Positions 1 through 64,000 of a DNA stretch of 64,000 bases are shown piece after piece; positions within the stretch are counted from its first letter, which is position 1, and every line of letters begins with the position of its first letter. Both the position numbers and the translations under genes were made by a program. Source of the DNA: Robiginitalea sp. SC105 (GTDB lineage: Bacteria; Bacteroidota; Bacteroidia; Flavobacteriales; Flavobacteriaceae); the NCBI RefSeq assembly GCF_014243345.1, contig NZ_JACLZF010000001.1, positions 248,001 to 312,000 on the forward strand, written 5' to 3'. A model generated the notes under the pieces. The model worked only from the letters and a program-made list of their open reading frames with translations, was not told the origin of the DNA and did not search any database.

Positions 1-30
1 TACGCCACCAAGAAACTGGTGGTTCGTTAA
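1..30 (+). CDS. Possible 3' end of an upstream gene
   Basis: Frame 1 is open from the window edge and ends at TAA (28-30), reading YATKKLVVR. The position just upstream of the next gene's promoter fits a gene tail. Nine codons are too few to name a product, and chance remains possible. Confidence 0.3.
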   Translation, partial: YATKKLVVR

Positions 31-79
31 CTGATCCCCCATCCGGTCCCGACTGGAAAGCCCGGAGCGGCAAAATGGT

Positions 80-88
80 TACTTTTGC
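80..88 (+). promoter_or_regulatory. Bacteroidota-type -7 promoter element (TACTTTTGC)
   Basis: It matches TAnnTTTG and lies 17 bp before the ATG at 105. It therefore argues against the earlier in-frame ATG at 75, which would precede the transcription start. Confidence 0.55.
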
Positions 89-104
89 GCCATGGCCCCA
101 CGGT

Positions 105-1088
105 ATGGACCCTTTCGAAACCCTGCGAATAGAAAATAACAATGCCTTTGAGCAACGCGCCCTGGCGCTTTTCCGGGAGCAATGCCGGGAAGTCCCGGTA
201 TACGCTGAATTCTGTCGCCACCTCGGGGTACTTCCCCAGGGCGTTACCCGCCTGGCGGACATCCCCTTCCTGCCCATTGCCTGCTTCAAGGACCACCGCG
301 TACTGCGAAGCGGCCTGACCGGGGAAATCGTTTTTCAAAGCAGCGGGACCACCGACAGCGGCCTGAGCCGACACCACGTGCCGGACACCGCCCTGTACGA
401 GGCGAGTTTCTCCCATGGCTTTGAATACTTCTACGGACCGGTTCAGGACTGGTGCATCCTGGCCCTGCTACCCTCCTATCAGGAACGGCCGGGTTCTTCC
501 CTGATTTACATGGTAGAGGGCTTGATTGCACAGGGGGCGGCAGCAGGCAGCGGGTTCCTCAGCGGGGAACCGGGGACAATCGCCCGCCGCGTGCAGGAGG
601 CGGACCGCGGCGGCAAACAGGTGTTGCTCATCGGGGTTTCCTTTGCCCTGCTGGATCTGGCGGAAGCCTGCCCTATGCAACTCAGGAACACCGCCGTTAT
701 GGAAACCGGGGGGATGAAGGGCCGGCGGAAGGAAATTGTCCGGGAGGAATTGCACCAAAGGCTTTGCAAGGGGTTTGGCCTGGATCGGATCCACTCGGAA
801 TACGGCATGACCGAGCTGCTTTCCCAGGCCTATTCTGCAGGCCACGGGATCTTCCGGTGTCCGCCCTGGATGCAGGTACTCATCAGGGATACCGAAGACC
901 CCCTGAGCCTGAACCCGCCGGGCAAAACCGGGGGCATCAACGTGGTTGACCTGGCCAACAGGGATTCCTGTGCCTTTATCGCCACCCAGGACCTGGGCAA
1001 ACTGCTGCCGGATAATGGGTTTGAAGTACTTGGCCGCTTTGACCATTCGGACATCCGGGGGTGCAACCTGCTAGCCATCAGCCCGTGA
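105..1088 (+). CDS. LuxE-like acyl-protein synthetase / adenylate-forming ligase
   Basis: This 327-residue protein resembles the LuxE acyl-protein synthetase family, relatives of adenylate-forming (ANL) enzymes that activate fatty acids. Visible motifs are SSGTTDSG (phosphate-binding loop), HSEYGMTE (ANL A5-like) and GRFDHSD near the C-terminus. The start is ATG 105 rather than ATG 75 because a -7 promoter element occupies 80-88. It converges on tyrS with a 21-bp gap. No luxC, luxD or luciferase genes lie nearby, so bioluminescence is not implied. The substrate is unknown; activation of an acyl group for surface glycan or lipid modification is a guess. Confidence 0.75.
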   Translation: MDPFETLRIENNNAFEQRALALFREQCREVPVYAEFCRHLGVLPQGVTRLADIPFLPIACFKDHRVLRSGLTGEIVFQSSGTTDSGLSRHHVPDTALYEASFSHGFEYFYGPVQDWCILALLPSYQERPGSSLIYMVEGLIAQGAAAGSGFLSGEPGTIARRVQEADRGGKQVLLIGVSFALLDLAEACPMQLRNTAVMETGGMKGRRKEIVREELHQRLCKGFGLDRIHSEYGMTELLSQAYSAGHGIFRCPPWMQVLIRDTEDPLSLNPPGKTGGINVVDLANRDSCAFIATQDLGKLLPDNGFEVLGRFDHSDIRGCNLLAISP

Positions 1089-1109
1089 ATACCCGGGGCA
1101 GAAGCAGGG

Positions 1110-2405
1110 TTATTCGCCTTCGGCCACCAGCACGAAATAATTTTTTTTGCCCCGCTGCAGCAGGACAAACTTCCCGCTGATAAGGTCCTTTTCATCTATG
1201 GTGTAGGAATCGTCCACCTTGTTTTTGTTCACGGAAATGGATTGCTGCTTCAGCTCGCGTAGCGCTTCCCCGTTGGATTTCAGGAATCCGGTGCGTGCCG
1301 ACAGGGCGGCGACCATATCCAGGCCGGAGCGGATTTCACCAACGGGCAGGTGGTACTGGGGCACCCCTTCAAAGACCTCCATAAAGGTCTCCTCCCCCAG
1401 GGATTTCAGGGCCGCTTCGGTCGATTTGCCAAAGAGGATGGAACTCGCCGTCACTGCGTTGTCGAGGTCCTGTTGGGAGTGGACCATCACAGTCAGCTCC
1501 TCGGCAAGGCGCCGCTGGAGTTCCCGCTTGTGCGGCGCCGCCTTGTGCGAAGCCACCAGGGCCTCGATTTCCTCCCGGCTCAGGAAGGTGAAAATCTTGA
1601 TGTATTTTTCGGCATCGTCATCCGAGGTGTTTAGCCAGTACTGGTAGAATTTATACGGGCTCGTCTTGTGCGCGTCCAGCCAGACGTTGCCGCTTTCGGT
1701 CTTGCCGAATTTGGTGCCGTCTGCCTTGGTGATCAGCGGACAGGTGAGCGCATAGCCCTTGCCCCCGTCAATGCGCCGGATCAGCTCGGTGCCCGTGGTA
1801 ATGTTTCCCCACTGGTCACTGCCGCCCATCTGCAGCGTGCAATTGTATTTCCGGTACAGGTGGAGAAAGTCATACCCCTGTACGAGCTGGTAGGTAAACT
1901 CGGTGAAAGACATCCCCTCCCCCGACTCGTCGGAGACGCGCTTCCGGACGGAATCCTTGGCCATCATGTAATTGACCGTGATATGCTTGCCGACATCCCG
2001 GATAAAATCGAGGAAGCCGAAGTCCTTCATCCAATCGTAGTTGTTGACCAGCACCGCGGCATTCTCTGCATCATTCTCAAAATCCAGGAACCTGGACAAT
2101 TGCATTTTGATGGCTTCCTGGTTCATCCGCAAGGTCGTCTCGTCCAGGAGGTTGCGCTCCGCAGATTTGCCGGACGGATCCCCGATCATCCCGGTAGCGC
2201 CCCCCACCAGGCCAATGGGTTTGTGTCCTGCCAGCTGGAAGTGGCGCAGCATCATCACCCCGACCAGGTGGCCGATATGCAGGGAGTCCGCTGTCGGGTC
2301 GATCCCCACATAGGCAGCCTGCATCCCCGACAACAGGTGTTCTTCGGTGCCGGGCATTACATCGTGCAGCATCCCCCGCCATTCCAATTCCTTCACAAAG
2401 TTCAT
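1110..2405 (-). CDS. tyrS: Tyrosyl-tRNA synthetase
   Basis: It charges tRNA-Tyr with tyrosine in the cytoplasm. The 431-residue product has the class I HIGH signature (LHIGHLVG), the KMSKS-equivalent KFGKT, and a C-terminal S4-type RNA-binding region. Start candidates are ATG at 2432, 2411 and 2405. The -7 element at 2429-2437 excludes 2432. I chose 2405 (MNFVKEL), which fits the family N-terminus; 2411 adds two residues. The gene is monocistronic and converges with the LuxE-like gene. I see no T-box in the roughly 20-nt leader. Confidence 0.95.
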
Positions 2406-2428
2406 AGCCATGTTCCTGAAATTTCCGA

Positions 2429-2437
2429 GCAAATATA
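2429..2437 (-). promoter_or_regulatory. tyrS promoter -7 element (TATATTTGC)
   Basis: It is a perfect TAnnTTTG match on the minus strand, 23 bp before the chosen tyrS ATG, and gives a very short leader. Confidence 0.6.
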
Positions 2438-2503
2438 GTTAAAACAGGGCGCTCCGGCAGCCATGCGCCCCAGATATCGGGGCAGAATCCCTAATTTAGG
2501 CAC

Positions 2504-3514
2504 ATGGTTTTAGTAACGGGCGCAACGGGCCTGGTAGGCAGTCATTTACTCATGGAACTGGTCAGGTCCGGGCAGCCGGTCCGGGCTTTGCACCGGATGG
2601 AAAGCGACCTGGAGCGGGTCCGCAACCTGTTCGCCTGGACGGACCCGGCCCTGGAAGGGGCCTGGGGACAGATCGACTGGTTTGAGGCCGATATTTCCGA
2701 TATCCCGGCCCTGGAGGCTGCTTTTGAAGGGGTGGAAAAGGTCTTTCATTGTGCCGGGTACATTTCCTTTGATCCGGCAGACCGCAGCCTCCTGCAGAAA
2801 GTAAACTTCGAAGGCACCCGAAATGTGGTGAACACCTGCCTCGCCTTCGGGGTCCGGCGCCTGTGCCATGTAAGCAGCATCGCGACCATCGGGGGCCATG
2901 GGATGCCCGTCACAGAGGAGGACCCCTGGGATCCGGCCAGGACCAATGTATACAGCACCAGCAAGTACCTCGCCGAGATGGAGGCCTGGAGGGGCAGCCA
3001 GGAGGGACTGGAAACGGTAATCGTCAACCCGGGTGTCATCCTGGGTACCGGCCAGTATGAGGAGGGGAGCGGGCGGTTGTTCGAAGCCGTGCACCGCGGC
3101 CTCCGCTATTACCCCCCCGGGGCCACGGGTTTTGTCACGGTCGGGGATGTGGTCCGGGCTATGTGCGGGCTGATGGAATCCGGACATTCCGGGGAGCGGT
3201 ATATCCTGGTAAACGAAAACCTGACCTACCGGGAGCTGCTGGGTCGGATTGCCCGGGCTTTTGGCAGGAAGCCGCCATCACGGACCCTCAGGTTCTGGCA
3301 ATTCCACCTGCTGCGTTCCCTGGATTGGATCCGGTCCATGCTAACGGGAAGCAAACGGAAACTAACGGGGGCCGGGATCCGCGGCCTCCGGGATCCTAAG
3401 GAATATGTCAACGGAAAAATCCTCGATGCGCTGCCCGGTTACCGGTATGAAGACCTCAACGCGGTAATTAATGCCTGTATCCGGCATTTCAGGGAGTCCC
3501 GGAGTGAGGCCTAG
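2504..3514 (+). CDS. NAD-dependent epimerase/dehydratase, dihydroflavonol reductase-like
   Basis: This is an extended short-chain dehydrogenase of 336 residues. The Rossmann motif TGATGLVG begins at residue 5, and the catalytic YxxxK is Tyr150/Lys154 (YSTSK) with Ser124/125 upstream. Such enzymes reduce or epimerise small carbonyl or nucleotide-sugar substrates; the substrate here cannot be read from sequence. The C-terminal 100 residues are the variable substrate-binding part. It converges with the DUF4296 gene, and the two stop codons share the palindrome CTAG (3511-3514). Confidence 0.85.
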   Translation: MVLVTGATGLVGSHLLMELVRSGQPVRALHRMESDLERVRNLFAWTDPALEGAWGQIDWFEADISDIPALEAAFEGVEKVFHCAGYISFDPADRSLLQKVNFEGTRNVVNTCLAFGVRRLCHVSSIATIGGHGMPVTEEDPWDPARTNVYSTSKYLAEMEAWRGSQEGLETVIVNPGVILGTGQYEEGSGRLFEAVHRGLRYYPPGATGFVTVGDVVRAMCGLMESGHSGERYILVNENLTYRELLGRIARAFGRKPPSRTLRFWQFHLLRSLDWIRSMLTGSKRKLTGAGIRGLRDPKEYVNGKILDALPGYRYEDLNAVINACIRHFRESRSEA

Positions 3515-3912
3515 AGGGAATCGTTTTCCTGTTCATCGATCAGGCCTTCCCTCCCCTCCTTGTTTCGCTGCCCGATTACCTCCCCCACGCTGTCGCGCTG
3601 CTGGGCCAGCCGGTCCGCTACTTCCTGGTAGATCCGCTCGTAGACCGCCGGCCGGGAAGCATAGTAAAAATCACTCTTTGCAAATTGCAGGCTGTCTACC
3701 CGGTGCTTTTCAAAAACGTAGGATAAGGGTTCGATCCCGTTTCGCTCCAGTTGACCGCGATAGGTGTTGTCGATGGCCTCCATAACCGCCAGGTCAAAGA
3801 GGATATCGCTCATCTTTCCCGGGGGGATCAGGTTATCCGGTTTTTCGACCAGTGCATCCTGGCATCCCAGCACCAGCGTAAATAAAAGGAAAATCCGCAG
3901 TTTTCGCATCAT
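3511..3912 (-). CDS. DUF4296 lipoprotein
   Basis: This 133-residue protein has a short hydrophobic leader ending in a lipobox (VLGC, Cys17), so it is probably an outer-envelope lipoprotein. The body matches the Bacteroidota family DUF4296, with IPPGKM near the N-terminus and a tyrosine-rich helix around FYYASRPAVYERIY. It is last in a leftward operon: its ATG overlaps the dihydroorotase stop by 4 bp (ATGA). The molecular role is unknown. Linkage to a dihydroorotase-like gene is common in flavobacteria, but no functional tie is established. Confidence 0.8.
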   Translation of the reverse strand: MMRKLRIFLLFTLVLGCQDALVEKPDNLIPPGKMSDILFDLAVMEAIDNTYRGQLERNGIEPLSYVFEKHRVDSLQFAKSDFYYASRPAVYERIYQEVADRLAQQRDSVGEVIGQRNKEGREGLIDEQENDSL

Positions 3913-5243
3913 CGGTTGAATTCAAGCCGGCTGGCATTTCGCTTTTCGGATACCCGACCCAGTTCAAAGGCCGGGTGTCCGTTCACAAAGGTGTACCGCA
4001 CCCGGGATCGGAAGCGCTGTCCCTCAAAAGGGGACCAGCCGCATTTATACAGGATATTGATCGGGTCCACCCGCCATGGGTCATTGTCGTCCACCACCAC
4101 CAGGTCGGCGTAGTAACCTTCCCTGAGGTAGCCCCGGCGGTCGATATCAAAAAGGATGGCCGGGTTGTGGCACATTTTTTCAACCAGTTTTTCCACCGGA
4201 AGCAGCCCATCGGCCACTTTTTCCATCAACGCAGGCAAGGCATGCTGCACCAGCGGGCCGCCCGATGGGGCTTTGGTATAGGGGTTCCGCTTTTCATCCA
4301 GTGTGTGGGGGGCGTGGTCGGTGGCGATCAGGTCGATGCGGTCATCCAGCAGGGCTTCCCACAGCCGGTTCCGGTCCGAGGCGGTCTTGACGGCCGGGTT
4401 CCATTTGATGAGCGTGCCCTTTTCCCGGTAGTCCTCAGAGCTGAACCACAGGTGGTGGATGCAGACTTCGGCCGTGATTTTCTTCGAGGCCAGCGGGATG
4501 TCATTGCGGAACAATTCCATTTCCTTTCCTGTTGAAAGGTGGAATACATGGAGGCGGGCCCCGGTTTTTTTCGCAAGTTCAATGGCTTTGGAAGAAGAGA
4601 GGTAGCACGCCTCCTCGCTCCGGATGATGGGGTGGAGTTCGATGGGGATATCGTCCCCGTACTGGCCTTTGTAATATTCCAGGTTTTTCCGGATGGTGGC
4701 TTCGTCCTCGCAATGGGCGGAAATGACCATTTCTGTATTGCTGAAAATTTGTTCCAGCACCTTTTCGTCGTCGACCAGCATATTCCCGGTGGAGGAGCCC
4801 AGGAAGAGTTTGATGCCGGAGCAGCTTTTGGGGTCCAGTTTTTTGATTTCCTCGAGGTTGTCGTTGGTGCCCCCAAACAGGAAGCTGTAGTTGGCATGGG
4901 AATGCCTGGCCCCCAGAGCGAACTTTTCCTCCAGTTTTTCAATGGTGGTGGTCTGTGGGATGGTGTTGGGCTGCTCCATGTAGGAGGTAATGCCCCCTGC
5001 CACGGCAGCACGGCTTTCCGAGGCAATGTCCCCTTTGTGGGTAAGCCCGGGCTCGCGGAAATGCACCTGGTCATCGATCAGCCCGGGCAGGAGCCAGGCA
5101 CCCCTCAGGTCGATGATGGTCGCCCCACCGGTGGTGATCTGCGGGCCTATCCGTTCAATATACGGCCCGTGAATCAGGAGGTCCCCTTCGGTAACCTTGC
5201 CCTCATTGACCATCCGCGCATTGGTAAGCAGGTATTTTTTCAT
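3909..5243 (-). CDS. pyrC: Dihydroorotase-like amidohydrolase
   Basis: Its 444 residues match class I dihydroorotases, which cyclise carbamoyl aspartate in pyrimidine synthesis. Visible metal-site residues are Lys145 (GIKLFLGSS, carboxylated Lys position), His177 (SAHCED), His235 (VFHLST) and Asp309 (ATDHAPH). The family's first metal motif is normally HxH followed by xR; here it reads DDQVHFR (residues 57-63), so the first His is Gln59. This variant appears common in Bacteroidota, but activity as a true dihydroorotase is not assured. It overlaps the upstream glycosyltransferase stop by 1 bp (TAATG) and the DUF4296 gene by 4 bp. Confidence 0.85.
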   Translation of the reverse strand: MKKYLLTNARMVNEGKVTEGDLLIHGPYIERIGPQITTGGATIIDLRGAWLLPGLIDDQVHFREPGLTHKGDIASESRAAVAGGITSYMEQPNTIPQTTTIEKLEEKFALGARHSHANYSFLFGGTNDNLEEIKKLDPKSCSGIKLFLGSSTGNMLVDDEKVLEQIFSNTEMVISAHCEDEATIRKNLEYYKGQYGDDIPIELHPIIRSEEACYLSSSKAIELAKKTGARLHVFHLSTGKEMELFRNDIPLASKKITAEVCIHHLWFSSEDYREKGTLIKWNPAVKTASDRNRLWEALLDDRIDLIATDHAPHTLDEKRNPYTKAPSGGPLVQHALPALMEKVADGLLPVEKLVEKMCHNPAILFDIDRRGYLREGYYADLVVVDDNDPWRVDPINILYKCGWSPFEGQRFRSRVRYTFVNGHPAFELGRVSEKRNASRLEFNR

Positions 5244-5971
5244 TAAAATCCGTTCTTTTTAAACAGGCTCCTCACCTTCATGCTGATGACGCCGAATACG
5301 GCTTCCCACACGATGGTCTTGCTCATTTTGGACTGACCCTTTTCCCGGTCCGTGAATACGATGGATACCTCCTGAATCCGGAACTTCCTGAGGTAGGCCC
5401 TGAATTTCATTTCAATCTGGAAGGCGTACCCCACGAAGCGCACCTGGTCCAGGTCGATCGCCTCCAGTACCCGTCGATGGTAACAGACAAACCCGGCGGT
5501 CGGGTCGTCCACTTTCATCCCGGTGATCAGTTTCACATAAAAAGACGCCCCATAGGAGAGGAGCACCCGGTGCAGCGGCCAGTTCACCACGTTGACCCCT
5601 TTTTTATACCGGGACCCGATGGCCATATCCGCCCCGTCCAGGCAGGCGCGGTGCAGGCGCGGCAGGTCCCCGGGCCGGTGGGAGAAATCGGCATCCATCT
5701 CAAAGATGTATTCATAGTGCCGGTCCAGGGCCCACTTAAACCCGTGGATATAAGCGGTGCCCAGTCCCGCTTTGCCGGAACGCACCTCCAGGTGCAGGCT
5801 TCCTGCAAATTCCGGTTGCAATTCCCGGACCTTCGCGGCCGTTCCGTCGGGGGAGCCATCATCGACGATCAGAATATCATAGGGTTTTGGCAGCCCGAAA
5901 ACGGCCCGGACGATCGCTTCGATATTCTCAATTTCGTTGTAGGTGGGGATAATTACCAGCCCATCTGCCAT
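5243..5971 (-). CDS. Polyprenol monophosphomannose synthase (GT2 family)
   Basis: This 242-residue family 2 glycosyltransferase resembles dolichol-phosphate mannosyltransferase. It starts VIIPTYNEIENIE, has the diphosphate-binding ILIVDDGSPDG and the metal-binding DXD-type EMDADFSH. It probably transfers a sugar from a nucleotide donor to polyprenyl phosphate at the inner membrane face. The ATG at 5971 is chosen because a promoter element (5989-5997) lies just upstream. It is first in the operon with dihydroorotase and DUF4296. The divergent neighbour is a GT39-type enzyme that would use such polyprenyl-phosphate sugars, so the pair may act together. Confidence 0.88.
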   Translation of the reverse strand: MADGLVIIPTYNEIENIEAIVRAVFGLPKPYDILIVDDGSPDGTAAKVRELQPEFAGSLHLEVRSGKAGLGTAYIHGFKWALDRHYEYIFEMDADFSHRPGDLPRLHRACLDGADMAIGSRYKKGVNVVNWPLHRVLLSYGASFYVKLITGMKVDDPTAGFVCYHRRVLEAIDLDQVRFVGYAFQIEMKFRAYLRKFRIQEVSIVFTDREKGQSKMSKTIVWEAVFGVISMKVRSLFKKNGF

Positions 5972-5988
5972 GGATCTCCGGGTTTTAG

Positions 5989-5997
5989 GCAAAAATA
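5989..5997 (-). promoter_or_regulatory. -7 element (TATTTTTGC) for the glycosyltransferase operon
   Basis: It matches TAnnTTTG on the minus strand, 18 bp before ATG 5971. Together with 6074-6081 it forms a compact divergent promoter region. Confidence 0.55.
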
Positions 5998-6073
5998 CCA
6001 ATTTTACAGGCGCCGGGGCAGCCCCTGCAGAATTTTGTGCAATGGCCTTCCCTGCCCCGTATGCCTTATTTCG

Positions 6074-6081
6074 TAACTTTG
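6074..6081 (+). promoter_or_regulatory. -7 element (TAACTTTG) for the GT39 operon
   Basis: It matches TAnnTTTG 18 bp before ATG 6099, which supports that start over upstream in-frame ATGs. Confidence 0.55.
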
Positions 6082-6098
6082 GCCCAACGCCAACGCCG

Positions 6099-7763
6099 AT
6101 GAACCAACGTTTTCCCAGGATACTACTGGCTTTAGTCGGGTGTCTTTTACTCCTCAATCTCGTACAGGCTGCCTTTACGGAGTTGTTGTACGACGAGGCG
6201 TACTACTGGTACTATGCGAAGGACCTCTCCTGGGGCTATTTTGACCACCCGCCCATGGTAGCCTGGATGATTGGCCTGGGCAGTGCGCTTTTCGAAGGGG
6301 AATTGGGGGTGCGACTGATCAGCGCCTTGCTGGGAACAGCAACGGTGGCGCTCATCTGGATCCTGATCGACAACCCGGACAGGAATAAATATCCCGTTTC
6401 CCTCTTCCTTTGGATTACCTCCATCACGTTACTTCACGCCTATGGCTTCCTGAGCCTGCCGGATACCCCACTTTTGTTTTTCACCGCCCTTTTCCTGCTG
6501 GCCTACAGGCATTTCCTGCAAAAGCCCGGGATTCCGGCGGCCCTGTTGCTGGGAATCGTCATGGCTGCCCTGATGTACAGCAAATACCACGCAGCCCTGG
6601 TCATCCTCTTTGTCCTGCTGTCCAACCTGCGGTTGCTGCGATCCGGTCATGCCTGGCTGGCCCTTTGCGTTTCCCTGGTTTGTTACCTGCCGCACCTGGC
6701 CTGGCTCTACCAGCAGGAATTCATCTCGGTGCGCTACCACCTTTTTGAACGGCCCAACCAGCCTTATAGTTTTACCAAATTCACTGCGGGTTATTTCCTG
6801 AACCTCATCGCCCTGTTCGGGCTGACGTTCCCCTGGGTATACAAAAGCCTGTGGCAATACCGCACGGCAGACCCGTTCCGGCGCGCCCTGAAATATGTCG
6901 CGTGGGGCATCCTCCTGTTTTTCTTTGTATCGAGCTTCCAGAGGAGGGTTCAAACCCAGTGGCTCATCGCCGCCTGCATCCCGATGGCCGTGCTGGTCGG
7001 GGAGACCCTTCTGAACCGACCGCAGATACGGAAGTGGGTGGTGCGTGCCTCCATGGCCAATGTGGTAATATTGCTTTTCCTTCGGGTAGGCCTGGTCTAT
7101 GAGCCCCTTTTCCCGGTACCTTTCGAGGCCCACGGGAACAAAGCCTGGGTTTCCAGCCTCCAGCAGACTGCCGGTGGCGCCCCCGTGGTTTTTGAAAATT
7201 CCTACCGGCAGGCTTCCATGTATCAATTCTATTCCGGGGCGCCATCTTTCAGCCTCAATAATGCCTGGTACCGGAAAAACCAGTACTCTATTGACGATTC
7301 GGAAAGCATCGTACAGGGGAAACGCGTATTCTTCATCCCCGTGGTGGATATGGAATCTACAGATTATTACCTGGACCAATCGGGGAAAAAGAAGTACGGC
7401 TGGTTTATCGATCAATTCACCTCCTACCGAAAATTGCGGGCTGGGACCCGGCCGGAAAACAGCTATCCCAGCGGGGAAGAGGGCACGTTCTGGCTGTACA
7501 ACCCATACCAGAAACCCGTGCCGCTGCAGGATCTCAAATTCGGGATCGTTATCATGGACGGGTACAAGGAAACCCAACGGGTCATCCAGGTGCGGCCCGG
7601 GACGGGAGAGGTGTTGCCCGGGGACCTGTCGCCCGCAGACAGCCTGCAGTTCCGGTTCCGGTTCCCCGAGACCGGGGAACGGCCAGTCTATATCCGGGCG
7701 GCAGTCACCGTTCCCGGACTGATTTTCGGGCTCAACGGAAATACCCAGAAAATCTCGGAATGA
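6099..7763 (+). CDS. GT39 family membrane glycosyltransferase (ArnT/PMT-like)
   Basis: This 554-residue multi-pass membrane protein has the first-loop acidic motif (YDEAYYWYY) typical of GT39/ArnT enzymes, which move sugars from polyprenyl phosphate to lipid A or proteins on the periplasmic side. About ten hydrophobic helices fill residues 5-350, followed by a soluble C-terminal domain of about 200 residues. The start at 6099 follows a -7 element at 6074-6081; the frame upstream is antisense to the divergent glycosyltransferase. Its stop overlaps the DUF4271 start (ATGA at 7760). The acceptor is unknown. Confidence 0.85.
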   Translation: MNQRFPRILLALVGCLLLLNLVQAAFTELLYDEAYYWYYAKDLSWGYFDHPPMVAWMIGLGSALFEGELGVRLISALLGTATVALIWILIDNPDRNKYPVSLFLWITSITLLHAYGFLSLPDTPLLFFTALFLLAYRHFLQKPGIPAALLLGIVMAALMYSKYHAALVILFVLLSNLRLLRSGHAWLALCVSLVCYLPHLAWLYQQEFISVRYHLFERPNQPYSFTKFTAGYFLNLIALFGLTFPWVYKSLWQYRTADPFRRALKYVAWGILLFFFVSSFQRRVQTQWLIAACIPMAVLVGETLLNRPQIRKWVVRASMANVVILLFLRVGLVYEPLFPVPFEAHGNKAWVSSLQQTAGGAPVVFENSYRQASMYQFYSGAPSFSLNNAWYRKNQYSIDDSESIVQGKRVFFIPVVDMESTDYYLDQSGKKKYGWFIDQFTSYRKLRAGTRPENSYPSGEEGTFWLYNPYQKPVPLQDLKFGIVIMDGYKETQRVIQVRPGTGEVLPGDLSPADSLQFRFRFPETGERPVYIRAAVTVPGLIFGLNGNTQKISE

Positions 7764-8419
7764 TGGAGGCTATTGACCGGTATATCGCTTCGAATGACTG
7801 GATTACGGGGATCCTCTTACTGGCCCTGGTTTGCCTGGTTTTTTCCAGGGGCATGTTCTTCAACAAGTTCGAAAACTTCATAATCCTCCCCTTCAACAAC
7901 AAATATGTGGTGCTCTACAATAAGAAAGGGAGGCTGGTCAGCGGTTTCCATATCGCGCTCAGCATTTTCCAGGTACTGAACCTGGCGCTTTTTATCTACC
8001 TCGGAGGGCTGGCGTTTGCCGGGGAAGGCCGGTGGGGGACCCTGTTCCTTTTTCCGGTGATCCTCGGGGGCTTGCTGGCTTTTACGTTCCTGAAAATCGG
8101 GATACAGCTCCTGGGGGGATACATCTTCAGTTCGGAGAAACTCGCGGCCTCCATGGTTTTCAGCAAGCTCAGCTACCTGAATTACAGCGCCCTGCTAATC
8201 TTTACCGCCAACCTGTTGCTGACTTATCTGCTTCCGGGTTCCCGGGTCGTCGCCGGGGTAGGGGTTTTCCTGCTTTTGGCCATCAATGCCATCGGCTGGA
8301 TTACCGTGCTGAAAATTCATCAAAAGGAGATTGCATCGCATTTTTTCTATTTTATTTTGTACCTTTGCGCACTTGAAATTGCTCCCTTTCTGATCATTTC
8401 AGTAGCGCTAAAAGCTTGA
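7760..8419 (+). CDS. DUF4271 membrane protein
   Basis: This 219-residue protein has about six transmembrane helices and matches the Bacteroidota family DUF4271, with the conserved GMFFNKFENF near residue 30. It sits between the GT39 enzyme (4-bp overlap) and hemD (4-bp gap). The DUF4271-hemD order is a common flavobacterial arrangement, but no function is known. Its 3' end carries a promoter element for hemD (8360-8368). Confidence 0.82.
   Translation: MMEAIDRYIASNDWITGILLLALVCLVFSRGMFFNKFENFIILPFNNKYVVLYNKKGRLVSGFHIALSIFQVLNLALFIYLGGLAFAGEGRWGTLFLFPVILGGLLAFTFLKIGIQLLGGYIFSSEKLAASMVFSKLSYLNYSALLIFTANLLLTYLLPGSRVVAGVGVFLLLAINAIGWITVLKIHQKEIASHFFYFILYLCALEIAPFLIISVALKA
8360..8368 (+). promoter_or_regulatory. 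Internal -7 element (TACCTTTGC) for hemD
   Basis: A perfect TAnnTTTG match lies inside the end of the DUF4271 gene, 57 bp before the hemD ATG. It suggests hemD can be transcribed independently of the operon. Confidence 0.45.
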
Positions 8420-8423
8420 TTCT

Positions 8424-9170
8424 ATGAAGGTAAAGACGATTCTGGTTTCACAACCGGAACCAAAAATGGAGAACAGCCCGTATTCCAGGCTTATTGAAAA
8501 GGAAAAAGTCAAAGTAGATTTCAGACCGTTTATCCACGTGGAAGGGGTGGATGCCAAGACCGTCCGCCAGCAGAAAATCGATATCTCGAAATACTCGGCG
8601 ATCATCCTGACCAGCCGGAACTCGGTGGACCATTTTTTCCGTATTGCGGAGGAAATGCGCTTCAAGGTGCCGGACACGATGAAATATTTCTGCCAGTCGG
8701 AAGCCGTTGCCTACTACCTGCAGAAATACGTCGTTTACCGGAAACGGAAGATCTATGTAGGTAAACGGAATTTTGTAGACCTGTTGCCCCTGTTCAAAAA
8801 GTACAAGGACGAGGTCTACCTGCTGCCTTCGTCGGACGTGTTGAAGCCCCAGGTCCCGGAGACCCTGGAGCAGGCGGGCATCAACTGGACCCGCGGGATC
8901 TTCTACCGCACCGTGATCAGCGATTTGTCGGACCTCCGCAATGTATACTACGATATCCTGGTATTTTTCAGCCCTTCGGGAATTGAGTCCCTGCTGAAGA
9001 ACTTCCCCGATTTTGAGCAGAACAATACGCGGATAGCCGTATTCGGGAATTCGACCATCAACGCTGCCACCGAGGCTGGCCTGCGCATCGACATCAAAGC
9101 GCCCACCCCGGAAACCCCCTCCATGACCATGGCGCTTCAGAAGTACATCAACGACGTCAACAAAAAATAA
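8424..9170 (+). CDS. hemD: Uroporphyrinogen-III synthase
   Basis: This 248-residue protein matches flavobacterial HemD, which closes hydroxymethylbilane into uroporphyrinogen III in heme and siroheme synthesis. It has the two-lobe HemD layout with the pattern ILTSRNSVDHFF in the first lobe and FFSPSGIESLL in the second. Sequence conservation in this family is low, so the call rests on these motifs and the DUF4271 neighbour. Other heme genes are not in the window. A terminator hairpin follows at 9237-9266. Confidence 0.88.
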   Translation: MKVKTILVSQPEPKMENSPYSRLIEKEKVKVDFRPFIHVEGVDAKTVRQQKIDISKYSAIILTSRNSVDHFFRIAEEMRFKVPDTMKYFCQSEAVAYYLQKYVVYRKRKIYVGKRNFVDLLPLFKKYKDEVYLLPSSDVLKPQVPETLEQAGINWTRGIFYRTVISDLSDLRNVYYDILVFFSPSGIESLLKNFPDFEQNNTRIAVFGNSTINAATEAGLRIDIKAPTPETPSMTMALQKYINDVNKK

Positions 9171-9236
9171 CCCGGTTGCGGGCCCCTGCAAACCCTTTGT
9201 GGCTCAGCGGTCCCTGAAATTAAATTTACAGTTCAA

Positions 9237-9266
9237 AAAAAAGCTGCCCCTACAGGCAGCTTTTTT
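9237..9266. terminator. Bidirectional intrinsic terminator between hemD and pckA
   Basis: A 12-bp perfect stem (AAAAAAGCTGCC / GGCAGCTTTTTT) with a 6-nt loop serves both converging genes. Confidence 0.85.
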
Positions 9267-9268
9267 AT

Positions 9269-10885
9269 TTAGAACGCATAGCGCTGGGGGCCTCCCCTCC
9301 GTATTTCCTCCGTGGCGTACTCCTCGAACTTCCTGAAATTCTCCCGGAACGCATTGGTGAGCTTGAAGGCCATGGTGTAATAGGCCTTGTCGTCGTTCCA
9401 GGTCGCCCTCGGGCTGAGGACCTGGGTGGGCACACCCGGGCATTCCCTTGGTTGTGCCACCCCGAAAACCGAATGGATGTGATATTTATCGTAAGTGTAG
9501 AGCCCCAGCTTTCCGCTGAGTGCCGCGTGGATCATCGCCCGGGTATATTTCAGCTTCATGCGGGTACCCACCCCGTATGGCCCGCCTGTCCAGCCGGTAT
9601 TGACCAGCCAGACGTTGGTCCCCGCTTCCTGCATCTTCCGGCTCAGCATCTCGGCATACACCGTAGGGTGCAAGGGCATGAAGGGAGCCCCGAAACACGC
9701 CGAGAACGAAGGCACGGGCTCATCCACGCCTGCTTCGGTCCCCGCCACCTTGGCCGTATACCCGGAGATAAAGTGGTAGGCTGCCTGGGCCGGGGTGAGT
9801 CGCGAAATCGGCGGGATAACGCCAAAGGCGTCTGCGGTCAGGAAGAATATGTGTTTCGGATTCTTGCCAATGGAGGGGTCCTGCCGGTTTTCAATATGGG
9901 TTAGCGGATAGCTTACGCGCGTATTCTGGGTAATGCGCGTATCCGAATAATCGACCGCCCCGTCCCGGTCCAGGACCACGTTCTCCAGCAGGGCCCCTTC
10001 CCGTATGGCGTCGTAGATTTCAGGTTCGTTCTCCGAAGAAAGGTTGATCACCTTCGCATAGCACCCGCCCTCGAAATTGAAAATCCGGTCATCGGGGGTC
10101 CATCCGTGTTCGTCATCCCCCACCAGCCGGCGCGTGGGATCCGTGGAAAGCGTGGTCTTCCCGGTGCCTGAGAGGCCAAAGAAGATGGCGGTTTCCCCCG
10201 ACTCCCCCACATTGGCGGAACAGTGCATGGGCAGCGTGTCCTTAAAGACCGGCAGGATGAAATTCAGGGCAGAGAAAATCCCCTTTTTGATTTCCCCTGT
10301 GTAGCCGGTACCGCCGATCAGGGCAATCTTCCGGCTGAAGTTCAGGATGGCAAAATTGTGCTGCCGCGTACCGTCCACCCCGGGATCGGCCAGGAAGCCA
10401 GGCGCATTGATAACCGTCCAATCGGGATCAAAACCGGAGAGCTCCGACGCGGTAGGGCGGATAAACATGTTGTAGACAAACAGGTTGGACCAGGGGTATT
10501 CATTGACCACCCGGATTCCCATCCGGTATTCGGGGTCTGCGCAGGCAAAGCAATCCCGCACGTAGACTTCCTTGTCGCCCAGGTAGGCAACCACCTTGTC
10601 GTACAGGCGGTCGAAGGCATCCGGCTCAAACGGGATATTGATATTCCCCCACCAGACCCGGTCCCGGGTAATATCGTCCCTGACGATAAAGCGGTCCTTG
10701 GGGGAACGCCCGGTGAACTCCCCGGTTTCCACCGCCAGGGCCCCGGAATCTGCTTCCCGTCCCATGCCCTTTTCGATGGTAATTCGGTGCAGGTCCTCCG
10801 GCGGTAATTGATAATGGACAGTATCCGATCCAATTCCATACGCTTTTAACGAAATCGATTTCGTTCGCGAGGTGGATGTGCTCAT
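9269..10885 (-). CDS. pckA: Phosphoenolpyruvate carboxykinase (ATP)
   Basis: It converts oxaloacetate and ATP to PEP, the first committed step of gluconeogenesis. The 538-residue product has the kinase-1a P-loop GLSGTGKTT (237-245), the substrate-site GRSPKDR (59-65) and the metal-site LSTDP. Length fits the ATP-dependent family. The ATG at 10885 follows a -7 element at 10916-10924 with a leader of about 25 nt. It is monocistronic with a terminator at 9237-9266. Confidence 0.97.
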   Translation of the reverse strand: MSTSTSRTKSISLKAYGIGSDTVHYQLPPEDLHRITIEKGMGREADSGALAVETGEFTGRSPKDRFIVRDDITRDRVWWGNINIPFEPDAFDRLYDKVVAYLGDKEVYVRDCFACADPEYRMGIRVVNEYPWSNLFVYNMFIRPTASELSGFDPDWTVINAPGFLADPGVDGTRQHNFAILNFSRKIALIGGTGYTGEIKKGIFSALNFILPVFKDTLPMHCSANVGESGETAIFFGLSGTGKTTLSTDPTRRLVGDDEHGWTPDDRIFNFEGGCYAKVINLSSENEPEIYDAIREGALLENVVLDRDGAVDYSDTRITQNTRVSYPLTHIENRQDPSIGKNPKHIFFLTADAFGVIPPISRLTPAQAAYHFISGYTAKVAGTEAGVDEPVPSFSACFGAPFMPLHPTVYAEMLSRKMQEAGTNVWLVNTGWTGGPYGVGTRMKLKYTRAMIHAALSGKLGLYTYDKYHIHSVFGVAQPRECPGVPTQVLSPRATWNDDKAYYTMAFKLTNAFRENFRKFEEYATEEIRRGGPQRYAF

Positions 10886-10915
10886 AAAACTGAATTTTAG
10901 GTTGTTTAATCCGCT

Positions 10916-10924
10916 GCAAAGGTA
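10916..10924 (-). promoter_or_regulatory. pckA promoter -7 element (TACCTTTGC)
   Basis: It is a perfect TAnnTTTG match on the minus strand, 31 bp before the pckA ATG. Confidence 0.55.
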
Positions 10925-10949
10925 CGATGACCCGGCGACGGCAGAAAAA

Positions 10950-11339
10950 TTATCTGCCCTTTGACCGGAAAATACGGTATAGCAGGTAGCCCCACCCGGA
11001 AATTAGCAATACCCCTCCCAGGGGGGTGATCCATCCGATGGCGCTGAGATCCCACCCGGTCAGGCCGGCGGTGCTCAAAAAGTAAATCGAAAAGGAAAAA
11101 CAAAGGATGCCGGTGACCACCAGGCCGAAAACACGCTTCCGGCTCCGTGGATCGAGGGTCTTTTCCAGCCCTAAAAACAACAGGAAGAGGGCGTGGTACA
11201 TCTGGTACTGCACCCCGGTGCGGAAACTTTCGAGTGCCTCCGGTTCCAGTTGCTCCTTCAGGCCGTGGGCGCCCAGGGCCCCCAGGGCCACTGCGGATCC
11301 CCCAAAGGCCACTGCCGTCATCACAATTGTTTTGTTCAC
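10950..11339 (-). CDS. DUF423 membrane protein (YgdD-like)
   Basis: This 129-residue protein has four hydrophobic helices and the DUF423 signature GALGAHGL near residue 20 plus YHALFLL. It is an inner membrane protein of unknown role. The start codon is GTG (11337-11339), preceded by AGGAGG at 11348-11353, an unusually good Shine-Dalgarno sequence for this phylum. A -7 element lies at 11363-11370. It is divergent from the saccharopine dehydrogenase-like gene, with 75 bp between starts. Confidence 0.85.
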   Translation of the reverse strand: MNKTIVMTAVAFGGSAVALGALGAHGLKEQLEPEALESFRTGVQYQMYHALFLLFLGLEKTLDPRSRKRVFGLVVTGILCFSFSIYFLSTAGLTGWDLSAIGWITPLGGVLLISGWGYLLYRIFRSKGR

Positions 11340-11347
11340 AACTATAT

Positions 11348-11353
11348 CCTCCT
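11348..11353 (-). promoter_or_regulatory. Strong Shine-Dalgarno (AGGAGG) before the DUF423 GTG start
   Basis: It lies 8 bp upstream of GTG 11339 and decides the start, since no in-frame ATG is nearby. Most genes in the window lack such a site. Confidence 0.6.
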
Positions 11354-11362
11354 ATTTCCTTA

Positions 11363-11370
11363 CAAATGTA
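11363..11370 (-). promoter_or_regulatory. -7 element (TACATTTG) for the DUF423 gene
   Basis: A TAnnTTTG match lies 23 bp before the GTG start on the minus strand. Confidence 0.45.
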
Positions 11371-11379
11371 ACAATTTGA

Positions 11380-11387
11380 TACCTTCG
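11380..11387 (+). promoter_or_regulatory. Weak -7 element (TACCTTCG) for the saccharopine dehydrogenase-like gene
   Basis: There is one mismatch to TAnnTTTG. It lies 27 bp before ATG 11415 and back-to-back with the DUF423 promoter. Confidence 0.35.
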
Positions 11388-11414
11388 TATCTCGCAAACT
11401 CCAAACAGATTCCC

Positions 11415-12788
11415 ATGCCAAAACGCATCCTGATCGTAGGGGCCGGAAAATCGACGTCCTACCTGCTGCATTACCTGCTCCGGAAGGCACCTGAAAAAGA
11501 CCTGTTGCTGGTCATTGCCGACAAACAACCGGACCAGCTTCCCGAAGAGGTCACCGGCCATCCCCATACCGAAATTACAAAATTGGATATTTCCGATGCC
11601 CCTTCGCGGCGGGAGGCCGTCCGCCAATCGGACATCGTGATTTCCATGCTTCCGGCCTCCCTCCATATCGAGGTGGCCCGGGATTGCCTGGAATTCGGGA
11701 AAAACCTGGTGACCGCCTCCTATATCAGTGCTGAAATGCGCAAACTCGATCCGCAGGTGCGGGAAAAGGGCCTGATCTTTATGAACGAAATCGGACTGGA
11801 CCCCGGCATCGACCACATGAGCGCCATGCAGGTGATCGACCGCATCAAGGCTGACGGGGGTAAAATCCTGTTGTTCGAATCCTTTACGGGCGGGCTTGTC
11901 TCCCCCCAGAGCGATACCAACCTCTGGAACTATAAGTTTACCTGGAACCCCCGCAACGTGGTGGTTGCCGGACAGGGAGGCGCCGCGAAATTCAAGCAGG
12001 AAGGCACCTATAAATACATCCCCTACCATAAATTGTTCCGCCGTACGGAATTCCTGGAAATTGAAGGTTACGGGACGTTCGAGGCCTACGCCAACCGGGA
12101 CTCCCTCAGTTACCGCGAAGCCTACGGCCTGCAGGATGCGCTGACCCTGTACCGGGGCACCATGCGCCGTGTGGGTTTCTCCCGGGCCTGGAACATCTTC
12201 GTGCAACTGGGCATGACGGACGACAGCTACCATATTGAAAATTCCCGGGGCATGTCCTACCGGGACTTTACCAACCTTTTCCTGCCTTATTCCCCTACCG
12301 ATTCCGTGGAATTGAAACTCCGCCATTACCTGAAGATCGACCAGGACGACATCATCTGGGGCAAGCTGCTGGAGATCCACCTGTTCGACAGGGAGCGCCT
12401 CGTTCAGCAGGATAATGCCACCCCGGCCCAGATCCTGCAGGAAATCCTGGAAGCCAGCTGGACCCTGGGCCCCGAGGACCGGGATATGATCGTGATGTAC
12501 CACAAATTCGGCTACCAGGTGGGCGAGCGCAAATACCAGCTTGACTCCAATATGGTGGTGGTCGGCGAAAACAGGCGGCTTACGGCAATGGCCAAAACGG
12601 TTGGCTTGCCCGTTGCCATGGCCACCCTGCTGATCCTGGAGGGAAAGTACCGGAAAGCCGGGGTGCAGATCCCCAGGGACCCTGAAATATACGAGCCGGT
12701 ACTGGAGGAACTCGCGCAGAACGGTATCGCGTTCCGGGAATACGAGGTGCCCTATCTGGGATATAACCCGGATTCGGTGGCCAGCTAG
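11415..12788 (+). CDS. Saccharopine dehydrogenase-like oxidoreductase (LYS9 type)
   Basis: This 457-residue protein has an N-terminal Rossmann fold (ILIVGAGKSTSYL, residues 5-17) and the saccharopine reductase signature NEIGLDPGIDHM near residue 125. LYS9-type enzymes make or cleave saccharopine in lysine metabolism. In Flavobacteriaceae it is often annotated this way without proof. The ATG at 11415 was chosen over a much earlier TTG-type frame because a weak promoter lies at 11380. The AsnC/Lrp-type regulator gene 50 bp downstream is plausible for an amino-acid catabolic enzyme. Confidence 0.82.
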   Translation: MPKRILIVGAGKSTSYLLHYLLRKAPEKDLLLVIADKQPDQLPEEVTGHPHTEITKLDISDAPSRREAVRQSDIVISMLPASLHIEVARDCLEFGKNLVTASYISAEMRKLDPQVREKGLIFMNEIGLDPGIDHMSAMQVIDRIKADGGKILLFESFTGGLVSPQSDTNLWNYKFTWNPRNVVVAGQGGAAKFKQEGTYKYIPYHKLFRRTEFLEIEGYGTFEAYANRDSLSYREAYGLQDALTLYRGTMRRVGFSRAWNIFVQLGMTDDSYHIENSRGMSYRDFTNLFLPYSPTDSVELKLRHYLKIDQDDIIWGKLLEIHLFDRERLVQQDNATPAQILQEILEASWTLGPEDRDMIVMYHKFGYQVGERKYQLDSNMVVVGENRRLTAMAKTVGLPVAMATLLILEGKYRKAGVQIPRDPEIYEPVLEELAQNGIAFREYEVPYLGYNPDSVAS

Positions 12789-12837
12789 GCATACGCGATT
12801 TTATGGTATATTTAAGTTCCTATCAACCTAACAGCGC

Positions 12838-13308
12838 ATGAAGAACATTCAAGGGAACCTGCAAATAGACGGGATCGACAAAAAGATCCTGCGCTACCTG
12901 ATGGAAGATGCGCGTAAACCCATCCTTGAAATTGCCCGGAATATTGGCATATCAGGCGCTGCCATCCACCAGCGGCTCAGGAAACTCGAAAAATCGGGCC
13001 TGCTCACCGGGTCCAAATTCGTCATCAACCCGAAAGTCCTCGGGTATACGACCATGGCCTATATCGGCATCTTCCTGGATAAGGCCATGAGCAACCCCTA
13101 TGCCGTAAAGGAACTCGAAAAGATCCCGGAAGTACTGGAATGCCACTATACCACAGGCAACTGGTCCATCCTCATCAAGGTATTATGCCGGGACAATGAA
13201 CACCTGATGCACCTGCTCAATAAAAAAATCCAGCAAATTGAAGGGGTATCCCGAACGGAGACCTTCATTTCGCTGGATCAGCAAATCGATCGGCAGATCA
13301 GTATTTGA
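12838..13308 (+). CDS. Lrp/AsnC family transcriptional regulator
   Basis: This 156-residue regulator has an N-terminal winged helix-turn-helix (residues about 12-62, DKKILRYLMEDARKP then ISGAAIHQRLRKLE) and a C-terminal RAM ligand-binding domain (about 75-145). Lrp/AsnC proteins are octameric feast-famine regulators that bind amino acids. Its position directly after a saccharopine dehydrogenase-like gene, with alanine dehydrogenase nearby, suggests amino-acid responsive control. The target is not shown by the sequence. Confidence 0.92.
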   Translation: MKNIQGNLQIDGIDKKILRYLMEDARKPILEIARNIGISGAAIHQRLRKLEKSGLLTGSKFVINPKVLGYTTMAYIGIFLDKAMSNPYAVKELEKIPEVLECHYTTGNWSILIKVLCRDNEHLMHLLNKKIQQIEGVSRTETFISLDQQIDRQISI

Positions 13309-13314
13309 CCGAGG

Positions 13315-14010
13315 TCAATCCCTGCCGCCTAATACCTGTAACCCCCAGTATACAAGCGTTGCCAAAGATCCTATGGCCGCCACCAGATAGGTGCGGGCTG
13401 CCCACTTGAGGGCATCTTCGGACCCCTTGTATTCCTCCGGGGTAACCACATTCTTTTGTTTCAGCCAGGCCAGGGCCCGGTTGCTGGCATCGTACTCCAC
13501 CGGCAGGGTGATAAAACTGAACAGGGTGGCCAGGCCCATCATGATCAGGCCCGCCACAGCCACGTAGTATCCAAGCCCGGACCCCGAGGCAGCGCCCAGG
13601 ATCAGGCCGCCGAAAACAACCCACATGGAAAGGCCTGAGGTTACACTAACCACCGGCACCAGTTTGGAGCGTAGGGTTAGCCACTCATAGGCCTGTGCAT
13701 GCTGCACAGCGTGCCCGCATTCGTGGGCTGCCACGGCAGCGGCGGCCGCGTTGCGCTGGTTGTAGACCCCTTCGCTGAGGTTAACGGTTTTCTTGACAGG
13801 GTTGTAATGGTCCGTGAGCATGCCGGCAGCACTTACTACCTTAACGTCTCGGATCCCATGGTCCGAGAGCATTTTCTCGGCTATTTCGGCCCCGCTCATC
13901 CCATTGCGGAGATGCACCTTGGAATAATGGCGGAATTTGGATTTTAAACGGCTGCTGACCAGCCAGCTCACCAGGGCAATGGCACCGATCAGAATATAGT
14001 ATCCCATCAT
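13315..14010 (-). CDS. Zinc metallopeptidase, YugP family
   Basis: This 231-residue membrane protein carries the zinc motif HECGH (96-100) after a hydrophobic N-terminal helix and before two or three more helices. It matches the neutral zinc metallopeptidase family that includes Bacillus YugP. Substrates are unknown; a membrane-linked quality-control role is a guess. The ORF begins ATGATG, so the start could be either Met1 or Met2. It converges with the AsnC-type regulator, 6 bp apart. Confidence 0.88.
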   Translation of the reverse strand: MMGYYILIGAIALVSWLVSSRLKSKFRHYSKVHLRNGMSGAEIAEKMLSDHGIRDVKVVSAAGMLTDHYNPVKKTVNLSEGVYNQRNAAAAAVAAHECGHAVQHAQAYEWLTLRSKLVPVVSVTSGLSMWVVFGGLILGAASGSGLGYYVAVAGLIMMGLATLFSFITLPVEYDASNRALAWLKQKNVVTPEEYKGSEDALKWAARTYLVAAIGSLATLVYWGLQVLGGRD

Positions 14011-14052
14011 AATTCAACTCTTTTTTGCGTATTAAAATAGTACATATACAGC

Positions 14053-14078
14053 AAAAATCCGGCCATACCCGCCGGATT
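14053..14078 (-). terminator. Terminator downstream of alanine dehydrogenase
   Basis: On the minus strand the arms AATCCGGC/GCCGGATT (14056-14063 and 14071-14078) enclose a 7-nt loop and are followed by a T run. A second hairpin (CTGACAG/CTGTCAG, 14109-14128) overlaps the ald stop codon. Confidence 0.7.
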
Positions 14079-14124
14079 CCCGCTTTCTAACTCCTTTTCT
14101 GGACATACCTGACAGATTGTACTG

Positions 14125-15228
14125 TCAGACCAGGATACGCGCACTCAGGTCAAACGCCTCGCTGATTTCCGAATACACTACCCGTCCGTCGACGATGTTC
14201 AGCCCTCTTTTGAGGGAAGCATCTTCCGAACAGGCCGCCTCCCAGCCCTTGTTGGCAATATTCAGCGCATAAGGCAGGGTGACGTTGGTAAGGGCGAGGG
14301 TGGAGGTGTAAGGTACTGCCCCCGGCATGTTGGCCACGCAGTAGTGGACTACGTCGTCTATGATGTATATCGGGTTCTCATGGGTGGTGGGTTTGGTGGT
14401 TTCCACGCAGCCCCCCTGGTCTACGGCCACATCGACGATTACCGTCCCGGGATGCATGGTCTTGAGCATATCCCTGGTGATGAGCTTGGGGGCACGCCCT
14501 CCTTTTATAAGCACCCCGCCCACAATGAGGTCATGGGTGCGGACGTGTTTGCGGATGTTGTATTCGTTGGAATATTCGGTCACCACATGACTGGGCATGA
14601 CATCGTTCACATAGCGGAGCCGTTTCATGTTGACATCGAGTATCGTAACGTGGGCGCCCAGTCCCGCTGCCATTTTGGCTGCCTGTATCCCCACGGTTCC
14701 GGCGCCCAGCACCAGTACCCGGCCCGGGGGTACTCCTGGGACGCCACCGAGCAACACTCCCCTGCCCTTTTTAGGTTTTTCGAGGTACTTGGCACCCTGT
14801 TGGATCGCCATCCGTCCCGCCACCTCCGACATGGGGGTGAGCAGTGGGAGGGTCCCGTCTGAATCCTCGACCGTTTCGTAGGCAATACAGACCGCACGGC
14901 TGTCGATCATGGCCTGGGTAAGGCGCTGGCTGGACGCAAAATGGAAGTAGGTAAACACAATCTGCCCTTTCTGCACCATCGCGTATTCCTCGCGTATGGG
15001 TTCCTTTACCTTGACAATCATTTCGCTGAGCGTGTACACCTGACCAATGGTGTCCAGGATATGCGCCCCGACCTTTTTGTAATCCTCATCGGAGAAGCCA
15101 CTCCCGAATCCGGCCCCGGACTGCACATGCACCGTATGGCCGTTATGGACCATTTCCATGACGCCGGCAGGGGTCATGCCCACCCGGCTTTCGTTGTTCT
15201 TAATCTCTTTTGGAATGCCAATAATCAT
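14125..15228 (-). CDS. ald: Alanine dehydrogenase
   Basis: It catalyses reversible NAD-linked deamination of L-alanine to pyruvate and ammonia. The 367-residue product begins MIIGIPKEIKNNE, has the N-terminal substrate domain (RVGMTPAG), the NAD-binding VLGAGTVGIQAAKMA and the conserved YETVE. An earlier in-frame ATG at 15252 adds eight unlikely residues, so 15228 is chosen. Upstream is an unusual 425-bp non-coding, AT-rich stretch that may hold its control region. A terminator lies at 14053-14078. Confidence 0.95.
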   Translation of the reverse strand: MIIGIPKEIKNNESRVGMTPAGVMEMVHNGHTVHVQSGAGFGSGFSDEDYKKVGAHILDTIGQVYTLSEMIVKVKEPIREEYAMVQKGQIVFTYFHFASSQRLTQAMIDSRAVCIAYETVEDSDGTLPLLTPMSEVAGRMAIQQGAKYLEKPKKGRGVLLGGVPGVPPGRVLVLGAGTVGIQAAKMAAGLGAHVTILDVNMKRLRYVNDVMPSHVVTEYSNEYNIRKHVRTHDLIVGGVLIKGGRAPKLITRDMLKTMHPGTVIVDVAVDQGGCVETTKPTTHENPIYIIDDVVHYCVANMPGAVPYTSTLALTNVTLPYALNIANKGWEAACSEDASLKRGLNIVDGRVVYSEISEAFDLSARILV

Positions 15229-15304
15229 TTGTCGCTGGTTTTGATGATACAAGGCAAAGATGGATTAAATTTTTTTACCTGATATCTAAAAATCGATAAA
15301 ATGC

Positions 15305-15363
15305 AGGGGTATAACTTTAAATTAAAGTATAATATCTACTTATACCCCTATTTTTATAGGGGG
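15305..15363. repeat. Overlapping inverted repeats, mutually exclusive hairpins
   Basis: AGGGGTATAA (15305-15314) pairs perfectly with TTATACCCCT (15340-15349). An inner palindrome ACTTTAA/TTAAAGT (15314-15328) lies between them. CCCCTAT (15345-15351) can instead pair with ATAGGGG (15356-15362) over a TTTT loop. The shared CCCCT arm means only one structure can form at a time. Confidence 0.75.
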
Positions 15364-15376
15364 TGATTGCCTTATA

Positions 15377-15541
15377 ATGAAGTTTTTTAAAGTATACCCC
15401 CCCCCTGACTATCTGCAGGTGATTCTGGCTCCCGAGCAAAAAGTCCCGTGCCCGTTTGGCCTTTCGATTGAGACATGGCAATGCCTGTCCGGGGCGCTGT
15501 CGGCATCCGGTTACTTTGAACCGGAAAGGGATGGCAAGTGA
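15377..15541 (+). CDS. Small ORF of 54 codons containing a C9 tract (doubtful)
   Basis: ATG 15377 opens a 54-residue frame ending at TGA 15539-15541 and starting MKFFKVYPPPDYL. The run of nine C (15397-15405) lies at codons 7-10. With eight or ten C the frame would stop within about ten codons. I recognise no family. It may be chance, a gene remnant or a slippage-prone small gene. Confidence 0.2.
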   Translation: MKFFKVYPPPDYLQVILAPEQKVPCPFGLSIETWQCLSGALSASGYFEPERDGK

Positions 15542-15653
15542 GCCAAAAGCGAAGGGGGCCTGGTTCCCAGGAAGGAATTTCAGGGACTGAACCGAAGAGT
15601 TTGAGGCGTCTACCGGGAAATTCCCGGAATCCCGCCTTAGGGCCGTGGACTTC

Positions 15654-18491
15654 CTATCCTACGATATTCACAATCTTCCCCGGCACCACGATCACCTTTT
15701 TGGGGGTGCGGCCTCCGAGTTGCTGCCGGGTTTTCTCATGGGCCAGGACGGCCGCCTCGATCTCTTCCCGGCTCATGTCCAGGGGGAGTTCCATGGTAAA
15801 GCGCATTTTCCCGTTGAAAGAAATCGGGTATTCCTTGCTGCTCTCCACGAGGTATTGCTGCTCATAGACAGGGTAAGGCTCCCGGGCAACCGATCCGGTA
15901 TGCCCGAGCTTTTGCCAGAGCTCCTCCGCTATATGGGGGGCATAGGGCTCGATGAGTACCACCAGGGGCTCCAGGATGGCGCGGTCCCGGCAGTTGCTCG
16001 CGGTGAGTTCGTTGACGCAGATCATAAAGGTGGAAACCGAGGTATTAAAGGAAAAGGCCTCGATGTCCTCGGTCACCTTCTTAATGGTCTTGTGTAGCGT
16101 TTTCAAATCGGTTTTTGCAGGATTCCCGTCGAGCACCTCAAAGGTGCGGTCCGGGCCCTGGTGGAAGAGGCGCCAGAATTTTTTAAGGAACCCGTATACC
16201 CCACTGAGGCCTGCCGTGTTCCATGGCTTGGACTGCTCCAGGGGCCCCAGGAACATTTCGTACATGCGCAGGGCATCGGCCCCGTATTCCTCGCAGATAT
16301 CGTCCGGGTTGACGACGTTGTATTTGGATTTGGACATTTTTTCGACTTCCCGGCCCACATAAAACCCGCCATTCTCCCGGAGGAATTCACACTCCTCAAA
16401 TTGGGGCTGCCATTTTTTAAGGCCTTCCAGGTCCAGTTCATCCGATGGGCTAACCAGGCTGACATCCACCCGGATCGCATCGGTGTCCTCGCCGGCAGCC
16501 AGGCCTTTGCTCAGATAGGTCTGGGTGCCGCTCCGGCGATACATCACCGCACTCGTCCCCAGAATCATCCCCTGGTTGATGAGTTTTCGCGCGTATTCGT
16601 CAGTGGGCAACCAACCCCGGTCGAACAGGAATTTCTGCCAGAAACGGGAGTACAGCAGGTGGCCCGTTGCGTGCTCGCTGCCCCCGATATACAGGTCCAC
16701 ATCCTTCCAGTATCCAATAGCTGCTTCGGAGACCAGGGCGTGTGAATTGCCCGGGTCCATGTACCGGTTGAAATACTGGGAACTGCCCGCCCAGCCCGGC
16801 ATGGTATTGAGCTCCAGGGGGAATACGGTTTGCCGGTCAATCCGGGAATTATCCACCACCGCTTCATTTTTGGTGTCCCAGGCCCATTTCAAGGCATTCC
16901 CCAATGGAGGCTCCCCGGTTTCGGTGGGCAGGTACTTTTCTACTTCCGGCAACTCCAGTGGCAGGCAATGCTCCGGCAACAAACGGGGCAACCCATCGGT
17001 GTCGTAATAAACCGGGAAGGGTTCCCCCCAGTAGCGCTGCCTGCTGAACACCGCATCGCGGAGGCGGTAGTTGATGGTCCCCCTGCCGAGGCCTTTGGCT
17101 TCCAGGGCTTCAATCACCTTTCGGGCCGCCGCTTCCTGCCCCAGGCCGGAGATGAAATCCGAATTCGCAATCACAGCACCGGCCTTGTCCTCAAAGGCCT
17201 CCTCCTCAATGGAAACACCCTCGAAAATATTCGGGATCGGGATCCCGAACTGCTTTGCAAAATCATAATCCCGCTGGTCCCCGCAGGGAACCGCCATCAC
17301 CGCACCCGTTCCGTAGCCGGCCAGCACGTAGTCCCCGATCCAGACGGGCACCTTCTCCCCGGTAAGCGGGTGGGAGGCATATGCGCCGGTAAATACGCCA
17401 GACACCGTTTTTACATCGGCCATCCGCTCCCTTTCCGAGCGGCGGGAAGTCGCCTCCACGTAGGCGGACACCTGCTCCTGCTGCCCCGGGGTGGTGATTT
17501 TGGAAACCAGGTCGTGCTCGGGGGCAAGGGTCATGAAGCTCACCCCGAAAATCGTATCCGGCCGGGTGGTGAACACCTCGATGTCGAAGGATTCCTGCTG
17601 GTGGGCATCTGGCACCGTGCGGAAGGTAACCGAGGCGCCGACGGAACGGCCGATCCAGTTGGTCTGGGCATCCTTGAGCGGCTGCGGCCAGTCTATCTGG
17701 TCCAGGCCGTCGAGCAACCGCTGCGCATAGGCGGTGATGCGCATCATCCACTGGGTCATTTTTTTCCGTACCACGGGGAACCCGCCCCGTTCCGAAACCC
17801 CGTTGACCACCTCATCGTTCGCCAGCACCGTCCCGAGTTCCGGGCACCAGTTGACCTCGGCCTCCGCGAGGTAGGTCAGGCGGTACTTCAGGAGGAGGCG
17901 CTGCTTTTCGGCTTCGGAGAGTGATTTCCACCGGGCCGCGGAAAAATCGGGCGTATCCGCGTCGCAGGCTGCCCTGATCCCCGCATTGCCCCCGGCCTCA
18001 AATTTTTCGACCAGGGTGTGCAGCGGCTCCGCCCGGTCGGTATCCCGGTTGTACCAGGAATCGAAAAGTTGCATGAACACCCATTGGGTCCAGCGGTAAT
18101 AGGCGGGGTCGGAGGTACGTACTTCCCGGCTCCAGTCGTAGGAGAAGCCCAGCTCGTCGAGTTGTTCCCGGTACCGGTTGATATTGGCCTCGGTGGTGAC
18201 GGCCGGGTGCTGCCCGGTCTGTATGGCGTATTGTTCGGCGGGCAGGCCAAAGGAATCATACCCCATGGGCTGCAGTACATTGAACCCCTGGTGCCTTTTG
18301 AACCGGGCGTAGATATCGCAGGCAATGTATCCCAGCGGGTGGCCTACGTGCAGGCCAGCCCCCGACGGGTACGGAAACATGGTCAGTGTATAGAATTTGG
18401 GTTTTTCGGAGGGGAATTCGGCCTGGAAGGTTTTGTTTTCCGCCCAGTACTGCTGCCACCTGGACTCAATTTCCTTGAAGTTGTACTGCAT
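15654..18491 (-). CDS. leuS: Leucyl-tRNA synthetase
   Basis: It charges tRNA-Leu. The 945-residue product has the class I signature HVGHPLGY near residue 47, an editing (CP1) insert around residues 230-430 with TRPDTIFG, and the KMSKSKYN motif in the last third. The ATG at 18491 is preceded by a promoter at 18539-18547 and a leader of about 40 nt with a stable hairpin. The gene stands alone. Its 3' end abuts the AT-rich island without an obvious poly-U terminator. Confidence 0.97.
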   Translation of the reverse strand: MQYNFKEIESRWQQYWAENKTFQAEFPSEKPKFYTLTMFPYPSGAGLHVGHPLGYIACDIYARFKRHQGFNVLQPMGYDSFGLPAEQYAIQTGQHPAVTTEANINRYREQLDELGFSYDWSREVRTSDPAYYRWTQWVFMQLFDSWYNRDTDRAEPLHTLVEKFEAGGNAGIRAACDADTPDFSAARWKSLSEAEKQRLLLKYRLTYLAEAEVNWCPELGTVLANDEVVNGVSERGGFPVVRKKMTQWMMRITAYAQRLLDGLDQIDWPQPLKDAQTNWIGRSVGASVTFRTVPDAHQQESFDIEVFTTRPDTIFGVSFMTLAPEHDLVSKITTPGQQEQVSAYVEATSRRSERERMADVKTVSGVFTGAYASHPLTGEKVPVWIGDYVLAGYGTGAVMAVPCGDQRDYDFAKQFGIPIPNIFEGVSIEEEAFEDKAGAVIANSDFISGLGQEAAARKVIEALEAKGLGRGTINYRLRDAVFSRQRYWGEPFPVYYDTDGLPRLLPEHCLPLELPEVEKYLPTETGEPPLGNALKWAWDTKNEAVVDNSRIDRQTVFPLELNTMPGWAGSSQYFNRYMDPGNSHALVSEAAIGYWKDVDLYIGGSEHATGHLLYSRFWQKFLFDRGWLPTDEYARKLINQGMILGTSAVMYRRSGTQTYLSKGLAAGEDTDAIRVDVSLVSPSDELDLEGLKKWQPQFEECEFLRENGGFYVGREVEKMSKSKYNVVNPDDICEEYGADALRMYEMFLGPLEQSKPWNTAGLSGVYGFLKKFWRLFHQGPDRTFEVLDGNPAKTDLKTLHKTIKKVTEDIEAFSFNTSVSTFMICVNELTASNCRDRAILEPLVVLIEPYAPHIAEELWQKLGHTGSVAREPYPVYEQQYLVESSKEYPISFNGKMRFTMELPLDMSREEIEAAVLAHEKTRQQLGGRTPKKVIVVPGKIVNIVG

Positions 18492-18508
18492 GTTTCAGGG
18501 TAATCCTC

Positions 18509-18526
18509 ACGGGGCGGCTGCCCCGT
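18509..18526 (-). promoter_or_regulatory. Hairpin in the leuS leader
   Basis: ACGGGGC (18509-18515) and GCCCCGT (18520-18526) form a perfect 7-bp GC stem with a 4-nt loop, 18 bp before the ATG. It could slow initiation; it has none of the features of a T-box. Confidence 0.5.
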
Positions 18527-18538
18527 TTATTAATTTGC

Positions 18539-18547
18539 GCAAAAATA
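18539..18547 (-). promoter_or_regulatory. leuS promoter -7 element (TATTTTTGC)
   Basis: It is a perfect TAnnTTTG match on the minus strand, 48 bp before the leuS ATG. Confidence 0.55.
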
Positions 18548-18671
18548 AGGGGAATCCGTTTACTTTCCTATTTTTACGGAGAACTTGGACGGGGCCTGCG
18601 CGGGTATCCCGCAAACCTGCAATATGCGGGATATGCCATAGCCCGGGGCCGGTTTGCATTGTGAATGACGT

Positions 18672-19550
18672 ATGGGCAAGTCTTTTGAACGCTACCAGAA
18701 ACGGAAGCTGATTTCCTCCTATTTCTCGGTTACCCTCAGTATCGGGCTGGTCCTGTTCCTGCTGGGGATCCTGGGCCTGCTGGTGCTGAACACCAAAAAG
18801 CTCGGCGACCACTTCAAGGAGCAGATCACCATTTCCGTATTCTTCAGGGATTCGGCCAAGCAGGTCGAAATAGACCAGTTACAGAAAAGCCTGGTAATGG
18901 CCGACTACACCAAGTCCGCGGTCTATGTCTCCAAGGAAGAGGCCGCCGAGCAGCACAGCGAGGAAATCGGGGAGAATTTCATGGAATTTCTGGGGTATAA
19001 CCCGCTGAAGAATTCCATTGACGTCCATCTGAATGCGGCTTATGTGTCCCCGGTACAAATCGATTCCATCGCGGCGGACATAGGTGAAAAATCCTTCGTG
19101 GAGGAGGTGAGCTACGACCGGCCCACCATCGAACTGCTCAGCGAAAATGTACAGCGCATCGGCCTGGGGATCCTGGTGGCCTCGGCCGTATTCACCCTGA
19201 TTGCGGTCCTGCTGATCAATTCCTCCATCCGGCTTTCGATCTACTCCAAACGCTTTATCATCAAGACCATGCAAATGGTAGGGGCGACCAAGGCCTTTAT
19301 CCGGAAACCATTTATCGCTACCAGCGTGAAACTCGGCTTGCTGGGCGCGCTGATCGCCCTGCTGGCCCTTTACGGGCTGCTGGTATACCTGGACAACAAC
19401 TTCCCGGAACTCGGGCTCCTGGACGACCCCGCCCAACTGGGCCTGCTTTTCGGCTCGGTTTTCCTGCTGGGGATCTTCATCGCGGGGATCAGCACCTTCT
19501 TTGCCACCCAGCGGTTCCTGAATCTGCGTACGGACGATTTATATTACTAA
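18672..19550 (+). CDS. ftsX: Cell division protein FtsX
   Basis: This is the permease-like half of the FtsEX complex, which activates peptidoglycan hydrolases at the septum. The 292-residue product has a cytoplasmic start, a first membrane helix (about 18-40), a periplasmic domain (about 45-160) and three C-terminal helices. FtsE is not adjacent, as is usual in Bacteroidota. It leads a rightward group with DUF3098, uppP and truB, so the cluster mixes envelope growth genes with a tRNA modification gene. Confidence 0.92.
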   Translation: MGKSFERYQKRKLISSYFSVTLSIGLVLFLLGILGLLVLNTKKLGDHFKEQITISVFFRDSAKQVEIDQLQKSLVMADYTKSAVYVSKEEAAEQHSEEIGENFMEFLGYNPLKNSIDVHLNAAYVSPVQIDSIAADIGEKSFVEEVSYDRPTIELLSENVQRIGLGILVASAVFTLIAVLLINSSIRLSIYSKRFIIKTMQMVGATKAFIRKPFIATSVKLGLLGALIALLALYGLLVYLDNNFPELGLLDDPAQLGLLFGSVFLLGIFIAGISTFFATQRFLNLRTDDLYY

Positions 19551-19556
19551 GTTCAC

Positions 19557-19565
19557 TACCTTTGC
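19557..19565 (+). promoter_or_regulatory. -7 element (TACCTTTGC) three bases before the DUF3098 ATG
   Basis: It is a perfect TAnnTTTG match. Because transcription normally starts a few bases downstream of this element, the mRNA would begin at or next to ATG 19569, so it may be leaderless. Confidence 0.5.
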
Positions 19566-19568
19566 GCC

Positions 19569-19841
19569 ATGAGTAAAAAGACCAAAACTCCCGACAATCA
19601 GAAGCCGAAGCGGGAATTCATCTTCCAGAAACGCAACTATATACTCATGTTCATCGGCATTGGTTTCATCGCCCTGGGGTACATCCTGATGTCGGGCGGT
19701 GGCAGTAACGACCCGAATGTCTTTAACCCGGAAATCTTCAGCTTCCGCCGCATCCGCCTGGCACCGACCCTGGTGCTGATCGGGCTGGGCATACAGGTCT
19801 ACGCGATCCTCGCCAACCCCCACAAGAATAAATCCAACTAG
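19569..19841 (+). CDS. DUF3098 membrane protein
   Basis: This 90-residue protein has a basic N-terminus and two membrane helices (about 27-45 and 64-82), matching DUF3098. The family almost always sits between ftsX and uppP in Bacteroidota, which suggests a role in envelope growth, but no function is known. The promoter at 19557-19565 places the transcript start at the ATG. Its stop is 5 bp before the uppP TTG start. Confidence 0.85.
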   Translation: MSKKTKTPDNQKPKREFIFQKRNYILMFIGIGFIALGYILMSGGGSNDPNVFNPEIFSFRRIRLAPTLVLIGLGIQVYAILANPHKNKSN

Positions 19842-19846
19842 GATCC

Positions 19847-20647
19847 TTGGAATTAATCGATGCCATCCTGCTGGGAATCATCCAGGGCCTGACGGAATTC
19901 CTGCCGGTCTCCTCCAGCGGCCACCTGGAGTTGGGCAAGGCCCTCCTGGGCGACAAGTCCGTGCCTGAGGAAAGCCTATTGTTCACGGTGGTCCTGCACT
20001 TTGCCACTGCACTGAGCACCCTGGTGGTATACCGGAAAGATGTCGGCCGCATCCTGGGCGACCTGTTCCGGTTCCAGGACAACGAATCCACCCGTTTTTC
20101 CCTTAAAATCGTACTGTCCATGATCCCTGCAGCCCTGATCGGCCTGTTTCTGGAAGAGGAACTCGAACTGTTTTTTGGCGGGAATATCGTTTTTGTAGGG
20201 TGCATGCTCCTCTTTACGGCCCTGCTCCTATTCCTGGCCGACCGGGCCCGGAGGACGGACCGGCCGGTGTCCTTTGTCGATTCCTTTGTGATCGGCATTG
20301 CCCAGGCTGTTGCCCTGCTCCCCGGTATTTCACGTAGCGGCGCGACCATTGCAACCAGTGTCCTGCTGGGGGTCGACAAAGCCAGGGCTGCCCGCTTCTC
20401 TTTCCTTATGGTGGTTCCCCTGATCCTCGGGAAGATTGCCAAGGACCTCCTGGACGGGGAACTGGTGTTTGAAAACGGCAATGCGCTCCCCGTGGCTGCG
20501 GGTTTTGCAGCTGCCTTTGTTTCCGGTCTGCTGGCCTGCACCTGGATGATCCGCCTGGTGCGCAACAGCAAACTAACCTATTTTGCCGTATATTGCCTGT
20601 TAGCCGGGCTCCTCGCCATCGTGGCCGGTACCTGGCTTGCCGGCTGA
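19847..20647 (+). CDS. uppP: Undecaprenyl-diphosphatase
   Basis: It dephosphorylates undecaprenyl diphosphate to recycle the lipid carrier for peptidoglycan and surface glycans. The 266-residue product has the BacA motifs QGLTEFLPVSSSGHL (residues 14-28) and LPGISRSGATI (about 160-170) with about eight membrane helices. The start codon is TTG 19847 (TTG GAA), preceded by AGGA; no suitable ATG exists before the conserved motif. Gene order ftsX-DUF3098-uppP-truB is conserved in flavobacteria. Confidence 0.94.
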   Translation: MELIDAILLGIIQGLTEFLPVSSSGHLELGKALLGDKSVPEESLLFTVVLHFATALSTLVVYRKDVGRILGDLFRFQDNESTRFSLKIVLSMIPAALIGLFLEEELELFFGGNIVFVGCMLLFTALLLFLADRARRTDRPVSFVDSFVIGIAQAVALLPGISRSGATIATSVLLGVDKARAARFSFLMVVPLILGKIAKDLLDGELVFENGNALPVAAGFAAAFVSGLLACTWMIRLVRNSKLTYFAVYCLLAGLLAIVAGTWLAG

Positions 20648-20672
20648 TGCGGCACCCCAAAGAATACCTGTT

Positions 20673-21383
20673 TTGGAATTTACCAAGGAACCCTATCTGA
20701 GCGGGCAGATCCTGCTTATCGACAAACCGTATGAATGGTCGTCTTTCCAGGCCCTCAATGCGGTAAGGTGGACATTGCGCCGCGCCTTTTCCCTCAAAAA
20801 AATAAAAGTTGGCCACGCCGGGACCCTGGATCCGCTGGCCACCGGCCTGCTACTGATCTGTACGGGGAAGGCCACCAAACAAATTGCCGACTTACAGGGG
20901 ATGCCCAAGGAATATACGGGCACCATCCGCTTTGGGGCGGTCACGGCCTCCTACGATCTGGAAACCCCGCCCGAAGGCAACTATCCCACCAACCACCTGA
21001 CGGAAGAAGCCCTGCATCGTGCGACGGAGGCGTTCACGGGTGAAATCCGCCAGCAACCCCCGGTTTTTTCCGCCCTGAAAAAAGACGGGAAAAGGCTTTA
21101 TGAGTATGCCCGTGCGGGCGAAGAGGTGGAAATCCCCTCCAGGACCGTGCATATCGGGTTATTTGAACTGACCCGGGTGGAACTGCCTGAGGTGGATTTC
21201 CGGGTACGGTGCAGCAAAGGCACTTACATCCGGTCCCTGGCCCACGATTTTGGGCAGCACCTTGGATCCGGGGCCTATCTTTCGGCCCTGAAAAGAACCA
21301 AAATAGGTCCGTATTCCGTAGATATAGCCCGGACGCCGGATGCATTCCGGCAGGCATTCCGCGAAAAAGGGTTTGAAATATGA
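20673..21383 (+). CDS. truB: tRNA pseudouridine-55 synthase
   Basis: It makes pseudouridine 55 in the T loop of tRNAs. The 236-residue product has the catalytic motif GHAGTLDPLATGLL with the nucleophilic Asp, and KGTYIRSLAHD further on. Two TTG starts are possible. TTG 20637 overlaps uppP; TTG 20673 (TTG GAA) does not and leaves a normal-length N-terminus, so I chose it. An ATG at 20647 is out of frame. Confidence 0.92.
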   Translation: MEFTKEPYLSGQILLIDKPYEWSSFQALNAVRWTLRRAFSLKKIKVGHAGTLDPLATGLLLICTGKATKQIADLQGMPKEYTGTIRFGAVTASYDLETPPEGNYPTNHLTEEALHRATEAFTGEIRQQPPVFSALKKDGKRLYEYARAGEEVEIPSRTVHIGLFELTRVELPEVDFRVRCSKGTYIRSLAHDFGQHLGSGAYLSALKRTKIGPYSVDIARTPDAFRQAFREKGFEI

Positions 21384-21448
21384 CCCGGTTTATGGGGTAG
21401 GCAACCCGGCCAAATAAAATAAATTGCCGAAAAAAAGGTTATAGCAAT

Positions 21449-22171
21449 ATGAATTTGAACCGCAGTCAACTGGCGCTACTGATTACCGGCTTTACGCTGG
21501 GCATCGTGGTATTGACGTTGTTCAACATTCATCTGGGCAGTGGAGAGGCCGAGGAATACGTCATTGAGATGAGCCTTGACGAGGAGGACCTCGAAACCCT
21601 GTTTGAGGAAGATGAGCCCGCCAAGCAGACCCCCCAGGAGGCCATCAAGAGCCACATGGCCTTCAACGAAACCGCCAAACCCAGTTTTGGCAACCCCGAA
21701 CCCCTGAAAACCCTTCAGGAAATACTCGAAGAACGGCAGGCACAGTCTGATTCCGAATCGGAAGCCGGATTAGGCGAGGACAGCGAGGAATTTTCCAGCA
21801 GTTTGCGGGAACTCGCAAAGAAGCGTCAGGAGTCTGAAGAGTTGCTGGGCGAAAAAGAAGCCGAGAAAAAGGAATACACGAATTACCTGAAGGACAAACG
21901 CACTTCCATATCTTATTCCCTGATCGACCGGAATGCCTATGACCTGCCACCGCCAATCTATACCTGTATCGAAGGCGGCAAGGTAGTGGTAAACATTGAG
22001 GTAGACCGCTCGGGGTACGTGGTGGATGCATCCTTCAATGCCAGCAGCTCCTCGACCTCCAATGGGTGCCTGGTAGAAAATGCCATCCAATATGCCCTGC
22101 GGGCCCGTTTCAGCAGCGCTTCCCGCGAGGAGCAGAAAGGCACGATCACCTATTTATTCGTCGGCAAATAA
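21449..22171 (+). CDS. TonB-like envelope-spanning protein
   Basis: This 240-residue protein has one N-terminal membrane helix (about 8-27), a long acidic and coiled-coil-like periplasmic linker (about 35-160, Glu/Lys/Gln rich) and a C-terminal domain like TonB (GGKVVVNIEVDRSGYV, then AIQYALRARF). It probably couples inner membrane energy to outer membrane processes, or is a structural relative of TonB. The last 18 bp overlap the convergent thioredoxin-like gene. No exbB/exbD genes are in the window. Confidence 0.65.
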   Translation: MNLNRSQLALLITGFTLGIVVLTLFNIHLGSGEAEEYVIEMSLDEEDLETLFEEDEPAKQTPQEAIKSHMAFNETAKPSFGNPEPLKTLQEILEERQAQSDSESEAGLGEDSEEFSSSLRELAKKRQESEELLGEKEAEKKEYTNYLKDKRTSISYSLIDRNAYDLPPPIYTCIEGGKVVVNIEVDRSGYVVDASFNASSSSTSNGCLVENAIQYALRARFSSASREEQKGTITYLFVGK

Positions 22172-22816
22172 GATCCCCGCCAATTCCCGGGCTATTGACC
22201 GGCCCTTGTCCCTGTTGTACCACATTTGAAGCGATTCCCGGAATTCCGGGGTCAATTTCCCATGCTTTGCCTTATAGGCCCTGACCAGCTCCTTTGCTTC
22301 CGCCGGACGCGGCCCCCAGCACCCGCCCACCTCCAGGCTTTCCGGGTCGAAGGCGATGAGCTTCGGGATGGAAAGCGCCCCATCGGTGCGGAAATGCTCC
22401 ATCAATTCGGGGTTTCCGTCCCGGGAGGCGATCCGCAAATCCAGGGAAGGTATTTGCCGTGCAATGGCGTGCATTACAGGCAGCACCGGGGCTGCATCCC
22501 CGCACCAGCTTTCGGTAAGCACCAGCCAGGTCAGGGGTTGGGAAACCCGGGACACTGCCTTGTTGATTTCGGGGTCGAGCCTTAGGGTTTTGTCCCACCG
22601 GTTCATCCGCTGGTGGTTCAGGCGCGTATACTGGACGTTCGCCTCGCTGGGAACTGCACCGGAGGTTTCCCCCTTTTCCGCCATCCGGCCCACGGCCTCC
22701 CGGTAGGCCCCATATCCCACGGCACCGTCCAGGGCCCGGGCCAGCAACCCGGGTAGGCCCGGTGGGGCATCTATTTCACAATTGGCTTGCTGCTGGTGTT
22801 TTTCTTGCATATTCAT
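22154..22816 (-). CDS. Thioredoxin family protein with a single active-site cysteine
   Basis: This 220-residue protein has a thioredoxin-like core from about residue 95 with the motif ESWCGDAAP in place of WCxxC. Only one of the two redox cysteines remains, so classic disulfide exchange is unlikely. A monothiol, thiol-binding or structural role is possible. The second half has the conserved RDGNPELM and IPKLIAFD (cis-Pro) segments. It overlaps the TonB-like gene end by 18 bp and is 31 bp upstream of the YitT gene's stop. Confidence 0.82.
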   Translation of the reverse strand: MNMQEKHQQQANCEIDAPPGLPGLLARALDGAVGYGAYREAVGRMAEKGETSGAVPSEANVQYTRLNHQRMNRWDKTLRLDPEINKAVSRVSQPLTWLVLTESWCGDAAPVLPVMHAIARQIPSLDLRIASRDGNPELMEHFRTDGALSIPKLIAFDPESLEVGGCWGPRPAEAKELVRAYKAKHGKLTPEFRESLQMWYNRDKGRSIARELAGILFADE

Positions 22817-22847
22817 CGGGACCTTGGCCGGGATCCGGCCGGATTCC

Positions 22848-23714
22848 TTACAAACGCCGCTTTTTGATCATCCCGCCCCGGGTATCGCTGATCCGGTGCA
22901 TCACCACAAAGGCGCCGGGGTCAATCCGCTCCAGTTCCCGGTAGAGCCGGCTGATCTCCAGCCTGGTAATTACGGTAAAGACAGCTTCGTAGGACTGGTG
23001 GACCCCGCTTACCCGGTAGCCCCCGCGGGCAGGGAGGAGGGTGACCCCCCTCCCGAGTTTTTCGATCAGCATGTGGCGGATGGCTTCGCTTTGCTCGGAG
23101 ATGACCGTCACCCCGTGGTACTCTTCAATCCCGTCAACGACAAAGTCAAGAGTTTTCGATGCCGCCAGGTAGGTGAGCATGGAGTACAGGGCAACCTCAA
23201 AGGAAAGCAGGTAGGCAGCCGCCACGAATATAAGGAGATTGATCAGGATAATCACGTCCCCGATCTTTACCCGGAGCTTCTTGCTCAGGAAAATTGCCAG
23301 TACCTCCGTGCCGTCCAGCACGCCCCCTCCGCGTATGGACAAACCGATACCTGCCCCCAGGAAAAATCCGCCGAATACCGAGACGAGCAGCGGGTCGTCA
23401 GTCACTTCGGGGAATTCAAACAGCGCCAGGCAGCCGGCCAGGCCCAGGATGGCCAGGGCGGCGCGGACTACAAAACCGCGTCCGACCACCCGGTAGCCAA
23501 AAATGAGGAAGGGGATGTTGACTACGACAATCAGGATGGCCAGGGGAATGTCGGTTATCCCCGATATCAGCAGGGAGATACCCGTAGCCCCGCCATCGAT
23601 AAACCGGTTGGGCAGCAGGAAGCCTTCCAGGCCAAATGCGGCTGAGGCAATCCCCAGCACGATGTAGCCCGTATCCTTGATGGCGTTGATTATTGCTTTG
23701 GTGTTGTCGGTCAT
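22848..23714 (-). CDS. YitT family membrane protein
   Basis: This 288-residue protein has about five N-terminal membrane helices (YitT, formerly DUF161) and a C-terminal cytoplasmic DUF2179 domain (about 205-280). The glycine-rich FFLGAGIGLSIRGGGVLDGTE is typical. Function is unknown. It is the last gene of the TetR-ABC-HlyD-TolC operon, overlapping the tolC-like gene by 4 bp, so it may share regulation with the exporter. Confidence 0.88.
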   Translation of the reverse strand: MTDNTKAIINAIKDTGYIVLGIASAAFGLEGFLLPNRFIDGGATGISLLISGITDIPLAILIVVVNIPFLIFGYRVVGRGFVVRAALAILGLAGCLALFEFPEVTDDPLLVSVFGGFFLGAGIGLSIRGGGVLDGTEVLAIFLSKKLRVKIGDVIILINLLIFVAAAYLLSFEVALYSMLTYLAASKTLDFVVDGIEEYHGVTVISEQSEAIRHMLIEKLGRGVTLLPARGGYRVSGVHQSYEAVFTVITRLEISRLYRELERIDPGAFVVMHRISDTRGGMIKKRRL

Positions 23715-25129
23715 GGTCGTGGTGTTTCGGGTTCCCCCTGGTTGAGCGCCAGGGCCTGGAAAAGCTTTGCCTTGGCCGACAAAAATTTATTCTCCACTTC
23801 GTTTGCTTTGAGGCGCGCATCGATCAGGGCCCGCTCGCGGCTATTGATCAAAAAGAGCGAACTCTCCCCGAACTCAAACTTTCGTTCCTCCGCCCGGAGC
23901 AGCTGGCTGTAGTCATTTACAATATCGCGGATCAGGCTGTTCTGGGTCTCAAAGGATTCCAGTTCGGTGAAGATACCCAAAACCTTGTTGCGGATACCCA
24001 CCCCTGCACTGATCCTTTCGAGTTCCACATCCCTGAGCTGCAGTTTGGCCAGTTTGAGCTCCCCCCGTTCTTTCCTGAGGAAAAGCGGCATGCTGAAGCG
24101 GAGGCCGCCTTTGTACTGCCCGGTGTCGAAGGAGTTCAACAACTCGGGGGTCTCGGTTAGGAAATTGTATTCCAGGTCCAGCTCGGGAAGCAACTGACTG
24201 GCCTTCAGGCGACGTTCCACATCCAGCGCCTCCATTTTATACTCCAGGGACCGGAGTTTCGGGTGAGTTTCCAGGTCCCAGCTTTCTGCAAGATCCTCTT
24301 CCAGGCCCAGGGCCAGGTCCACTGACAGGGAGGGCGCGGGCTCGGGGGTCACCCAGGGCTGCAATTCAACCGGCAGGTCGTCTTCCAGCCAAAGGTAGGT
24401 GGAGACTTCCAGGGCTGCCTGCCTGACCGTAACCCGGGCCTGTTCAAGGCCCAGCCTGCGGTTGGAGTAGGCAATCCGCGCTTCCACCGTATCGATGGTA
24501 GGCCGGTCCCCGGCCAGGGCGCTGCGCCGGATCCCGTCCAGGCGTACCCCGGCATTCCGGACGAAGCCTTCATAAACCCCCATGTCCCGGTAGGCCTGCA
24601 GCCACTGGAAATACGCAATGGAAGCCTCAAAAAGCAGGGCGTTCACCAGCAGCTCCTGCTCGGCCTGGCTCTGCTGCTGATAAAAACGGGCCTTTTTCAG
24701 CACGGCCATCCGCTTGTCCATCCAGATGCCCCGGCCCACGGATACCGAGACGCCCGCGCTGTAGAGCCCCGCGTCCGGCAGGGCTTCGGCCGGGTTTAGG
24801 AAGTCCCCGTCGCTCTGGGCAAACTCCCCTTTCAGTTCTATCCCGTACCAGGTAGGGATCTTAAAAGTGGCATTCAGGCGGTCATAGTATTCCGACCCCT
24901 TGAATTCCTTCCGCTCCAGGTCCACTTCCAGTTTGGGGTCAAATCCTCCCCGTGCCTGCAGCAAGGCGGCCTCCCCCCCATCCAGGACCAGCCGGGCCTG
25001 GCTTGCCAGCGGATGGAACTGTTTTACCTGGGCAATATACTCCCGGAACCCCAGAACAATGCTGTCCGACTGTCCGTACAAACCGGTCAGTCCGAGGAAT
25101 AACGCCAGGAATGTTCCCTTGTACCTCAT
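23711..25129 (-). CDS. TolC family outer membrane efflux protein
   Basis: This 472-residue protein has a signal peptide (cleavage likely after LYGQ, about residue 20) and two long helical repeats typical of the OEP/TolC family. It would form the outer membrane channel of a type I-like exporter. It overlaps the HlyD gene by 4 bp upstream and yitT by 4 bp downstream, so the genes are probably translationally coupled. The substrate is not evident. Confidence 0.88.
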   Translation of the reverse strand: MRYKGTFLALFLGLTGLYGQSDSIVLGFREYIAQVKQFHPLASQARLVLDGGEAALLQARGGFDPKLEVDLERKEFKGSEYYDRLNATFKIPTWYGIELKGEFAQSDGDFLNPAEALPDAGLYSAGVSVSVGRGIWMDKRMAVLKKARFYQQQSQAEQELLVNALLFEASIAYFQWLQAYRDMGVYEGFVRNAGVRLDGIRRSALAGDRPTIDTVEARIAYSNRRLGLEQARVTVRQAALEVSTYLWLEDDLPVELQPWVTPEPAPSLSVDLALGLEEDLAESWDLETHPKLRSLEYKMEALDVERRLKASQLLPELDLEYNFLTETPELLNSFDTGQYKGGLRFSMPLFLRKERGELKLAKLQLRDVELERISAGVGIRNKVLGIFTELESFETQNSLIRDIVNDYSQLLRAEERKFEFGESSLFLINSRERALIDARLKANEVENKFLSAKAKLFQALALNQGEPETPRP

Positions 25130-26484
25130 TGTTTTTCCATGGATTTGGCAGTCCCGGTATCGTTCGGGTTATAGTAATTTGGCGGGAATCCGTTGAGTTG
25201 CCTCCAAAGTTCGAACCAGATGGGCACGTCCTGGAGCAGCCCCAGGCTGTAGGCCCCGGAGCCCACGCGGAGCTGGGCCGGCCACGGATGGTCATCGGGA
25301 TCGGGGGCGATCAGGATGCGGTACTTACCGTTCTGGCTGATATTTGTCTCGATGGCGACCACCACGCCCCCGTATGTACCATAGGACACGTTTGGCCAGC
25401 CGCTGAAGATGATTGCCGGCCAGCCGTCGAACTGGATGCGGAACTTCTCGCCCAGGTGGATCAGCGGCAGGTCGATCGGGGCCACATAGGTTTCCACTGC
25501 CAGGTCTACCGAGGTGGGCATGATGCTCACCAGTTGCTCCCCTTCCTTGAAGGTCTGGCCGATCCCGGATTGGATGGCCTTATTGACAAACCCGTTCTGG
25601 GGCGCGCGGATCACATTGAGGTCCCGCCGCCTTTCGTAATTGGTGAACTGGTTTTCGAGCTTGGTTACCTGGGCCTCCGTATCGAACTGGTCCGACTGGG
25701 CCGTAAACAGGTCGCTCTGGGCCTTGGAGATCTTGTCGGTGTATTCCGCCTGAATCCGGCCTACCTCCATGCGCGCATTGAGGACCTCATTCTTGCTGGC
25801 GAGCAACTTGTTCTCGGCGGAGATCAGTTTCGCCTGGGCCTCCTGCAGCTTCAACCGCTTTTCTTCCACGTCCGTGACCGCTTTCAGGCCTTCGTCCTCG
25901 AGCGTACTGGTACGGTCAAACTGCCGTTGGGCGATGAGGATCCCCGTACGTGCCGCTTCCAGGTCGATGCTGTCGCTCTTGACCTTCAGGTTGGCCTGCA
26001 TCAGTTTGTTGCGGGTCTGCTCGAGCTTCAGGCCCCGCTCCTGCCCCAGGGCCACGATCTGGGCTTCGAGGGCCCGGACCTTCTCCCGGTAGGAACCCAC
26101 CGACCGGCTTTTCGCGTCGATCTGCATCTGGGTACGGTCGACCAGGCGCGGGTCAAAATATTCGTCCTTCACTTCCGACATGACCAGGATGGTATCCCCG
26201 GCCTCCACAAAATCCCCCTCGCGCACATACCATTTCTCAATCCGCCCGGGGATGGCCGACTGTACCGTCTGCGGCCGCTGGTCCGGCGTGAGTGTGGTGA
26301 GGTACCCGTTCCCGTTGATCGTCTGCGTCCACGGCAGGAACAGGATGATCAGCCCGATGATCGTAAAGGCCATCAGGAACCGGTTGAAGTGCTTATAGTG
26401 CCGGTGGTGGAATACCAGACGTCCCGATTCGAAAACCTTCAGGTCTACTTCCTTGTTCAGTTTGTTTTCGGTAATGTTCAGCAT
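25126..26484 (-). CDS. HlyD family membrane fusion (periplasmic adaptor) protein
   Basis: This 452-residue adaptor has a short cytoplasmic start, one membrane helix (about 36-53), a lipoyl/beta-barrel first half (GRIEKWYVREGDFV), a long coiled coil (about 115-285) and a return lipoyl segment (IRAPQNGFVNKAIQ). It would bridge the ABC protein to the TolC channel. It overlaps the ABC gene by 7 bp and the tolC gene by 4 bp. The long coiled coil fits a type I secretion adaptor rather than an RND adaptor. Confidence 0.9.
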   Translation of the reverse strand: MLNITENKLNKEVDLKVFESGRLVFHHRHYKHFNRFLMAFTIIGLIILFLPWTQTINGNGYLTTLTPDQRPQTVQSAIPGRIEKWYVREGDFVEAGDTILVMSEVKDEYFDPRLVDRTQMQIDAKSRSVGSYREKVRALEAQIVALGQERGLKLEQTRNKLMQANLKVKSDSIDLEAARTGILIAQRQFDRTSTLEDEGLKAVTDVEEKRLKLQEAQAKLISAENKLLASKNEVLNARMEVGRIQAEYTDKISKAQSDLFTAQSDQFDTEAQVTKLENQFTNYERRRDLNVIRAPQNGFVNKAIQSGIGQTFKEGEQLVSIMPTSVDLAVETYVAPIDLPLIHLGEKFRIQFDGWPAIIFSGWPNVSYGTYGGVVVAIETNISQNGKYRILIAPDPDDHPWPAQLRVGSGAYSLGLLQDVPIWFELWRQLNGFPPNYYNPNDTGTAKSMEKQ

Positions 26485-28154
26485 GGGTCAGAATCGTTTA
26501 CAAGCCGTCCGGCTTCCATTTTTACAATGCGTTTGGAGATCCTTTTCCAGGCGCCGTTTGAGCTTACCACCACCAGCGACCAGGGGTGTTCCGGGCTGGA
26601 TATGAAATCCATGATCCCCCGGGCTTCCTCCTCGTCAAACTGGTCGAGCGGGTCCTTCAGCACCAGCAGCTTCGGCCTGTTGAGGATGCTGCGCGCCAGG
26701 ACGATCTTGCGGGAGATGACATAGGGGATTTGCCGTCCCTCCGGATAGATGATCGTTTTAAGCCCCTGGGGGAGGTTCTTGACAAAATCGAGCAGCCTGG
26801 TGTGTTCCAGGGCCCAGTAGACCTGCTCCATTGGGACTTCCGTATTGCCAAAGGTCAGGTTCTCCAGCAGGGTTCCTTCGAACGGGCTCTCTTCCGGGAG
26901 GCACTGCCCCAACAGAGACCGGTAGTGGTTGAGCAATACCCCGTCCAGGGCCACGTTGTTCACGGAAATCTGCCCGGAATCGGGTTGCAGGATCCCGGTT
27001 ATAAGGCGCAACAGGGTGGTTTTGCCCGATCCCCCCCAACCTTCTATAAGGATGCGGCTGCCTGGTGTTATCCGCAGTGACAGGTTGTCGACGATTACCT
27101 TCCTGCCATCCGCGGAGTGGAAGGTGACATCCCGGAGTTCCACATCCAGGCTTTCGGCATCGCCGAAGGGGGTATCCCCGTCCAGGGGTTCCAGTTCCTT
27201 ATCCACCACCTGACCCAGTTTCTCCAGGGAAGTCAGCAGGTCGTAAAAGGTCTCGAGCCCGAGGATCAGTTTCTCCACGGAATTGATGACCAGCAGGATG
27301 ATGATTTCGGCTGCCACGAACTGCCCTATGTTCATCTGCTGGTTGAGTACCAGCAGCCCCCCGATCAGCAACAACCCGGCAGTGACCAGCACCTTGAAGC
27401 CGATCATCTGGATAAACTGCAAAACCAGTATCCGGAAATGGCTTTCACGGGCTTTCAGGTAACGGGTCACCAGGTGGTCGTTCTTATCGACCGCCAGGGA
27501 GGTTTTCCCCGAAAGCTTAAAGCTGACAATGCTGCGGGCAACCTCCTGGATCCAGTGCGCCACGCGGTATTTGTGTCGGGATTCCTCCAGGCTGGTCTGC
27601 AGCCCCTTGCGGGCCGTGAGCCGGAAAACCCCGTACATCAGCAATAACAGCAGGATGCCATAGGCGATAAAGAAGGGGTGGTAAAAGGACAGCAGCAACA
27701 GCCCCAGGATGATCTGCAACATGGCCGCCGGGAAATCCACCAGGATCTTGGCTAGGGATTTCTGCACGGTGAGCGTATCAAAAAACCGGTTCGCCAGTTC
27801 GGGCGGGTAGTAGTGGGTGAGTTCGCTCATGCGGATCTTCGGGAACCGATAGGCAAATTCGAAGGACGAACGGGTAAATATCTTTTGCTGCAGGTTTTCG
27901 ATGATCCGTATCTGCATGAGTTGCAGGATCCCTACAAAAACCACCCCAATGGTTACCAGTACCACCAGCACGATCCAGGAGGTACTGACCTGCGCCCCCT
28001 GGATCAGGTTGATGATGGCCTGTATCCCCAGCGGGAGGGAAAGGTTTACCAACCCGGCGAAGACAGCGTAGTAAAAGATTTGGAGGATATCCTTTTTTTC
28101 GAGGCTCAGCAGGCCCATCAGGCGCTGCCAGGTATTCATGATTTGTTTCGACAT
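26478..28154 (-). CDS. ABC exporter with a degenerate ATPase domain
   Basis: This 558-residue half-transporter has six membrane helices (about 22-300) and a nucleotide-binding domain (about 335-550). The Walker A motif GWGGSGKTT (372-380) and a Q-loop glutamine (Gln417) are intact. The signature motif, normally LSGGQ, reads IPYVI (476-480). The Walker B Asp-Glu aligns with Lys500-Asp501. The switch His aligns with Ser532. Canonical ATP hydrolysis is therefore doubtful. No C39 peptidase domain is present. It follows a TetR gene by 15 bp and is coupled to HlyD, TolC and YitT genes. It may export a small molecule or peptide, or have become a regulated channel. Confidence 0.88.
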   Translation of the reverse strand: MSKQIMNTWQRLMGLLSLEKKDILQIFYYAVFAGLVNLSLPLGIQAIINLIQGAQVSTSWIVLVVLVTIGVVFVGILQLMQIRIIENLQQKIFTRSSFEFAYRFPKIRMSELTHYYPPELANRFFDTLTVQKSLAKILVDFPAAMLQIILGLLLLSFYHPFFIAYGILLLLLMYGVFRLTARKGLQTSLEESRHKYRVAHWIQEVARSIVSFKLSGKTSLAVDKNDHLVTRYLKARESHFRILVLQFIQMIGFKVLVTAGLLLIGGLLVLNQQMNIGQFVAAEIIILLVINSVEKLILGLETFYDLLTSLEKLGQVVDKELEPLDGDTPFGDAESLDVELRDVTFHSADGRKVIVDNLSLRITPGSRILIEGWGGSGKTTLLRLITGILQPDSGQISVNNVALDGVLLNHYRSLLGQCLPEESPFEGTLLENLTFGNTEVPMEQVYWALEHTRLLDFVKNLPQGLKTIIYPEGRQIPYVISRKIVLARSILNRPKLLVLKDPLDQFDEEEARGIMDFISSPEHPWSLVVVSSNGAWKRISKRIVKMEAGRLVNDSDPC

Positions 28155-28169
28155 AGATCGCGTCTCGGG

Positions 28170-28844
28170 TTATTTGTTAATTGCACTCAGTACCAGTTGC
28201 CTGAAAAAGAGGGTGTGGTTTTTTACCCCCTCCAGTTCGGTCAGGGAGGGAAAATGCTGTTCCAGGAAAAAGTGGTGGAGCGAACCCTCCAATACCGTAC
28301 TGGAGAGGCTGGCAGCAAAAGGGTATTCCGGGTTGACGGCCCGTATCATATCGGCCAGGCGATGCACGAGGCGCTTGTATATCTCAAAATATCCCTCCCG
28401 GTTTTGCTGGTCGACTTCCCGGGTCAGGAACGGTTTGGAATATTCATTCACTACGATTTCGTGCAGGGCCACCTCATCGATATGGCCGTAGGATGCATCT
28501 GCTTCCACGGGACGCGTAAGGGTGTCAATGCCCCGTTTGAGACATTCAAGCGGTTCGGTAATGCGATGCGTCTCCTGTACGAGGCGGAGTTCCAGCCATC
28601 CCCAGTACCAGGAACACAGATATATCAGAAACTTGTGCTTGTTTTCGAAATACCTGTAAATGGAACTTTCATTCGAGCCGATCTGCTCCCCCAGTTTTTT
28701 GAAATTGAACTGTTCTACCCCCATGGCCGAAATCATGTCGATCCCATTGCTGACGATCCGTTTTCCCAGTTGGGTAGACTGCGGGTCTTTCAGGTAGAGC
28801 CGGGGGTTGATCGATACTTCCATATTGCGAATCAGTGCATCCAT
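28170..28844 (-). CDS. TetR/AcrR family transcriptional regulator
   Basis: This 224-residue regulator has an N-terminal helix-turn-helix (about 25-70; NFKKLGEQIGSNESSIYRYFENK) and an all-helical ligand domain. It heads the exporter operon, 15 bp before the ABC gene, and probably represses it. A 13-bp palindrome (28913-28925) in the divergent promoter region is a candidate operator. The start could also be ATG 28823 (Met8). The divergent gene encodes a small secreted protein. Confidence 0.92.
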   Translation of the reverse strand: MDALIRNMEVSINPRLYLKDPQSTQLGKRIVSNGIDMISAMGVEQFNFKKLGEQIGSNESSIYRYFENKHKFLIYLCSWYWGWLELRLVQETHRITEPLECLKRGIDTLTRPVEADASYGHIDEVALHEIVVNEYSKPFLTREVDQQNREGYFEIYKRLVHRLADMIRAVNPEYPFAASLSSTVLEGSLHHFFLEQHFPSLTELEGVKNHTLFFRQLVLSAINK

Positions 28845-28860
28845 AAGTCTGGAATTTGTT

Positions 28861-28868
28861 CAAATATA
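28861..28868 (-). promoter_or_regulatory. -7 element (TATATTTG) for the TetR-led operon
   Basis: It is a perfect match on the minus strand, 16 bp before the TetR ATG. Confidence 0.5.
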
Positions 28869-28912
28869 ATAGCAGAACTTTCAACATTTAAAAGTTTAAC
28901 TCTTATTTAACG

Positions 28913-28925
28913 ATAGTAATACTAT
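28913..28925. promoter_or_regulatory. Candidate TetR operator palindrome
   Basis: ATAGTA and TACTAT flank a central A in a perfect 13-bp palindrome. It lies between the two divergent promoters, just upstream of the + strand -7 element (28934-28941). Confidence 0.45.
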
Positions 28926-28933
28926 TATATTGC

Positions 28934-28941
28934 TAAATTTG
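28934..28941 (+). promoter_or_regulatory. -7 element (TAAATTTG) for the small secreted protein
   Basis: A TAnnTTTG match lies 39 bp before ATG 28981. Confidence 0.45.
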
Positions 28942-28980
28942 TACTCAGCAGATCAGATATTAACAATAACTCACAAAATC

Positions 28981-29334
28981 ATGGCAAAAAATCTCATATT
29001 CACAATTATGGCCCTGGCTTTCTTTGGGCTGAACGCTACCGCCCAAAGCAGTACAGTACGCGATGGAAGCACCCTGATCCTTGGGAAAGCCGACGCTAAT
29101 GGCTACGATTACATCGCGTTTCCCCGGAAGAATTTTATCATCAAGCGGGGGGCGATCGCAGATTACAAACCGCTCTACGGCATGGAAGTAGTTGTAGAAT
29201 CCCAAAGGGAACGCAACGGTTCCACCTGGGTAACCCTGAGGCGCGCCGACGGCGGCAAGTTCTTCAGGTTCATACCTTCCGTGGAGGCGCGCCTGGAGAA
29301 GGCATTGGATTCCGGGGAGCTCACCCGTTCCTGA
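28981..29334 (+). CDS. Small secreted hypothetical protein
   Basis: This 117-residue protein has a clear signal peptide (residues 1-21, cleavage likely after ATAQ). The mature part, about 95 residues, is mixed charged and hydrophobic with no cysteines and no family I recognise. It is divergent from the TetR exporter operon across a region that holds a candidate operator, so it may be co-regulated. It may be periplasmic or exported; it is not obviously a type I substrate because the signal is Sec-type. Confidence 0.75.
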   Translation: MAKNLIFTIMALAFFGLNATAQSSTVRDGSTLILGKADANGYDYIAFPRKNFIIKRGAIADYKPLYGMEVVVESQRERNGSTWVTLRRADGGKFFRFIPSVEARLEKALDSGELTRS

Positions 29335-29373
29335 CCCGTTGCCCCGCAATCGATTTTTGCGTTACTTGCGGGC

Positions 29374-29937
29374 ATGGAAAAACAGCGATGCGGCTGGTGC
29401 CTGGGAGATCCGCTTTACGAAGCCTACCACGACCAGGAATGGGGGGTCCCCGTTCGTGATGACCGGAGACTCTTTGAATTCCTGACGCTGGAAACCTTCC
29501 AGGCCGGCCTCAGCTGGATTACCGTGCTCAGAAAAAGGGAACATTTCCGCCGGGTTTTCGACAACTTTGATTACCGGAAGGTCGCGGGGTACGGCGAAGA
29601 CAAGGTAACGGCCCTGCTTGCCGATCCCGGCATTATCCGGAACCGGCTGAAGGTGCAGGCCGCGGTTTCAAACGCACGGGCATTCATGCAGGTGCAGGAG
29701 GAATTCGGCAGTTTCAGCAAGTATATCTGGGGCTTTACGGACGGCCACCCCATCCGCAACGCCGTGCGGGACTATAAAAAAGCCCCGGCCACCACGCCCC
29801 TCTCGGATGCCCTGAGCCGGGACCTCAAAAAAAGGGGGTTCAAGTTCGTGGGCAGCACGGTGGTGTATGCCCATATGCAGGCTACCGGCATGGTCAATGA
29901 TCACGAAATAACCTGTTTCCGACATGACCAGGTATAA
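29374..29937 (+). CDS. tag: DNA-3-methyladenine glycosylase I
   Basis: It removes 3-methyladenine from alkylated DNA to start base excision repair. The 187-residue product has the zinc-binding set Cys6, His19 and the late DHEITCF motif, plus QAGLSWITVLRKRE. Length and motifs fit the Tag family. Its end overlaps the next gene by 14 bp, implying coupled translation. Confidence 0.95.
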   Translation: MEKQRCGWCLGDPLYEAYHDQEWGVPVRDDRRLFEFLTLETFQAGLSWITVLRKREHFRRVFDNFDYRKVAGYGEDKVTALLADPGIIRNRLKVQAAVSNARAFMQVQEEFGSFSKYIWGFTDGHPIRNAVRDYKKAPATTPLSDALSRDLKKRGFKFVGSTVVYAHMQATGMVNDHEITCFRHDQV

Positions 29938-30511
29938 AATCGTTCTGCCCCTCTTCCTCCTGGCGGTACTGACCTCCGGTTGGGCCCAGCAAAAGCAGGA
30001 ACGGGAGTTCCGGATCCGGAAGGACCAGTTTCCCCCGGTGGCCCTGGAGGCGATGGAGCCCTTTTTGGCAGATGCCCGCCGGTTGCGCTACTATAAGGAA
30101 ATCGATTCCGCACGAAGCAGCTTTGAACTGAAATTCAAGCTCCAAAGGCTCTGGTACAGCGTTGAGTTTACCCCGGAAGGCGTCCTGGAAGATGTGGAGG
30201 TACGGATCAAACCGGTAGATATTCCCGATGAAACCTGGGCACGCATGCAATCCCATATGACAGAGGCATTCGGAAAACACCGGGTCCGTAAAATCCAGCA
30301 GCAGTATCCCCGCGAGGCCTTTGATTCTGTGGAAGTCACGATGAAAAATGCCTTCCAGAACCTGCTCCTGCCCCAGCTCCGCTATGAGCTGGTCATCCAG
30401 ACACGCACGCAAGAGGGCCTGACACAATACGAAGCCCTGTATGACAGCGAAGGCGCTTTGCTCTTGCTCCGGGAAGCCCTGCCGCCGAACTACAACCATA
30501 TCCTGTATTGA
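29924..30511 (+). CDS. Secreted hypothetical protein, PepSY-like region possible
   Basis: This 195-residue protein has a signal peptide (residues 1-22, ending GWAQ) and a charged mature part with a segment (ELKFKLQRLWYSVEFTPEG) reminiscent of PepSY-like folds; that resemblance is weak. The function is unknown and its location is probably periplasmic. It overlaps tag by 14 bp, so the pair is likely one transcript, though no shared pathway is apparent. Confidence 0.7.
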   Translation: MTRYKIVLPLFLLAVLTSGWAQQKQEREFRIRKDQFPPVALEAMEPFLADARRLRYYKEIDSARSSFELKFKLQRLWYSVEFTPEGVLEDVEVRIKPVDIPDETWARMQSHMTEAFGKHRVRKIQQQYPREAFDSVEVTMKNAFQNLLLPQLRYELVIQTRTQEGLTQYEALYDSEGALLLLREALPPNYNHILY

Positions 30512-30567
30512 CCCGGCAATCCTTTGAAATAAGGTGGCTCTTAGTGGCACGCAGTGACAGCCAAGTC

Positions 30568-31248
30568 TTATTTGTCAATCTTAACCTGATCCTCTCCCTG
30601 TAAGAGGGCCAGGAATCGTTCCCGGGGTATCTCCCGGGCCCCGAGGCTTTCCAGGTGGCTGGTGTATACCTGGCAATCCACCAGGCGGTATTCCCGGGCT
30701 GCCAACTCCCTGACCATATGGATAAACCCGGCCTTTGAGGCATTGGATACACGGCTGAACATGCTCTCCCCGCAAAAGACATCCCCGAGGTCCACCCCGT
30801 ATAACCCGCCCACAAGTTCGTCCCCCTGCCATACTTCATAGGAAACCGCATGGCCCAGCTCGTGCAACCGGATGTAGGCGGCTTGCATTTCAGGGGTAAT
30901 CCAGGTCCCCTGCTCCCCCTTCCTGGGAATCTGGGAACAGGCTGCTATCACCCGGGAAAAACACTGGTTCTTGGTAACCCGGAAAACCTTTCGCGAACGC
31001 AACTGCCGCATGCTCCTGGAAACGCGGAGCTCATTGGGAAACAGCACCATGCGCGGGTCCGGGCTCCACCAAAGGATGAGGGAGTCGTCGCTGAACCAAG
31101 GGAAGATACCGGACCGGTAGGCGAGCAGCAGGCGTTCGGGTTCCAGGTCGCCCCCGATAGCCACCAGCCCGTCCTTGCCCGCCGCTCCGGCGGGTGGGAA
31201 TACAAGTGCCTCCCCAAGAAAGGGTATGGGGGTCTTTGCCGCTGACAT
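30568..31248 (-). CDS. aat: Leucyl/phenylalanyl-tRNA-protein transferase
   Basis: It adds Leu or Phe from charged tRNA to the N-terminus of Arg- or Lys-starting proteins, marking them for ClpAP in the N-end rule pathway. The 226-residue product has the family signature YRSGIFPWFSD and LWWSPDPRMVL. The adaptor ClpS is not in the window. It is 29 bp downstream of the fatty-acid transporter-like gene on the same strand. Confidence 0.94.
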   Translation of the reverse strand: MSAAKTPIPFLGEALVFPPAGAAGKDGLVAIGGDLEPERLLLAYRSGIFPWFSDDSLILWWSPDPRMVLFPNELRVSRSMRQLRSRKVFRVTKNQCFSRVIAACSQIPRKGEQGTWITPEMQAAYIRLHELGHAVSYEVWQGDELVGGLYGVDLGDVFCGESMFSRVSNASKAGFIHMVRELAAREYRLVDCQVYTSHLESLGAREIPRERFLALLQGEDQVKIDK

Positions 31249-31277
31249 CTGTTTTTACCCCTAATTTACCAAATCCG

Positions 31278-32660
31278 TCACCAAAGCATCAACCCAAGCA
31301 GGTAAACGACCCCTGCCAAACACATAAAAAGGAGCGAATACGGCAGGATTTCCCGCGCCTTAAGCCGGGTGATCCCGAGCAGGGGCAACGCCCAGAAAGG
31401 CTGCAGCATATTGGTCAGCTGGTCTCCATAAGCCAGGGACATCAGCGCCTTGGGCAGGGGGACCCCAAGCTGGAGGGCCGCCTCCAGGATGATCGGGCCC
31501 TGTACGGCCCATTGGCCACCGCCGCTGGGGACAAACAGGTTCACCAGGCCGGCGCTGAAGAAGGTAAACAGGGGGAAACTCCACTCCGAACTGATGGCGA
31601 TAAAGAAATCTGAAATACGGTGGATCAGTCCGGCTTCCGTCATTATGCCCATGATCCCGAAATAGAGCGGGAACTGGATGAGGATACCTGCGGTGTCCCC
31701 AATGGCCGATTCGACGGCATGGAGGAAATTCCGGAAATTCCCGTGGAGGAGCAGGGCGAGCCCCAGCATGAAGAAATTGAGCATGTCCGGGCTGAGGTTC
31801 AACTCCCGCAAATCGGGCAGGTACTGCAACAGGAACGCAGTAAAAATAAGTAGGGCAAACAGTGTGCTCAGCCAGGGGGAGCGGTCCATGCGTTCCGCAC
31901 CGTGTCCCGGGCCATCGGGCCCCGGGGCGGTATCGAAACGATACTCGGGCAGCTCCACGGCCCGGGTCCTGGTACTCCGCCCCAGCCAGTAAGCAAGGCC
32001 GCTTACGGTAAAAAGCACGGCCAGGAAGATGCACAGGTTCCAGAACCCGAATACCGTCTCCGAAGTGGGGATACTTCCCGGCAGGGCAGCCAGGCTTGTT
32101 TCCGGCAAAACCCCCCGCAAAAGGCTGTCCAGGTGGCCGGCTTCACTCGCCTTGATTGGCGCGGAACCGCTGATGCCGCCGTGCCAGACCATGAGCCCGA
32201 GGTAGCCGCAGGCTCCAATAAGCGGATAATTGATGGGGATTTTATTTTTCAGGGCGTGTTCCCCGACTTTCCGGGCCAGGATCGCCCCGAAAATCAACCC
32301 AAGGCCCCAGTTGAAAAAGGAGACCAGCATGGTGGTGGATGCCACAAGCAGTGCGGCACCCGCAGCCGAACCCGCCCGGGCCGTCAGGATGCCAATGAGC
32401 TTCTCGGCCGGTTTGCTCAACACCAGGACGTGTCCAAGCACCAGGATGAGCATCATCTGGTAGGCAAAGACCAGCAGGTCCCGGTTCCAAAGCCCGCTTT
32501 CCCAGGCACGCAACGTGCCGGACCAGGGATTCCTCCCGTCCGGAAAGGCTCCGAAGAAACCGCCAAGGAGGAAGGTCAGTAAACTCAGCAGTACGGCAAT
32601 GGCAAAGGGGGACGGCAGGAACCGCCTGAAAAGGCTTTCTATGGTTCGGGTTACAGACAT
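31278..32660 (-). CDS. AtoE/TIGR00366 family transporter
   Basis: This 460-residue protein has about 12 membrane helices and matches the TIGR00366 family that includes the short-chain fatty acid transporter AtoE. Conserved segments include FNWGLGLIFGAI, LMVWHGGISGSAP and FVPSGGGQWAVQGP. Substrates in flavobacteria are unverified and uptake of short-chain acids is inferred. It precedes aat on the same strand with no evident functional link. Confidence 0.85.
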   Translation of the reverse strand: MSVTRTIESLFRRFLPSPFAIAVLLSLLTFLLGGFFGAFPDGRNPWSGTLRAWESGLWNRDLLVFAYQMMLILVLGHVLVLSKPAEKLIGILTARAGSAAGAALLVASTTMLVSFFNWGLGLIFGAILARKVGEHALKNKIPINYPLIGACGYLGLMVWHGGISGSAPIKASEAGHLDSLLRGVLPETSLAALPGSIPTSETVFGFWNLCIFLAVLFTVSGLAYWLGRSTRTRAVELPEYRFDTAPGPDGPGHGAERMDRSPWLSTLFALLIFTAFLLQYLPDLRELNLSPDMLNFFMLGLALLLHGNFRNFLHAVESAIGDTAGILIQFPLYFGIMGIMTEAGLIHRISDFFIAISSEWSFPLFTFFSAGLVNLFVPSGGGQWAVQGPIILEAALQLGVPLPKALMSLAYGDQLTNMLQPFWALPLLGITRLKAREILPYSLLFMCLAGVVYLLGLMLW

Positions 32661-32696
32661 ATTAACAGGCCGGGGGCCCCCAGCCCCGATAGCGCC

Positions 32697-33074
32697 TTAA
32701 AAAGGCAGGTCGTCGTAATCTTCCTCCTTCAGGTCATCCGCAGGTTCAAAGGCATCCGCCGGGGGGACCGGGGGGATATTGCTGTCGGGGGCTCCCTCCT
32801 GAAGGCTTTCAATCCGCCAGCCCTGGATGGAGTTGAAATATTTGGTGTCGCCCTGAGGGCTGGTCCATTCCCTTCCCCGAAGGTCGATACTGACTTTGAC
32901 CTGCTGGCCTACCTGAAATTTGTCGAGCAGGTCCGTTTTGTCCTGGACAAATTCCACCAGCAGGTGCTGGGGGTATTGTTCGTCCGTGGTGACAACCAGC
33001 TCGCGCTTGCGGAACCCGTTGGTTCCATAGGTTTTGGTTTCGTCGATCAGTTTGATGGTTCCTTGAATTTCCAT
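32697..33074 (-). CDS. DUF3127 protein with an SSB-like C-terminal tip
   Basis: This 125-residue protein matches DUF3127, a predicted OB-fold family of Bacteroidota with the core patterns ELVVTTDEQYPQ and FNSIQGWRIE. A proline-rich linker (about 95-112) leads to an acidic tail ending DYDDLPF. That tip matches the SSB tip seen at 56427 (EEDDLPF). This suggests it binds nucleic acid or the same partners as SSB, such as recombination and repair enzymes. The role is inferred. Confidence 0.82.
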   Translation of the reverse strand: MEIQGTIKLIDETKTYGTNGFRKRELVVTTDEQYPQHLLVEFVQDKTDLLDKFQVGQQVKVSIDLRGREWTSPQGDTKYFNSIQGWRIESLQEGAPDSNIPPVPPADAFEPADDLKEEDYDDLPF

Positions 33075-33128
33075 TAGGGTGTTTAATTTTTATTCCTGTT
33101 CATTTTTAATCTTTACAGACCCTGCCAG

Positions 33129-34019
33129 CTACTGCAGGCCTGCGAGCAACAACTTCCACGCCGACTCCGGGTCTTCCTCCGCGAGGTACTTCTGGGCCCT
33201 ACGGTGGAGCGCTTCCTCATCCCGGCCGCTGAGTACCTTCCGGGCATCTACATCCCCGTCTACAAAGGCCCGCACCTGGCGGGCATCCGGCAGCTTTTCC
33301 ACATTCCCGAGTTTCCCCAGGTCATTGCCCGTGAGTACCCGGCTCAGGCGGATCGCATCCGGTATGGCGTCCACACCGATGCCCAGACTGGACAGGGGTT
33401 TGGGCACTTCAAAAAGGCCGGCCGCCGCACGGCTGTACCAATTACCCCCAAGCCGGGCGACCAGGTCCATTTTTTTCGGGTCCGGTATGCCGGGGGAAGA
33501 GAGGATGTCCTTTTTCAGGTGGAACTTAACCACTTCGCAGAAGATGAGGTTCCCGGCTCCCCCGCCTTCCCCCAGGGGTGTGACCTGCGTAACCCTGCAC
33601 TCAAACTGGGCAGGGGACTCCGCCACCCGGTAGGGTTTTACCAGGTCGGAGGGGCGCATGGTGAAACCGGCTTTTTCAAATTCATTTACCCCTTCCGGGT
33701 ATTCGGTACTGGCAAGGGACATCTGCTGTACCATGGCAAAGGACACCATATTGATCACCACCTCCCGGGTCTTTTCGGCATTCTGCAGGGTGTGCTTGGT
33801 CGTGTTGTCGCGCACCCGGCGGGCAGGCGAAAAAATCAAAACAGGCGGGTTGGTGCTGAAAACATTGAAATAACTGAAAGGGGCCAGGTTGGGGTTCCCG
33901 TCGGCATCGACCGTGCTGGCAAAGGCGATGGGACGCGGGGCCACGGCACCCAGTAAAAAAGCGTGTAACTCTCGTGTTTCCAGTGCTTCCGGCAGGAGTG
34001 AAAGGGTGTCTTCCGTCAT
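33129..34019 (-). CDS. Flavin reductase family protein
   Basis: This 296-residue protein matches the FMN-binding flavin reductase-like split-barrel family, with LGAVAPRPIAFASTV near residue 20 and the FNVFSTNPP segment. It may reduce flavins or bind FMN as an oxidoreductase partner. The start at 34019 was chosen because a -7 element (34023-34031) ends three bases upstream. It is divergent from an orphan histidine kinase. Confidence 0.87.
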   Translation of the reverse strand: MTEDTLSLLPEALETRELHAFLLGAVAPRPIAFASTVDADGNPNLAPFSYFNVFSTNPPVLIFSPARRVRDNTTKHTLQNAEKTREVVINMVSFAMVQQMSLASTEYPEGVNEFEKAGFTMRPSDLVKPYRVAESPAQFECRVTQVTPLGEGGGAGNLIFCEVVKFHLKKDILSSPGIPDPKKMDLVARLGGNWYSRAAAGLFEVPKPLSSLGIGVDAIPDAIRLSRVLTGNDLGKLGNVEKLPDARQVRAFVDGDVDARKVLSGRDEEALHRRAQKYLAEEDPESAWKLLLAGLQ

Positions 34020-34022
34020 AGC

Positions 34023-34031
34023 GCAAAGGTA
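34023..34031 (-). promoter_or_regulatory. -7 element (TACCTTTGC) three bases before the flavin reductase ATG
   Basis: It is a perfect match on the minus strand, nearly identical in spacing to the DUF3098 promoter. The transcript may be leaderless. Confidence 0.5.
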
Positions 34032-34174
34032 GGTAAAAATACGCCGATCCCACAACGGGAAGACCTGCCCCGGACCACAACAAATCCCGCCAAATTGAGT
34101 TATATTTAACCAACGAGGCGTCCCGGAATACAGGTTGTCCGGCCTGCAGGACGTCAAAAATCCACCACGGGGGA

Positions 34175-35323
34175 ATGCGATTCAATCCGCCAAAAAAAAT
34201 CCTGAACGCCATCCTGCTGATCACCTCCTTTGTGATCGTCAGCCTGATACTCTGGAACACCAATAGTTTTTTCCGGAAATTCAAGGAGGAGGAACGCAAC
34301 AAGATGGAGATCTGGGCAACCGCCCAGTCCGAACTCCTGCGACTGTCCGAAGAGCAGGAGCTGGGCAACCTCCACCTGAAGGTTTTCCAGAACAACACCA
34401 GTACGCCCATGATCCTGGTCAATGCAGACGGTTCCTACCGCATCAACAACATGCCGGATGTGGCGGCTGAGGACGAGGAACTGATCGCCCGTAAGATTGC
34501 CACCTTCCGCTCCGAGAATACGCCCATCCGCATCGACTACCAGGGGCAGCTCCTGGCCACGCTTTACTATGGGAATTCCGAAGTGCTCAACAAGTTGAAA
34601 TTCTACCCGATTGCCCTGTTGCTTATCATCTTCCTCTTCGGGGCAGTCATCTTCTTCTTCTTCAAAACCAACAAAGCCTCGGAACAGAACAAACTCTGGG
34701 CGGGGATGGCCAAGGAAACAGCCCACCAGATCGGCACCCCCCTTACCTCCCTGCTCGGGTGGAACGAATTGCTCAAATCAGAGCTGCTCAACCCAAAGAT
34801 CACCACGGAAATCGAAAAGGATATCGGGCGGCTGCAAACCATTACGGAACGCTTTTCCCAGATTGGTTCGAAACCACGCCTGGAACCCCACGACCTGGTC
34901 GAGGAAACCCGGCACGCTTTTGAATACCTGCGGGTCAGGAGCTCCAAGCTGGTCCATTTCAATTTCCACTCCCGGGTGGAATCCGTAGAGGTACTACTGA
35001 ACCGGTCCCTTTACAACTGGACCATCGAGAACGTGGTCAAAAACGGGATCGACGCCATGAAGGGCAAGGGGGATATCGCCCTCGAAATCATACCGGACCC
35101 GCCCATGGTGCATGTGCTCATCAGCGATACCGGGCACGGGATACCGAAAACCCGATGGAATAGTATCTTTGAACCCGGGTACACCAGCAAGAAAAGGGGA
35201 TGGGGCCTGGGGCTGTCCCTGGTACGCCGGATCGTCGAAGAATATCACCAGGGAAAGGTCAAAGTGCTTTCTTCCGGCAAGGAGGGTACGGTGATGCAGA
35301 TTTCCCTCCGCATAAAGCATTGA
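34175..35323 (+). CDS. Membrane sensor histidine kinase without an adjacent response regulator
   Basis: This 382-residue kinase has two membrane helices (about 9-27 and 144-163) flanking a small periplasmic domain (28-143), then a H-box (His184 in AKETAHQIGTPL) directly after the second helix with no HAMP domain. The ATPase has the N box (Asn286/Asn290), G1 (DTGHGIP, 318-324) and G2 (GWGLGLS, 342-348). No response regulator is nearby, so its partner is unknown. A small zinc-ribbon membrane protein gene follows after 2 bp. Confidence 0.9.
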   Translation: MRFNPPKKILNAILLITSFVIVSLILWNTNSFFRKFKEEERNKMEIWATAQSELLRLSEEQELGNLHLKVFQNNTSTPMILVNADGSYRINNMPDVAAEDEELIARKIATFRSENTPIRIDYQGQLLATLYYGNSEVLNKLKFYPIALLLIIFLFGAVIFFFFKTNKASEQNKLWAGMAKETAHQIGTPLTSLLGWNELLKSELLNPKITTEIEKDIGRLQTITERFSQIGSKPRLEPHDLVEETRHAFEYLRVRSSKLVHFNFHSRVESVEVLLNRSLYNWTIENVVKNGIDAMKGKGDIALEIIPDPPMVHVLISDTGHGIPKTRWNSIFEPGYTSKKRGWGLGLSLVRRIVEEYHQGKVKVLSSGKEGTVMQISLRIKH

Positions 35324-35325
35324 GT

Positions 35326-35676
35326 ATGGCAAAACAGGAACAAAAAGTCATCAAGGAAGCGCCGCTTAGCAACAACTGCCCGGAATGCTTCAACCAGGAC
35401 CTGACCCTGCGGTTTTACCAGAAACACCTGTACGGGGCGCTTTACCACCGGATCAGCGGGGAAGTGACCCGGGAACTCGAATGCAACACCTGCAAGAGCC
35501 TGATTTACCCCGTCAAATGGACGGAGGATATCGACCGGAGCGTGGAATACTACGAAAAGGCGGTGACTCCCGAGAGGCCCCGGGTACGGTTCAAAGCGGC
35601 CTTCTATGTCCTGGTGCTCCTGGGAATCTGCCTGGTGGGTGCCGTGGTCTACGCCTACCTGCAGGGGCTCTTCTGA
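35326..35676 (+). CDS. Small membrane protein with a zinc-ribbon-like CxxC pair
   Basis: This 116-residue protein has two CxxC motifs (Cys18/Cys21 and Cys53/Cys56) that could bind zinc, and one C-terminal membrane helix (about 90-112). It starts 2 bp after the histidine kinase stop, so the two are almost certainly co-transcribed. It might modulate the kinase or act as a small membrane adaptor. No family is recognised. Confidence 0.75.
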   Translation: MAKQEQKVIKEAPLSNNCPECFNQDLTLRFYQKHLYGALYHRISGEVTRELECNTCKSLIYPVKWTEDIDRSVEYYEKAVTPERPRVRFKAAFYVLVLLGICLVGAVVYAYLQGLF

Positions 35677-35764
35677 ACCTTCAGGGGCTCTACCGAATGG
35701 GTGGTGCCGGCAGCAGGCAGGCCGGACGGGAAGCTATCGGCAGGTCCTTCCCCGGAGGGGCAGG

Positions 35765-36157
35765 TTAACCGAGCTGTTTCCGGATGGCCCCTGCAATTTC
35801 CTCAAATTCGCCCTCATCCAGCTTTTCCTTCTTCTGGAAGGTGGCATCTGCCATGCTGTTGAGGGGGATCAGGTGGACATGGACGTGGGGCACCTCCAGG
35901 CCGATGACCGTTATCCCCACCCGCCTGCAAGGAACGGCAGCCTCAATCCCCAGGGCAACCCTGCGGGTAAAGCGCATCAGGGCCTCAAATCCTTCCGGTT
36001 CCATATCGGTGATTTTGTCCACTTCCTTTTTGGGGACGCAAAGCGTGTGCCCGCGGCTGTTCGGGTTGACGTCGAGGAAGGCTATGTGGTCCGCGTCTTC
36101 GGCAACTTTGTAACAGGGCAACTCCCCATTGATGATACGGGTGAAAATACTGGGCAT
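35765..36157 (-). CDS. HIT family protein
   Basis: This 130-residue protein has the histidine triad HVHVHLIP (near residue 99), as in nucleotide hydrolases or transferases of the HINT type. It probably acts on AMP-linked phosphoramidates, and the substrate is not known. GreA, with which HIT genes often co-occur in flavobacteria, lies about 1.2 kb away on the same strand, separated by sdpI/sdpR. Confidence 0.92.
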   Translation of the reverse strand: MPSIFTRIINGELPCYKVAEDADHIAFLDVNPNSRGHTLCVPKKEVDKITDMEPEGFEALMRFTRRVALGIEAAVPCRRVGITVIGLEVPHVHVHLIPLNSMADATFQKKEKLDEGEFEEIAGAIRKQLG

Positions 36158-36220
36158 GGCAACAGAGATTTACCCCTAAGATAGGAAATTCCCCGCCGCA
36201 CTCCGGACCGCATTTGCATT

Positions 36221-36308
36221 CTGTCAGGTGCGCTTCTGCTTCCTGTCAGGTCTGCTTCTGCTTCCTGTCAGGTCTGCTTCTGCTTCCTGTCAGGTCTGCT
36301 TCTGCTTC
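36221..36308. repeat. Four tandem copies of a 22-bp unit
   Basis: Units at 36221-36242, 36243-36264, 36265-36286 and 36287-36308 each start CTGTCAGG and end CTGCTTC. Three are identical and the first has one or two changes. The last copy overlaps the 3' end of the SdpI-family gene, including its stop (36290-36292). Confidence 0.92.
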
Positions 36309-36940
36309 CTGTATAGCAGGTAGGAATACACCAGGGGAACGGTGATGACCACGGCGGAAATCCCAATGAAAACCGAAATCAGTGCCTGGCCGCTGAGGAA
36401 GGCTGCTGCGATGACCATCAGCAAGCCCCCGACAAACCAGACGACACCCCCCAGGCGGTGTGTCTTGTCCCAGATTTCAGGGCTTTCCAACGTCCAGGGG
36501 GTCCGTAACCCGATAAAATAATTGGGGCGGACTGTTTTGAAATAGTTCCCGAGCAGGATAAAAAGCAGGCCGATAACCGCCAGCAGCGGCGCCGGGGACA
36601 CCTCCCCACTGGTCCCGGACATGTGGATTATTACCACGGCGAGCGCCGCCATACAGGCCGTTACAATGTATTTCAGCTGGGTGTATTTTACGCCCATCTC
36701 CTCAATTTTGTTTTTGGGGTCGATGGCCGGCACCACCAGGAATATCAGGTAGACAAGCACCGTAGTCAGGAAGGGGATCAACCACAATTCGGATTTGGAA
36801 CCCCAGCGGTCTATCTCCCCCCTGGCATTCCAGTGCATGGGGACCTCCTGCGGTAGTTGGTTCCACTGCAGGGCCAGGTAGACAAAGGGTACGGCGACAA
36901 TCAGGAGCAACGGCAATTCGGTTTTCAAAGAGGTTTTCAT
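36290..36940 (-). CDS. sdpI: SdpI family membrane protein (DUF1648)
   Basis: This 216-residue protein has about six membrane helices and matches SdpI, the Bacillus immunity and signalling protein for the SdpC toxin, with the conserved VPMHWNARGEIDRWGSK. The adjacent sdpR gene encodes an ArsR-type repressor, as in Bacillus. No sdpABC toxin genes are present, so the role is probably general envelope sensing or protection. The 3' end runs into a 22-bp tandem repeat, and the final residues RKQKQT are repeat-encoded. Confidence 0.85.
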   Translation of the reverse strand: MKTSLKTELPLLLIVAVPFVYLALQWNQLPQEVPMHWNARGEIDRWGSKSELWLIPFLTTVLVYLIFLVVPAIDPKNKIEEMGVKYTQLKYIVTACMAALAVVIIHMSGTSGEVSPAPLLAVIGLLFILLGNYFKTVRPNYFIGLRTPWTLESPEIWDKTHRLGGVVWFVGGLLMVIAAAFLSGQALISVFIGISAVVITVPLVYSYLLYRKQKQT

Positions 36941-36944
36941 GATG

Positions 36945-37199
36945 TTACTTTTTTAGGTCCAGGACCCACTGGAGCAGGTCCTCTACAATGGTGGTGTTGA
37001 TGGAGTACAGGATGAACTGGCCCTGCCGCCGGCCCGAGACCAGACCAGCCCGCTTCAGGATGTCCAGGTGGTGCGAGATGCTGGGTTTGGAGATGTCGAA
37101 CCGATCCGCAATCTCCCCGGCACTGAGGTCCTGTTCCTTTAGGAGTTGCAGGATTTCCCTCCGGGTGGGGTCGTTCAGGGATTTAAAGACGGCATTCAC
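36945..37199 (-). CDS. sdpR: ArsR-type autorepressor (SdpR-like)
   Basis: This 84-residue winged-helix protein matches SdpR, which represses sdpRI and is bound by SdpI in Bacillus. The helix-turn-helix spans about 26-60 (ISKPSISHHLDILKRAGLV). The start is GTG 37199; the ATG at 37195 is out of frame. A perfect inverted repeat (37208-37231) lies 8 bp upstream and is the probable operator. It is 4 bp from the sdpI start. It lacks metal-binding cysteines. Confidence 0.88.
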   Translation of the reverse strand: MNAVFKSLNDPTRREILQLLKEQDLSAGEIADRFDISKPSISHHLDILKRAGLVSGRRQGQFILYSINTTIVEDLLQWVLDLKK

Positions 37200-37207
37200 G
37201 TATTTAT

Positions 37208-37231
37208 ATATTTAGATAAATATCTAAATAT
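37208..37231. promoter_or_regulatory. Probable SdpR operator
   Basis: ATATTTAGATA (37208-37218) and its exact complement (37221-37231) flank a 2-bp AA spacer, giving 11-bp perfect arms. The position, just before the sdpR GTG, fits autorepression. Confidence 0.65.
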
Positions 37232-37251
37232 TTTTTGAAATATGCAAGGAT

Positions 37252-37290
37252 AAAAACAGGACCCCGCGGCCGCAGGCCGCGGGGTCCTGT
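37252..37290 (-). terminator. greA terminator
   Basis: A 16-bp perfect GC stem (arms 37256-37271 and 37275-37290) has a 3-nt loop and, on the minus strand, is followed by a T run (37252-37256). It ends leftward transcripts from greA before sdpR. Confidence 0.85.
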
Positions 37291-37377
37291 TCGTGTACAG
37301 ATTCGTTTACAGGCAGGGGAAATAATCTTGTGTAGTCCCGGGCCTCAATGGCCTGCCGGTCTTTCGAAGCAAGTCTG

Positions 37378-37851
37378 CTAGCGGGTGATATCGAGTACCT
37401 CGAACTTCAGCGTCCCGTTGGGGACCTGGATTTCGGCCGTGTCCCCGACCTTTTTCCCCAGCAACCCTTTGCCAATGGGCGAAGTAACGGAAATTTTTCC
37501 CGCCTTGAGGTCGGCTTCGCTTTCTGCCACGAGCATGTAGCTGAGCTCCTGCCCGTTCTGGAGGTTCCGCAGCTTGACAGTGGATAACACCAGCACTTTG
37601 GACGTATCCAGCTGGGATTCGTCGATAAGGCGCGCGTTGGCCACTACCTCTTCCAGCTTGGCAATTTTCATTTCGAGCAGGCCCTGGGCTTCCTTGGCCG
37701 CGTCGTATTCCGCATTTTCGGACAGATCGCCTTTGTCGCGCGCTTCGGCTATGGCCTGGGAAGCCCTGGGCCGTTCCACGTCGCGGAGGTGGTTCAACTC
37801 ATCCTTCAGCTTCTTCATCCCCTCAGGCGTATAATAGGATACCTTACTCAT
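37378..37851 (-). CDS. greA: Transcription elongation factor GreA
   Basis: It stimulates RNA polymerase to cleave stalled transcripts. The 157-residue product has the N-terminal coiled coil with the acidic tip (GDLSENAEYDAAKEAQ, near residue 40) and a C-terminal FKBP-like domain ending LKFEVLDI. Length is standard. It is followed by a strong terminator. Confidence 0.96.
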   Translation of the reverse strand: MSKVSYYTPEGMKKLKDELNHLRDVERPRASQAIAEARDKGDLSENAEYDAAKEAQGLLEMKIAKLEEVVANARLIDESQLDTSKVLVLSTVKLRNLQNGQELSYMLVAESEADLKAGKISVTSPIGKGLLGKKVGDTAEIQVPNGTLKFEVLDITR

Positions 37852-37974
37852 ATCATCCGTAATTTATAAAGAGAAAATCCCCTTCAAACCTACCGGCAAA
37901 GCGGGTTATTTAGAGAGGATTTAACGCGAATATAGGGAATTTTTGCTGATTTTTGCCAGAGAAACCCCAAGTGC

Positions 37975-38421
37975 ATGAACCCTAGCCGCTTAATTTACAA
38001 GGTATTCCTCCCCCTGCTCCTGATGGCGTGCAGCACGGATGCGCGCAACCGGAACCCGAACCTCCAGGAACTGGGATTCCGGTTTGAGATGAACCTCAAC
38101 CTGCCCTTGTACAGCCCGCTCACCAGCACCGGAAACCCGGTATATATAGGCAATACGGGGACGGGTATCCGGGGGGTTTTTGTCATGAACACTGGTTTTG
38201 ACCAGATGCGCGCCTTTGAGGCAAGCTGCCCGAACCACCCGCCGAACAGTTGCTCCACCATGCAGCTCGAGGGACAGAATGCCGTATGCCCCTGCGAGGA
38301 TTACGAGTACAGCCTGTTTACCGGGCAGATGCTGAACCCGCCGGAAGACGGGCAGCGCTACTACAATATGCTGGAATACCGGGCCACGCGCAGCGGGGAT
38401 ATCGTCACCATCAGCAACTAA
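37975..38421 (+). CDS. Lipoprotein with a degenerate Rieske-like cysteine pattern
   Basis: This 148-residue lipoprotein (lipobox ending at Cys19) has cysteine pairs resembling a Rieske [2Fe-2S] domain: Cys85-x2-His88, Cys93, and CPCEDYEY (105-112), where Rieske proteins have CPCH. The second histidine ligand is Glu108, so normal cluster binding is doubtful. The segment YSLFTGQ resembles the Rieske post-cluster loop. It may be a structural relic or bind a different cofactor. It converges with the TonB-dependent receptor gene, 2 bp apart. Confidence 0.7.
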   Translation: MNPSRLIYKVFLPLLLMACSTDARNRNPNLQELGFRFEMNLNLPLYSPLTSTGNPVYIGNTGTGIRGVFVMNTGFDQMRAFEASCPNHPPNSCSTMQLEGQNAVCPCEDYEYSLFTGQMLNPPEDGQRYYNMLEYRATRSGDIVTISN

Positions 38422-38423
38422 CC

Positions 38424-40658
38424 TCAGAACTGCACCCGGGCCCCAGCCAGGAAGTGGATGCCCGCCTGGGGGTAATACCCTACCCCTTCGACGGTGGTGA
38501 TGGTCCCCGGGTTGGAGAAATCGTCGTCAAAGGTGTAAAAGTACCCGTTGGAACTGAACCGGGCATCGAAGATGTTGTTCACCAGGGCCGTTAAGGTTAT
38601 TTCCGGGAAACCGCCAGAAACGGGAAGCCGGTATTCCAGGTTCAGGTCGGTCTGGGTGTAGGCATCCAGGCGGGAGCGCGCAGCCTCGATATTGCTCATG
38701 TACTGGTCACCGACATACTTGGTGAGCACGGCGGCCTGCAGGTTGCCGGTCGGGGTCCACACCAGGCGGCTCCCGGCCACCACCCCGGGGGAATAGGCGA
38801 TTTCCGTGTTCCCCAGGCCGGTCAGTTCCCCGTCCCGGCGAAAGAAATAATCCACGTTCCGGTTGACACTCAGGGCGATATTGGGTTGCCAGCGGAGGCG
38901 GGATGCCAGCTTCAGGTCGGCATCGATCTCCAGGCCCAGCCGGTAGCTGTCCCCCACATTCGCCCGCAGGGGGGCACCCACATCGTTCAGTTGGCCGGTG
39001 AGGACGAGCTGGTCCTTATACCTCATATAGTAGACATTGGCATTCAGGGACATCCCCTCCCCGGCCCGGCGCCATCCCAGTTCAAAATCATTTAGCCGTT
39101 CGGGCCGGGGGTTACCGCTTTCATAATCGTTCCGGTTTGGCTCCCGGTTTGCCACAGCATAGGAGAAATAAATGTTCTGCCCGGGACGAATCCGGTAGGT
39201 AAGTCCCAGCTTGGGGTTGAAGAACCGGAAGGTATCGTCGACTAACCCGGTTTCGACCCCATTGGCCTCGTAGGCCACCCCCCGGTACTGCAGGTCGGCA
39301 AAAAAGCGCCAGTGGCTGTCGAGCTCATAGTTGGCCTTGGCAAACACATTGAGATCCTCCTTGCGGGAATCGTCTTCGTAGTACCGGTCCCCCCGTTCCA
39401 GGCTGCCCGCATACCGGGCCCAGATCAATTCGCCGAAATGATCCCCCCGATAGGTGTTCCAGCCGCCGCCCACTGTCAGTTCCAGCGGGCCCCGGTTGTA
39501 GATGGCCGAAAATACCGTCCCCAGGAAATCGTTGTCGAGCCAGCGGCGCCGGATATAGTCCGTGGTGGCCTGTTCCTCCCCGTCGATCACCGGGTTTTCC
39601 AGGCCCAGGAAGGCGTAGAACGCATCCGGGGCAAACAGGATATTGGTGTAGTACCACTCGTCCACATATTCTTCAAAAAATCCGCGCCCCCGCGTATAGT
39701 GCAGGGCAAGGCTGGTCTGCAGGTCCCCCGTCCATCGCTCGTTCCAGTGCAACTGGAAATGGTCCTGCTTGTAATTGTCCACCTGGTTCTCGTAAAAGCC
39801 CTCGAAGTTGCCGTCCGGGTCGAACTGTATGCCGGCGATATTGAACCGGCGGTTTTCCTCCAGGTCGTTTTCCACGCCTATGGCAGCCAGGGTTGCCGGG
39901 TCAAATCCGTACCAGGACTGGTAGGTGATCTCATGTCCGCCGAAGAGGAGCGCCTTGACCAGCGTATTGTCGTCCAGGTAGGCGCCTTGCAAAAAATAGG
40001 AGTCCAGGTCCGATGTGGCCCGGTCGATGTACCCGTCGGAACGGATACGGGACAACCTGCCGGACACCTCAAAATGGTCCTTCAGCAGGCCGGAACTGAA
40101 TTTCAGGGTGGCCTTGTGCGTATTGAAACTGCCGGCGGAGCCGGCAAGGGAAGCATAGGGATCCCGGGAAACGGCATCGGTGAGCAGGTTCAGGCTGGCC
40201 CCAAAAGCCCCGGCCCCGTTGGTGGAGGTACCCACGCCCCGCTGCAGCTGGAGGTTTTCCGTGGAGGAGGCAAAATCGGGCATGTTCACCCAGAAGGTAC
40301 CGTGCGACTCTGCATCGTTGTAGGGGACGCCGTTGATGGTGACGTTGACCCGGGTGGCATCACTGCCACGGACCCGGATACCGGTGTACCCCACCCCGGC
40401 ACCGGCATCGGAGGTGGTCACCACCGAAGGCAGGTAATTCATCAGTATCGGGATATCCTGGCCGAGGTTACGGCTTTGGATGCGCTCCGCCTTCAGGTTC
40501 GAAAACGTCACCGGCGATTCCTGCTGTGCGCGGACGGCGGCAACCAGCACCTCATCGAGGCGGATGGAATCCATTTGTGTGCTGTCTGCGGGAGTTTGCT
40601 GGGCAGAAGTCTGAATAGCCAGCCCAAGCGTGGCCAATAAAGCGAAAATAGTTTTCAT
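38424..40658 (-). CDS. TonB-dependent receptor, likely thiamine transporter
   Basis: This 744-residue outer membrane receptor has a signal peptide (1-19), a plug domain (about 50-160; IRVRGSDATRVNVTINGVP) and a C-terminal beta-barrel ending in an aromatic residue (RVQF). The specificity is inferred from its leader, which holds a TPP riboswitch (40788-40897). Bacteroidota TonB receptors under TPP riboswitches take up thiamine or precursors. No SusD partner is present. The three genes upstream on the same strand complete a thiamine set. Confidence 0.9.
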   Translation of the reverse strand: MKTIFALLATLGLAIQTSAQQTPADSTQMDSIRLDEVLVAAVRAQQESPVTFSNLKAERIQSRNLGQDIPILMNYLPSVVTTSDAGAGVGYTGIRVRGSDATRVNVTINGVPYNDAESHGTFWVNMPDFASSTENLQLQRGVGTSTNGAGAFGASLNLLTDAVSRDPYASLAGSAGSFNTHKATLKFSSGLLKDHFEVSGRLSRIRSDGYIDRATSDLDSYFLQGAYLDDNTLVKALLFGGHEITYQSWYGFDPATLAAIGVENDLEENRRFNIAGIQFDPDGNFEGFYENQVDNYKQDHFQLHWNERWTGDLQTSLALHYTRGRGFFEEYVDEWYYTNILFAPDAFYAFLGLENPVIDGEEQATTDYIRRRWLDNDFLGTVFSAIYNRGPLELTVGGGWNTYRGDHFGELIWARYAGSLERGDRYYEDDSRKEDLNVFAKANYELDSHWRFFADLQYRGVAYEANGVETGLVDDTFRFFNPKLGLTYRIRPGQNIYFSYAVANREPNRNDYESGNPRPERLNDFELGWRRAGEGMSLNANVYYMRYKDQLVLTGQLNDVGAPLRANVGDSYRLGLEIDADLKLASRLRWQPNIALSVNRNVDYFFRRDGELTGLGNTEIAYSPGVVAGSRLVWTPTGNLQAAVLTKYVGDQYMSNIEAARSRLDAYTQTDLNLEYRLPVSGGFPEITLTALVNNIFDARFSSNGYFYTFDDDFSNPGTITTVEGVGYYPQAGIHFLAGARVQF

Positions 40659-40787
40659 CCGTAAAAGATTTACGAATAAAAGGGGCTATTATCCTATGGT
40701 TAATTTGATTTTTTGAGCGCCCCAGGCAAAGGCCAACCTGTATGGGTTGTCCCTGGCCGGAATCGGCCCGAAAGCCTTTTCCCTACG

Positions 40788-40897
40788 CTCGGTCCCTTGG
40801 CAGCATTACCTGCCCAGGTTCAGCGGGTGTAATCTCAGCCCCGGAGTTTTTGGCCTGGTTGAATAACCTGGCCGGAATCGCGGAGCACCCCTTTGAG
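40788..40897 (-). promoter_or_regulatory. TPP (thi box) riboswitch
   Basis: On the minus strand the aptamer reads AAAGGGGTGC, a long P3 arm, GCTGAGA, ACACCCG, GAACCTG, then CAGGTAATGCTGCC and AAGGGA, closing with CCGAG against CTC. These are all conserved TPP-binding elements in order. The P3 arm is extended by a GGTT/AACC-capped stem. It lies downstream of a -7 element and upstream of the TonB receptor gene, so TPP should reduce receptor expression. Confidence 0.95.
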
Positions 40898-40902
40898 ATG
40901 CT

Positions 40903-40911
40903 GCAAATATA
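40903..40911 (-). promoter_or_regulatory. Promoter -7 element (TATATTTGC) of the riboswitch transcript
   Basis: It is a perfect match placing the transcript start a few bases before the aptamer. Confidence 0.6.
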
Positions 40912-40968
40912 ACCGGCATCTCGCAGAATCCGAAATCTTCCGGGTGCTATTTCCGGGATTTGCCCGTG

Positions 40969-43077
40969 CTATTTTCCATCCGTACGATGCGCCGGCTTGA
41001 GGAGGTCGTTTACTGTTTTAACCGGGTTGAATGTGCTGACCGGCACTTCGGCAAAGACGGTATTCCAGAACGCCATCCCCCCGTTCCAGAGGCCGGGAAG
41101 TTCCAGGGCTTTGAGGGGGCGGCCCTCGGAGGTCTTATCGGTGATAAAGCCCTGCTTTTCGTCCACAAAATTCAACAGGTTGTATTTTTCCCCGTAGGCA
41201 TCCCGCACGCCGCAGACCAAATCTACCGGGTTGAAATGGGTGGATTCGCGAAAGATGGTTTCCTGCTCCTTATCGGAGGTATCCACCTGGGCAGATTCGA
41301 TAATCTGTAGGGATTCATGGCCCTTTCGGTCCGTAATCCAGAATGGGCCTCCCCCGGGTTCCCCTTCGTTCCTGACCATCCCGCAAACGCGGATCGGCCG
41401 GGCCAGTTTATCCCGGAGCACAGCCACCTGGTTTTCAATACTCAGCCCCTGGAAGCCGTCGGCAAACCTTGCATTGAGCCTGTTTTCAAGGAAAGCCTTG
41501 ATCCGGTTGAGCAGGTCGTGGTCCAGGCTGCCTTCCGACAGCATGCGCGAATAGCTGAAGGCCTGTTGCTGCAGTTCAATCAGGTATCCTCCGAGGATCT
41601 CCTTCCAGCGGGTAACCTCCCCGAGGTCCGAACGGACCACCACATTATCGATATTCTTGATGAATATGAGGTCAGCGTCCTGTTCGTCCAGGTTTTCAAT
41701 CAACGCCCCATGGCCGCCCGGGCGAAACAGTATCCGCCCCTCATTGTCCCTGAAAGGAGTATTCTCCGGGGTCACGGCAATGGTGTCCGTGGATGGTTTC
41801 TGGAAAGAATACCCAACCGTGAACGAGCGGGCAACCTCACTGCTCACGCGGTCGTTTACCGCCTTGAATTCCTTGTTGAACAGCTCGCTGTGCTGGGGTG
41901 AAATGGTAAAGTGCAGGGCCGCCGTATCCCCGCTGCTGGCATAGGCGGCGCCTTCGTAAAGGTGCTCCTCGAAGGGGGTGACCAGCGTCCCGTCGTAATT
42001 GTGGAAAGGCAAAAGCCCCTTGGGATAAAAACCATAGTTCAGGCCATCTTCCGAAAGCAGTTCCCGGACAAATTCATGCAACTCGGCTTCCCTGATGGTC
42101 GCCTTCCCGCGGATCCGGGACTGCACCAGCCCGTAAAACGGGAATTCCCGCAGGTGCTGGGAAAACTTCCGGATGTCCCGGTGACCGGGCTTTGCCAGGT
42201 ATTCCTCCAGCGAATCGGTTTCCGGGTCAAAATCCTGCAGGAAGTTAAAGAGGGCCTTGAACATCCGCGAGGCCGCCCCGGAAGCCGGGATAAACTTCAG
42301 CACCTCCAGATCCCCGTCCCGGTTGCGATACGCCTGCTGCAGGCGGTTTTCCTCTTCCGACGAGAACCTTACAATCCCATCCCCCACTACGGCCGCCTTG
42401 TGCAACCGCACCGGCGGGATCCCTTCCCGGAACGTTTCGATCTGGCCCTCGGCTTTTTCGGGGCTGATCCCCTTTTCGGCCATATATTCCAGGTCTGCGG
42501 GTGTAAAGTTGCTCATGGTGTCCAAAAGTTTATCGATGTGTTTGACTGCTGTTTCCAGCCGGGTTTCCCGGCTTCCGCTTAAGATAACAAATCTGCGATT
42601 ATTCTCCCGGAGTGCCGACTGGAAATGGCGGAACATCTCCTCCCGCTCCAGGGGTTTGTCGCGCAGGTCATCCGGTTCCCAGGGAATGTCGATATCCGTC
42701 AGGAAATACAGGTCGTACCGGTTAGCAAGGGCCGCCTCCTCCAGGCGGGGGTCGCAACTCCCCAGGTAGTAGGTCTCGGAATAGACCTTGGTTTCAAGAA
42801 GGTCCGTATCGCAAACCAGCAGCCGCTCCGCCTGTCGGGCGAGCCGGTTCTCCAGCTCCATTTGCCCGCGGGCTATGGGCAACAGGTCTTCCGGTGCACA
42901 GGTCTGCTGTAACCGGTCCCATTTGTCCTGCAAATATTCCCGGGCGTATTCGGGCACCCAGGGTTCCCTGTAATGGCGTGCCAGGTCTTTGGCCAGGGTG
43001 GTTTTGCCGGTCGATTCGGGACCGAAAAGGACCACTTTCAGGACGCCTGAGGGCTGTTGTCTAAGTGCTTCTTCCAT
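40969..43077 (-). CDS. Fusion of a NadR-like P-loop kinase and DUF4301
   Basis: This 702-residue protein joins two domains without a stop. Residues 1-187 are a NadR-type nucleoside kinase/AAA_28 domain with P-loop GPESTGKTTLAKDLA and EYAREYL. From Met188 (ATG 42516) the sequence matches DUF4301 over about 515 residues (ASGAASRMFKALFNFL, YEGAAYAS). Many flavobacteria seem to have the two as adjacent separate genes. The start at 43077 overlaps the PnuC gene by 40 bp. Given neighbours (TPP riboswitch, PnuC/PnuT, thiamine-binding protein) the kinase may phosphorylate thiamine rather than nicotinamide riboside. The DUF4301 role is unknown. Translation might also begin at Met188. Confidence 0.88.
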   Translation of the reverse strand: MEEALRQQPSGVLKVVLFGPESTGKTTLAKDLARHYREPWVPEYAREYLQDKWDRLQQTCAPEDLLPIARGQMELENRLARQAERLLVCDTDLLETKVYSETYYLGSCDPRLEEAALANRYDLYFLTDIDIPWEPDDLRDKPLEREEMFRHFQSALRENNRRFVILSGSRETRLETAVKHIDKLLDTMSNFTPADLEYMAEKGISPEKAEGQIETFREGIPPVRLHKAAVVGDGIVRFSSEEENRLQQAYRNRDGDLEVLKFIPASGAASRMFKALFNFLQDFDPETDSLEEYLAKPGHRDIRKFSQHLREFPFYGLVQSRIRGKATIREAELHEFVRELLSEDGLNYGFYPKGLLPFHNYDGTLVTPFEEHLYEGAAYASSGDTAALHFTISPQHSELFNKEFKAVNDRVSSEVARSFTVGYSFQKPSTDTIAVTPENTPFRDNEGRILFRPGGHGALIENLDEQDADLIFIKNIDNVVVRSDLGEVTRWKEILGGYLIELQQQAFSYSRMLSEGSLDHDLLNRIKAFLENRLNARFADGFQGLSIENQVAVLRDKLARPIRVCGMVRNEGEPGGGPFWITDRKGHESLQIIESAQVDTSDKEQETIFRESTHFNPVDLVCGVRDAYGEKYNLLNFVDEKQGFITDKTSEGRPLKALELPGLWNGGMAFWNTVFAEVPVSTFNPVKTVNDLLKPAHRTDGK

Positions 43078-43670
43078 GCCAGGTAGCCTTGGATGGCCAA
43101 GATAGTGAATATGAGGTACTGGAGGGACAGCATGCCCCAGCCCCGGTAGGCATAGAGGGGGACGGTAATGATGTCTGCCACAATCCAGAGGGTCCAGTTT
43201 TCCAGTTTTTTCAGCGCCATATACCACATGGCCGTAAAGAAGATGCCGGAGGTGACCATATCCACGTAATTGGTCCAACGGATCTCCGTTCCGAAGACCC
43301 GGTAGACAAAATAGGTAAACGCCGTCGTAAACACGAAAAGCAGGAACCCAATCCACTTTTCCCGGGCGGTTGTCCGCGAGATGCGCACCAGGATGCGGTC
43401 GCCTTTGCGGCGCGACCAGTTCCACCACCCGTAGACGCTCATTACCGAGTAATAGAGGTTCAGCATCATATCCCCGAGCAACTCGTCCCGAAGGAAAATA
43501 TACATGGTGATCAGGGTGGCAATCAGGCCGGTGGGATAGACCCAGATATTCTCCCGTTTGGCATACACCACGCTGGCGATCCCGAAAACAAAGGCAACTG
43601 CTTCCAGGGCGATCAGCCAGGCCTCCCGGTCCCGGTACGGATCAAAAAAGAAATCAGAAATGGGGTTCAT
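43038..43670 (-). CDS. pnuT: PnuC/PnuT family transporter, likely for thiamine
   Basis: This 210-residue inner membrane protein has about seven helices and matches the PnuC vitamin transporter family, with WVYPTGLIAT and the WNWSRR region typical of the group. PnuC homologues named PnuT carry thiamine in Bacteroidota. I prefer thiamine over nicotinamide riboside because the cluster contains a TPP riboswitch and a thiamine-binding protein. It overlaps the upstream gene by 17 bp and the kinase fusion by 40 bp. PnuC proteins usually rely on intracellular phosphorylation to trap substrate, which the fused kinase could supply. Confidence 0.85.
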   Translation of the reverse strand: MNPISDFFFDPYRDREAWLIALEAVAFVFGIASVVYAKRENIWVYPTGLIATLITMYIFLRDELLGDMMLNLYYSVMSVYGWWNWSRRKGDRILVRISRTTAREKWIGFLLFVFTTAFTYFVYRVFGTEIRWTNYVDMVTSGIFFTAMWYMALKKLENWTLWIVADIITVPLYAYRGWGMLSLQYLIFTILAIQGYLAWKKHLDNSPQAS

Positions 43671-43914
43671 ACCGGCTGCGGTCCGTCTTTACCATTTTGA
43701 TGAAAAAGACCGCCTGCCCAACGGCCGAAAGGCTTTTGCGCATTTCTGCGGCAAGGACTTCCATGACGTGGTCGTATTCCCCGTAGACCTGGGTACTCAT
43801 CGGATTCTCCAGGACAGTGAGCCCGGAGGCCCTCAGGGCGGTGATAAACCGGATTATTTCCTTTTCGTAATCGTCCTGCAGCGGGCTCAGGGTTAATTCG
43901 ACTGATATGTCCAT
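43654..43914 (-). CDS. MTH1187/YkoF-type thiamine-binding protein
   Basis: This 86-residue protein matches the MTH1187/YkoF-like family, small ferredoxin-fold proteins that bind thiamine or its pyrimidine. It starts MDISVELTLSPL and has the characteristic PMSTQVYGEYD loop. It is first of a group with the PnuC transporter (17-bp overlap) and kinase-DUF4301 fusion. A near-consensus -7 element (TACCTTTAT, 43931-43939) precedes it. It may act as a cytoplasmic thiamine carrier or sensor. Confidence 0.85.
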   Translation of the reverse strand: MDISVELTLSPLQDDYEKEIIRFITALRASGLTVLENPMSTQVYGEYDHVMEVLAAEMRKSLSAVGQAVFFIKMVKTDRSRYEPHF

Positions 43915-43930
43915 AGCGTGGTATTGCTGG

Positions 43931-43939
43931 ATAAAGGTA
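43931..43939 (-). promoter_or_regulatory. Probable promoter of the thiamine-binding/pnuT/kinase operon
   Basis: TACCTTTAT on the minus strand matches TAnnTTTG at all but the last base and lies 16 bp before ATG 43914. No riboswitch is visible here. Confidence 0.4.
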
Positions 43940-43974
43940 GTCCGATAAATGGGAATATTGCAACCGGGGGGTGC

Positions 43975-44613
43975 TCAGGCCTCTTCCCGGACGGCAAAGG
44001 CACAGGTAAATCCCTCAAATTCCGAGAAATCGATGCCGAAACCGGTCTTTTTGCCATCGTACATTACCTGCCCCCCCGTCTCTCCGCTGTCCATGGCAAA
44101 GTCATCAATGCAAATATGGTTGAGGAAGCTCAGGCCGTGGATGGCCATTACCTTATAAAGGGACTCCTTGGCACACCAGACCATGGTGAGCTTGCGGATC
44201 AGGGCGTCATCGTTGGCCATGGAACGGTACTCCCGTATGGGGGTAAACCGATGGGCAATGCGCAGGATTTTTTCGCGCTGTTTTTCGATATCGATGCCCA
44301 CCTCCCTGCTTTTGGAGAGGATGATCCCCGTAAACTCAAAGGAATGCGTAATGGAGATATGTGTGCCGTCCCTGAGGTGGGGCTTTCCGGCAGGGTCGTA
44401 ATAGAGATCGGCATCAATGTAGCCTTCCCGTGCCATCAGGTGGCGGATGCTCAAAAACGCCCTGCGGTGCAACTCGGAACGCATGCCGTCATATCGCTGC
44501 TGGCAATGCGGGTTCAGGGTAATCCCCGCGGCCAGTTCCGCCTCGGGCTCGGTGACCTTCCAGACATGGACCCGGCAATCCGGACCGGCTTGCGTCGATT
44601 TGTATAGCGGCAT
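43975..44613 (-). CDS. 4'-phosphopantetheinyl transferase superfamily protein
   Basis: This 212-residue protein has the Sfp/AcpT motifs GIDIEK (metal binding) and WCAKESLYK. It would attach phosphopantetheine from CoA to acyl or peptidyl carrier proteins. No carrier protein genes are adjacent. It lies 60 bp upstream of the thiamine operon on the same strand, so read-through is possible. It is divergent from ahcY. Confidence 0.9.
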   Translation of the reverse strand: MPLYKSTQAGPDCRVHVWKVTEPEAELAAGITLNPHCQQRYDGMRSELHRRAFLSIRHLMAREGYIDADLYYDPAGKPHLRDGTHISITHSFEFTGIILSKSREVGIDIEKQREKILRIAHRFTPIREYRSMANDDALIRKLTMVWCAKESLYKVMAIHGLSFLNHICIDDFAMDSGETGGQVMYDGKKTGFGIDFSEFEGFTCAFAVREEA

Positions 44614-44633
44614 GGGAAATTGGAGTTAATCCG

Positions 44634-44642
44634 TACCTTTGC
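44634..44642 (+). promoter_or_regulatory. ahcY promoter -7 element (TACCTTTGC)
   Basis: It is a perfect match 102 bp before the ahcY ATG. The long leader contains a hairpin (TTCCCG/CGGGAA, 44697-44716). Confidence 0.55.
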
Positions 44643-44744
44643 ACAGAGTTAAGCGCCCACAGGGAGCGAAATACAAATTACTAATTTAAAACCAGATTCC
44701 CGAAGCATCCCGGGAAAGCTGCAGACTAAAATAAAAAGGCAATA

Positions 44745-46061
44745 ATGAGTACAAAAGCGGTAGACTACACCCCTTACAAAGTCCGGGATATTTCCCTGGC
44801 TGCCTGGGGACGGAAGGAAATTGAACTGGCAGAGGCCGAGATGCCGGGGCTGATGGCGCTCCGGGAAGAGTACGGGCAGGCACAGCCCCTGAAAGGCGCC
44901 CGGATTGCGGGCTGCCTGCACATGACCATACAGACGGCAGTCCTGATCGAAACCCTGGTAGCCCTTGGCGCCGAGGTCACCTGGAGCTCCTGTAACATTT
45001 TCTCTACCCAGGACCACGCCGCTGCTGCTATCGCCGCCGCGGGGATCCCGGTATACGCCTGGAAGGGGATGAGCGAGGCCGAGTTTGACTGGTGCATCGA
45101 ACAGACCCTGTTCTTCGGGGAAGACCGCAAGCCGCTGAACATGATCCTGGACGACGGGGGGGACCTCACCAACATGGTGCTGGACCGCTATCCGGAACTT
45201 ACCAAAGGGATCCGGGGGCTTTCAGAGGAGACCACCACGGGTGTCCACCGGCTGTACGAGCGATTCAAAAAAGGGACCCTGCCCATGCCGGCCATCAATG
45301 TGAACGACTCGGTCACCAAATCCAAGTTCGACAACAAATACGGCTGCAAGGAAAGTGCTGTCGACGCCATCCGCAGGGCGACGGACACCATGCTCGCCGG
45401 GAAACGGGTCGTGGTAGTCGGCTACGGGGATGTCGGCAAGGGCACGGCTGCCTCCTTCCGTGGGGCCGGTTCCATTGTCACGGTTGCGGAAATCGACCCC
45501 ATTTGTGCACTGCAGGCCTGTATGGATGGCTTCGAGGTCAAAAAGCTTGAAACCGTCGCTTCGGAAATGGATATCCTGATTACGGCCACCGGGAACCGGG
45601 ACATCATCACTGAAGCGCATTTCCGCGCCATGAAGGACAAGGCCATTGTCTGTAACATTGGGCACTTCGACAATGAGATCGACATGGCCTGGCTCAATAC
45701 GCACTACGGGGACACCAAGGACGAAATCAAGCCGCAGGTAGACAAGTACACCATCGACGGGAAAGACATCATCGTACTGGCGGAAGGCCGGCTGGTAAAC
45801 CTGGGCTGCGCCACGGGCCACCCGAGCTTTGTGATGAGCAACAGCTTTACGAACCAGACCCTGGCCCAGATTGAACTGTGGAAGCACCACGACCGCTATG
45901 AAAACCGGGTATATACGCTTCCCAAGCACCTTGACGAAAAAGTAGCGGCGCTCCACCTGGCCCGCCTGGGGGCAGAACTCACGGAATTGCGCCCGGAGCA
46001 GGCCAATTATATAGGGGTGCCCCAGAAAGGCCCCTTCAAGCCCGACTATTACCGGTACTGA
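44745..46061 (+). CDS. ahcY: Adenosylhomocysteinase
   Basis: It hydrolyses S-adenosylhomocysteine to homocysteine and adenosine, keeping methyl transfer running. The 438-residue product has the substrate domain ([16 protein letters not shown]), the NAD-binding [12 protein letters not shown] and the C-terminal KPDYYRY. The start is ATG 44745 after a leader of about 100 nt. The leader shows a short stem but no SAH or SAM riboswitch I can recognise. A strong terminator follows (46137-46171). Confidence 0.97.
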
Positions 46062-46136
46062 TATTCCGCCGGAGCGGTCCCGCACCTGTTCCGGATCGGC
46101 GCTGTATCCCACAAGGCCGTCTTATCGGATAAAATA

Positions 46137-46171
46137 AAAAACCCCGGCTGGTGAACCCAGCCGGGGTTTTT
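46137..46171. terminator. Bidirectional terminator between ahcY and the DUF3332 gene
   Basis: The stem AAAAACCCCGGCTGG / CCAGCCGGGGTTTTT has a 5-nt loop and a T run on each strand. Confidence 0.92.
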
Positions 46172-46191
46172 CGATGAATTTCAACCGGGGA

Positions 46192-46776
46192 TTATTTCGC
46201 CTCGGCGAGCATACCATCCAGGGTATAGCAATCCCGGTACTCCCGGATAAGGGCGAGCCCTTCCTCCCGGGTCGTCTGCTGGTTCATGCGCAGTTCCTTG
46301 CCGTCGGGCATGTAGACGATGTAGAACCCCTCTTCCATGCGGGAAAGCGGGATGATCTCCCCGCTGGGGCGGATCGCATTCCAGGATTTCTCGTCCGGCC
46401 GGTAAAAGAGTTCTATTTTGCCGCCTTTTTTGGGTCCTTCCAGAACTTTAACGGCCATGCGGTTTTTGGTGGCCTTCAGTTCGTAGGTATTCCCCTGGTA
46501 TTCGACCAGTTGCACCTCGGATTCCCCCTCGCGCATGGCAACCGGGTTGGAGCCGGACCAGAATTCAATCACGTTGAAGATCAGCGTGTCCCCGAGAAAG
46601 AACAACCCGTAGACCGGGATGATATTCAACCCCCAGAAAACCAGGTTGTTGACAAATTTACTGTCGGAGATACCCATGTTCCAGTCCTTCAGGTTATTGA
46701 ACGCGCTGAAGGAGCCCAGACAGCTGCTGAACAGCAGCGTGGAGGCCAGGGCAACGGCCATAATTGATTTTTTCAT
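46192..46776 (-). CDS. DUF3332 lipoprotein
   Basis: This 194-residue protein has a lipobox (LLFSSC, Cys19) and matches DUF3332, with the conserved tryptophan-rich stretch FNNLKDWNMGISDSKF and NLVFWGLNIIPVYG, which contains a hydrophobic hairpin. It is probably anchored in the cell envelope. The function is unknown. It converges with ahcY and shares its terminator. Confidence 0.83.
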   Translation of the reverse strand: MKKSIMAVALASTLLFSSCLGSFSAFNNLKDWNMGISDSKFVNNLVFWGLNIIPVYGLFFLGDTLIFNVIEFWSGSNPVAMREGESEVQLVEYQGNTYELKATKNRMAVKVLEGPKKGGKIELFYRPDEKSWNAIRPSGEIIPLSRMEEGFYIVYMPDGKELRMNQQTTREEGLALIREYRDCYTLDGMLAEAK

Positions 46777-46899
46777 GCTAGTGGTTTTTTAAGATTCCCG
46801 TAAAAAGTAATCCAAAAACACCTTACGGCACAAGTCCAATTCGAAAATTTTAGGCTTAAAAATGCGCCAATAGTGACCAGGGCAGCCTGAATTGGGCAT

Positions 46900-46935
46900 A
46901 AAAAAGCCCTGGGACGGAAAGTACCGGCCCAGGGC
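46900..46935 (-). terminator. Terminator after rpmA
   Basis: On the minus strand GCCCTGGG/CCCAGGGC arms (46906-46913 and 46928-46935) are followed by a run of T. Confidence 0.8.
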
Positions 46936-46959
46936 GTGCGTGTAATCCAACGCAGGGTG

Positions 46960-47220
46960 TTACGCCTCGCTTGGTTCGATGGAGACAAAGGATTTGCCTC
47001 CTGACTTTTTATCGAAACGGACAATACCGTCCACTTTGGCGTGCAGGGTATGGTCCTTACCCAGATACACATTGTCGCCGGGGTTATGACGTGTGCCTCG
47101 CTGGCGGACAATGATATTGCCTGCAACAGCCTTCTGGCCACCGAATATCTTTACGCCCAGGCGTTTCGATTCCGATTCGCGTCCGTTCTTAGAACTTCCT
47201 ACACCTTTCTTGTGAGCCAT
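46960..47220 (-). CDS. rpmA: 50S ribosomal protein L27
   Basis: This 86-residue ribosomal protein lies near the peptidyl transferase centre. It starts [16 protein letters not shown] with no N-terminal extension and has [20 protein letters not shown]. It follows rplU after 39 bp, the standard L21-L27 operon, and ends at the terminator at 46900-46935. Confidence 0.97.
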
Positions 47221-47259
47221 GATCTGTTAGATTTTTGGGAAACGCTTCCCGGTTCAAAT

Positions 47260-47835
47260 TTATTTTCCGCCCAGGGCTTCGATCAACTCCGCCTTCTTCA
47301 TGGAAGAATAGCCGGTGATTTCCTGAGCCTTTGCCATTTCGCGCAATTCCGCTACCGTTTTGGACGACAGGTCCTCAGCGGCCTTCGGGGCTGGCTTGGC
47401 CGGAGCTTTCTTCTCGGCGGCTGCCTCCTTTTTGGCTTCGGCCTTGGCCGGGGCTTCTTTTTTGGCGGGGGCTGCCTCTTTTGTTGCAGGCTCTGCTTTC
47501 TTAGGAGCAGCTTTTTTGGCCCCTTTGGCAACGATGCCCTCAATCATCAATTCGGTTAATGACTGGCGGTGTCCGTTTTTCTTTTGGTAACCTTTTCTGC
47601 GTTTTTTCTTGAAGACAATAACCTTGTCTCCCTTCAGGTGTTTTACGACTTTAGCCTCTACTGCGGCTCCGTCTATAGCCGGGGCGCCGATGGTTACTGA
47701 ATCCCCGTCCCCGATAAGAAGCACCTGGTCAAAGGAAACCTTCTGACCTTCTTCTTCCCGGAGGCGGTGGACATAAACCTTCTGGTCTTTTGCAACTTTG
47801 AATTGCTGCCCTGCTATCTCTACAATTGCGTACAT
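47260..47835 (-). CDS. rplU: 50S ribosomal protein L21 with a Rho_N-like C-terminal extension
   Basis: L21 is a 23S rRNA-binding protein, normally about 103 residues. Here residues 1-101 are the usual core (FKKKRRKGYQKKNGHRQ), followed by an Ala/Lys/Pro/Glu-rich low-complexity linker (about 105-155) and a compact domain (157-189; TVAELREMAKAQEI, MKKAELIEALG) like the Rho_N/SAP-type helical domain. The tail could bind RNA or other factors. It heads the L21-L27 operon with a promoter at 47910-47918. Confidence 0.95.
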   Translation of the reverse strand: MYAIVEIAGQQFKVAKDQKVYVHRLREEEGQKVSFDQVLLIGDGDSVTIGAPAIDGAAVEAKVVKHLKGDKVIVFKKKRRKGYQKKNGHRQSLTELMIEGIVAKGAKKAAPKKAEPATKEAAPAKKEAPAKAEAKKEAAAEKKAPAKPAPKAAEDLSSKTVAELREMAKAQEITGYSSMKKAELIEALGGK

Positions 47836-47909
47836 AGCGTATCCGTTACTTTTGTTTTTGAATTACCTCCGATCCGGGCGCTCCACGTCCGCTACCGTCA
47901 AAGGCGGGT

Positions 47910-47918
47910 GCAAATATA
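47910..47918 (-). promoter_or_regulatory. rplU-rpmA promoter -7 element (TATATTTG)
   Basis: It is a perfect match on the minus strand, with a TTG about 19 bp upstream that fits the -33 element. The leader is about 70 nt. Confidence 0.6.
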
Positions 47919-47956
47919 CTGCTTAATTCACAACTGGCAAGGCTGGTACGGGGATT

Positions 47957-48409
47957 TTAGGAAGATTTTTTAGGGTTGTTGGAAGATTTAAACAACTGCA
48001 TAAAAGTGAGGGTCAGAACGACCGTCGTCGCGAAGCCCATGATGGCTACGGTGAAGAAGACAATCCCCTCAAAGTCCTTGAAATCCTTGAAGAAGGTAGT
48101 GGAAAGGTTGGACAGGAAGTCGGTGTTGACCTCCGTGCTGTAGAATGCAAAGAAGATGGTGAAAACTAGCGTGGCAACAAATCCCGTCACAACCCCGGCC
48201 GTAAAACCCCTTCCGTAATTGAAGCGATCCCCGGACCGCAACCGGAAGACCTTGATCGCCTCATAGATGCCGAATCCGGTTATCACCCCGTTGAACAAGC
48301 TGAAAAAAACATTGGTATGCATGTCAAAGAGGGAAAGGATCAGGAAATAGGCAATCAGGCAACCGCTGGTCGCCAGTCCGAAACGGACGGGAAGTGCATA
48401 TAGCGTCAT
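47957..48409 (-). CDS. Four-helix membrane protein, DUF4199-like
   Basis: This 150-residue protein has four membrane helices (about 8-30, 36-55, 68-92 and 115-140) and resembles DUF4199 membrane proteins of Bacteroidota, with YEAIKVFRLRSGD and FNYGRGFTAG between helices 2 and 3. No function is known. It is divergent from the M16 peptidase genes and precedes the ribosomal operon without an evident link. Confidence 0.7.
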   Translation of the reverse strand: MTLYALPVRFGLATSGCLIAYFLILSLFDMHTNVFFSLFNGVITGFGIYEAIKVFRLRSGDRFNYGRGFTAGVVTGFVATLVFTIFFAFYSTEVNTDFLSNLSTTFFKDFKDFEGIVFFTVAIMGFATTVVLTLTFMQLFKSSNNPKKSS

Positions 48410-48628
48410 AGTGAAATGCTGTTATTTGGATGATTTAAAGATAACATTATTGTGGCAATATCCATGTCCTGAAGCCCCGTAAATCGGGCTGACCGCTTTT
48501 TGCCTATTAACAAAGTGTTAAAACACCCGGGGCACCGGGAATAATTCTACAGAATCTCTTTATTTTAGAAAAAAACAGCTAACGTAAGAAGAATCCTTCA
48601 CCCTTTATTGCTTAACACCATACCAGAA

Positions 48629-49948
48629 ATGAAAAAAAATTTCCTATCAGCCCTCCTACTGGGCGCCACTCTGTTGGTACAGGCCCAGGAAGTCGCATTC
48701 CAGGAATACGACCTCGACAATGGCCTGCATGTCATCCTGCACCAGGATAATACGGCCCCGGTAGTGGTCACTTCGGTGATGTACCATGTGGGGGGCAAAG
48801 ACCGGACGGAAGGCCGGACCGGTTTCGCCCACCTGTTTGAACACCTGCTCTTTGAAGGGACCAAAAACATCGAAAAAGGCAAATGGTTCGAAATCGTCTC
48901 CTCCCGTGGCGGTCAGAACAATGCCAACACCTCTCAGGACCGGACCTATTACTATGAGGTTTTCCCCTCCAACAACCTGGAGCTCGGCCTTTGGCTGGAG
49001 TCCGAACGCATGCTGCACCCGGTCATCGACCAGAAGGGACTGGACACCCAGATAGAAGTAGTCAAGGAGGAGCGCCGGCTCCGGTACGACAATTCGCCTT
49101 ACGGCCAGATCCTCCCCGTCCTGGGGAATAACCTCTTTGAATCCCACCCCTATAAGGATCCGAATATCGGGTATATGGAAGACCTGGAAGCTGCCAGTCT
49201 GGAAGATGTGATCGCCTATAACGAAAAGTATTACGTACCCAACAATGCGGTCCTGGTGGTTGCCGGCGACATCGATACGGCCGAAACGCGCACGCTTGTA
49301 CAGAAATATTTCGGCGAAATCCCGGCAGGCGATCAGATCAGCCGGAGTTATCCCGTGGAACAACCGATTTCCGGCGAGGTGCGGACTACCTTTTACGACA
49401 AGAACATCCAGATCCCCGCTTCGATCGTCGCCTACCGCACCCCGGGTTTCAAACAACGGGATGCGTATGTGCTGGATATGATCTCGTCCTACCTGTCCGA
49501 CGGCAAGAGTTCCAAGCTCTACAAAAAGCTGGTGGACGACCAGAAACAGGCCCTGCAGGTAGGCGCCTTCAATATCGGCCAGGAGGATTACGGGATGTAT
49601 GTGGTCTTTTGCCTCCCTGTAGGGGAAACGCCCCTGGACACCCTTGTTACCGAAGTCGAGGAGGAAATAGCCCGGGTAAGGATGGAACTCGTCTCCGAAC
49701 GGGATTACCAGAAGCTCCAGAACAAATTCGAAAACCGGTACGTGAATTCAAACTCCAGTATCCAGGGCATCGCATCCTCCCTGGCTACCAATTATATGTT
49801 ATACGGGGATACGGAACTCATAAATAAGGAGATCGAAATCTACCGTTCCATTACCCGTGAAGAAATCCGTGAGGTGGCCATCAAGTACCTCAAGCCCAAC
49901 CAGCGTGTCGTGATCGATTACCTGCCGGAAGAACAACAAGAAAATTAA
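48629..49948 (+). CDS. M16 family zinc peptidase, catalytic-type subunit
   Basis: This 439-residue exported peptidase has a signal peptide (1-20) and the inverted zinc motif HLFEH (68-72) with a later Glu ligand in EVVKEERR. The C-terminal domain lacks a clean arginine-tyrosine substrate motif. It starts at ATG 48629. The second M16 gene begins 4 bp after it, so the two probably form a heterodimer in which this chain carries the metal. Confidence 0.92.
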   Translation: MKKNFLSALLLGATLLVQAQEVAFQEYDLDNGLHVILHQDNTAPVVVTSVMYHVGGKDRTEGRTGFAHLFEHLLFEGTKNIEKGKWFEIVSSRGGQNNANTSQDRTYYYEVFPSNNLELGLWLESERMLHPVIDQKGLDTQIEVVKEERRLRYDNSPYGQILPVLGNNLFESHPYKDPNIGYMEDLEAASLEDVIAYNEKYYVPNNAVLVVAGDIDTAETRTLVQKYFGEIPAGDQISRSYPVEQPISGEVRTTFYDKNIQIPASIVAYRTPGFKQRDAYVLDMISSYLSDGKSSKLYKKLVDDQKQALQVGAFNIGQEDYGMYVVFCLPVGETPLDTLVTEVEEEIARVRMELVSERDYQKLQNKFENRYVNSNSSIQGIASSLATNYMLYGDTELINKEIEIYRSITREEIREVAIKYLKPNQRVVIDYLPEEQQEN

Positions 49949-49952
49949 AAAA

Positions 49953-52031
49953 ATGAAAAAGAGCATATTCCTATATCTGTTAGTTGCAACCTGTTTTGGC
50001 TTAAATGCCCAGACAGACCGGTCCCGGATGCCGGAGCCCGGGCCTGCTCCCGAAATCAACCTGCAGGATCCGCAGCGTTTTGAATTGAGTAACGGCCTGA
50101 AGGTCCTGGTGGTGGAAAACCACAAGCTCCCCCGGGTCACCATCCAGCTCTTGCTGGACAACCCCCCCATCCTGGAAGGGGACAAGGCCGGCGTGGCCTC
50201 CCTCATGGGAAGCCTGCTGGGCAATGGCTCCAAAAATATCCCAAAGGACGAATTCAACGAGGAGGTAGATTTCCTGGGGGCCACCATCAATTTTGGTTCC
50301 CAGAGCGCCTTTGCCCAGTCCCTTAGCTCCTATTTCCCGCGCATCCTCGAATTGATGGCCGAGGGCGCCCTCTACCCGATGTTCACGGAAGAGGAATTTG
50401 AAAAGGAAAAAGAAAAATTGCTCACAGCCCTGAAAGCAGGGGAAAAAGACGTTTCCGAAATAGCCGGTCGGGTGCAACGGGCCCTGGCCTACGGAAAAAA
50501 CCACCCCTATGGGGAATTTACCACCGAGGAGACCGTCAACAACGTGACGCTTTACGACGTGGAGGAATTCTACAGGAACTATTTTGTTCCCGCCAATGCC
50601 TACCTTGTGGTCATCGGGGATGTTTCCTTTGAACAGGTCGAGGAACTGGTTACCGAATACTTCACGCCCTGGACCAAGGCTGCCCCGCCGACATTTGCCT
50701 TTTCGGCGCCCTCGGACGCCCAGTATACCCAGGTGAATTTTGTGGACATGCCCAATGCCGTACAGTCGGAGATCGCCGTCCAGAACCTCGTGGAGCTGCA
50801 GATGAACGACCCGGATTACCTGCCTGCCCTGGTAGCCAACAGGATCCTCGGTGGCGGGGGCGAGGCGCGACTTTTTATGAACCTCCGGGAAGATAAAGGG
50901 TACACCTATGGTTCGTATTCCAGTATCAGCAGCGACAAATATGGCCCCTCCCGCTTCCGGGCCACAGCCAGCGTCCGGAATATGGTTACCGACAGTTCGG
51001 TGGTGGAAATCCTGAAGGAAATCAAACGCATCCGGGAAGAGCCCGTTTCGGACAAGGAACTGGAGATCGCCAAGGCCAAATACACGGGTAGTTTCGTGCT
51101 GGCACTGGAACAACCCGCTACCATTGCGCGTTACGCCCTGAATATCGAAACAGAAAACCTGCCCAAGGATTATTACAAGACCTACCTGGAGCGCATCAGC
51201 AACATCAGCAAGGAGGACGTGGAGCAGGCCGCCCAGAAGTATTTTGAACCCTCCAACGCGCGTATCGTGGTAGCCGGAAAGGGGAGCGAAGTACTGGAAA
51301 ACATCGAAAACATCACCTTCGAGGGTCGCAAGGTCCCCGTGAAATACTACGACAAAACCGCTTCCCCGGTTGAGAAGCCGGATTACAGCGCATCCGTCCC
51401 GGAAGGGACCACGGTCCAATCCGTCATTGACCGCTTCTTGGAGGCAATCGGGGGCAAGGACCAGATCAGCCAGATCGAGTCCCTCAAACTGGTGTACCAA
51501 GGCAATGCCATGGGCGCTACCATCCGGGTTGAAGAGGTCCGCACCGCCGACCGCTATGCCCAGACCACCTTCATGAACGACAACCCGATGATGGGCGTAG
51601 TGGCCAAGGGGGACGAACTCTATATGAAACAAGGGCCCAACAAAATGCCCCTGCCCGAACAGATGAAAAAGGACATGCAGCAGGTGATGGGGATTTTCCC
51701 GGAACAGGCGGTGGCCGGTAACCCGAATGCCAAATTAGCGGGCACGGAAGAGGTGGCGGGCAGGCCCGCCTACCGCATCGATGTCCCCGGGGAGACCATC
51801 CAGGCAAGCTACTATTACGACGTGGAAACCGGCCTGAAGGTGAAGGAAGCCTCTGTGATCAACATGAACGGGCAGACCCAGAACCAGGAAACGCTGATTT
51901 CCGACTACCAGGAGGTGGATGGTATCCTGTTCCCTTCCGTAAAAAGCCAGTCCATGGGGCCGCAGCAAATTGAAACGACGCTGCAGGAGGCCGTGGTGAA
52001 CTACTCCGTCCAGGAGTCTGATTTTGACTGA
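49953..52031 (+). CDS. M16 family peptidase partner subunit with a C-terminal LolA-like domain
   Basis: This 692-residue exported protein has a signal peptide (1-19) and M16 domains (about 40-480). The zinc motif is missing: the position of HxxEH reads GVASLMGSLLG (80-90). The C-terminal M16 half keeps the arginine-tyrosine motif LREDKGYTYG, so the two chains share one active site. An extra domain of about 200 residues (487-692) resembles the LolA/outer membrane lipoprotein-sorting fold. A terminator follows at 52054. Confidence 0.9.
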   Translation: MKKSIFLYLLVATCFGLNAQTDRSRMPEPGPAPEINLQDPQRFELSNGLKVLVVENHKLPRVTIQLLLDNPPILEGDKAGVASLMGSLLGNGSKNIPKDEFNEEVDFLGATINFGSQSAFAQSLSSYFPRILELMAEGALYPMFTEEEFEKEKEKLLTALKAGEKDVSEIAGRVQRALAYGKNHPYGEFTTEETVNNVTLYDVEEFYRNYFVPANAYLVVIGDVSFEQVEELVTEYFTPWTKAAPPTFAFSAPSDAQYTQVNFVDMPNAVQSEIAVQNLVELQMNDPDYLPALVANRILGGGGEARLFMNLREDKGYTYGSYSSISSDKYGPSRFRATASVRNMVTDSSVVEILKEIKRIREEPVSDKELEIAKAKYTGSFVLALEQPATIARYALNIETENLPKDYYKTYLERISNISKEDVEQAAQKYFEPSNARIVVAGKGSEVLENIENITFEGRKVPVKYYDKTASPVEKPDYSASVPEGTTVQSVIDRFLEAIGGKDQISQIESLKLVYQGNAMGATIRVEEVRTADRYAQTTFMNDNPMMGVVAKGDELYMKQGPNKMPLPEQMKKDMQQVMGIFPEQAVAGNPNAKLAGTEEVAGRPAYRIDVPGETIQASYYYDVETGLKVKEASVINMNGQTQNQETLISDYQEVDGILFPSVKSQSMGPQQIETTLQEAVVNYSVQESDFD

Positions 52032-52032
52032 C

Positions 52033-52947
52033 CTATTTCCCGGACCCGATATCAGGCGCCTGTTTCTGCAGGCGCCTTTTTTTGTTCACCAGGTAAACCC
52101 CCAGCAGGATGAGACCGGCGGCCCCCAGTTGTTTAAGGCCAAAGGGCTCCCCGTCCGCCAGGCCCCACAGCACACCGACCACGGGTATCAGGTAGGTTAC
52201 AGATACCGAGAAAACGGGCGTCGAAATATGGATCAGGTGGTTAAAGAGGACCTTGGCCACACACGTGCCAAAGGCACAGAGCAGGAAGAGGTAGCCGATG
52301 GACGGCCAGAATTCCGGATTCTGGCGCACGGGCTCGCTCAGGGCACCGGATACGCCGGTGAGGACCAGGGCAGGCAACAGGATACAGATAAAGTTCCCGA
52401 CTGCAATCCCCATTGGGCTGACCCCGGAAAGCTTGCTCTTGATGATATTGGCATTGCAGGCATACCCCAGGGAAGCCAAAACCACCAGGCCGGCATACCA
52501 GTAATTCCGCCCCGGGCTGACCATGGACCCGAAACCGATCAGGAGGAGGGCTCCCGCAAATCCGACCAGCACACCGATCAATTGGTTCCGGTAAAAGGAG
52601 ATGCCAAAGGCAAAATAGCCCACAAACAATGTAAAAAGGGGTACGAGCGAATTGAGTACCGCGGCGACCGAACTGGCGATTTCCGTTTCGGCAAAGGCAA
52701 ACAGGTACATGGGAAACAGGCTTCCGACCACCCCGCTCAGGGCGATCCACTTCCACTGCTTTCTGCCGATGGTTTTCAGGGACCTGAAACCTATGAGAAG
52801 CAACATCCCCGTGGCCATTACGATACGCACACTCCCGAGCTGGAGGGGGGTGAACCCGATAAGCGCCTTTTTGATCAGGATATAGGAACTCCCCCAGATC
52901 ACTGCCAGGACCAATAAATACATCCACCTGCGTCGGGTATCACTCAT
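52033..52947 (-). CDS. EamA/DMT family transporter
   Basis: This 304-residue protein has ten membrane helices in two EamA repeats (about 5-140 and 150-290), typical of drug/metabolite exporters. It would move a small metabolite across the inner membrane, and the substrate is unknown. Its 3' end contains the terminator hairpin of the converging M16 operon. Confidence 0.9.
   Translation of the reverse strand: MSDTRRRWMYLLVLAVIWGSSYILIKKALIGFTPLQLGSVRIVMATGMLLLIGFRSLKTIGRKQWKWIALSGVVGSLFPMYLFAFAETEIASSVAAVLNSLVPLFTLFVGYFAFGISFYRNQLIGVLVGFAGALLLIGFGSMVSPGRNYWYAGLVVLASLGYACNANIIKSKLSGVSPMGIAVGNFICILLPALVLTGVSGALSEPVRQNPEFWPSIGYLFLLCAFGTCVAKVLFNHLIHISTPVFSVSVTYLIPVVGVLWGLADGEPFGLKQLGAAGLILLGVYLVNKKRRLQKQAPDIGSGK
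52054..52083 (+). terminator. M16 operon terminator inside the DMT gene end
   Basis: AGGCGCCTG (52054-52062) and CAGGCGCCT (52069-52077) form a perfect 9-bp stem followed by T7. It lies in the last codons of the converging transporter gene. Confidence 0.85.
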
Positions 52948-52972
52948 GGGGGCAAAATTGGGGCAAAGTTCC

Positions 52973-52980
52973 TACTTTTG
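52973..52980 (+). promoter_or_regulatory. -7 element (TACTTTTG) for the lipoprotein at 52999
   Basis: A TAnnTTTG match lies 18 bp before ATG 52999. Confidence 0.5.
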
Positions 52981-52998
52981 AAGGTATAAACCGAAGCA

Positions 52999-53454
52999 AT
53001 GAAGCATTTATTGAACCCCGGCGCCCTTTGGGGCCTTGTTCTCGGAGGAGCCTTGCTCCTGGCGGGCTGCAAAGGGGAAAAGAAGCAGGAAACGGATACG
53101 GGATCGGACCGGATGGCCGAAGTGGTTGCCATCCACGATGAGGCGATGAACGAAATGAAGACCATCTCGAAACTGGTGGCCGAGCTGAAACCGATTGCCG
53201 ATTCCACCGGGGCCGGCAGTCCCTACCAAAAGGCGATGACCGACCTGCAGGACGCCTATCAGAGCATGATGGACTGGATGCGGGGCTTCGGGGACCGGTT
53301 TGACCATGAGGAAGTCATGAAGGGCAAAGCCCTGAGCCCTGAAAAAAAGGAATGGCTGGAAGAGGAAATGGTAAAAGTACAGGCGATGCGCGACAAGGTA
53401 TTGGGGAGTATCGAACGGGCCCGGGAGGTCCTTGAAAACAGGCCGGAAGAATAA
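52999..53454 (+). CDS. Helical lipoprotein of unknown function
   Basis: This 151-residue protein has a lipobox (LLAGC, Cys24) and an all-helical, Met/Glu/Lys-rich mature part (about 40-145) with no cysteines. It resembles short alpha-helical bacterial lipoproteins of unknown role. It is monocistronic with its own promoter and converges with the PLP dehydratase gene. No known family is assigned. Confidence 0.75.
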   Translation: MKHLLNPGALWGLVLGGALLLAGCKGEKKQETDTGSDRMAEVVAIHDEAMNEMKTISKLVAELKPIADSTGAGSPYQKAMTDLQDAYQSMMDWMRGFGDRFDHEEVMKGKALSPEKKEWLEEEMVKVQAMRDKVLGSIERAREVLENRPEE

Positions 53455-53526
53455 CCTCCTCCTGAAACCTGACACCGCATTGGCTACGGGGGCATTTAAC
53501 CGCAAGGCCCCACGGTGGCCCTCCTG

Positions 53527-54504
53527 CTAGAACGGCAGGTCGCCCAGGTCCACGTTGCCGCCGGATACCAGGATGCCGGTGCGTTTCCCGCGGAACCGTC
53601 CGGGTTCCTTCAGTACAGCCGCAAATGCCACGGCGCTCGAGGGTTCGATCACGATTTTCATCCGCTCCCAAACCAGCCGCATGGCACTGATAATTTCATC
53701 TTCCTCCACCCGGATAATGGTCCGGACATGCTGCCGGATGACCGGGAAAGTATGGCTGCCCAGCACGGTGCGCAACCCATCAGCGACCGTATCGGTGCGC
53801 TCGTTTTGTTCAATCCGCCCACTTTGCAGCGACCGGTAGGCATCGTCCACTGCCATCGGTTCCGCACCAACCGGCTCGCAATCGTAGCCGAAACAGGCCG
53901 TCGCCAGGCTGGTGCCGGCCAACAATCCCCCACCCCCTACCGGGGCCACCACCACATCCAGGTCCGGGACCTCCGCCAGCAATTCCATGCAGGCCGTGCC
54001 CTGGCCCAGGAGCACCATCGGATCGTTGGAAGGGTGGATAAACACGGCTCCCGTTTCCCTGCCAATCCGGGCTGCCTCCGCTTCGCGGGCCTCAAGGGTT
54101 GGCTTGCAGAGGACAATGCGGCCCCCGTAGGCAGCCACGGCCTCCCGTTTGACCCGGGGTGCATTTTCCGGCATGACGATGTGGGCCTCCATGCCAAGGC
54201 TTTGCGCCCCCAGCGAGAGGGCCTGTGCAAAATTGCCCGAGGAATGGGTGACCACCGCACGGATTTCCCGCTGTTCCTTCAGGCGCAGCAGGGCATGCGT
54301 GGCCCCGCGGATCTTGTAGGAACCCCCCCGCTGGAAATTTTCGCATTTAAAAAAGAGCTGTGCCCCCGAAAGCCCGTCGAGCTGCTTCGAGCTCATTACC
54401 GGCGTCCTGTGGACATAAGGCGTTACCAGGCCCAGCGCCCTTTCCAGGGATTGTGCGGTACCTTCCGCATCGAAACCGGCCAATTCTCCTTGGTTTGCTT
54501 TCAT
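53527..54504 (-). CDS. PLP-dependent threonine/serine dehydratase
   Basis: This 325-residue fold type II enzyme has the Schiff-base lysine in GGSYKIRGA, the tetraglycine loop VGGGGLLAGT and SSGNFAQA. It lacks the C-terminal regulatory domains of biosynthetic IlvA, so it is probably a catabolic threonine ammonia-lyase or a serine racemase/dehydratase. The exact substrate cannot be read. It is 28 bp downstream of gldD on the same strand. Confidence 0.88.
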   Translation of the reverse strand: MKANQGELAGFDAEGTAQSLERALGLVTPYVHRTPVMSSKQLDGLSGAQLFFKCENFQRGGSYKIRGATHALLRLKEQREIRAVVTHSSGNFAQALSLGAQSLGMEAHIVMPENAPRVKREAVAAYGGRIVLCKPTLEAREAEAARIGRETGAVFIHPSNDPMVLLGQGTACMELLAEVPDLDVVVAPVGGGGLLAGTSLATACFGYDCEPVGAEPMAVDDAYRSLQSGRIEQNERTDTVADGLRTVLGSHTFPVIRQHVRTIIRVEEDEIISAMRLVWERMKIVIEPSSAVAFAAVLKEPGRFRGKRTGILVSGGNVDLGDLPF

Positions 54505-54532
54505 CTCAGTGGATTGCTTCTGCCTTAATGGG

Positions 54533-55090
54533 CTATTTCCATCTCAGGCTTTCCATGATACGCCGGATATCCTGCTGGAGGTACACGGCTGCCGGGAGGA
54601 TGGAATCGTAGTTGGGATTGGCATCGAAGTACAGGGACCCTATCACAAAATGATCGGTGCTGTCGGTTACGTAAAACTGGGACTGGGAGGCAGCGTCGCC
54701 ACGCACCTCGTAAAACATGCCGTATACCCCATGGTCCGGGTTGATGTAGGGTTGTTCCACGATATTATCCGCCTTTACCACATGTTCGTAAGACAGTTTC
54801 TGGGCGTCCGACAACAGGGACCGCAGGTTGTCTGTTACCGGTTTATAGGAAATGAAGATGGATCCCTTCATCTGCGGGTAATCCAGGACCAGGTTACAGC
54901 CTTCCTTCAGGTCTTCCACAGCCATCTGGTTGTATTCAAACTCGTATGGGCATTCCGATTCGAGCACCCTGTAGGCTTTCCGGGGGTATTCGAGCCGGAG
55001 CATGGCCTTGGGTTTCGGCAGGGTTTCCTCCCCGCAACCCCCCAGCAATATCAGGGAAAAAACGGTCAACGGCATCCATTTAAGCTTCAT
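54533..55090 (-). CDS. gldD: Gliding motility lipoprotein GldD
   Basis: This 185-residue lipoprotein (Cys19, LILLGGC) matches GldD, required for gliding and linked to the type IX secretion apparatus in flavobacteria. It has YEFEYNQM and the conserved KGSIFISYKPV. It overlaps gldE by 11 bp. Gene order mutY-ssb-gldE-gldD is a recognised flavobacterial cluster, which supports the call. Whether the cell glides cannot be judged from this window. Confidence 0.93.
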   Translation of the reverse strand: MKLKWMPLTVFSLILLGGCGEETLPKPKAMLRLEYPRKAYRVLESECPYEFEYNQMAVEDLKEGCNLVLDYPQMKGSIFISYKPVTDNLRSLLSDAQKLSYEHVVKADNIVEQPYINPDHGVYGMFYEVRGDAASQSQFYVTDSTDHFVIGSLYFDANPNYDSILPAAVYLQQDIRRIMESLRWK

Positions 55091-56408
55091 CCGGCAAGGT
55101 AATTTTTATCTGTTTTAATCGCTTTTTATCCACGCTTTCCACCAGGAACCGGTAATTGTTGAATACCACAGACTCCCCCCGTTTGGGGAAGTTGCCTGCA
55201 ATTTCCAGCACAAAGCCGGCAATGGTTTCCGATTCGCCCTTTTGCTGTTCAAACGGCTCCGGGTCCTTAATGCGGGCCACCCGGTAAAAATCTTTCAGGT
55301 TGGTCTTCCCCTCAAAGACATAGTTCAGCTCATCGAGCTTGGAATAGACCAGGTCCTCGTCGTCAAATTCATCGCTGATATCCCCCACAATCTCCTCGAT
55401 CACATCCTCCAGGGTCACAATGCCCGATGTCCCGCCGAACTCGTCCACCACTACCGCCAGGTGGTTCTTCTTGCTCTGGAATTCCAGGAGCAGGTCGTCC
55501 AGCTTTTTGTTTTCCGGCACAAAGAAAGGTTCGCGTATCAGGGTAATCCAGTTAAAAGTCTTCCGGTCCAGGTAGGGAAGCAGGTCCTTCACGTAGAGCA
55601 CGCCCAGTACGTTGTCCAGGTTTTCCGAAAATACCGGGATGCGCGAATAGCCATTCTTCTTGATCTCATCGAGGACTTCCGGGAACTTCATCCCCTCGTT
55701 CAGCGCAAATATGTCGATCCGGGGCCGCATGACCTGTTTGGTATCCGTATTGCCGAAGGAGACGATCCCCTGGAGTATTTTCTGCTCCTCCCGGGTCGTG
55801 TCGCCTTCGGAGGTCAGCTCCAGGGCCTGGGAAAGGTGGTCAACGCTCAGGTTTGATTTTTGTTTGCCCAGGCGCCTGTACAAGAGGATGGTGCCGGAGC
55901 GCATGGGGGTGGTCAGGGGGGTAAAAAGGATATCCAGCGCCTTGATGGGATAGGCCATTCGCAGGGCAAAGGCCTGGCGGTTCCGGTTGGCGTATACCTT
56001 GGGCAGGATTTCCCCGAAAAGCAGGATCAGGAAAGTCGCCAGCACGATTTCCAGGACAAAGCGGAGCGAGATAAACCCGAGGTAGACCTGGTCCACCCCG
56101 GCAAACAGGGTTTCGCCCACATTGGTCAGGAGCAGGACGATCCCAATATTGATCGCATTGTTGGCGATCAGGATGGTGGCCAGGAGTTTCTTGGGTTTTT
56201 TCAGCTGGCGGAAAACGATGTTGCCCTGGGTACTGCCCGAATCACGGAAGGCGTTGCGCTCGGTCTGGGACAACCCGAAAAAGGCCACCTCGGCCCCTGA
56301 AATAAGCGCAGACCCTCCCAGCAGAACCAACAACAGGACGAGTTTGGAAATCAGCAGCACGTCTGTGCCGATCTGTAGGATTACCGCACTTAGGGGTTCA
56401 GGGTCCAA
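55080..56408 (-). CDS. gldE: Gliding protein GldE (CNNM/CorC-type)
   Basis: This 442-residue protein has an N-terminal CNNM membrane domain with about four helices (residues 15-185), two CBS domains (about 215-335; SRIPVFSENLDNVLG and VVDEFGGTSGIV) and a C-terminal CorC/HlyC domain. GldE may be an ion transporter and works with GldD. It is 18 bp downstream of ssb. Confidence 0.93.
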   Translation of the reverse strand: MDPEPLSAVILQIGTDVLLISKLVLLLVLLGGSALISGAEVAFFGLSQTERNAFRDSGSTQGNIVFRQLKKPKKLLATILIANNAINIGIVLLLTNVGETLFAGVDQVYLGFISLRFVLEIVLATFLILLFGEILPKVYANRNRQAFALRMAYPIKALDILFTPLTTPMRSGTILLYRRLGKQKSNLSVDHLSQALELTSEGDTTREEQKILQGIVSFGNTDTKQVMRPRIDIFALNEGMKFPEVLDEIKKNGYSRIPVFSENLDNVLGVLYVKDLLPYLDRKTFNWITLIREPFFVPENKKLDDLLLEFQSKKNHLAVVVDEFGGTSGIVTLEDVIEEIVGDISDEFDDEDLVYSKLDELNYVFEGKTNLKDFYRVARIKDPEPFEQQKGESETIAGFVLEIAGNFPKRGESVVFNNYRFLVESVDKKRLKQIKITLPDEA

Positions 56409-56426
56409 TAGCGTCGATTAGGTTAT

Positions 56427-56891
56427 TTAAAACGGAAGGTCGTCCTCCTCTTCGGGGGTATCCACCGGGGCCGGCCGCTGTCCGCCCTGGGAACCCTGGC
56501 CTGCGGACGTCTCCCGCGAGGGCGCAGTGCCCTGGGGAGGCCCGGTCGGGTCATTCCGGTTTGAGAGGAAGGTAAAATCCGTAGCCTGTATCTCGGTTGT
56601 ATACCGGGTATTGCCGTCCTCACCCTGCCACTGGCGGGTCTTGAGCCGGCCTTCCACATAGATCAGGTCGCCCTTGCTCAGGTATTTCTCGCAGACTTCG
56701 GCCGCCTTGTTCCGAACCACGATATTGTGCCATTCGGTATTGGTGACTTTCTCGCCCGTCTGACGGTTCGTATAGGATTCGTTGGTGGCGATGGGAAAAC
56801 GGCCGATGCAGTTGCCGCCTTCAAAATAATGCAACTTCACTTCATCGCCCAGATGCCCGATCAGCATCACTTTATTCAGTGTTCCGCTCAT
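56427..56891 (-). CDS. ssb: Single-stranded DNA-binding protein
   Basis: This 154-residue protein has the OB-fold (about 5-108) with LIGHLGDEV and TEWHNIVV, a Gly/Gln/Pro linker and the acidic tip EEDDLPF that recruits repair enzymes. It lies between mutY and gldE on the same strand, 15 bp after mutY. A paralog-like tail appears on the DUF3127 protein at 32697. Confidence 0.96.
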   Translation of the reverse strand: MSGTLNKVMLIGHLGDEVKLHYFEGGNCIGRFPIATNESYTNRQTGEKVTNTEWHNIVVRNKAAEVCEKYLSKGDLIYVEGRLKTRQWQGEDGNTRYTTEIQATDFTFLSNRNDPTGPPQGTAPSRETSAGQGSQGGQRPAPVDTPEEEDDLPF

Positions 56892-56906
56892 ATCTTTTCT
56901 CTTGGC

Positions 56907-57980
56907 TCAAAAGTACGAATTTTTAGCCGTATCCATAAAATCAGAAATAAGCACGGGAACCGGCAACCGTTCCGTTTCGGGCAGGGCCAGGGCATGGTCC
57001 GGCAGGGGGCCGGTGTGGGCGATCCAGAAGGTGGTGTACAGGTGCTGGTGGGACAGCTTGTGCACCAGAGGGGAATCGTTGAACCGGACCGTCCGGTGCA
57101 CCTCGGCCGGGCCCGGCCCGCAGTGTTCCCGGAGCAACCTGTCGATTTCCTCCCGGGTTGGGTCCTGTTGCTGCTCCAGCAGCGGGAACTCGTAGAGCCC
57201 CCGCCAGATCCCCGGACCATCCCTGCGGGACAAAATCGTCCGCAAGGAGGCGTCCAGCGGAACGATATAGTGGAAATACCGTTTGCGAACGGTTGTCCTG
57301 CCCTGTTTTACAGGACGGTCTGCCACGGTACCGGAAGCACGGGCACCACAGGAATCCCCCAGGGGGCAGTTCCCGCAGTCCGGGTTTGTGGGAACACATT
57401 GCAGGGCCCCGAATTCCATCAGGGCCTGGTTGTACGTCCCGATCCGGGAGGAATCCATCACTTCCCGGGCCAGCGTGTCGAAATACCTGCGTCCGGGGCC
57501 TGTATCCATGGGCAGGGGAATATCAAAATAACGACCCAGGACGCGATAGACATTGCCGTCCACCACCGGATGGGGCAGGTCAAAGCAAATGGAGGCAATG
57601 GCGGCGGCGGTATAGGGTCCTACCCCCCGGAGGGCCCGCAACCCTTCATAACTGTCCGGGAATTGCCCGTCCATTTCAAAGGCTACCGTTTTGGCGGTTG
57701 CATGAAGGTTCCGGGCCCTGGAATAATAACCCAGCCCCTGCCAGAGCTTGAGCACTTCCTCCTCCGACGCATCGGCCAGGTCCGCCACAGTTGGAAACCG
57801 TTCGCAGAAACTCAAATAATAGGGCGTCCCCTGGGCCACACGGGTCTGCTGGAGGATGATCTCCGACAGCCAGACCCGGTAGGGGTCCCGGGTTCCCCTC
57901 CAGGGCAACTCCCTTTTGTGGATGCGGTACCATTCCAATATCCTGTCTGAAAAATCGGGGTGCCCCGGGGATGCTTGCAA
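56907..57980 (-). CDS. mutY: A/G-specific adenine glycosylase
   Basis: It removes adenine paired with 8-oxoguanine. The 357-residue product has the helix-hairpin-helix LRGVGPYTAAAI with VDGNV, the [4Fe-4S] cysteines (C-x6-C-x2-C-x5-C near residue 200) and a C-terminal NUDIX-like domain. The start is TTG 57980; no ATG lies before the conserved PDFSDRILEWY segment. It heads the mutY-ssb-gldE-gldD group. Confidence 0.95.
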   Translation of the reverse strand: MQASPGHPDFSDRILEWYRIHKRELPWRGTRDPYRVWLSEIILQQTRVAQGTPYYLSFCERFPTVADLADASEEEVLKLWQGLGYYSRARNLHATAKTVAFEMDGQFPDSYEGLRALRGVGPYTAAAIASICFDLPHPVVDGNVYRVLGRYFDIPLPMDTGPGRRYFDTLAREVMDSSRIGTYNQALMEFGALQCVPTNPDCGNCPLGDSCGARASGTVADRPVKQGRTTVRKRYFHYIVPLDASLRTILSRRDGPGIWRGLYEFPLLEQQQDPTREEIDRLLREHCGPGPAEVHRTVRFNDSPLVHKLSHQHLYTTFWIAHTGPLPDHALALPETERLPVPVLISDFMDTAKNSYF

Positions 57981-58013
57981 GCCTATCTGGTTTAAGTACT
58001 TAAAATTAATTCG

Positions 58014-58047
58014 TTGGCCGAAAGATTCAATAATATTTATATATTTG
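58014..58047 (+). promoter_or_regulatory. HU gene promoter (TTG -33 and TATATTTG -7)
   Basis: TTG (58014-58016) and TATATTTG (58040-58047) are 23 bp apart, close to the Bacteroidota consensus spacing. The ATG follows 33 bp later. Confidence 0.65.
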
Positions 58048-58080
58048 CAACCCTGAAAACCTACAGTTAATTATTTCAAA

Positions 58081-58371
58081 ATGACCAAAGCGGATATCGT
58101 ATCAAAAATCTCAGAGAAGCTGGGAATGGAAAAAGGAGATGTACAAGCTACCGTAGAGAGCTTTATGGAAGAAGTGAAATCATCTCTGGAGAATGGTGAC
58201 AATGTTTATCTGAGAGGATTTGGAAGCTTCATCATCAAGACCCGTGCAGAAAAAACCGGTCGCAATATTTCCAAGAACACAACCATCAAGATTCCTGCCC
58301 ACAACATCCCGGCATTCAAACCGGCAAAGGTCTTCGTAGAAGGCGTGAAGAGCAACGTGCAGGTTAAATAA
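58081..58371 (+). CDS. hup: HU family DNA-binding protein
   Basis: This 96-residue nucleoid protein has the HU/IHF fold with MTKADIVSKISEKLGM and the DNA-binding loop motif FGSFIIKTRAEKTGRN. It bends DNA as a dimer. It is 19 bp upstream of the 29-residue COX24-type gene, so they may be one transcript. Confidence 0.96.
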   Translation: MTKADIVSKISEKLGMEKGDVQATVESFMEEVKSSLENGDNVYLRGFGSFIIKTRAEKTGRNISKNTTIKIPAHNIPAFKPAKVFVEGVKSNVQVK

Positions 58372-58390
58372 GAATCGTTAAGAAGTAGTT

Positions 58391-58480
58391 ATGCCGAGTG
58401 GTAAGAAAAGAAAGAGACATAAGGTAGCAACCCACAAGCGTAAAAAGCGCAGGAGAGCTAACCGCCATAAGAAAAAGTAG
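58391..58480 (+). CDS. AURKAIP1/COX24-type tiny basic ribosome-associated protein
   Basis: ATG 58391 opens a 29-residue, extremely basic protein (MPSGKKRKRHKVATH..., ending NRHKKK) that matches the AURKAIP1/COX24 short family found across Bacteroidota. Relatives are mitochondrial small-subunit mS38 and probably the tiny mycobacterial ribosomal protein bS22. It would sit on 16S rRNA in the small subunit. It lies 19 bp after HU and before RNase G. Its last codons form one arm of a terminator hairpin (58472-58497). Confidence 0.85.
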   Translation: MPSGKKRKRHKVATHKRKKRRRANRHKKK

Positions 58481-58497
58481 TCCTAGCACTACTTTTT
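58472..58497 (+). terminator. Terminator overlapping the COX24-type stop codon
   Basis: AAAAAGTAG (58472-58480) and CTACTTTTT (58489-58497) form a 9-bp perfect stem with an 8-nt loop. The left arm contains the last codons and the TAG stop. Confidence 0.75.
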
Positions 58498-58626
58498 CAT
58501 TTTAGATACGTTCATTGACATAGAAATTCCTATCGGGATTTCGACGGGTTTACGATATAACCTGCAATTATTATTGTTTAATCTTTCGGGTCCGGTTTGC
58601 CGGGCCGCGAAATAAAAATTAATCAG

Positions 58627-60189
58627 GTGAATAGAGAATTAATCGTAAGATCCAATTCCAATTCCGTCGATTTTGCCTTGCTTAAAAATGGGAAACTCAT
58701 CGAGCTTCACCAGGATGAAGACGATCACAAATTCAACGTTGGCGACATTATGCTCGCCAAAATCCGGAAACCGGTTACCGGGCTCAATGCAGCCTTTGTA
58801 AACGTGGGGTATGAGAAGGATGCATTCCTTCACTATCACGACCTCGGCCCTCAGCTGAAAAGTATGCTGAAATTCTTAAAGATGGCCCGTTCCGGAAGGA
58901 TGAAGGACTTTTCCCTCAAGAATTTTCCATTGGAAAAAGATATCGACAAGAATGGCAGCATCAAGGATGTTGTCAAGCCGAATCAAACCATGCTGGTGCA
59001 AATCGTCAAGGAGCCTATCTCTACCAAAGGACCCCGTATCAGCTCTGAACTTTCCATAGCAGGACGGTACCTTATTCTGGTTCCCTTCTCCGACCGGGTA
59101 TCCGTGTCGCAGAAGATCGGCAGCAAGGAGGAAAAAGACCGCCTCAAAAGGCTGGTACAAAGCATCAAGCCCAAAGGGTTTGGCGTAATCATCCGGACTG
59201 TTGCGGAAGGCAAAAAAGTAGCGGAGCTGGATAAGGATCTCGAGAATCTGATGTCCAAATGGATATCGATGTGCAAGAAAATCAACCGGGCGTCCACCCC
59301 CTCCAAGGTGTTGGTGGAATTAAACCGCGCCTCTTCGATCCTGCGCGACGTCTTCAACGATTCCTTCAGCGGAATCCACGTGGATGATGAAACGCTGTAT
59401 AACCAGATCAAGGATTATGTACACGAAATCGCCCCAGACAAAGAATCCATCGTAAAGTTGTACGCTTCCAACGTGCCTATTTTCGAAAAATTCGGAATAG
59501 AGCGCCAGATAAAGACCTCTTTCGGACGCACCGCGTCCATGAGCAAAGGGGCCTACCTGGTTATCGAGCATACTGAAGCCCTGCACGTCATCGACGTGAA
59601 CAGCGGCAACCGCTCCACAAAAGCCAAAAATCAGGAAGATACGGCCCTTGAAGTCAACCTCATCGCCGCTTCGGAGGTGGCCCGCCAGCTCAGGCTGCGG
59701 GATATGGGGGGGATCATTGTGATCGACTTCATCGACATGGTCCGCCCGGACCACCGCAAGAAACTGTACAACCAGTTACGGGATGAAATGAAGGACGACC
59801 GCGCCAAACACAAGATTTTGCCTCCGAGCAAATTCGGTTTGGTACAGATCACCCGCCAACGGGTACGCCCCGAGGTGAACATCAAGACCACCGAGGTGGA
59901 TCCCAGCGGTAAAGGGGAGGAAGTGGAAGCGCCCATCGTGCTGATCGAGAAAATCAGCGATGAACTGGAGCGCGTCCTCAAAGGCGAAGGCAAGGAAAAG
60001 GCAATCACCCTGAATGCCCATCCCTTTATCGCCGCCTATCTGACCAAAGGGTTCCCTTCCATACGTTCCAAATGGTTTCTGGAATTCAAGAAGTGGATCA
60101 AGATTCAGCCCCGGGACGCCTATTCCTATCTGGAGTACCGCTTTACAGATAAAGACGGGGCTCCCTTGGAGGAAGCTCAGGAAGCATAG
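58627..60189 (+). CDS. rng: Ribonuclease G/E family endoribonuclease
   Basis: This 520-residue RNase G-type enzyme cleaves single-stranded RNA and matures rRNA. It has the S1-like RNA-binding segment (about 35-120), the RNase E/G catalytic core with DVNSGN and the metal site VIDFIDM. The start is GTG 58627 (VNRELIVRSN); an earlier TTG at 58597 is less likely. It is a single gene with a terminator at 60194-60225. Confidence 0.94.
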   Translation: MNRELIVRSNSNSVDFALLKNGKLIELHQDEDDHKFNVGDIMLAKIRKPVTGLNAAFVNVGYEKDAFLHYHDLGPQLKSMLKFLKMARSGRMKDFSLKNFPLEKDIDKNGSIKDVVKPNQTMLVQIVKEPISTKGPRISSELSIAGRYLILVPFSDRVSVSQKIGSKEEKDRLKRLVQSIKPKGFGVIIRTVAEGKKVAELDKDLENLMSKWISMCKKINRASTPSKVLVELNRASSILRDVFNDSFSGIHVDDETLYNQIKDYVHEIAPDKESIVKLYASNVPIFEKFGIERQIKTSFGRTASMSKGAYLVIEHTEALHVIDVNSGNRSTKAKNQEDTALEVNLIAASEVARQLRLRDMGGIIVIDFIDMVRPDHRKKLYNQLRDEMKDDRAKHKILPPSKFGLVQITRQRVRPEVNIKTTEVDPSGKGEEVEAPIVLIEKISDELERVLKGEGKEKAITLNAHPFIAAYLTKGFPSIRSKWFLEFKKWIKIQPRDAYSYLEYRFTDKDGAPLEEAQEA

Positions 60190-60193
60190 ACAA

Positions 60194-60225
60194 AACAGCC
60201 GCCATTCCAGCGGCTGTTTTTTTTT
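60194..60225 (+). terminator. rng terminator
   Basis: AACAGCCGC/GCGGCTGTT arms (60194-60202 and 60210-60218) with a 7-nt loop are followed by a run of T. Confidence 0.9.
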
Positions 60226-60306
60226 GTCCTGATGGGTCGTTTCACCCCGTGCGGCTTTTTTAGGGAATGCCTACATTTACAGGGAATAATTCACCATACC
60301 GGCAAC

Positions 60307-62715
60307 ATGCAAACCATCCGAATCATCCCTTTCCTCGCACTGGCCATACTGGGAGGTTGCGCTCCGGGGGAACCCGGGGAACCGGACTCCTTTGGCGACC
60401 TCCTGAAAAACAGCCCCGCCATCAGCGGGAAACTGGCATACCTGGAAAGCCCGTATGTGACCCCGGGGAACCGGGCCTATATGGTAGGCCACCAGGACGG
60501 TTCCTTTCCCGAGATCGGCTGGCATATCCCGGGGGAAATGGGCGGCATCTGGATGCATCCCGTCAAGCTTATGGACGGGTTCCACACGGAAATCCGCGTT
60601 GGCGGCCAATTACTCCCCAAACCCGATTCGACCCTTTTTGTCAATTATCCCATGGCAAACAGCCACCGGTGGGAATGGAAGGGGCAACCCCTGGTGGTCC
60701 GCCGCGTGCAATTTTCCCCGGACGACCTGCCCGGCGTTGCCCTGGAATACGTGTTTGAGAATCCGGGTCCCGAACCCCTGCAACTGGAATTCGACTTTTT
60801 CGGGGCCGCCGACCTCAGGCCTACCTGGCTCGGGGAACGCACGGGCATGACCGATGGCCCGGATTCTGCCTCCTTCGATCCGGAAGAGGGTACCTGGACC
60901 GCCCGGGATGCCGGCCAGCCCTGGTTTGTCACCTGGGGGGCCGACCGGGCTCCCCGGGAGTCCCTGTCCCCCAGGACCGACAATGGGTACAAGGGCAACG
61001 GGGTTACCGCGGGCCTGCGCTATTCCCTGGAAATACCAGCCAAAGGGTCGCAAAGGATCCGCTTTGCCATTGGCGGCTCAGACACCTCTGCCGCACTGGC
61101 CGGCCAGGTTTGGAAAAAAGTCCTGGAGGATGCACCCACCCTGCTCGTCGGGAAACGCGACCGGTACGAGGGCCTGGCAGCACTTAGTAAGCTGACCATC
61201 CCGGACAAGGACCTGCAGGAGGCCTTTGAATGGCTTAAATACAATTCGGACTGGATGGTGCAAACGGTGCCGGGGATCGGGACGGGCATCACCGCCGGCA
61301 TCCCGGATTACCCCTGGTGGTTCGGGGTGGACAGCGAATACGCCCTCCGGGGGTATATGGCTGTCGGCCAGGACGCGGTTGTTTTCGAAACCATCCGGTT
61401 GCTGGACAGCGTTTCCCGGGCCGTGAACGGCAACGGGCGTATCCTGCACGAAATGTCCACCAACGGCGCGGTTTTCAACCCCGGCAATATCAACGAGACC
61501 CCCCAGTTCGCCTCCCTGGTCTGGCATGTTTACCGCTGGAGCGGCGACCGGGAATTCCTCAGGGCGTATTTCCCGACGATCCGGCAGGGGCTGGACTGGC
61601 TGCTCCGCGAGAACGATGCCGACGGGAACGGCTTCCCGGATGGGTTCGGGATGATGGAGATTCACGGGCTGGACAGCGAAATGATCGACGTGGCCGCCTA
61701 TACGCAGGCGGCCTTCGAACACGCCTCGAAAATCGCGGCCGTCCTGGGAGAAAGCGAATTGTCCGAAAGGTATTCCACCAAGGCGGGGCAGCTGAAGGAT
61801 CGCATCAATTCGGACTTCTGGTCGGAGCCGAACAATTCCTATGCGGACTTCCGGGGGACTGACCAACAGGCGCTGCGCCTGATCGAAGATGCGATTGTCC
61901 GTGCGGACACCCTGGACAAACCCTGGGCAGTAGCTGAACTCGAAGCTACCCGTGAATCCCTCAGGGGAAACCCTGCAACCGGGGTGCGGCCATTTGTGCT
62001 TCACCATAACTGGGTGGTGAATACCCCCATGGAAATGGGCATTGCAGATTCGGCCCGGGCTTTACGGGCCCTGGAAACGGCCCGGAAATTCACCAACCCG
62101 TTCGGTGTTTTTGTTACCGGCATCGACCGGGATGAAACGGCCGGATCCGATGCGGGATCTTTCCGGGGCAGCAAGGCCTTCTCCTATACCGGGGCGGTAA
62201 TGACTTTGCCCACCGGGGTGCTTGCCGTGGCGGAAAACAACTACGGCCGGCCCGACCGCGCCCTGGATTACCTCCGTCGCATGACGCGGAGCTTCAGCTT
62301 TGCGCTGCCCGGGAGCATGTACGAGGTTTCCCCCGATTACGGCATGATTGCACAGGCGTGGAATATCTATTCATTTGCCGTTCCCGTCGTGGAACAGTTC
62401 TTCGGCATCCAACCGATGGCATCGGAGCGCAAAATCAGGATTGCCCCCCAAATGCCAGGGGCCTGGAAGGAAGCTTCCCTGGAGCACGTGCAGGTTGCCG
62501 GCAATTCCATTTCCGTCTATTACCGGGAAGTAAACGGGGAGCAGGCCACCCTGCAGGTAACACAAACCTCCGGCTGGGAACTGGAGATCCCACTGAGCGC
62601 CGAACAGGCAGCAAATTCCGTGGTGGAAGGGGGGGGAATGGAACAGGCTACCGACGGTGCCTACCGTGCATTCAGCACCTCCGGATCCCTGACGGTAACC
62701 TACCCCATAAACTGA
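60307..62715 (+). CDS. Large lipoprotein with a six-hairpin glycosidase-like domain
   Basis: This 802-residue lipoprotein (lipobox LGGC, Cys18) has an N-terminal beta-rich region (about 40-290), an (alpha/alpha)6-barrel region (about 300-690) like glycogen-debranching and related glycosidases, and a beta C-terminal part. Likely active-site stretches include PDYPWWFGVDSEYA and EIHGLDSEMIDVAA. The substrate is unknown; an alpha-glucan or another glycan is a guess. It is exposed on the cell envelope. It starts at ATG 60307; recX begins 2 bp after its stop. Confidence 0.78.
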   Translation: MQTIRIIPFLALAILGGCAPGEPGEPDSFGDLLKNSPAISGKLAYLESPYVTPGNRAYMVGHQDGSFPEIGWHIPGEMGGIWMHPVKLMDGFHTEIRVGGQLLPKPDSTLFVNYPMANSHRWEWKGQPLVVRRVQFSPDDLPGVALEYVFENPGPEPLQLEFDFFGAADLRPTWLGERTGMTDGPDSASFDPEEGTWTARDAGQPWFVTWGADRAPRESLSPRTDNGYKGNGVTAGLRYSLEIPAKGSQRIRFAIGGSDTSAALAGQVWKKVLEDAPTLLVGKRDRYEGLAALSKLTIPDKDLQEAFEWLKYNSDWMVQTVPGIGTGITAGIPDYPWWFGVDSEYALRGYMAVGQDAVVFETIRLLDSVSRAVNGNGRILHEMSTNGAVFNPGNINETPQFASLVWHVYRWSGDREFLRAYFPTIRQGLDWLLRENDADGNGFPDGFGMMEIHGLDSEMIDVAAYTQAAFEHASKIAAVLGESELSERYSTKAGQLKDRINSDFWSEPNNSYADFRGTDQQALRLIEDAIVRADTLDKPWAVAELEATRESLRGNPATGVRPFVLHHNWVVNTPMEMGIADSARALRALETARKFTNPFGVFVTGIDRDETAGSDAGSFRGSKAFSYTGAVMTLPTGVLAVAENNYGRPDRALDYLRRMTRSFSFALPGSMYEVSPDYGMIAQAWNIYSFAVPVVEQFFGIQPMASERKIRIAPQMPGAWKEASLEHVQVAGNSISVYYREVNGEQATLQVTQTSGWELEIPLSAEQAANSVVEGGGMEQATDGAYRAFSTSGSLTVTYPIN

Positions 62716-62717
62716 CC

Positions 62718-63206
62718 ATGGGGCAATTCGGAAGGAAAAACTACACGGTGGAAGACGCCACCCGGCGCATGGAGCGCTATTGTGCCTACCAGGAACGATG
62801 CCACCAGGACGTAGTGGATAAATTGCGGGAGATGCGGATGATCCCTGAAGCCATCGACCAGATTGTCGTTCACCTGATCCAGGGGAATTTCCTCAGCGAG
62901 GAGCGGTTTGCCATGGCCTTTACCCGCGGGAAGTTCCGGCAGAAGTCCTGGGGGCAGAACCGGATCCGAAGGGAACTGAAAATGCGGGGGATTTCCGATT
63001 TCCTGATCCGCAGGGCCCTGGGGTCCTTTTCCGAACCCGAATACCGTGCCCAATTTCAGCACCTCGCGGAAAAACGGCTGGAATCGCTCCAAGGGAAACC
63101 ACCAGCCGAAATACAGCAAAAATTATACAACTACCTGTATTACCGGGGATGGGCTTCAGATTGGATCTATGAATTCCTGAATGGGAAAACCCTGTCGGGC
63201 CCTTGA
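62718..63206 (+). CDS. recX: RecX family regulatory protein
   Basis: This 162-residue protein matches RecX, which limits RecA filament growth. It is built of three-helix repeats with the patterns YCAYQERCHQDVVDKL, QNRIRRELKMRGI and YNYLYYRGWASDWIYEFL. RecA is not in the window. Its ATG is 2 bp after the glycosidase-like gene stop, so the two are co-transcribed, with no clear shared role. Confidence 0.9.
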   Translation: MGQFGRKNYTVEDATRRMERYCAYQERCHQDVVDKLREMRMIPEAIDQIVVHLIQGNFLSEERFAMAFTRGKFRQKSWGQNRIRRELKMRGISDFLIRRALGSFSEPEYRAQFQHLAEKRLESLQGKPPAEIQQKLYNYLYYRGWASDWIYEFLNGKTLSGP

Positions 63207-63267
63207 TGGGGGGACGGTTCTCCTACCGGATTTGACCCTATGGCTTGACGTGGTGCCTATTAGCGAT

Positions 63268-64000
63268 TCAAATGCCCCCAAGGTGTTTATTGGTGCGGGA
63301 AATCGCCTGCTCATTCTTCCGCTCGATCCACTGCTGACCCTGGATCTTCCGCATCATGGTATCGTAATGCCGCATGATAAAAATATTGTACAGGGCCTTG
63401 CTCAGGTTTTTGGGGTTCCGGGCAATCGCCCTCAGGCTCATTGAAAACCCGGGGGTGATATAGCGCATATAATGCCAGTACCCCTCCGGGATATAGAGCA
63501 CCTCCCCGTGCTGCAGTTCCGCGCGGTACCCGTTGACATAGCGGAGTGCCGGCCACTGGGAAAGGTCCGGGGCCGAAAAGTCGATGCTTTCGTGGGTGAT
63601 CAGGGAATGGGGCACCCGGTAGAGGTACTTGTTTTCCGACTGGGAAAACAGGATGCATTCCTTCCGGCCCTCAAAATGGAAATGGAAAATGTTGGCCAGG
63701 TCGATGTCGTAGTGCATGAAGGTGTAGGAATCCTGCCCCCCGAAAAACAACATGGGCAGGCTCTTCATCAGGCGCAACCCGAAGTCGGGATACTCAAAAT
63801 CCTCCTGCAGCCGGGGTACCTCCCGAAGGATATTCCACAGGAAGATCCGGTACCGGGTGGGTTCCCGCCGGAGCAGGTCGATATAGTCGGCCATGCGCAT
63901 TTTTGCATGGGGTTCGTTGAACCCGTCCTTGTGGTCTACCGGCCGGTCGTCATACAGGGGGACGGTCAGGTCACCGGCAACTTCCCGGATGTAGTCCAGG
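63268..64000 (-). CDS. Cupin-like (JmjC-related) protein, 5' end cut by the window edge
   Basis: The frame is open through 64000 and runs LDYIREVAGDLTVPLYDD before an internal ATG at 63900, so at least 33 codons lie upstream of that ATG and the true start is beyond the window. It matches cupin-like JmjC-type oxygenases with the metal motif HYD (in FMHYDIDL) and a later His in EGYWHYM, suggesting Fe(II)- and 2-oxoglutarate-dependent hydroxylase activity. Its 3' end converges with recX. Substrate is unknown. Confidence 0.88.
   Translation of the reverse strand, partial: LDYIREVAGDLTVPLYDDRPVDHKDGFNEPHAKMRMADYIDLLRREPTRYRIFLWNILREVPRLQEDFEYPDFGLRLMKSLPMLFFGGQDSYTFMHYDIDLANIFHFHFEGRKECILFSQSENKYLYRVPHSLITHESIDFSAPDLSQWPALRYVNGYRAELQHGEVLYIPEGYWHYMRYITPGFSMSLRAIARNPKNLSKALYNIFIMRHYDTMMRKIQGQQWIERKNEQAISRTNKHLGGI

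Follow-up and report, generated by a model that had tools for sequence, protein, structure and literature searches.

What looks like an unrecognised type of thiamine kinase in a Bacteroidota gene cluster whose family names point to vitamin B3 salvage

Gene content of the locus

The window, the whole 64,000-nucleotide stretch of Robiginitalea sp. SC105 DNA that was analysed, carries on its minus strand a set of genes and a riboswitch that an earlier note had recognised from the letters of the sequence. Profile matches confirmed this set, which is given here with its coordinates in the window:

43654-43914, minus strand: small thiamine-binding protein of the MTH1187/YkoF type, 86 aa (PF01910)
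43038-43670, minus strand: PnuC-family transporter, putative PnuT (PF04973, 174.6 bits, cut-off 27.3)
42517-43077, minus strand: NadR-like P-loop kinase domain, putative thiamine kinase (AAA_28, 154 bits)
40969-42516, minus strand: DUF4301, in frame with the kinase (PF14134, 700 bits)
40904-40911, minus strand: TATATTTG, promoter-like motif just 5' of the riboswitch
40776-40902, minus strand: TPP riboswitch aptamer, preceding the TonB gene (RF00059, 42.3 bits)
38424-40658, minus strand: TonB-dependent receptor, putative thiamine receptor of the OMthi type (PF00593, PF07715)

Relatives were sought in a sample of 296 Bacteroidota genomes from 140 genera, in which f1 denotes the family of the window's genome; a structure alignment took in 40 of the 80 named loci. 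The thiamine-binding protein scored 29.6 bits with PF01910 (cut-off 24.9), 21.1 with PF07615 (cut-off 21) and 14.5 with TIGR00106 (cut-off 54.7), and a homologue lies near DUF4301 in 10/27 f1 loci and 39/80 named loci. The kinase and DUF4301 had been described as a fusion. In the window the kinase frame runs into DUF4301 without a stop codon and presumably encodes a single protein, whereas most relatives have two separate, closely spaced genes (27/80 pairs share one frame).

The whole-window scan reported no TPP riboswitch at the Rfam gathering score of 54.3. A focused scan of 701 bases returned RF00059 as its sole match, below that score but over the full model length (42.3 bits, E = 7e-7); the riboswitch of an f1 relative (L198) scores 37.3 bits. 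A lineage riboswitch model, built with the window sequence included, matched this riboswitch alone in the genome, with 150 of 990 first-look candidates scored. The promoter-like motif before the riboswitch is one that we take to be of the Bacteroidetes -7 type, and TANNTTTG was found within 54 bases around the riboswitch start in 85/88 riboswitches of DUF4301 loci (the window's included), compared with 3.6 expected from shuffles. The riboswitch that the earlier note had counted into the cluster is present beside the TonB receptor, but it comes after DUF4301 and precedes the TonB receptor gene only; given this position and a promoter-like motif of its own, it appears to govern the receptor gene and not the four genes upstream. 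It was the only TPP riboswitch found, and none stands in front of the window's PnuC or kinase. Both a TPP riboswitch and a TonB homologue occur in 26/27 f1 DUF4301 loci.

The transporter groups with riboswitch-linked PnuC proteins

In the PnuC phylogeny, the window protein fell into a clade of 72 rows (SH-aLRT 98, quick method) together with 10/11 TPP-riboswitch-linked PnuCs and 0/11 NadR-linked PnuCs. The riboswitch-linked members include those of the f11 arrangement riboswitch-TonB-PnuC-TPK, and the clade also takes in all of the DUF4301-linked PnuC rows used (31/89). For this tree, 97 PnuC stretches were fetched and 15 clear PnuC matches (14 from f23 and one from f3) were left out, as were five fetched loci (L253-L257) that had weak PF04973 matches and gave nothing with the PnuC model used here. 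We infer that the window's PnuC-family protein is PnuT, the thiamine transporter.

The family names and the nearest solved structures, PnuC and NadR, suggest another function, namely nicotinamide riboside salvage, in which PnuC would import nicotinamide riboside, the NadR-like kinase would make NMN and the thiamine-marked receptor would be a mere neighbour. The lack of a riboswitch before the window's PnuC and kinase agrees with such a function, as does the presence, in at least six genomes (G002, G080, G091, G138, G261 and G269), of a second PnuC that follows a TPP riboswitch at a place separate from the PnuC-kinase pair. Moreover, 12/27 kinase-linked PnuCs without DUF4301 lie outside the PnuT clade (in f3, f5, f6, f7, f9, f25 and f29); within the stretch read, only 6/27 have a TPP riboswitch. 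However, all 11 NadR-linked PnuCs fall outside the clade that the window protein shares with 10 of the 11 riboswitch-linked ones, and two genomes (G202 and G182) carry a separate PnuC-NadR pair in addition to this cluster.

A kinase related to NadR that lacks the adenylyltransferase domain

NadR is a bifunctional NMN adenylyltransferase and ribosylnicotinamide kinase. The best NCBIfam match of the window kinase was the NadR model TIGR01526, at 101.5 bits far under the cut-off of 341, and the best PDB matches of its profile were NadR proteins (9x6f, E = 2e-27; 1lw7, E = 5e-22). The N-terminal NMN adenylyltransferase domain with its HxGH motif is absent from the window kinase, which starts at 43077. 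NadR status was assigned by this motif and not by ORF length, and L167, L186 and L188 were grouped with the kinases before the tree was built; of the 11 proteins classed as NadR, 10 carry HxGH and the eleventh (L209) has a variant. Among the standalone kinases in the tree, 54/56 fell into two supported clades free of NadR-type proteins, and four NadR-type kinase domains (f8 and f10) share one larger clade with standalone kinases. Kinases near a riboswitch-TonB pair with no DUF4301 beside them were found in f1 (L198), f3, f5, f8 and f9.

The kinase and thiamine pyrophosphokinase exclude each other outside one genus

The standalone kinase occurs in 69/296 genomes and 41/140 genera, the genome count being the 79 genomes matched minus six with NadR-type proteins only and four with weak matches (E > 1e-10); inspection for HxGH covered frames of at least 230 aa except that of G215 (262 aa). 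Co-occurrence was scored for a marker set of kinase, PnuC, DUF4301, TPK, ThiL and ThiE, with the NAD genes outside the set, and the ThiE list used held 141 genomes (144 were over the cut-off). PnuC and ThiL above its cut-off were each present in 69/69 kinase genomes. Outside one genus (g2), no genome had both kinase and TPK, 55 had the kinase only and 131 had TPK only (Fisher 2e-18), a comparison in which shared ancestry was handled only by collapsing to genera; counted in this way, 41 genera have the kinase, 81 have TPK, g2 alone has both and 19 have neither. In g2, TPK is found in 17/17 genomes and the kinase is missing beside PnuC-DUF4301 in 3/17, an absence seen within the sample only there.

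ThiL occurs in the absence of both ThiE and TPK in 48 genomes, the window's included, and 43 of these hold the kinase, compared with 26/248 of the remaining genomes. Four of the five genomes of this class without a standalone kinase have NadR-type proteins, and the fifth is a genome of about 94% completeness (G248). At a completeness of 99.99%, the window's genome has ThiL and gave no match for TPK, ThiC, TMP-TENI/ThiE or ThiK. ThiL was below the cut-off in 69/134 TPK-only genomes compared with 0/69 kinase genomes, a pattern that fits TPK forming TPP directly and a kinase that would stop at thiamine monophosphate (TMP).

We infer from these distributions that the NadR-like protein is a thiamine kinase making TMP for ThiL, and that it is probably a non-orthologous replacement of TPK across many Bacteroidota (the 69 genomes and 41 genera above). 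Nicotinamide riboside salvage predicts neither the exclusion of TPK, nor the constant presence of ThiL, nor a kinase in 43/48 ThiL-positive genomes without ThiE and TPK, and we consider it very unlikely here; as the assignment of the cluster, NAD salvage was rejected on the PnuC phylogeny together with the co-occurrence pattern of the kinase within the marker set scored. We give equally little credence to a kinase that acts on a precursor or breakdown product of thiamine, or that forms TPP in one step. Salvage of a derivative is hinted at by eight TPP-linked PnuCs of other families, which are followed by an acyl-CoA-dehydrogenase-like gene (named by eye). On the other hand, ThiE gave no match in the window's genome, which leaves phosphorylated moieties there without the known enzyme for joining them, and a TPP-forming enzyme would not need the ThiL that accompanies the kinase in all 69 kinase genomes.

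A proposed route for thiamine salvage

We propose, with a probability of roughly 0.8, that the cluster serves thiamine salvage, a reading in which the gene content, motifs, phylogeny and co-occurrence are observed, and the substrates, direction of flow and regulation predicted. The TonB receptor would carry thiamine across the outer membrane and, since its gene stands behind a TPP riboswitch, would be made when TPP is low. Passage across the inner membrane would fall to PnuT, and trapping, as TMP, to the NadR-like kinase, while ThiL, encoded elsewhere in the genome, would convert TMP to TPP; DUF4301 probably stands apart from this route. For the transporter and the kinase, the earlier note's preference for thiamine over NAD salvage is supported by the PnuC phylogeny, by the distribution of the kinase relative to TPK, ThiL and ThiE, and by the riboswitch and TonB homologue in nearly all f1 loci.

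Two known systems bear comparison. The OMthi-pnuT-tnr3 operon of Bacteroides thetaiotaomicron, a thiamine uptake operon (PMC5613172), likewise combines a TPP riboswitch, a TonB receptor, a PnuC-family transporter and a kinase for uptake and trapping, and the f11 loci are of this type. The window differs in having the NadR-like kinase plus ThiL in place of a thiamine pyrophosphokinase, a riboswitch before the receptor only, and a thiamine-binding protein and DUF4301 in addition. With NadR, the window kinase shares a P-loop kinase domain related by sequence and a place beside PnuC, whereas it lacks the adenylyltransferase domain, nearly all of its standalone relatives lie in clades without NadR-type proteins, its PnuC partner belongs to another clade than the NadR-linked PnuCs, and its distribution follows the presence of ThiL and the absence of TPK (the NAD genes being outside the search). 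A NadR-like kinase acting on thiamine is not described in the parts of the thiamine-uptake literature available to us (PMC5613172, PMC7221760 and PMC6593275).

The kinase is a candidate for a missing enzyme, the activation of imported thiamine in 48/296 genomes being unexplained by the enzymes searched. If it is a true thiamine kinase, it fills this gap in 43 of the 48 and corrects a reading as NAD salvage.

DUF4301 is probably a nucleotidyltransferase with work of its own

The predicted model of DUF4301 (pLDDT 90.9) matched UGP/UAP/USP enzymes in 48/48 Foldseek matches to the PDB at E <= 0.001 (best 3.9e-11), and UAP 3oc9 came first in the profile search (E = 0.0018), with an alignment that covers RPxGHGAL and KNIDN. 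The Pfam UDPGP model of these enzymes gave the window's domain 16.9 bits, under the gathering score of 22, and matched 10/25 DUF4301 members at E <= 0.1 (best 1.1e-4). SGxxxRMF, RPxGHGxL and KNxDN are invariant across the 25 members, RPxGHGxL and KNxDN being those that align to UAP 3oc9; we assume nucleotide-binding, uridine-binding and metal roles for these conserved motifs. Although identity is low (9-15%) and TM scores are 0.36-0.55, the predicted structure suggests that DUF4301 is probably a nucleotidyltransferase of the UDP-sugar-pyrophosphorylase fold, which gives the family a candidate chemistry, nucleotidyl transfer.

The earlier note had assigned DUF4301 to thiamine metabolism, and comparing the gene neighbourhoods of DUF4301, as it had advised, did not uphold this. 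DUF4301 adjoins PnuC in 27/27 f1 DUF4301 genomes and 62/80 named loci, but in 0/24 DUF4301 genomes outside f1. Five markers were sought near it, namely PnuC, the kinase, the thiamine-binding protein, the TonB homologue and the TPP riboswitch; it lies away from all of them in 24/51 DUF4301 genomes, which are all those outside f1, and on this ground it was rejected as a family-wide thiamine protein. Instead, STAS-like or RsbW-like regulator genes (named by eye) lie within 3.5 kb of DUF4301 in 7 of these 24 loci (f16, f21 and f47).

A dedicated role in thiamine metabolism is nevertheless suggested by the constant adjacency to PnuC in f1, by the shared frames, given that the window, L047, L094 and a Flavobacterium group look like separate kinase-DUF4301 fusions, and by the retention of DUF4301 beside PnuC where the kinase is missing (3/27 and 6/62 loci). 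TPK, moreover, is present in 18/24 non-f1 DUF4301 genomes compared with 113/242 of those that lack DUF4301, a difference with p 0.01 before any correction for ancestry. Against such a role stand the neighbourhoods outside f1, which have none of the five markers, the predicted fold, and three f1 genomes that keep PnuC and kinase without DUF4301; conversely, DUF4301 does not need the kinase, because it is retained where the kinase is missing. We regard the dedicated role as unlikely, and DUF4301 probably shares cluster and frame while doing separate work.

More speculatively still, and with only a slight chance in our view, the kinase-DUF4301 frame could be an equivalent of NadR for vitamin B1: a thiamine kinase would be joined to a nucleotidyltransferase of the UDP-sugar-pyrophosphorylase fold, which would link thiamine phosphate to a nucleotide and yield a nucleotidyl-thiamine like adenosine-thiamine-phosphate; to our knowledge, the enzyme synthesising compounds of this type is still without a gene. 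A replacement of NadR's NMN adenylyltransferase by DUF4301, possible in its chemistry, was rejected, since DUF4301 outside f1 is not significantly associated with either the kinase or PnuC (p 0.24 and 0.18). The linkage of DUF4301 to thiamine genes looks like essentially one evolutionary event, and seemingly unrelated genes are also conserved in the region of this linkage.

Genome distribution of the kinase

The strongest evidence on the NadR-like kinase, read here as a thiamine kinase rather than the NAD salvage enzyme that its family name suggests, is its genome distribution. We found kinase matches in 79 of 296 sampled Bacteroidota genomes and kept 69, dropping six with NadR-type matches only and four with weak matches. 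All 69 carried PnuC, and all had ThiL over the cut-off. Thiamine pyrophosphokinase (TPK) occurred in 148 of the 296 genomes and, outside genus g2, kinase and TPK were mutually exclusive (both, 0 genomes; kinase only, 55; TPK only, 131; neither, 93). In g2, TPK was present in 17/17 genomes, and the kinase was absent beside PnuC-DUF4301 in three. This evidence is co-occurrence, with ancestry handled only by collapse to genera: among 140 genera, the kinase was found in 41, TPK in 81, both in one and neither in 19. ThiL over the cut-off was absent from 69 of 134 TPK-only genomes, compared with none of the 69 kinase genomes.

Among genomes with ThiL and without ThiE or TPK, 43 of 48 had the kinase. 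The other five were G248, which is ~94% complete, and four with NadR-type proteins (G013, G034 and G131 of family f18, and G096 of f31), which combine PnuC, a NadR-type protein and ThiL and lack the standalone kinase; their NadR-type kinase may serve thiamine too. The window's genome belongs to the same group of 48. ThiL was found; TPK, ThiC, ThiE and ThiK gave no match. Unless TMP is made by phosphorylation of thiamine, this ThiL would lack any known TMP source.

By sequence, the nearest relative of solved structure is NadR, which has an adenylyltransferase domain that the window kinase lacks. A tree of 70 kinase domains placed 54 of the 56 standalone kinases in two supported clades without any NadR-type protein; those at L167 and L188 lay outside, and four NadR-type domains (f8, f10) grouped with standalone kinases in a larger clade. 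At L186, a kinase of this type (6093-6602) shares one 498-aa frame with aldose-epimerase-like sequence (by eye). The B1 salvage enzymes named in the excerpted text of a large vitamin reconstruction are ThiK, ThiM and ThiN, with no NadR-like kinase among them (PMC6593275). The literature searched, with most subscription papers outside its coverage, yielded no description of a NadR-like thiamine kinase or of DUF4301 function.

Gene order and conservation of the cluster

In minus-strand transcription order, the window carries a PPTase-like gene, the thiamine-binding protein, PnuC, the kinase, DUF4301, the TPP riboswitch and the TonB receptor. End-to-start overlaps join the genes for the thiamine-binding protein, PnuC and the kinase, and kinase and DUF4301 form one continuous frame with no stop between them. 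The first gene is:

43975-44613, minus strand, 4'-phosphopantetheinyl-transferase-like (PPTase-like) gene, named by eye

DUF4301 was present in 51 of the 296 genomes, and up to 20 kb around each copy was examined. In f1, the window's family, the 27 loci had nearby PnuC (27), the kinase (24), a TPP riboswitch (26), a TonB homologue (26) and the thiamine-binding protein (10), and each of these five was found in 0 of the 24 loci outside f1. Among named loci, the best 80 of 584 confirmed and thus biased toward close relatives, PnuC was found in 62, the kinase in 56, the riboswitch in 59 and the receptor in 58. We infer from their matching arrangement that f1 corresponds to the named Flavobacteriaceae loci; of the linked named loci, one is from Ichthyobacteriaceae and four come without a family name. 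PnuC was absent from 18 named loci: seven Prevotellaceae, four Bacteroidaceae, two Flavobacteriaceae (Aquimarina by title), one each of Saprospiraceae, Marinilabiliaceae and Marinifilaceae, and two without a family name.

The region also keeps seemingly unrelated genes, named by eye: PPTase-like (25 of the 51 loci, all f1; the window's copy escaped the gene picker), S-adenosylhomocysteinase-like (26 of 51, all f1) and PcrB-like (20 loci). Facing the TonB gene is a small gene (37975-38421, plus strand) whose lipoprotein-like product has a CPxH...CxC pattern that looks Rieske-like by eye; the picker found homologues in 20 of 27 f1 loci but overlooked the copy in the window.

DUF4301

The linkage of DUF4301 to thiamine genes is near-universal in f1, yet it looks like a single event: the linked copies form one group, which also takes in two unlinked Aquimarina copies, and one linked Ichthyobacteriaceae copy falls outside it. 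Kinase and DUF4301 share a single frame in 27 of 80 pairs, and these joins seem to have arisen separately in the window's own lineage, in L047, in L094 and in a Flavobacterium group, which hints at coupling; stop loss between adjacent genes could, however, easily produce the same joins. The retention of DUF4301 beside PnuC where the kinase is absent (3/27 f1 loci, 6/62 named loci with PnuC) shows that it is independent of the kinase. Outside f1, 18 of 24 DUF4301 genomes had TPK, and no exclusion like that of the kinase was seen between DUF4301 and TPK in the same 296 genomes. A second, non-thiamine context is the neighbourhood of STAS-like or RsbW-like (partner-switching) genes, named by eye, within 3.5 kb in seven of the 24 non-f1 loci (L069, L070, L073, L074, L075, L079 and L080; families f16, f21 and f47), with both on the same strand at L079 and L080.

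A structure predicted from 41 sequences (the window's and 40 from named loci) had a mean pLDDT of 90.9 and a pTM of 0.90, and all 48 PDB matches with E ≤ 0.001 were UDP-glucose, UDP-GlcNAc/GalNAc or UDP-sugar pyrophosphorylases. From sequence alone, a profile of 25 diverse members had UDP-GlcNAc pyrophosphorylase as top match (E 0.0018), in an alignment spanning the invariant stretches RPxGHGxL and KNxDN, and 10 of the 25 matched Pfam UDPGP at E ≤ 0.1. Given the predicted fold and these matches, DUF4301 is probably a nucleotidyltransferase.

TPP riboswitch

The window riboswitch (40776-40902) scored 42.3 bits (E 7e-7) in a focused scan with the Rfam model, and that of an f1 relative (L198, 5631-5745) 37.3 bits; standard annotation may miss both, since the gathering score is 54.3. 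A lineage model built with the window sequence included had the window riboswitch as its sole genome match (150 of 990 first-look candidates scored). The motif TANNTTTG occurred within 54 bases around the riboswitch start in 85 of 88 riboswitches of DUF4301 loci (3.6 expected from shuffles), and its version in the window is TATATTTG. The TonB receptor gene thus has its own promoter-like start and leader, and the riboswitch appears to act on it rather than on the four genes upstream (thiamine-binding protein, PnuC, kinase and DUF4301). Paired weak TPP-like matches ~100 bases apart lie upstream of PnuC or TonB at L193, L194, L196, L202, L218 and L244; at gathering, Rfam found no TPP riboswitch in L196, L202, L218 or L244, and L202 has one Rfam match of 39 bits.

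PnuC phylogeny

We took 97 stretches around PnuC matches, with 15 clear matches outside this set, and labelled each PnuC by its neighbour genes; five weak matches yielded nothing with the PnuC model. A tree of 125 sequences (quick method, SH-aLRT support) placed the window PnuC in a clade supported at 98. Every one of the 31 DUF4301-linked rows used is in this clade, as are 10 of the 11 PnuCs that follow a TPP riboswitch or a riboswitch-TonB pair, 15 of 27 kinase-linked PnuCs and 16 of 44 others. None of the 11 NadR-linked PnuCs fell within it, and no riboswitch was found at their loci. Within the clade, PnuC is followed by TPK at L177 and L179 (TPK matches G230:C6:116090 and G238:C1:549151) and faces a gene that reads as TPK at L168 and L171. 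Two observations stand against this: 12 of 27 kinase-linked PnuCs without DUF4301 are not in the clade, nor is the remaining riboswitch-linked PnuC, a second Kriegella copy on a long branch elsewhere (L086, 20129-20701). This very divergent copy directly follows a riboswitch-TonB pair, in addition to the cluster PnuC. In families f2-f4, where PnuC lies behind a TPP riboswitch, the next gene after PnuC looks acyl-CoA-dehydrogenase-like by eye in 8/8 loci read (L194, L202, L206, L214, L218, L239, L241 and L244), possibly encoding a flavoenzyme in thiamine salvage.
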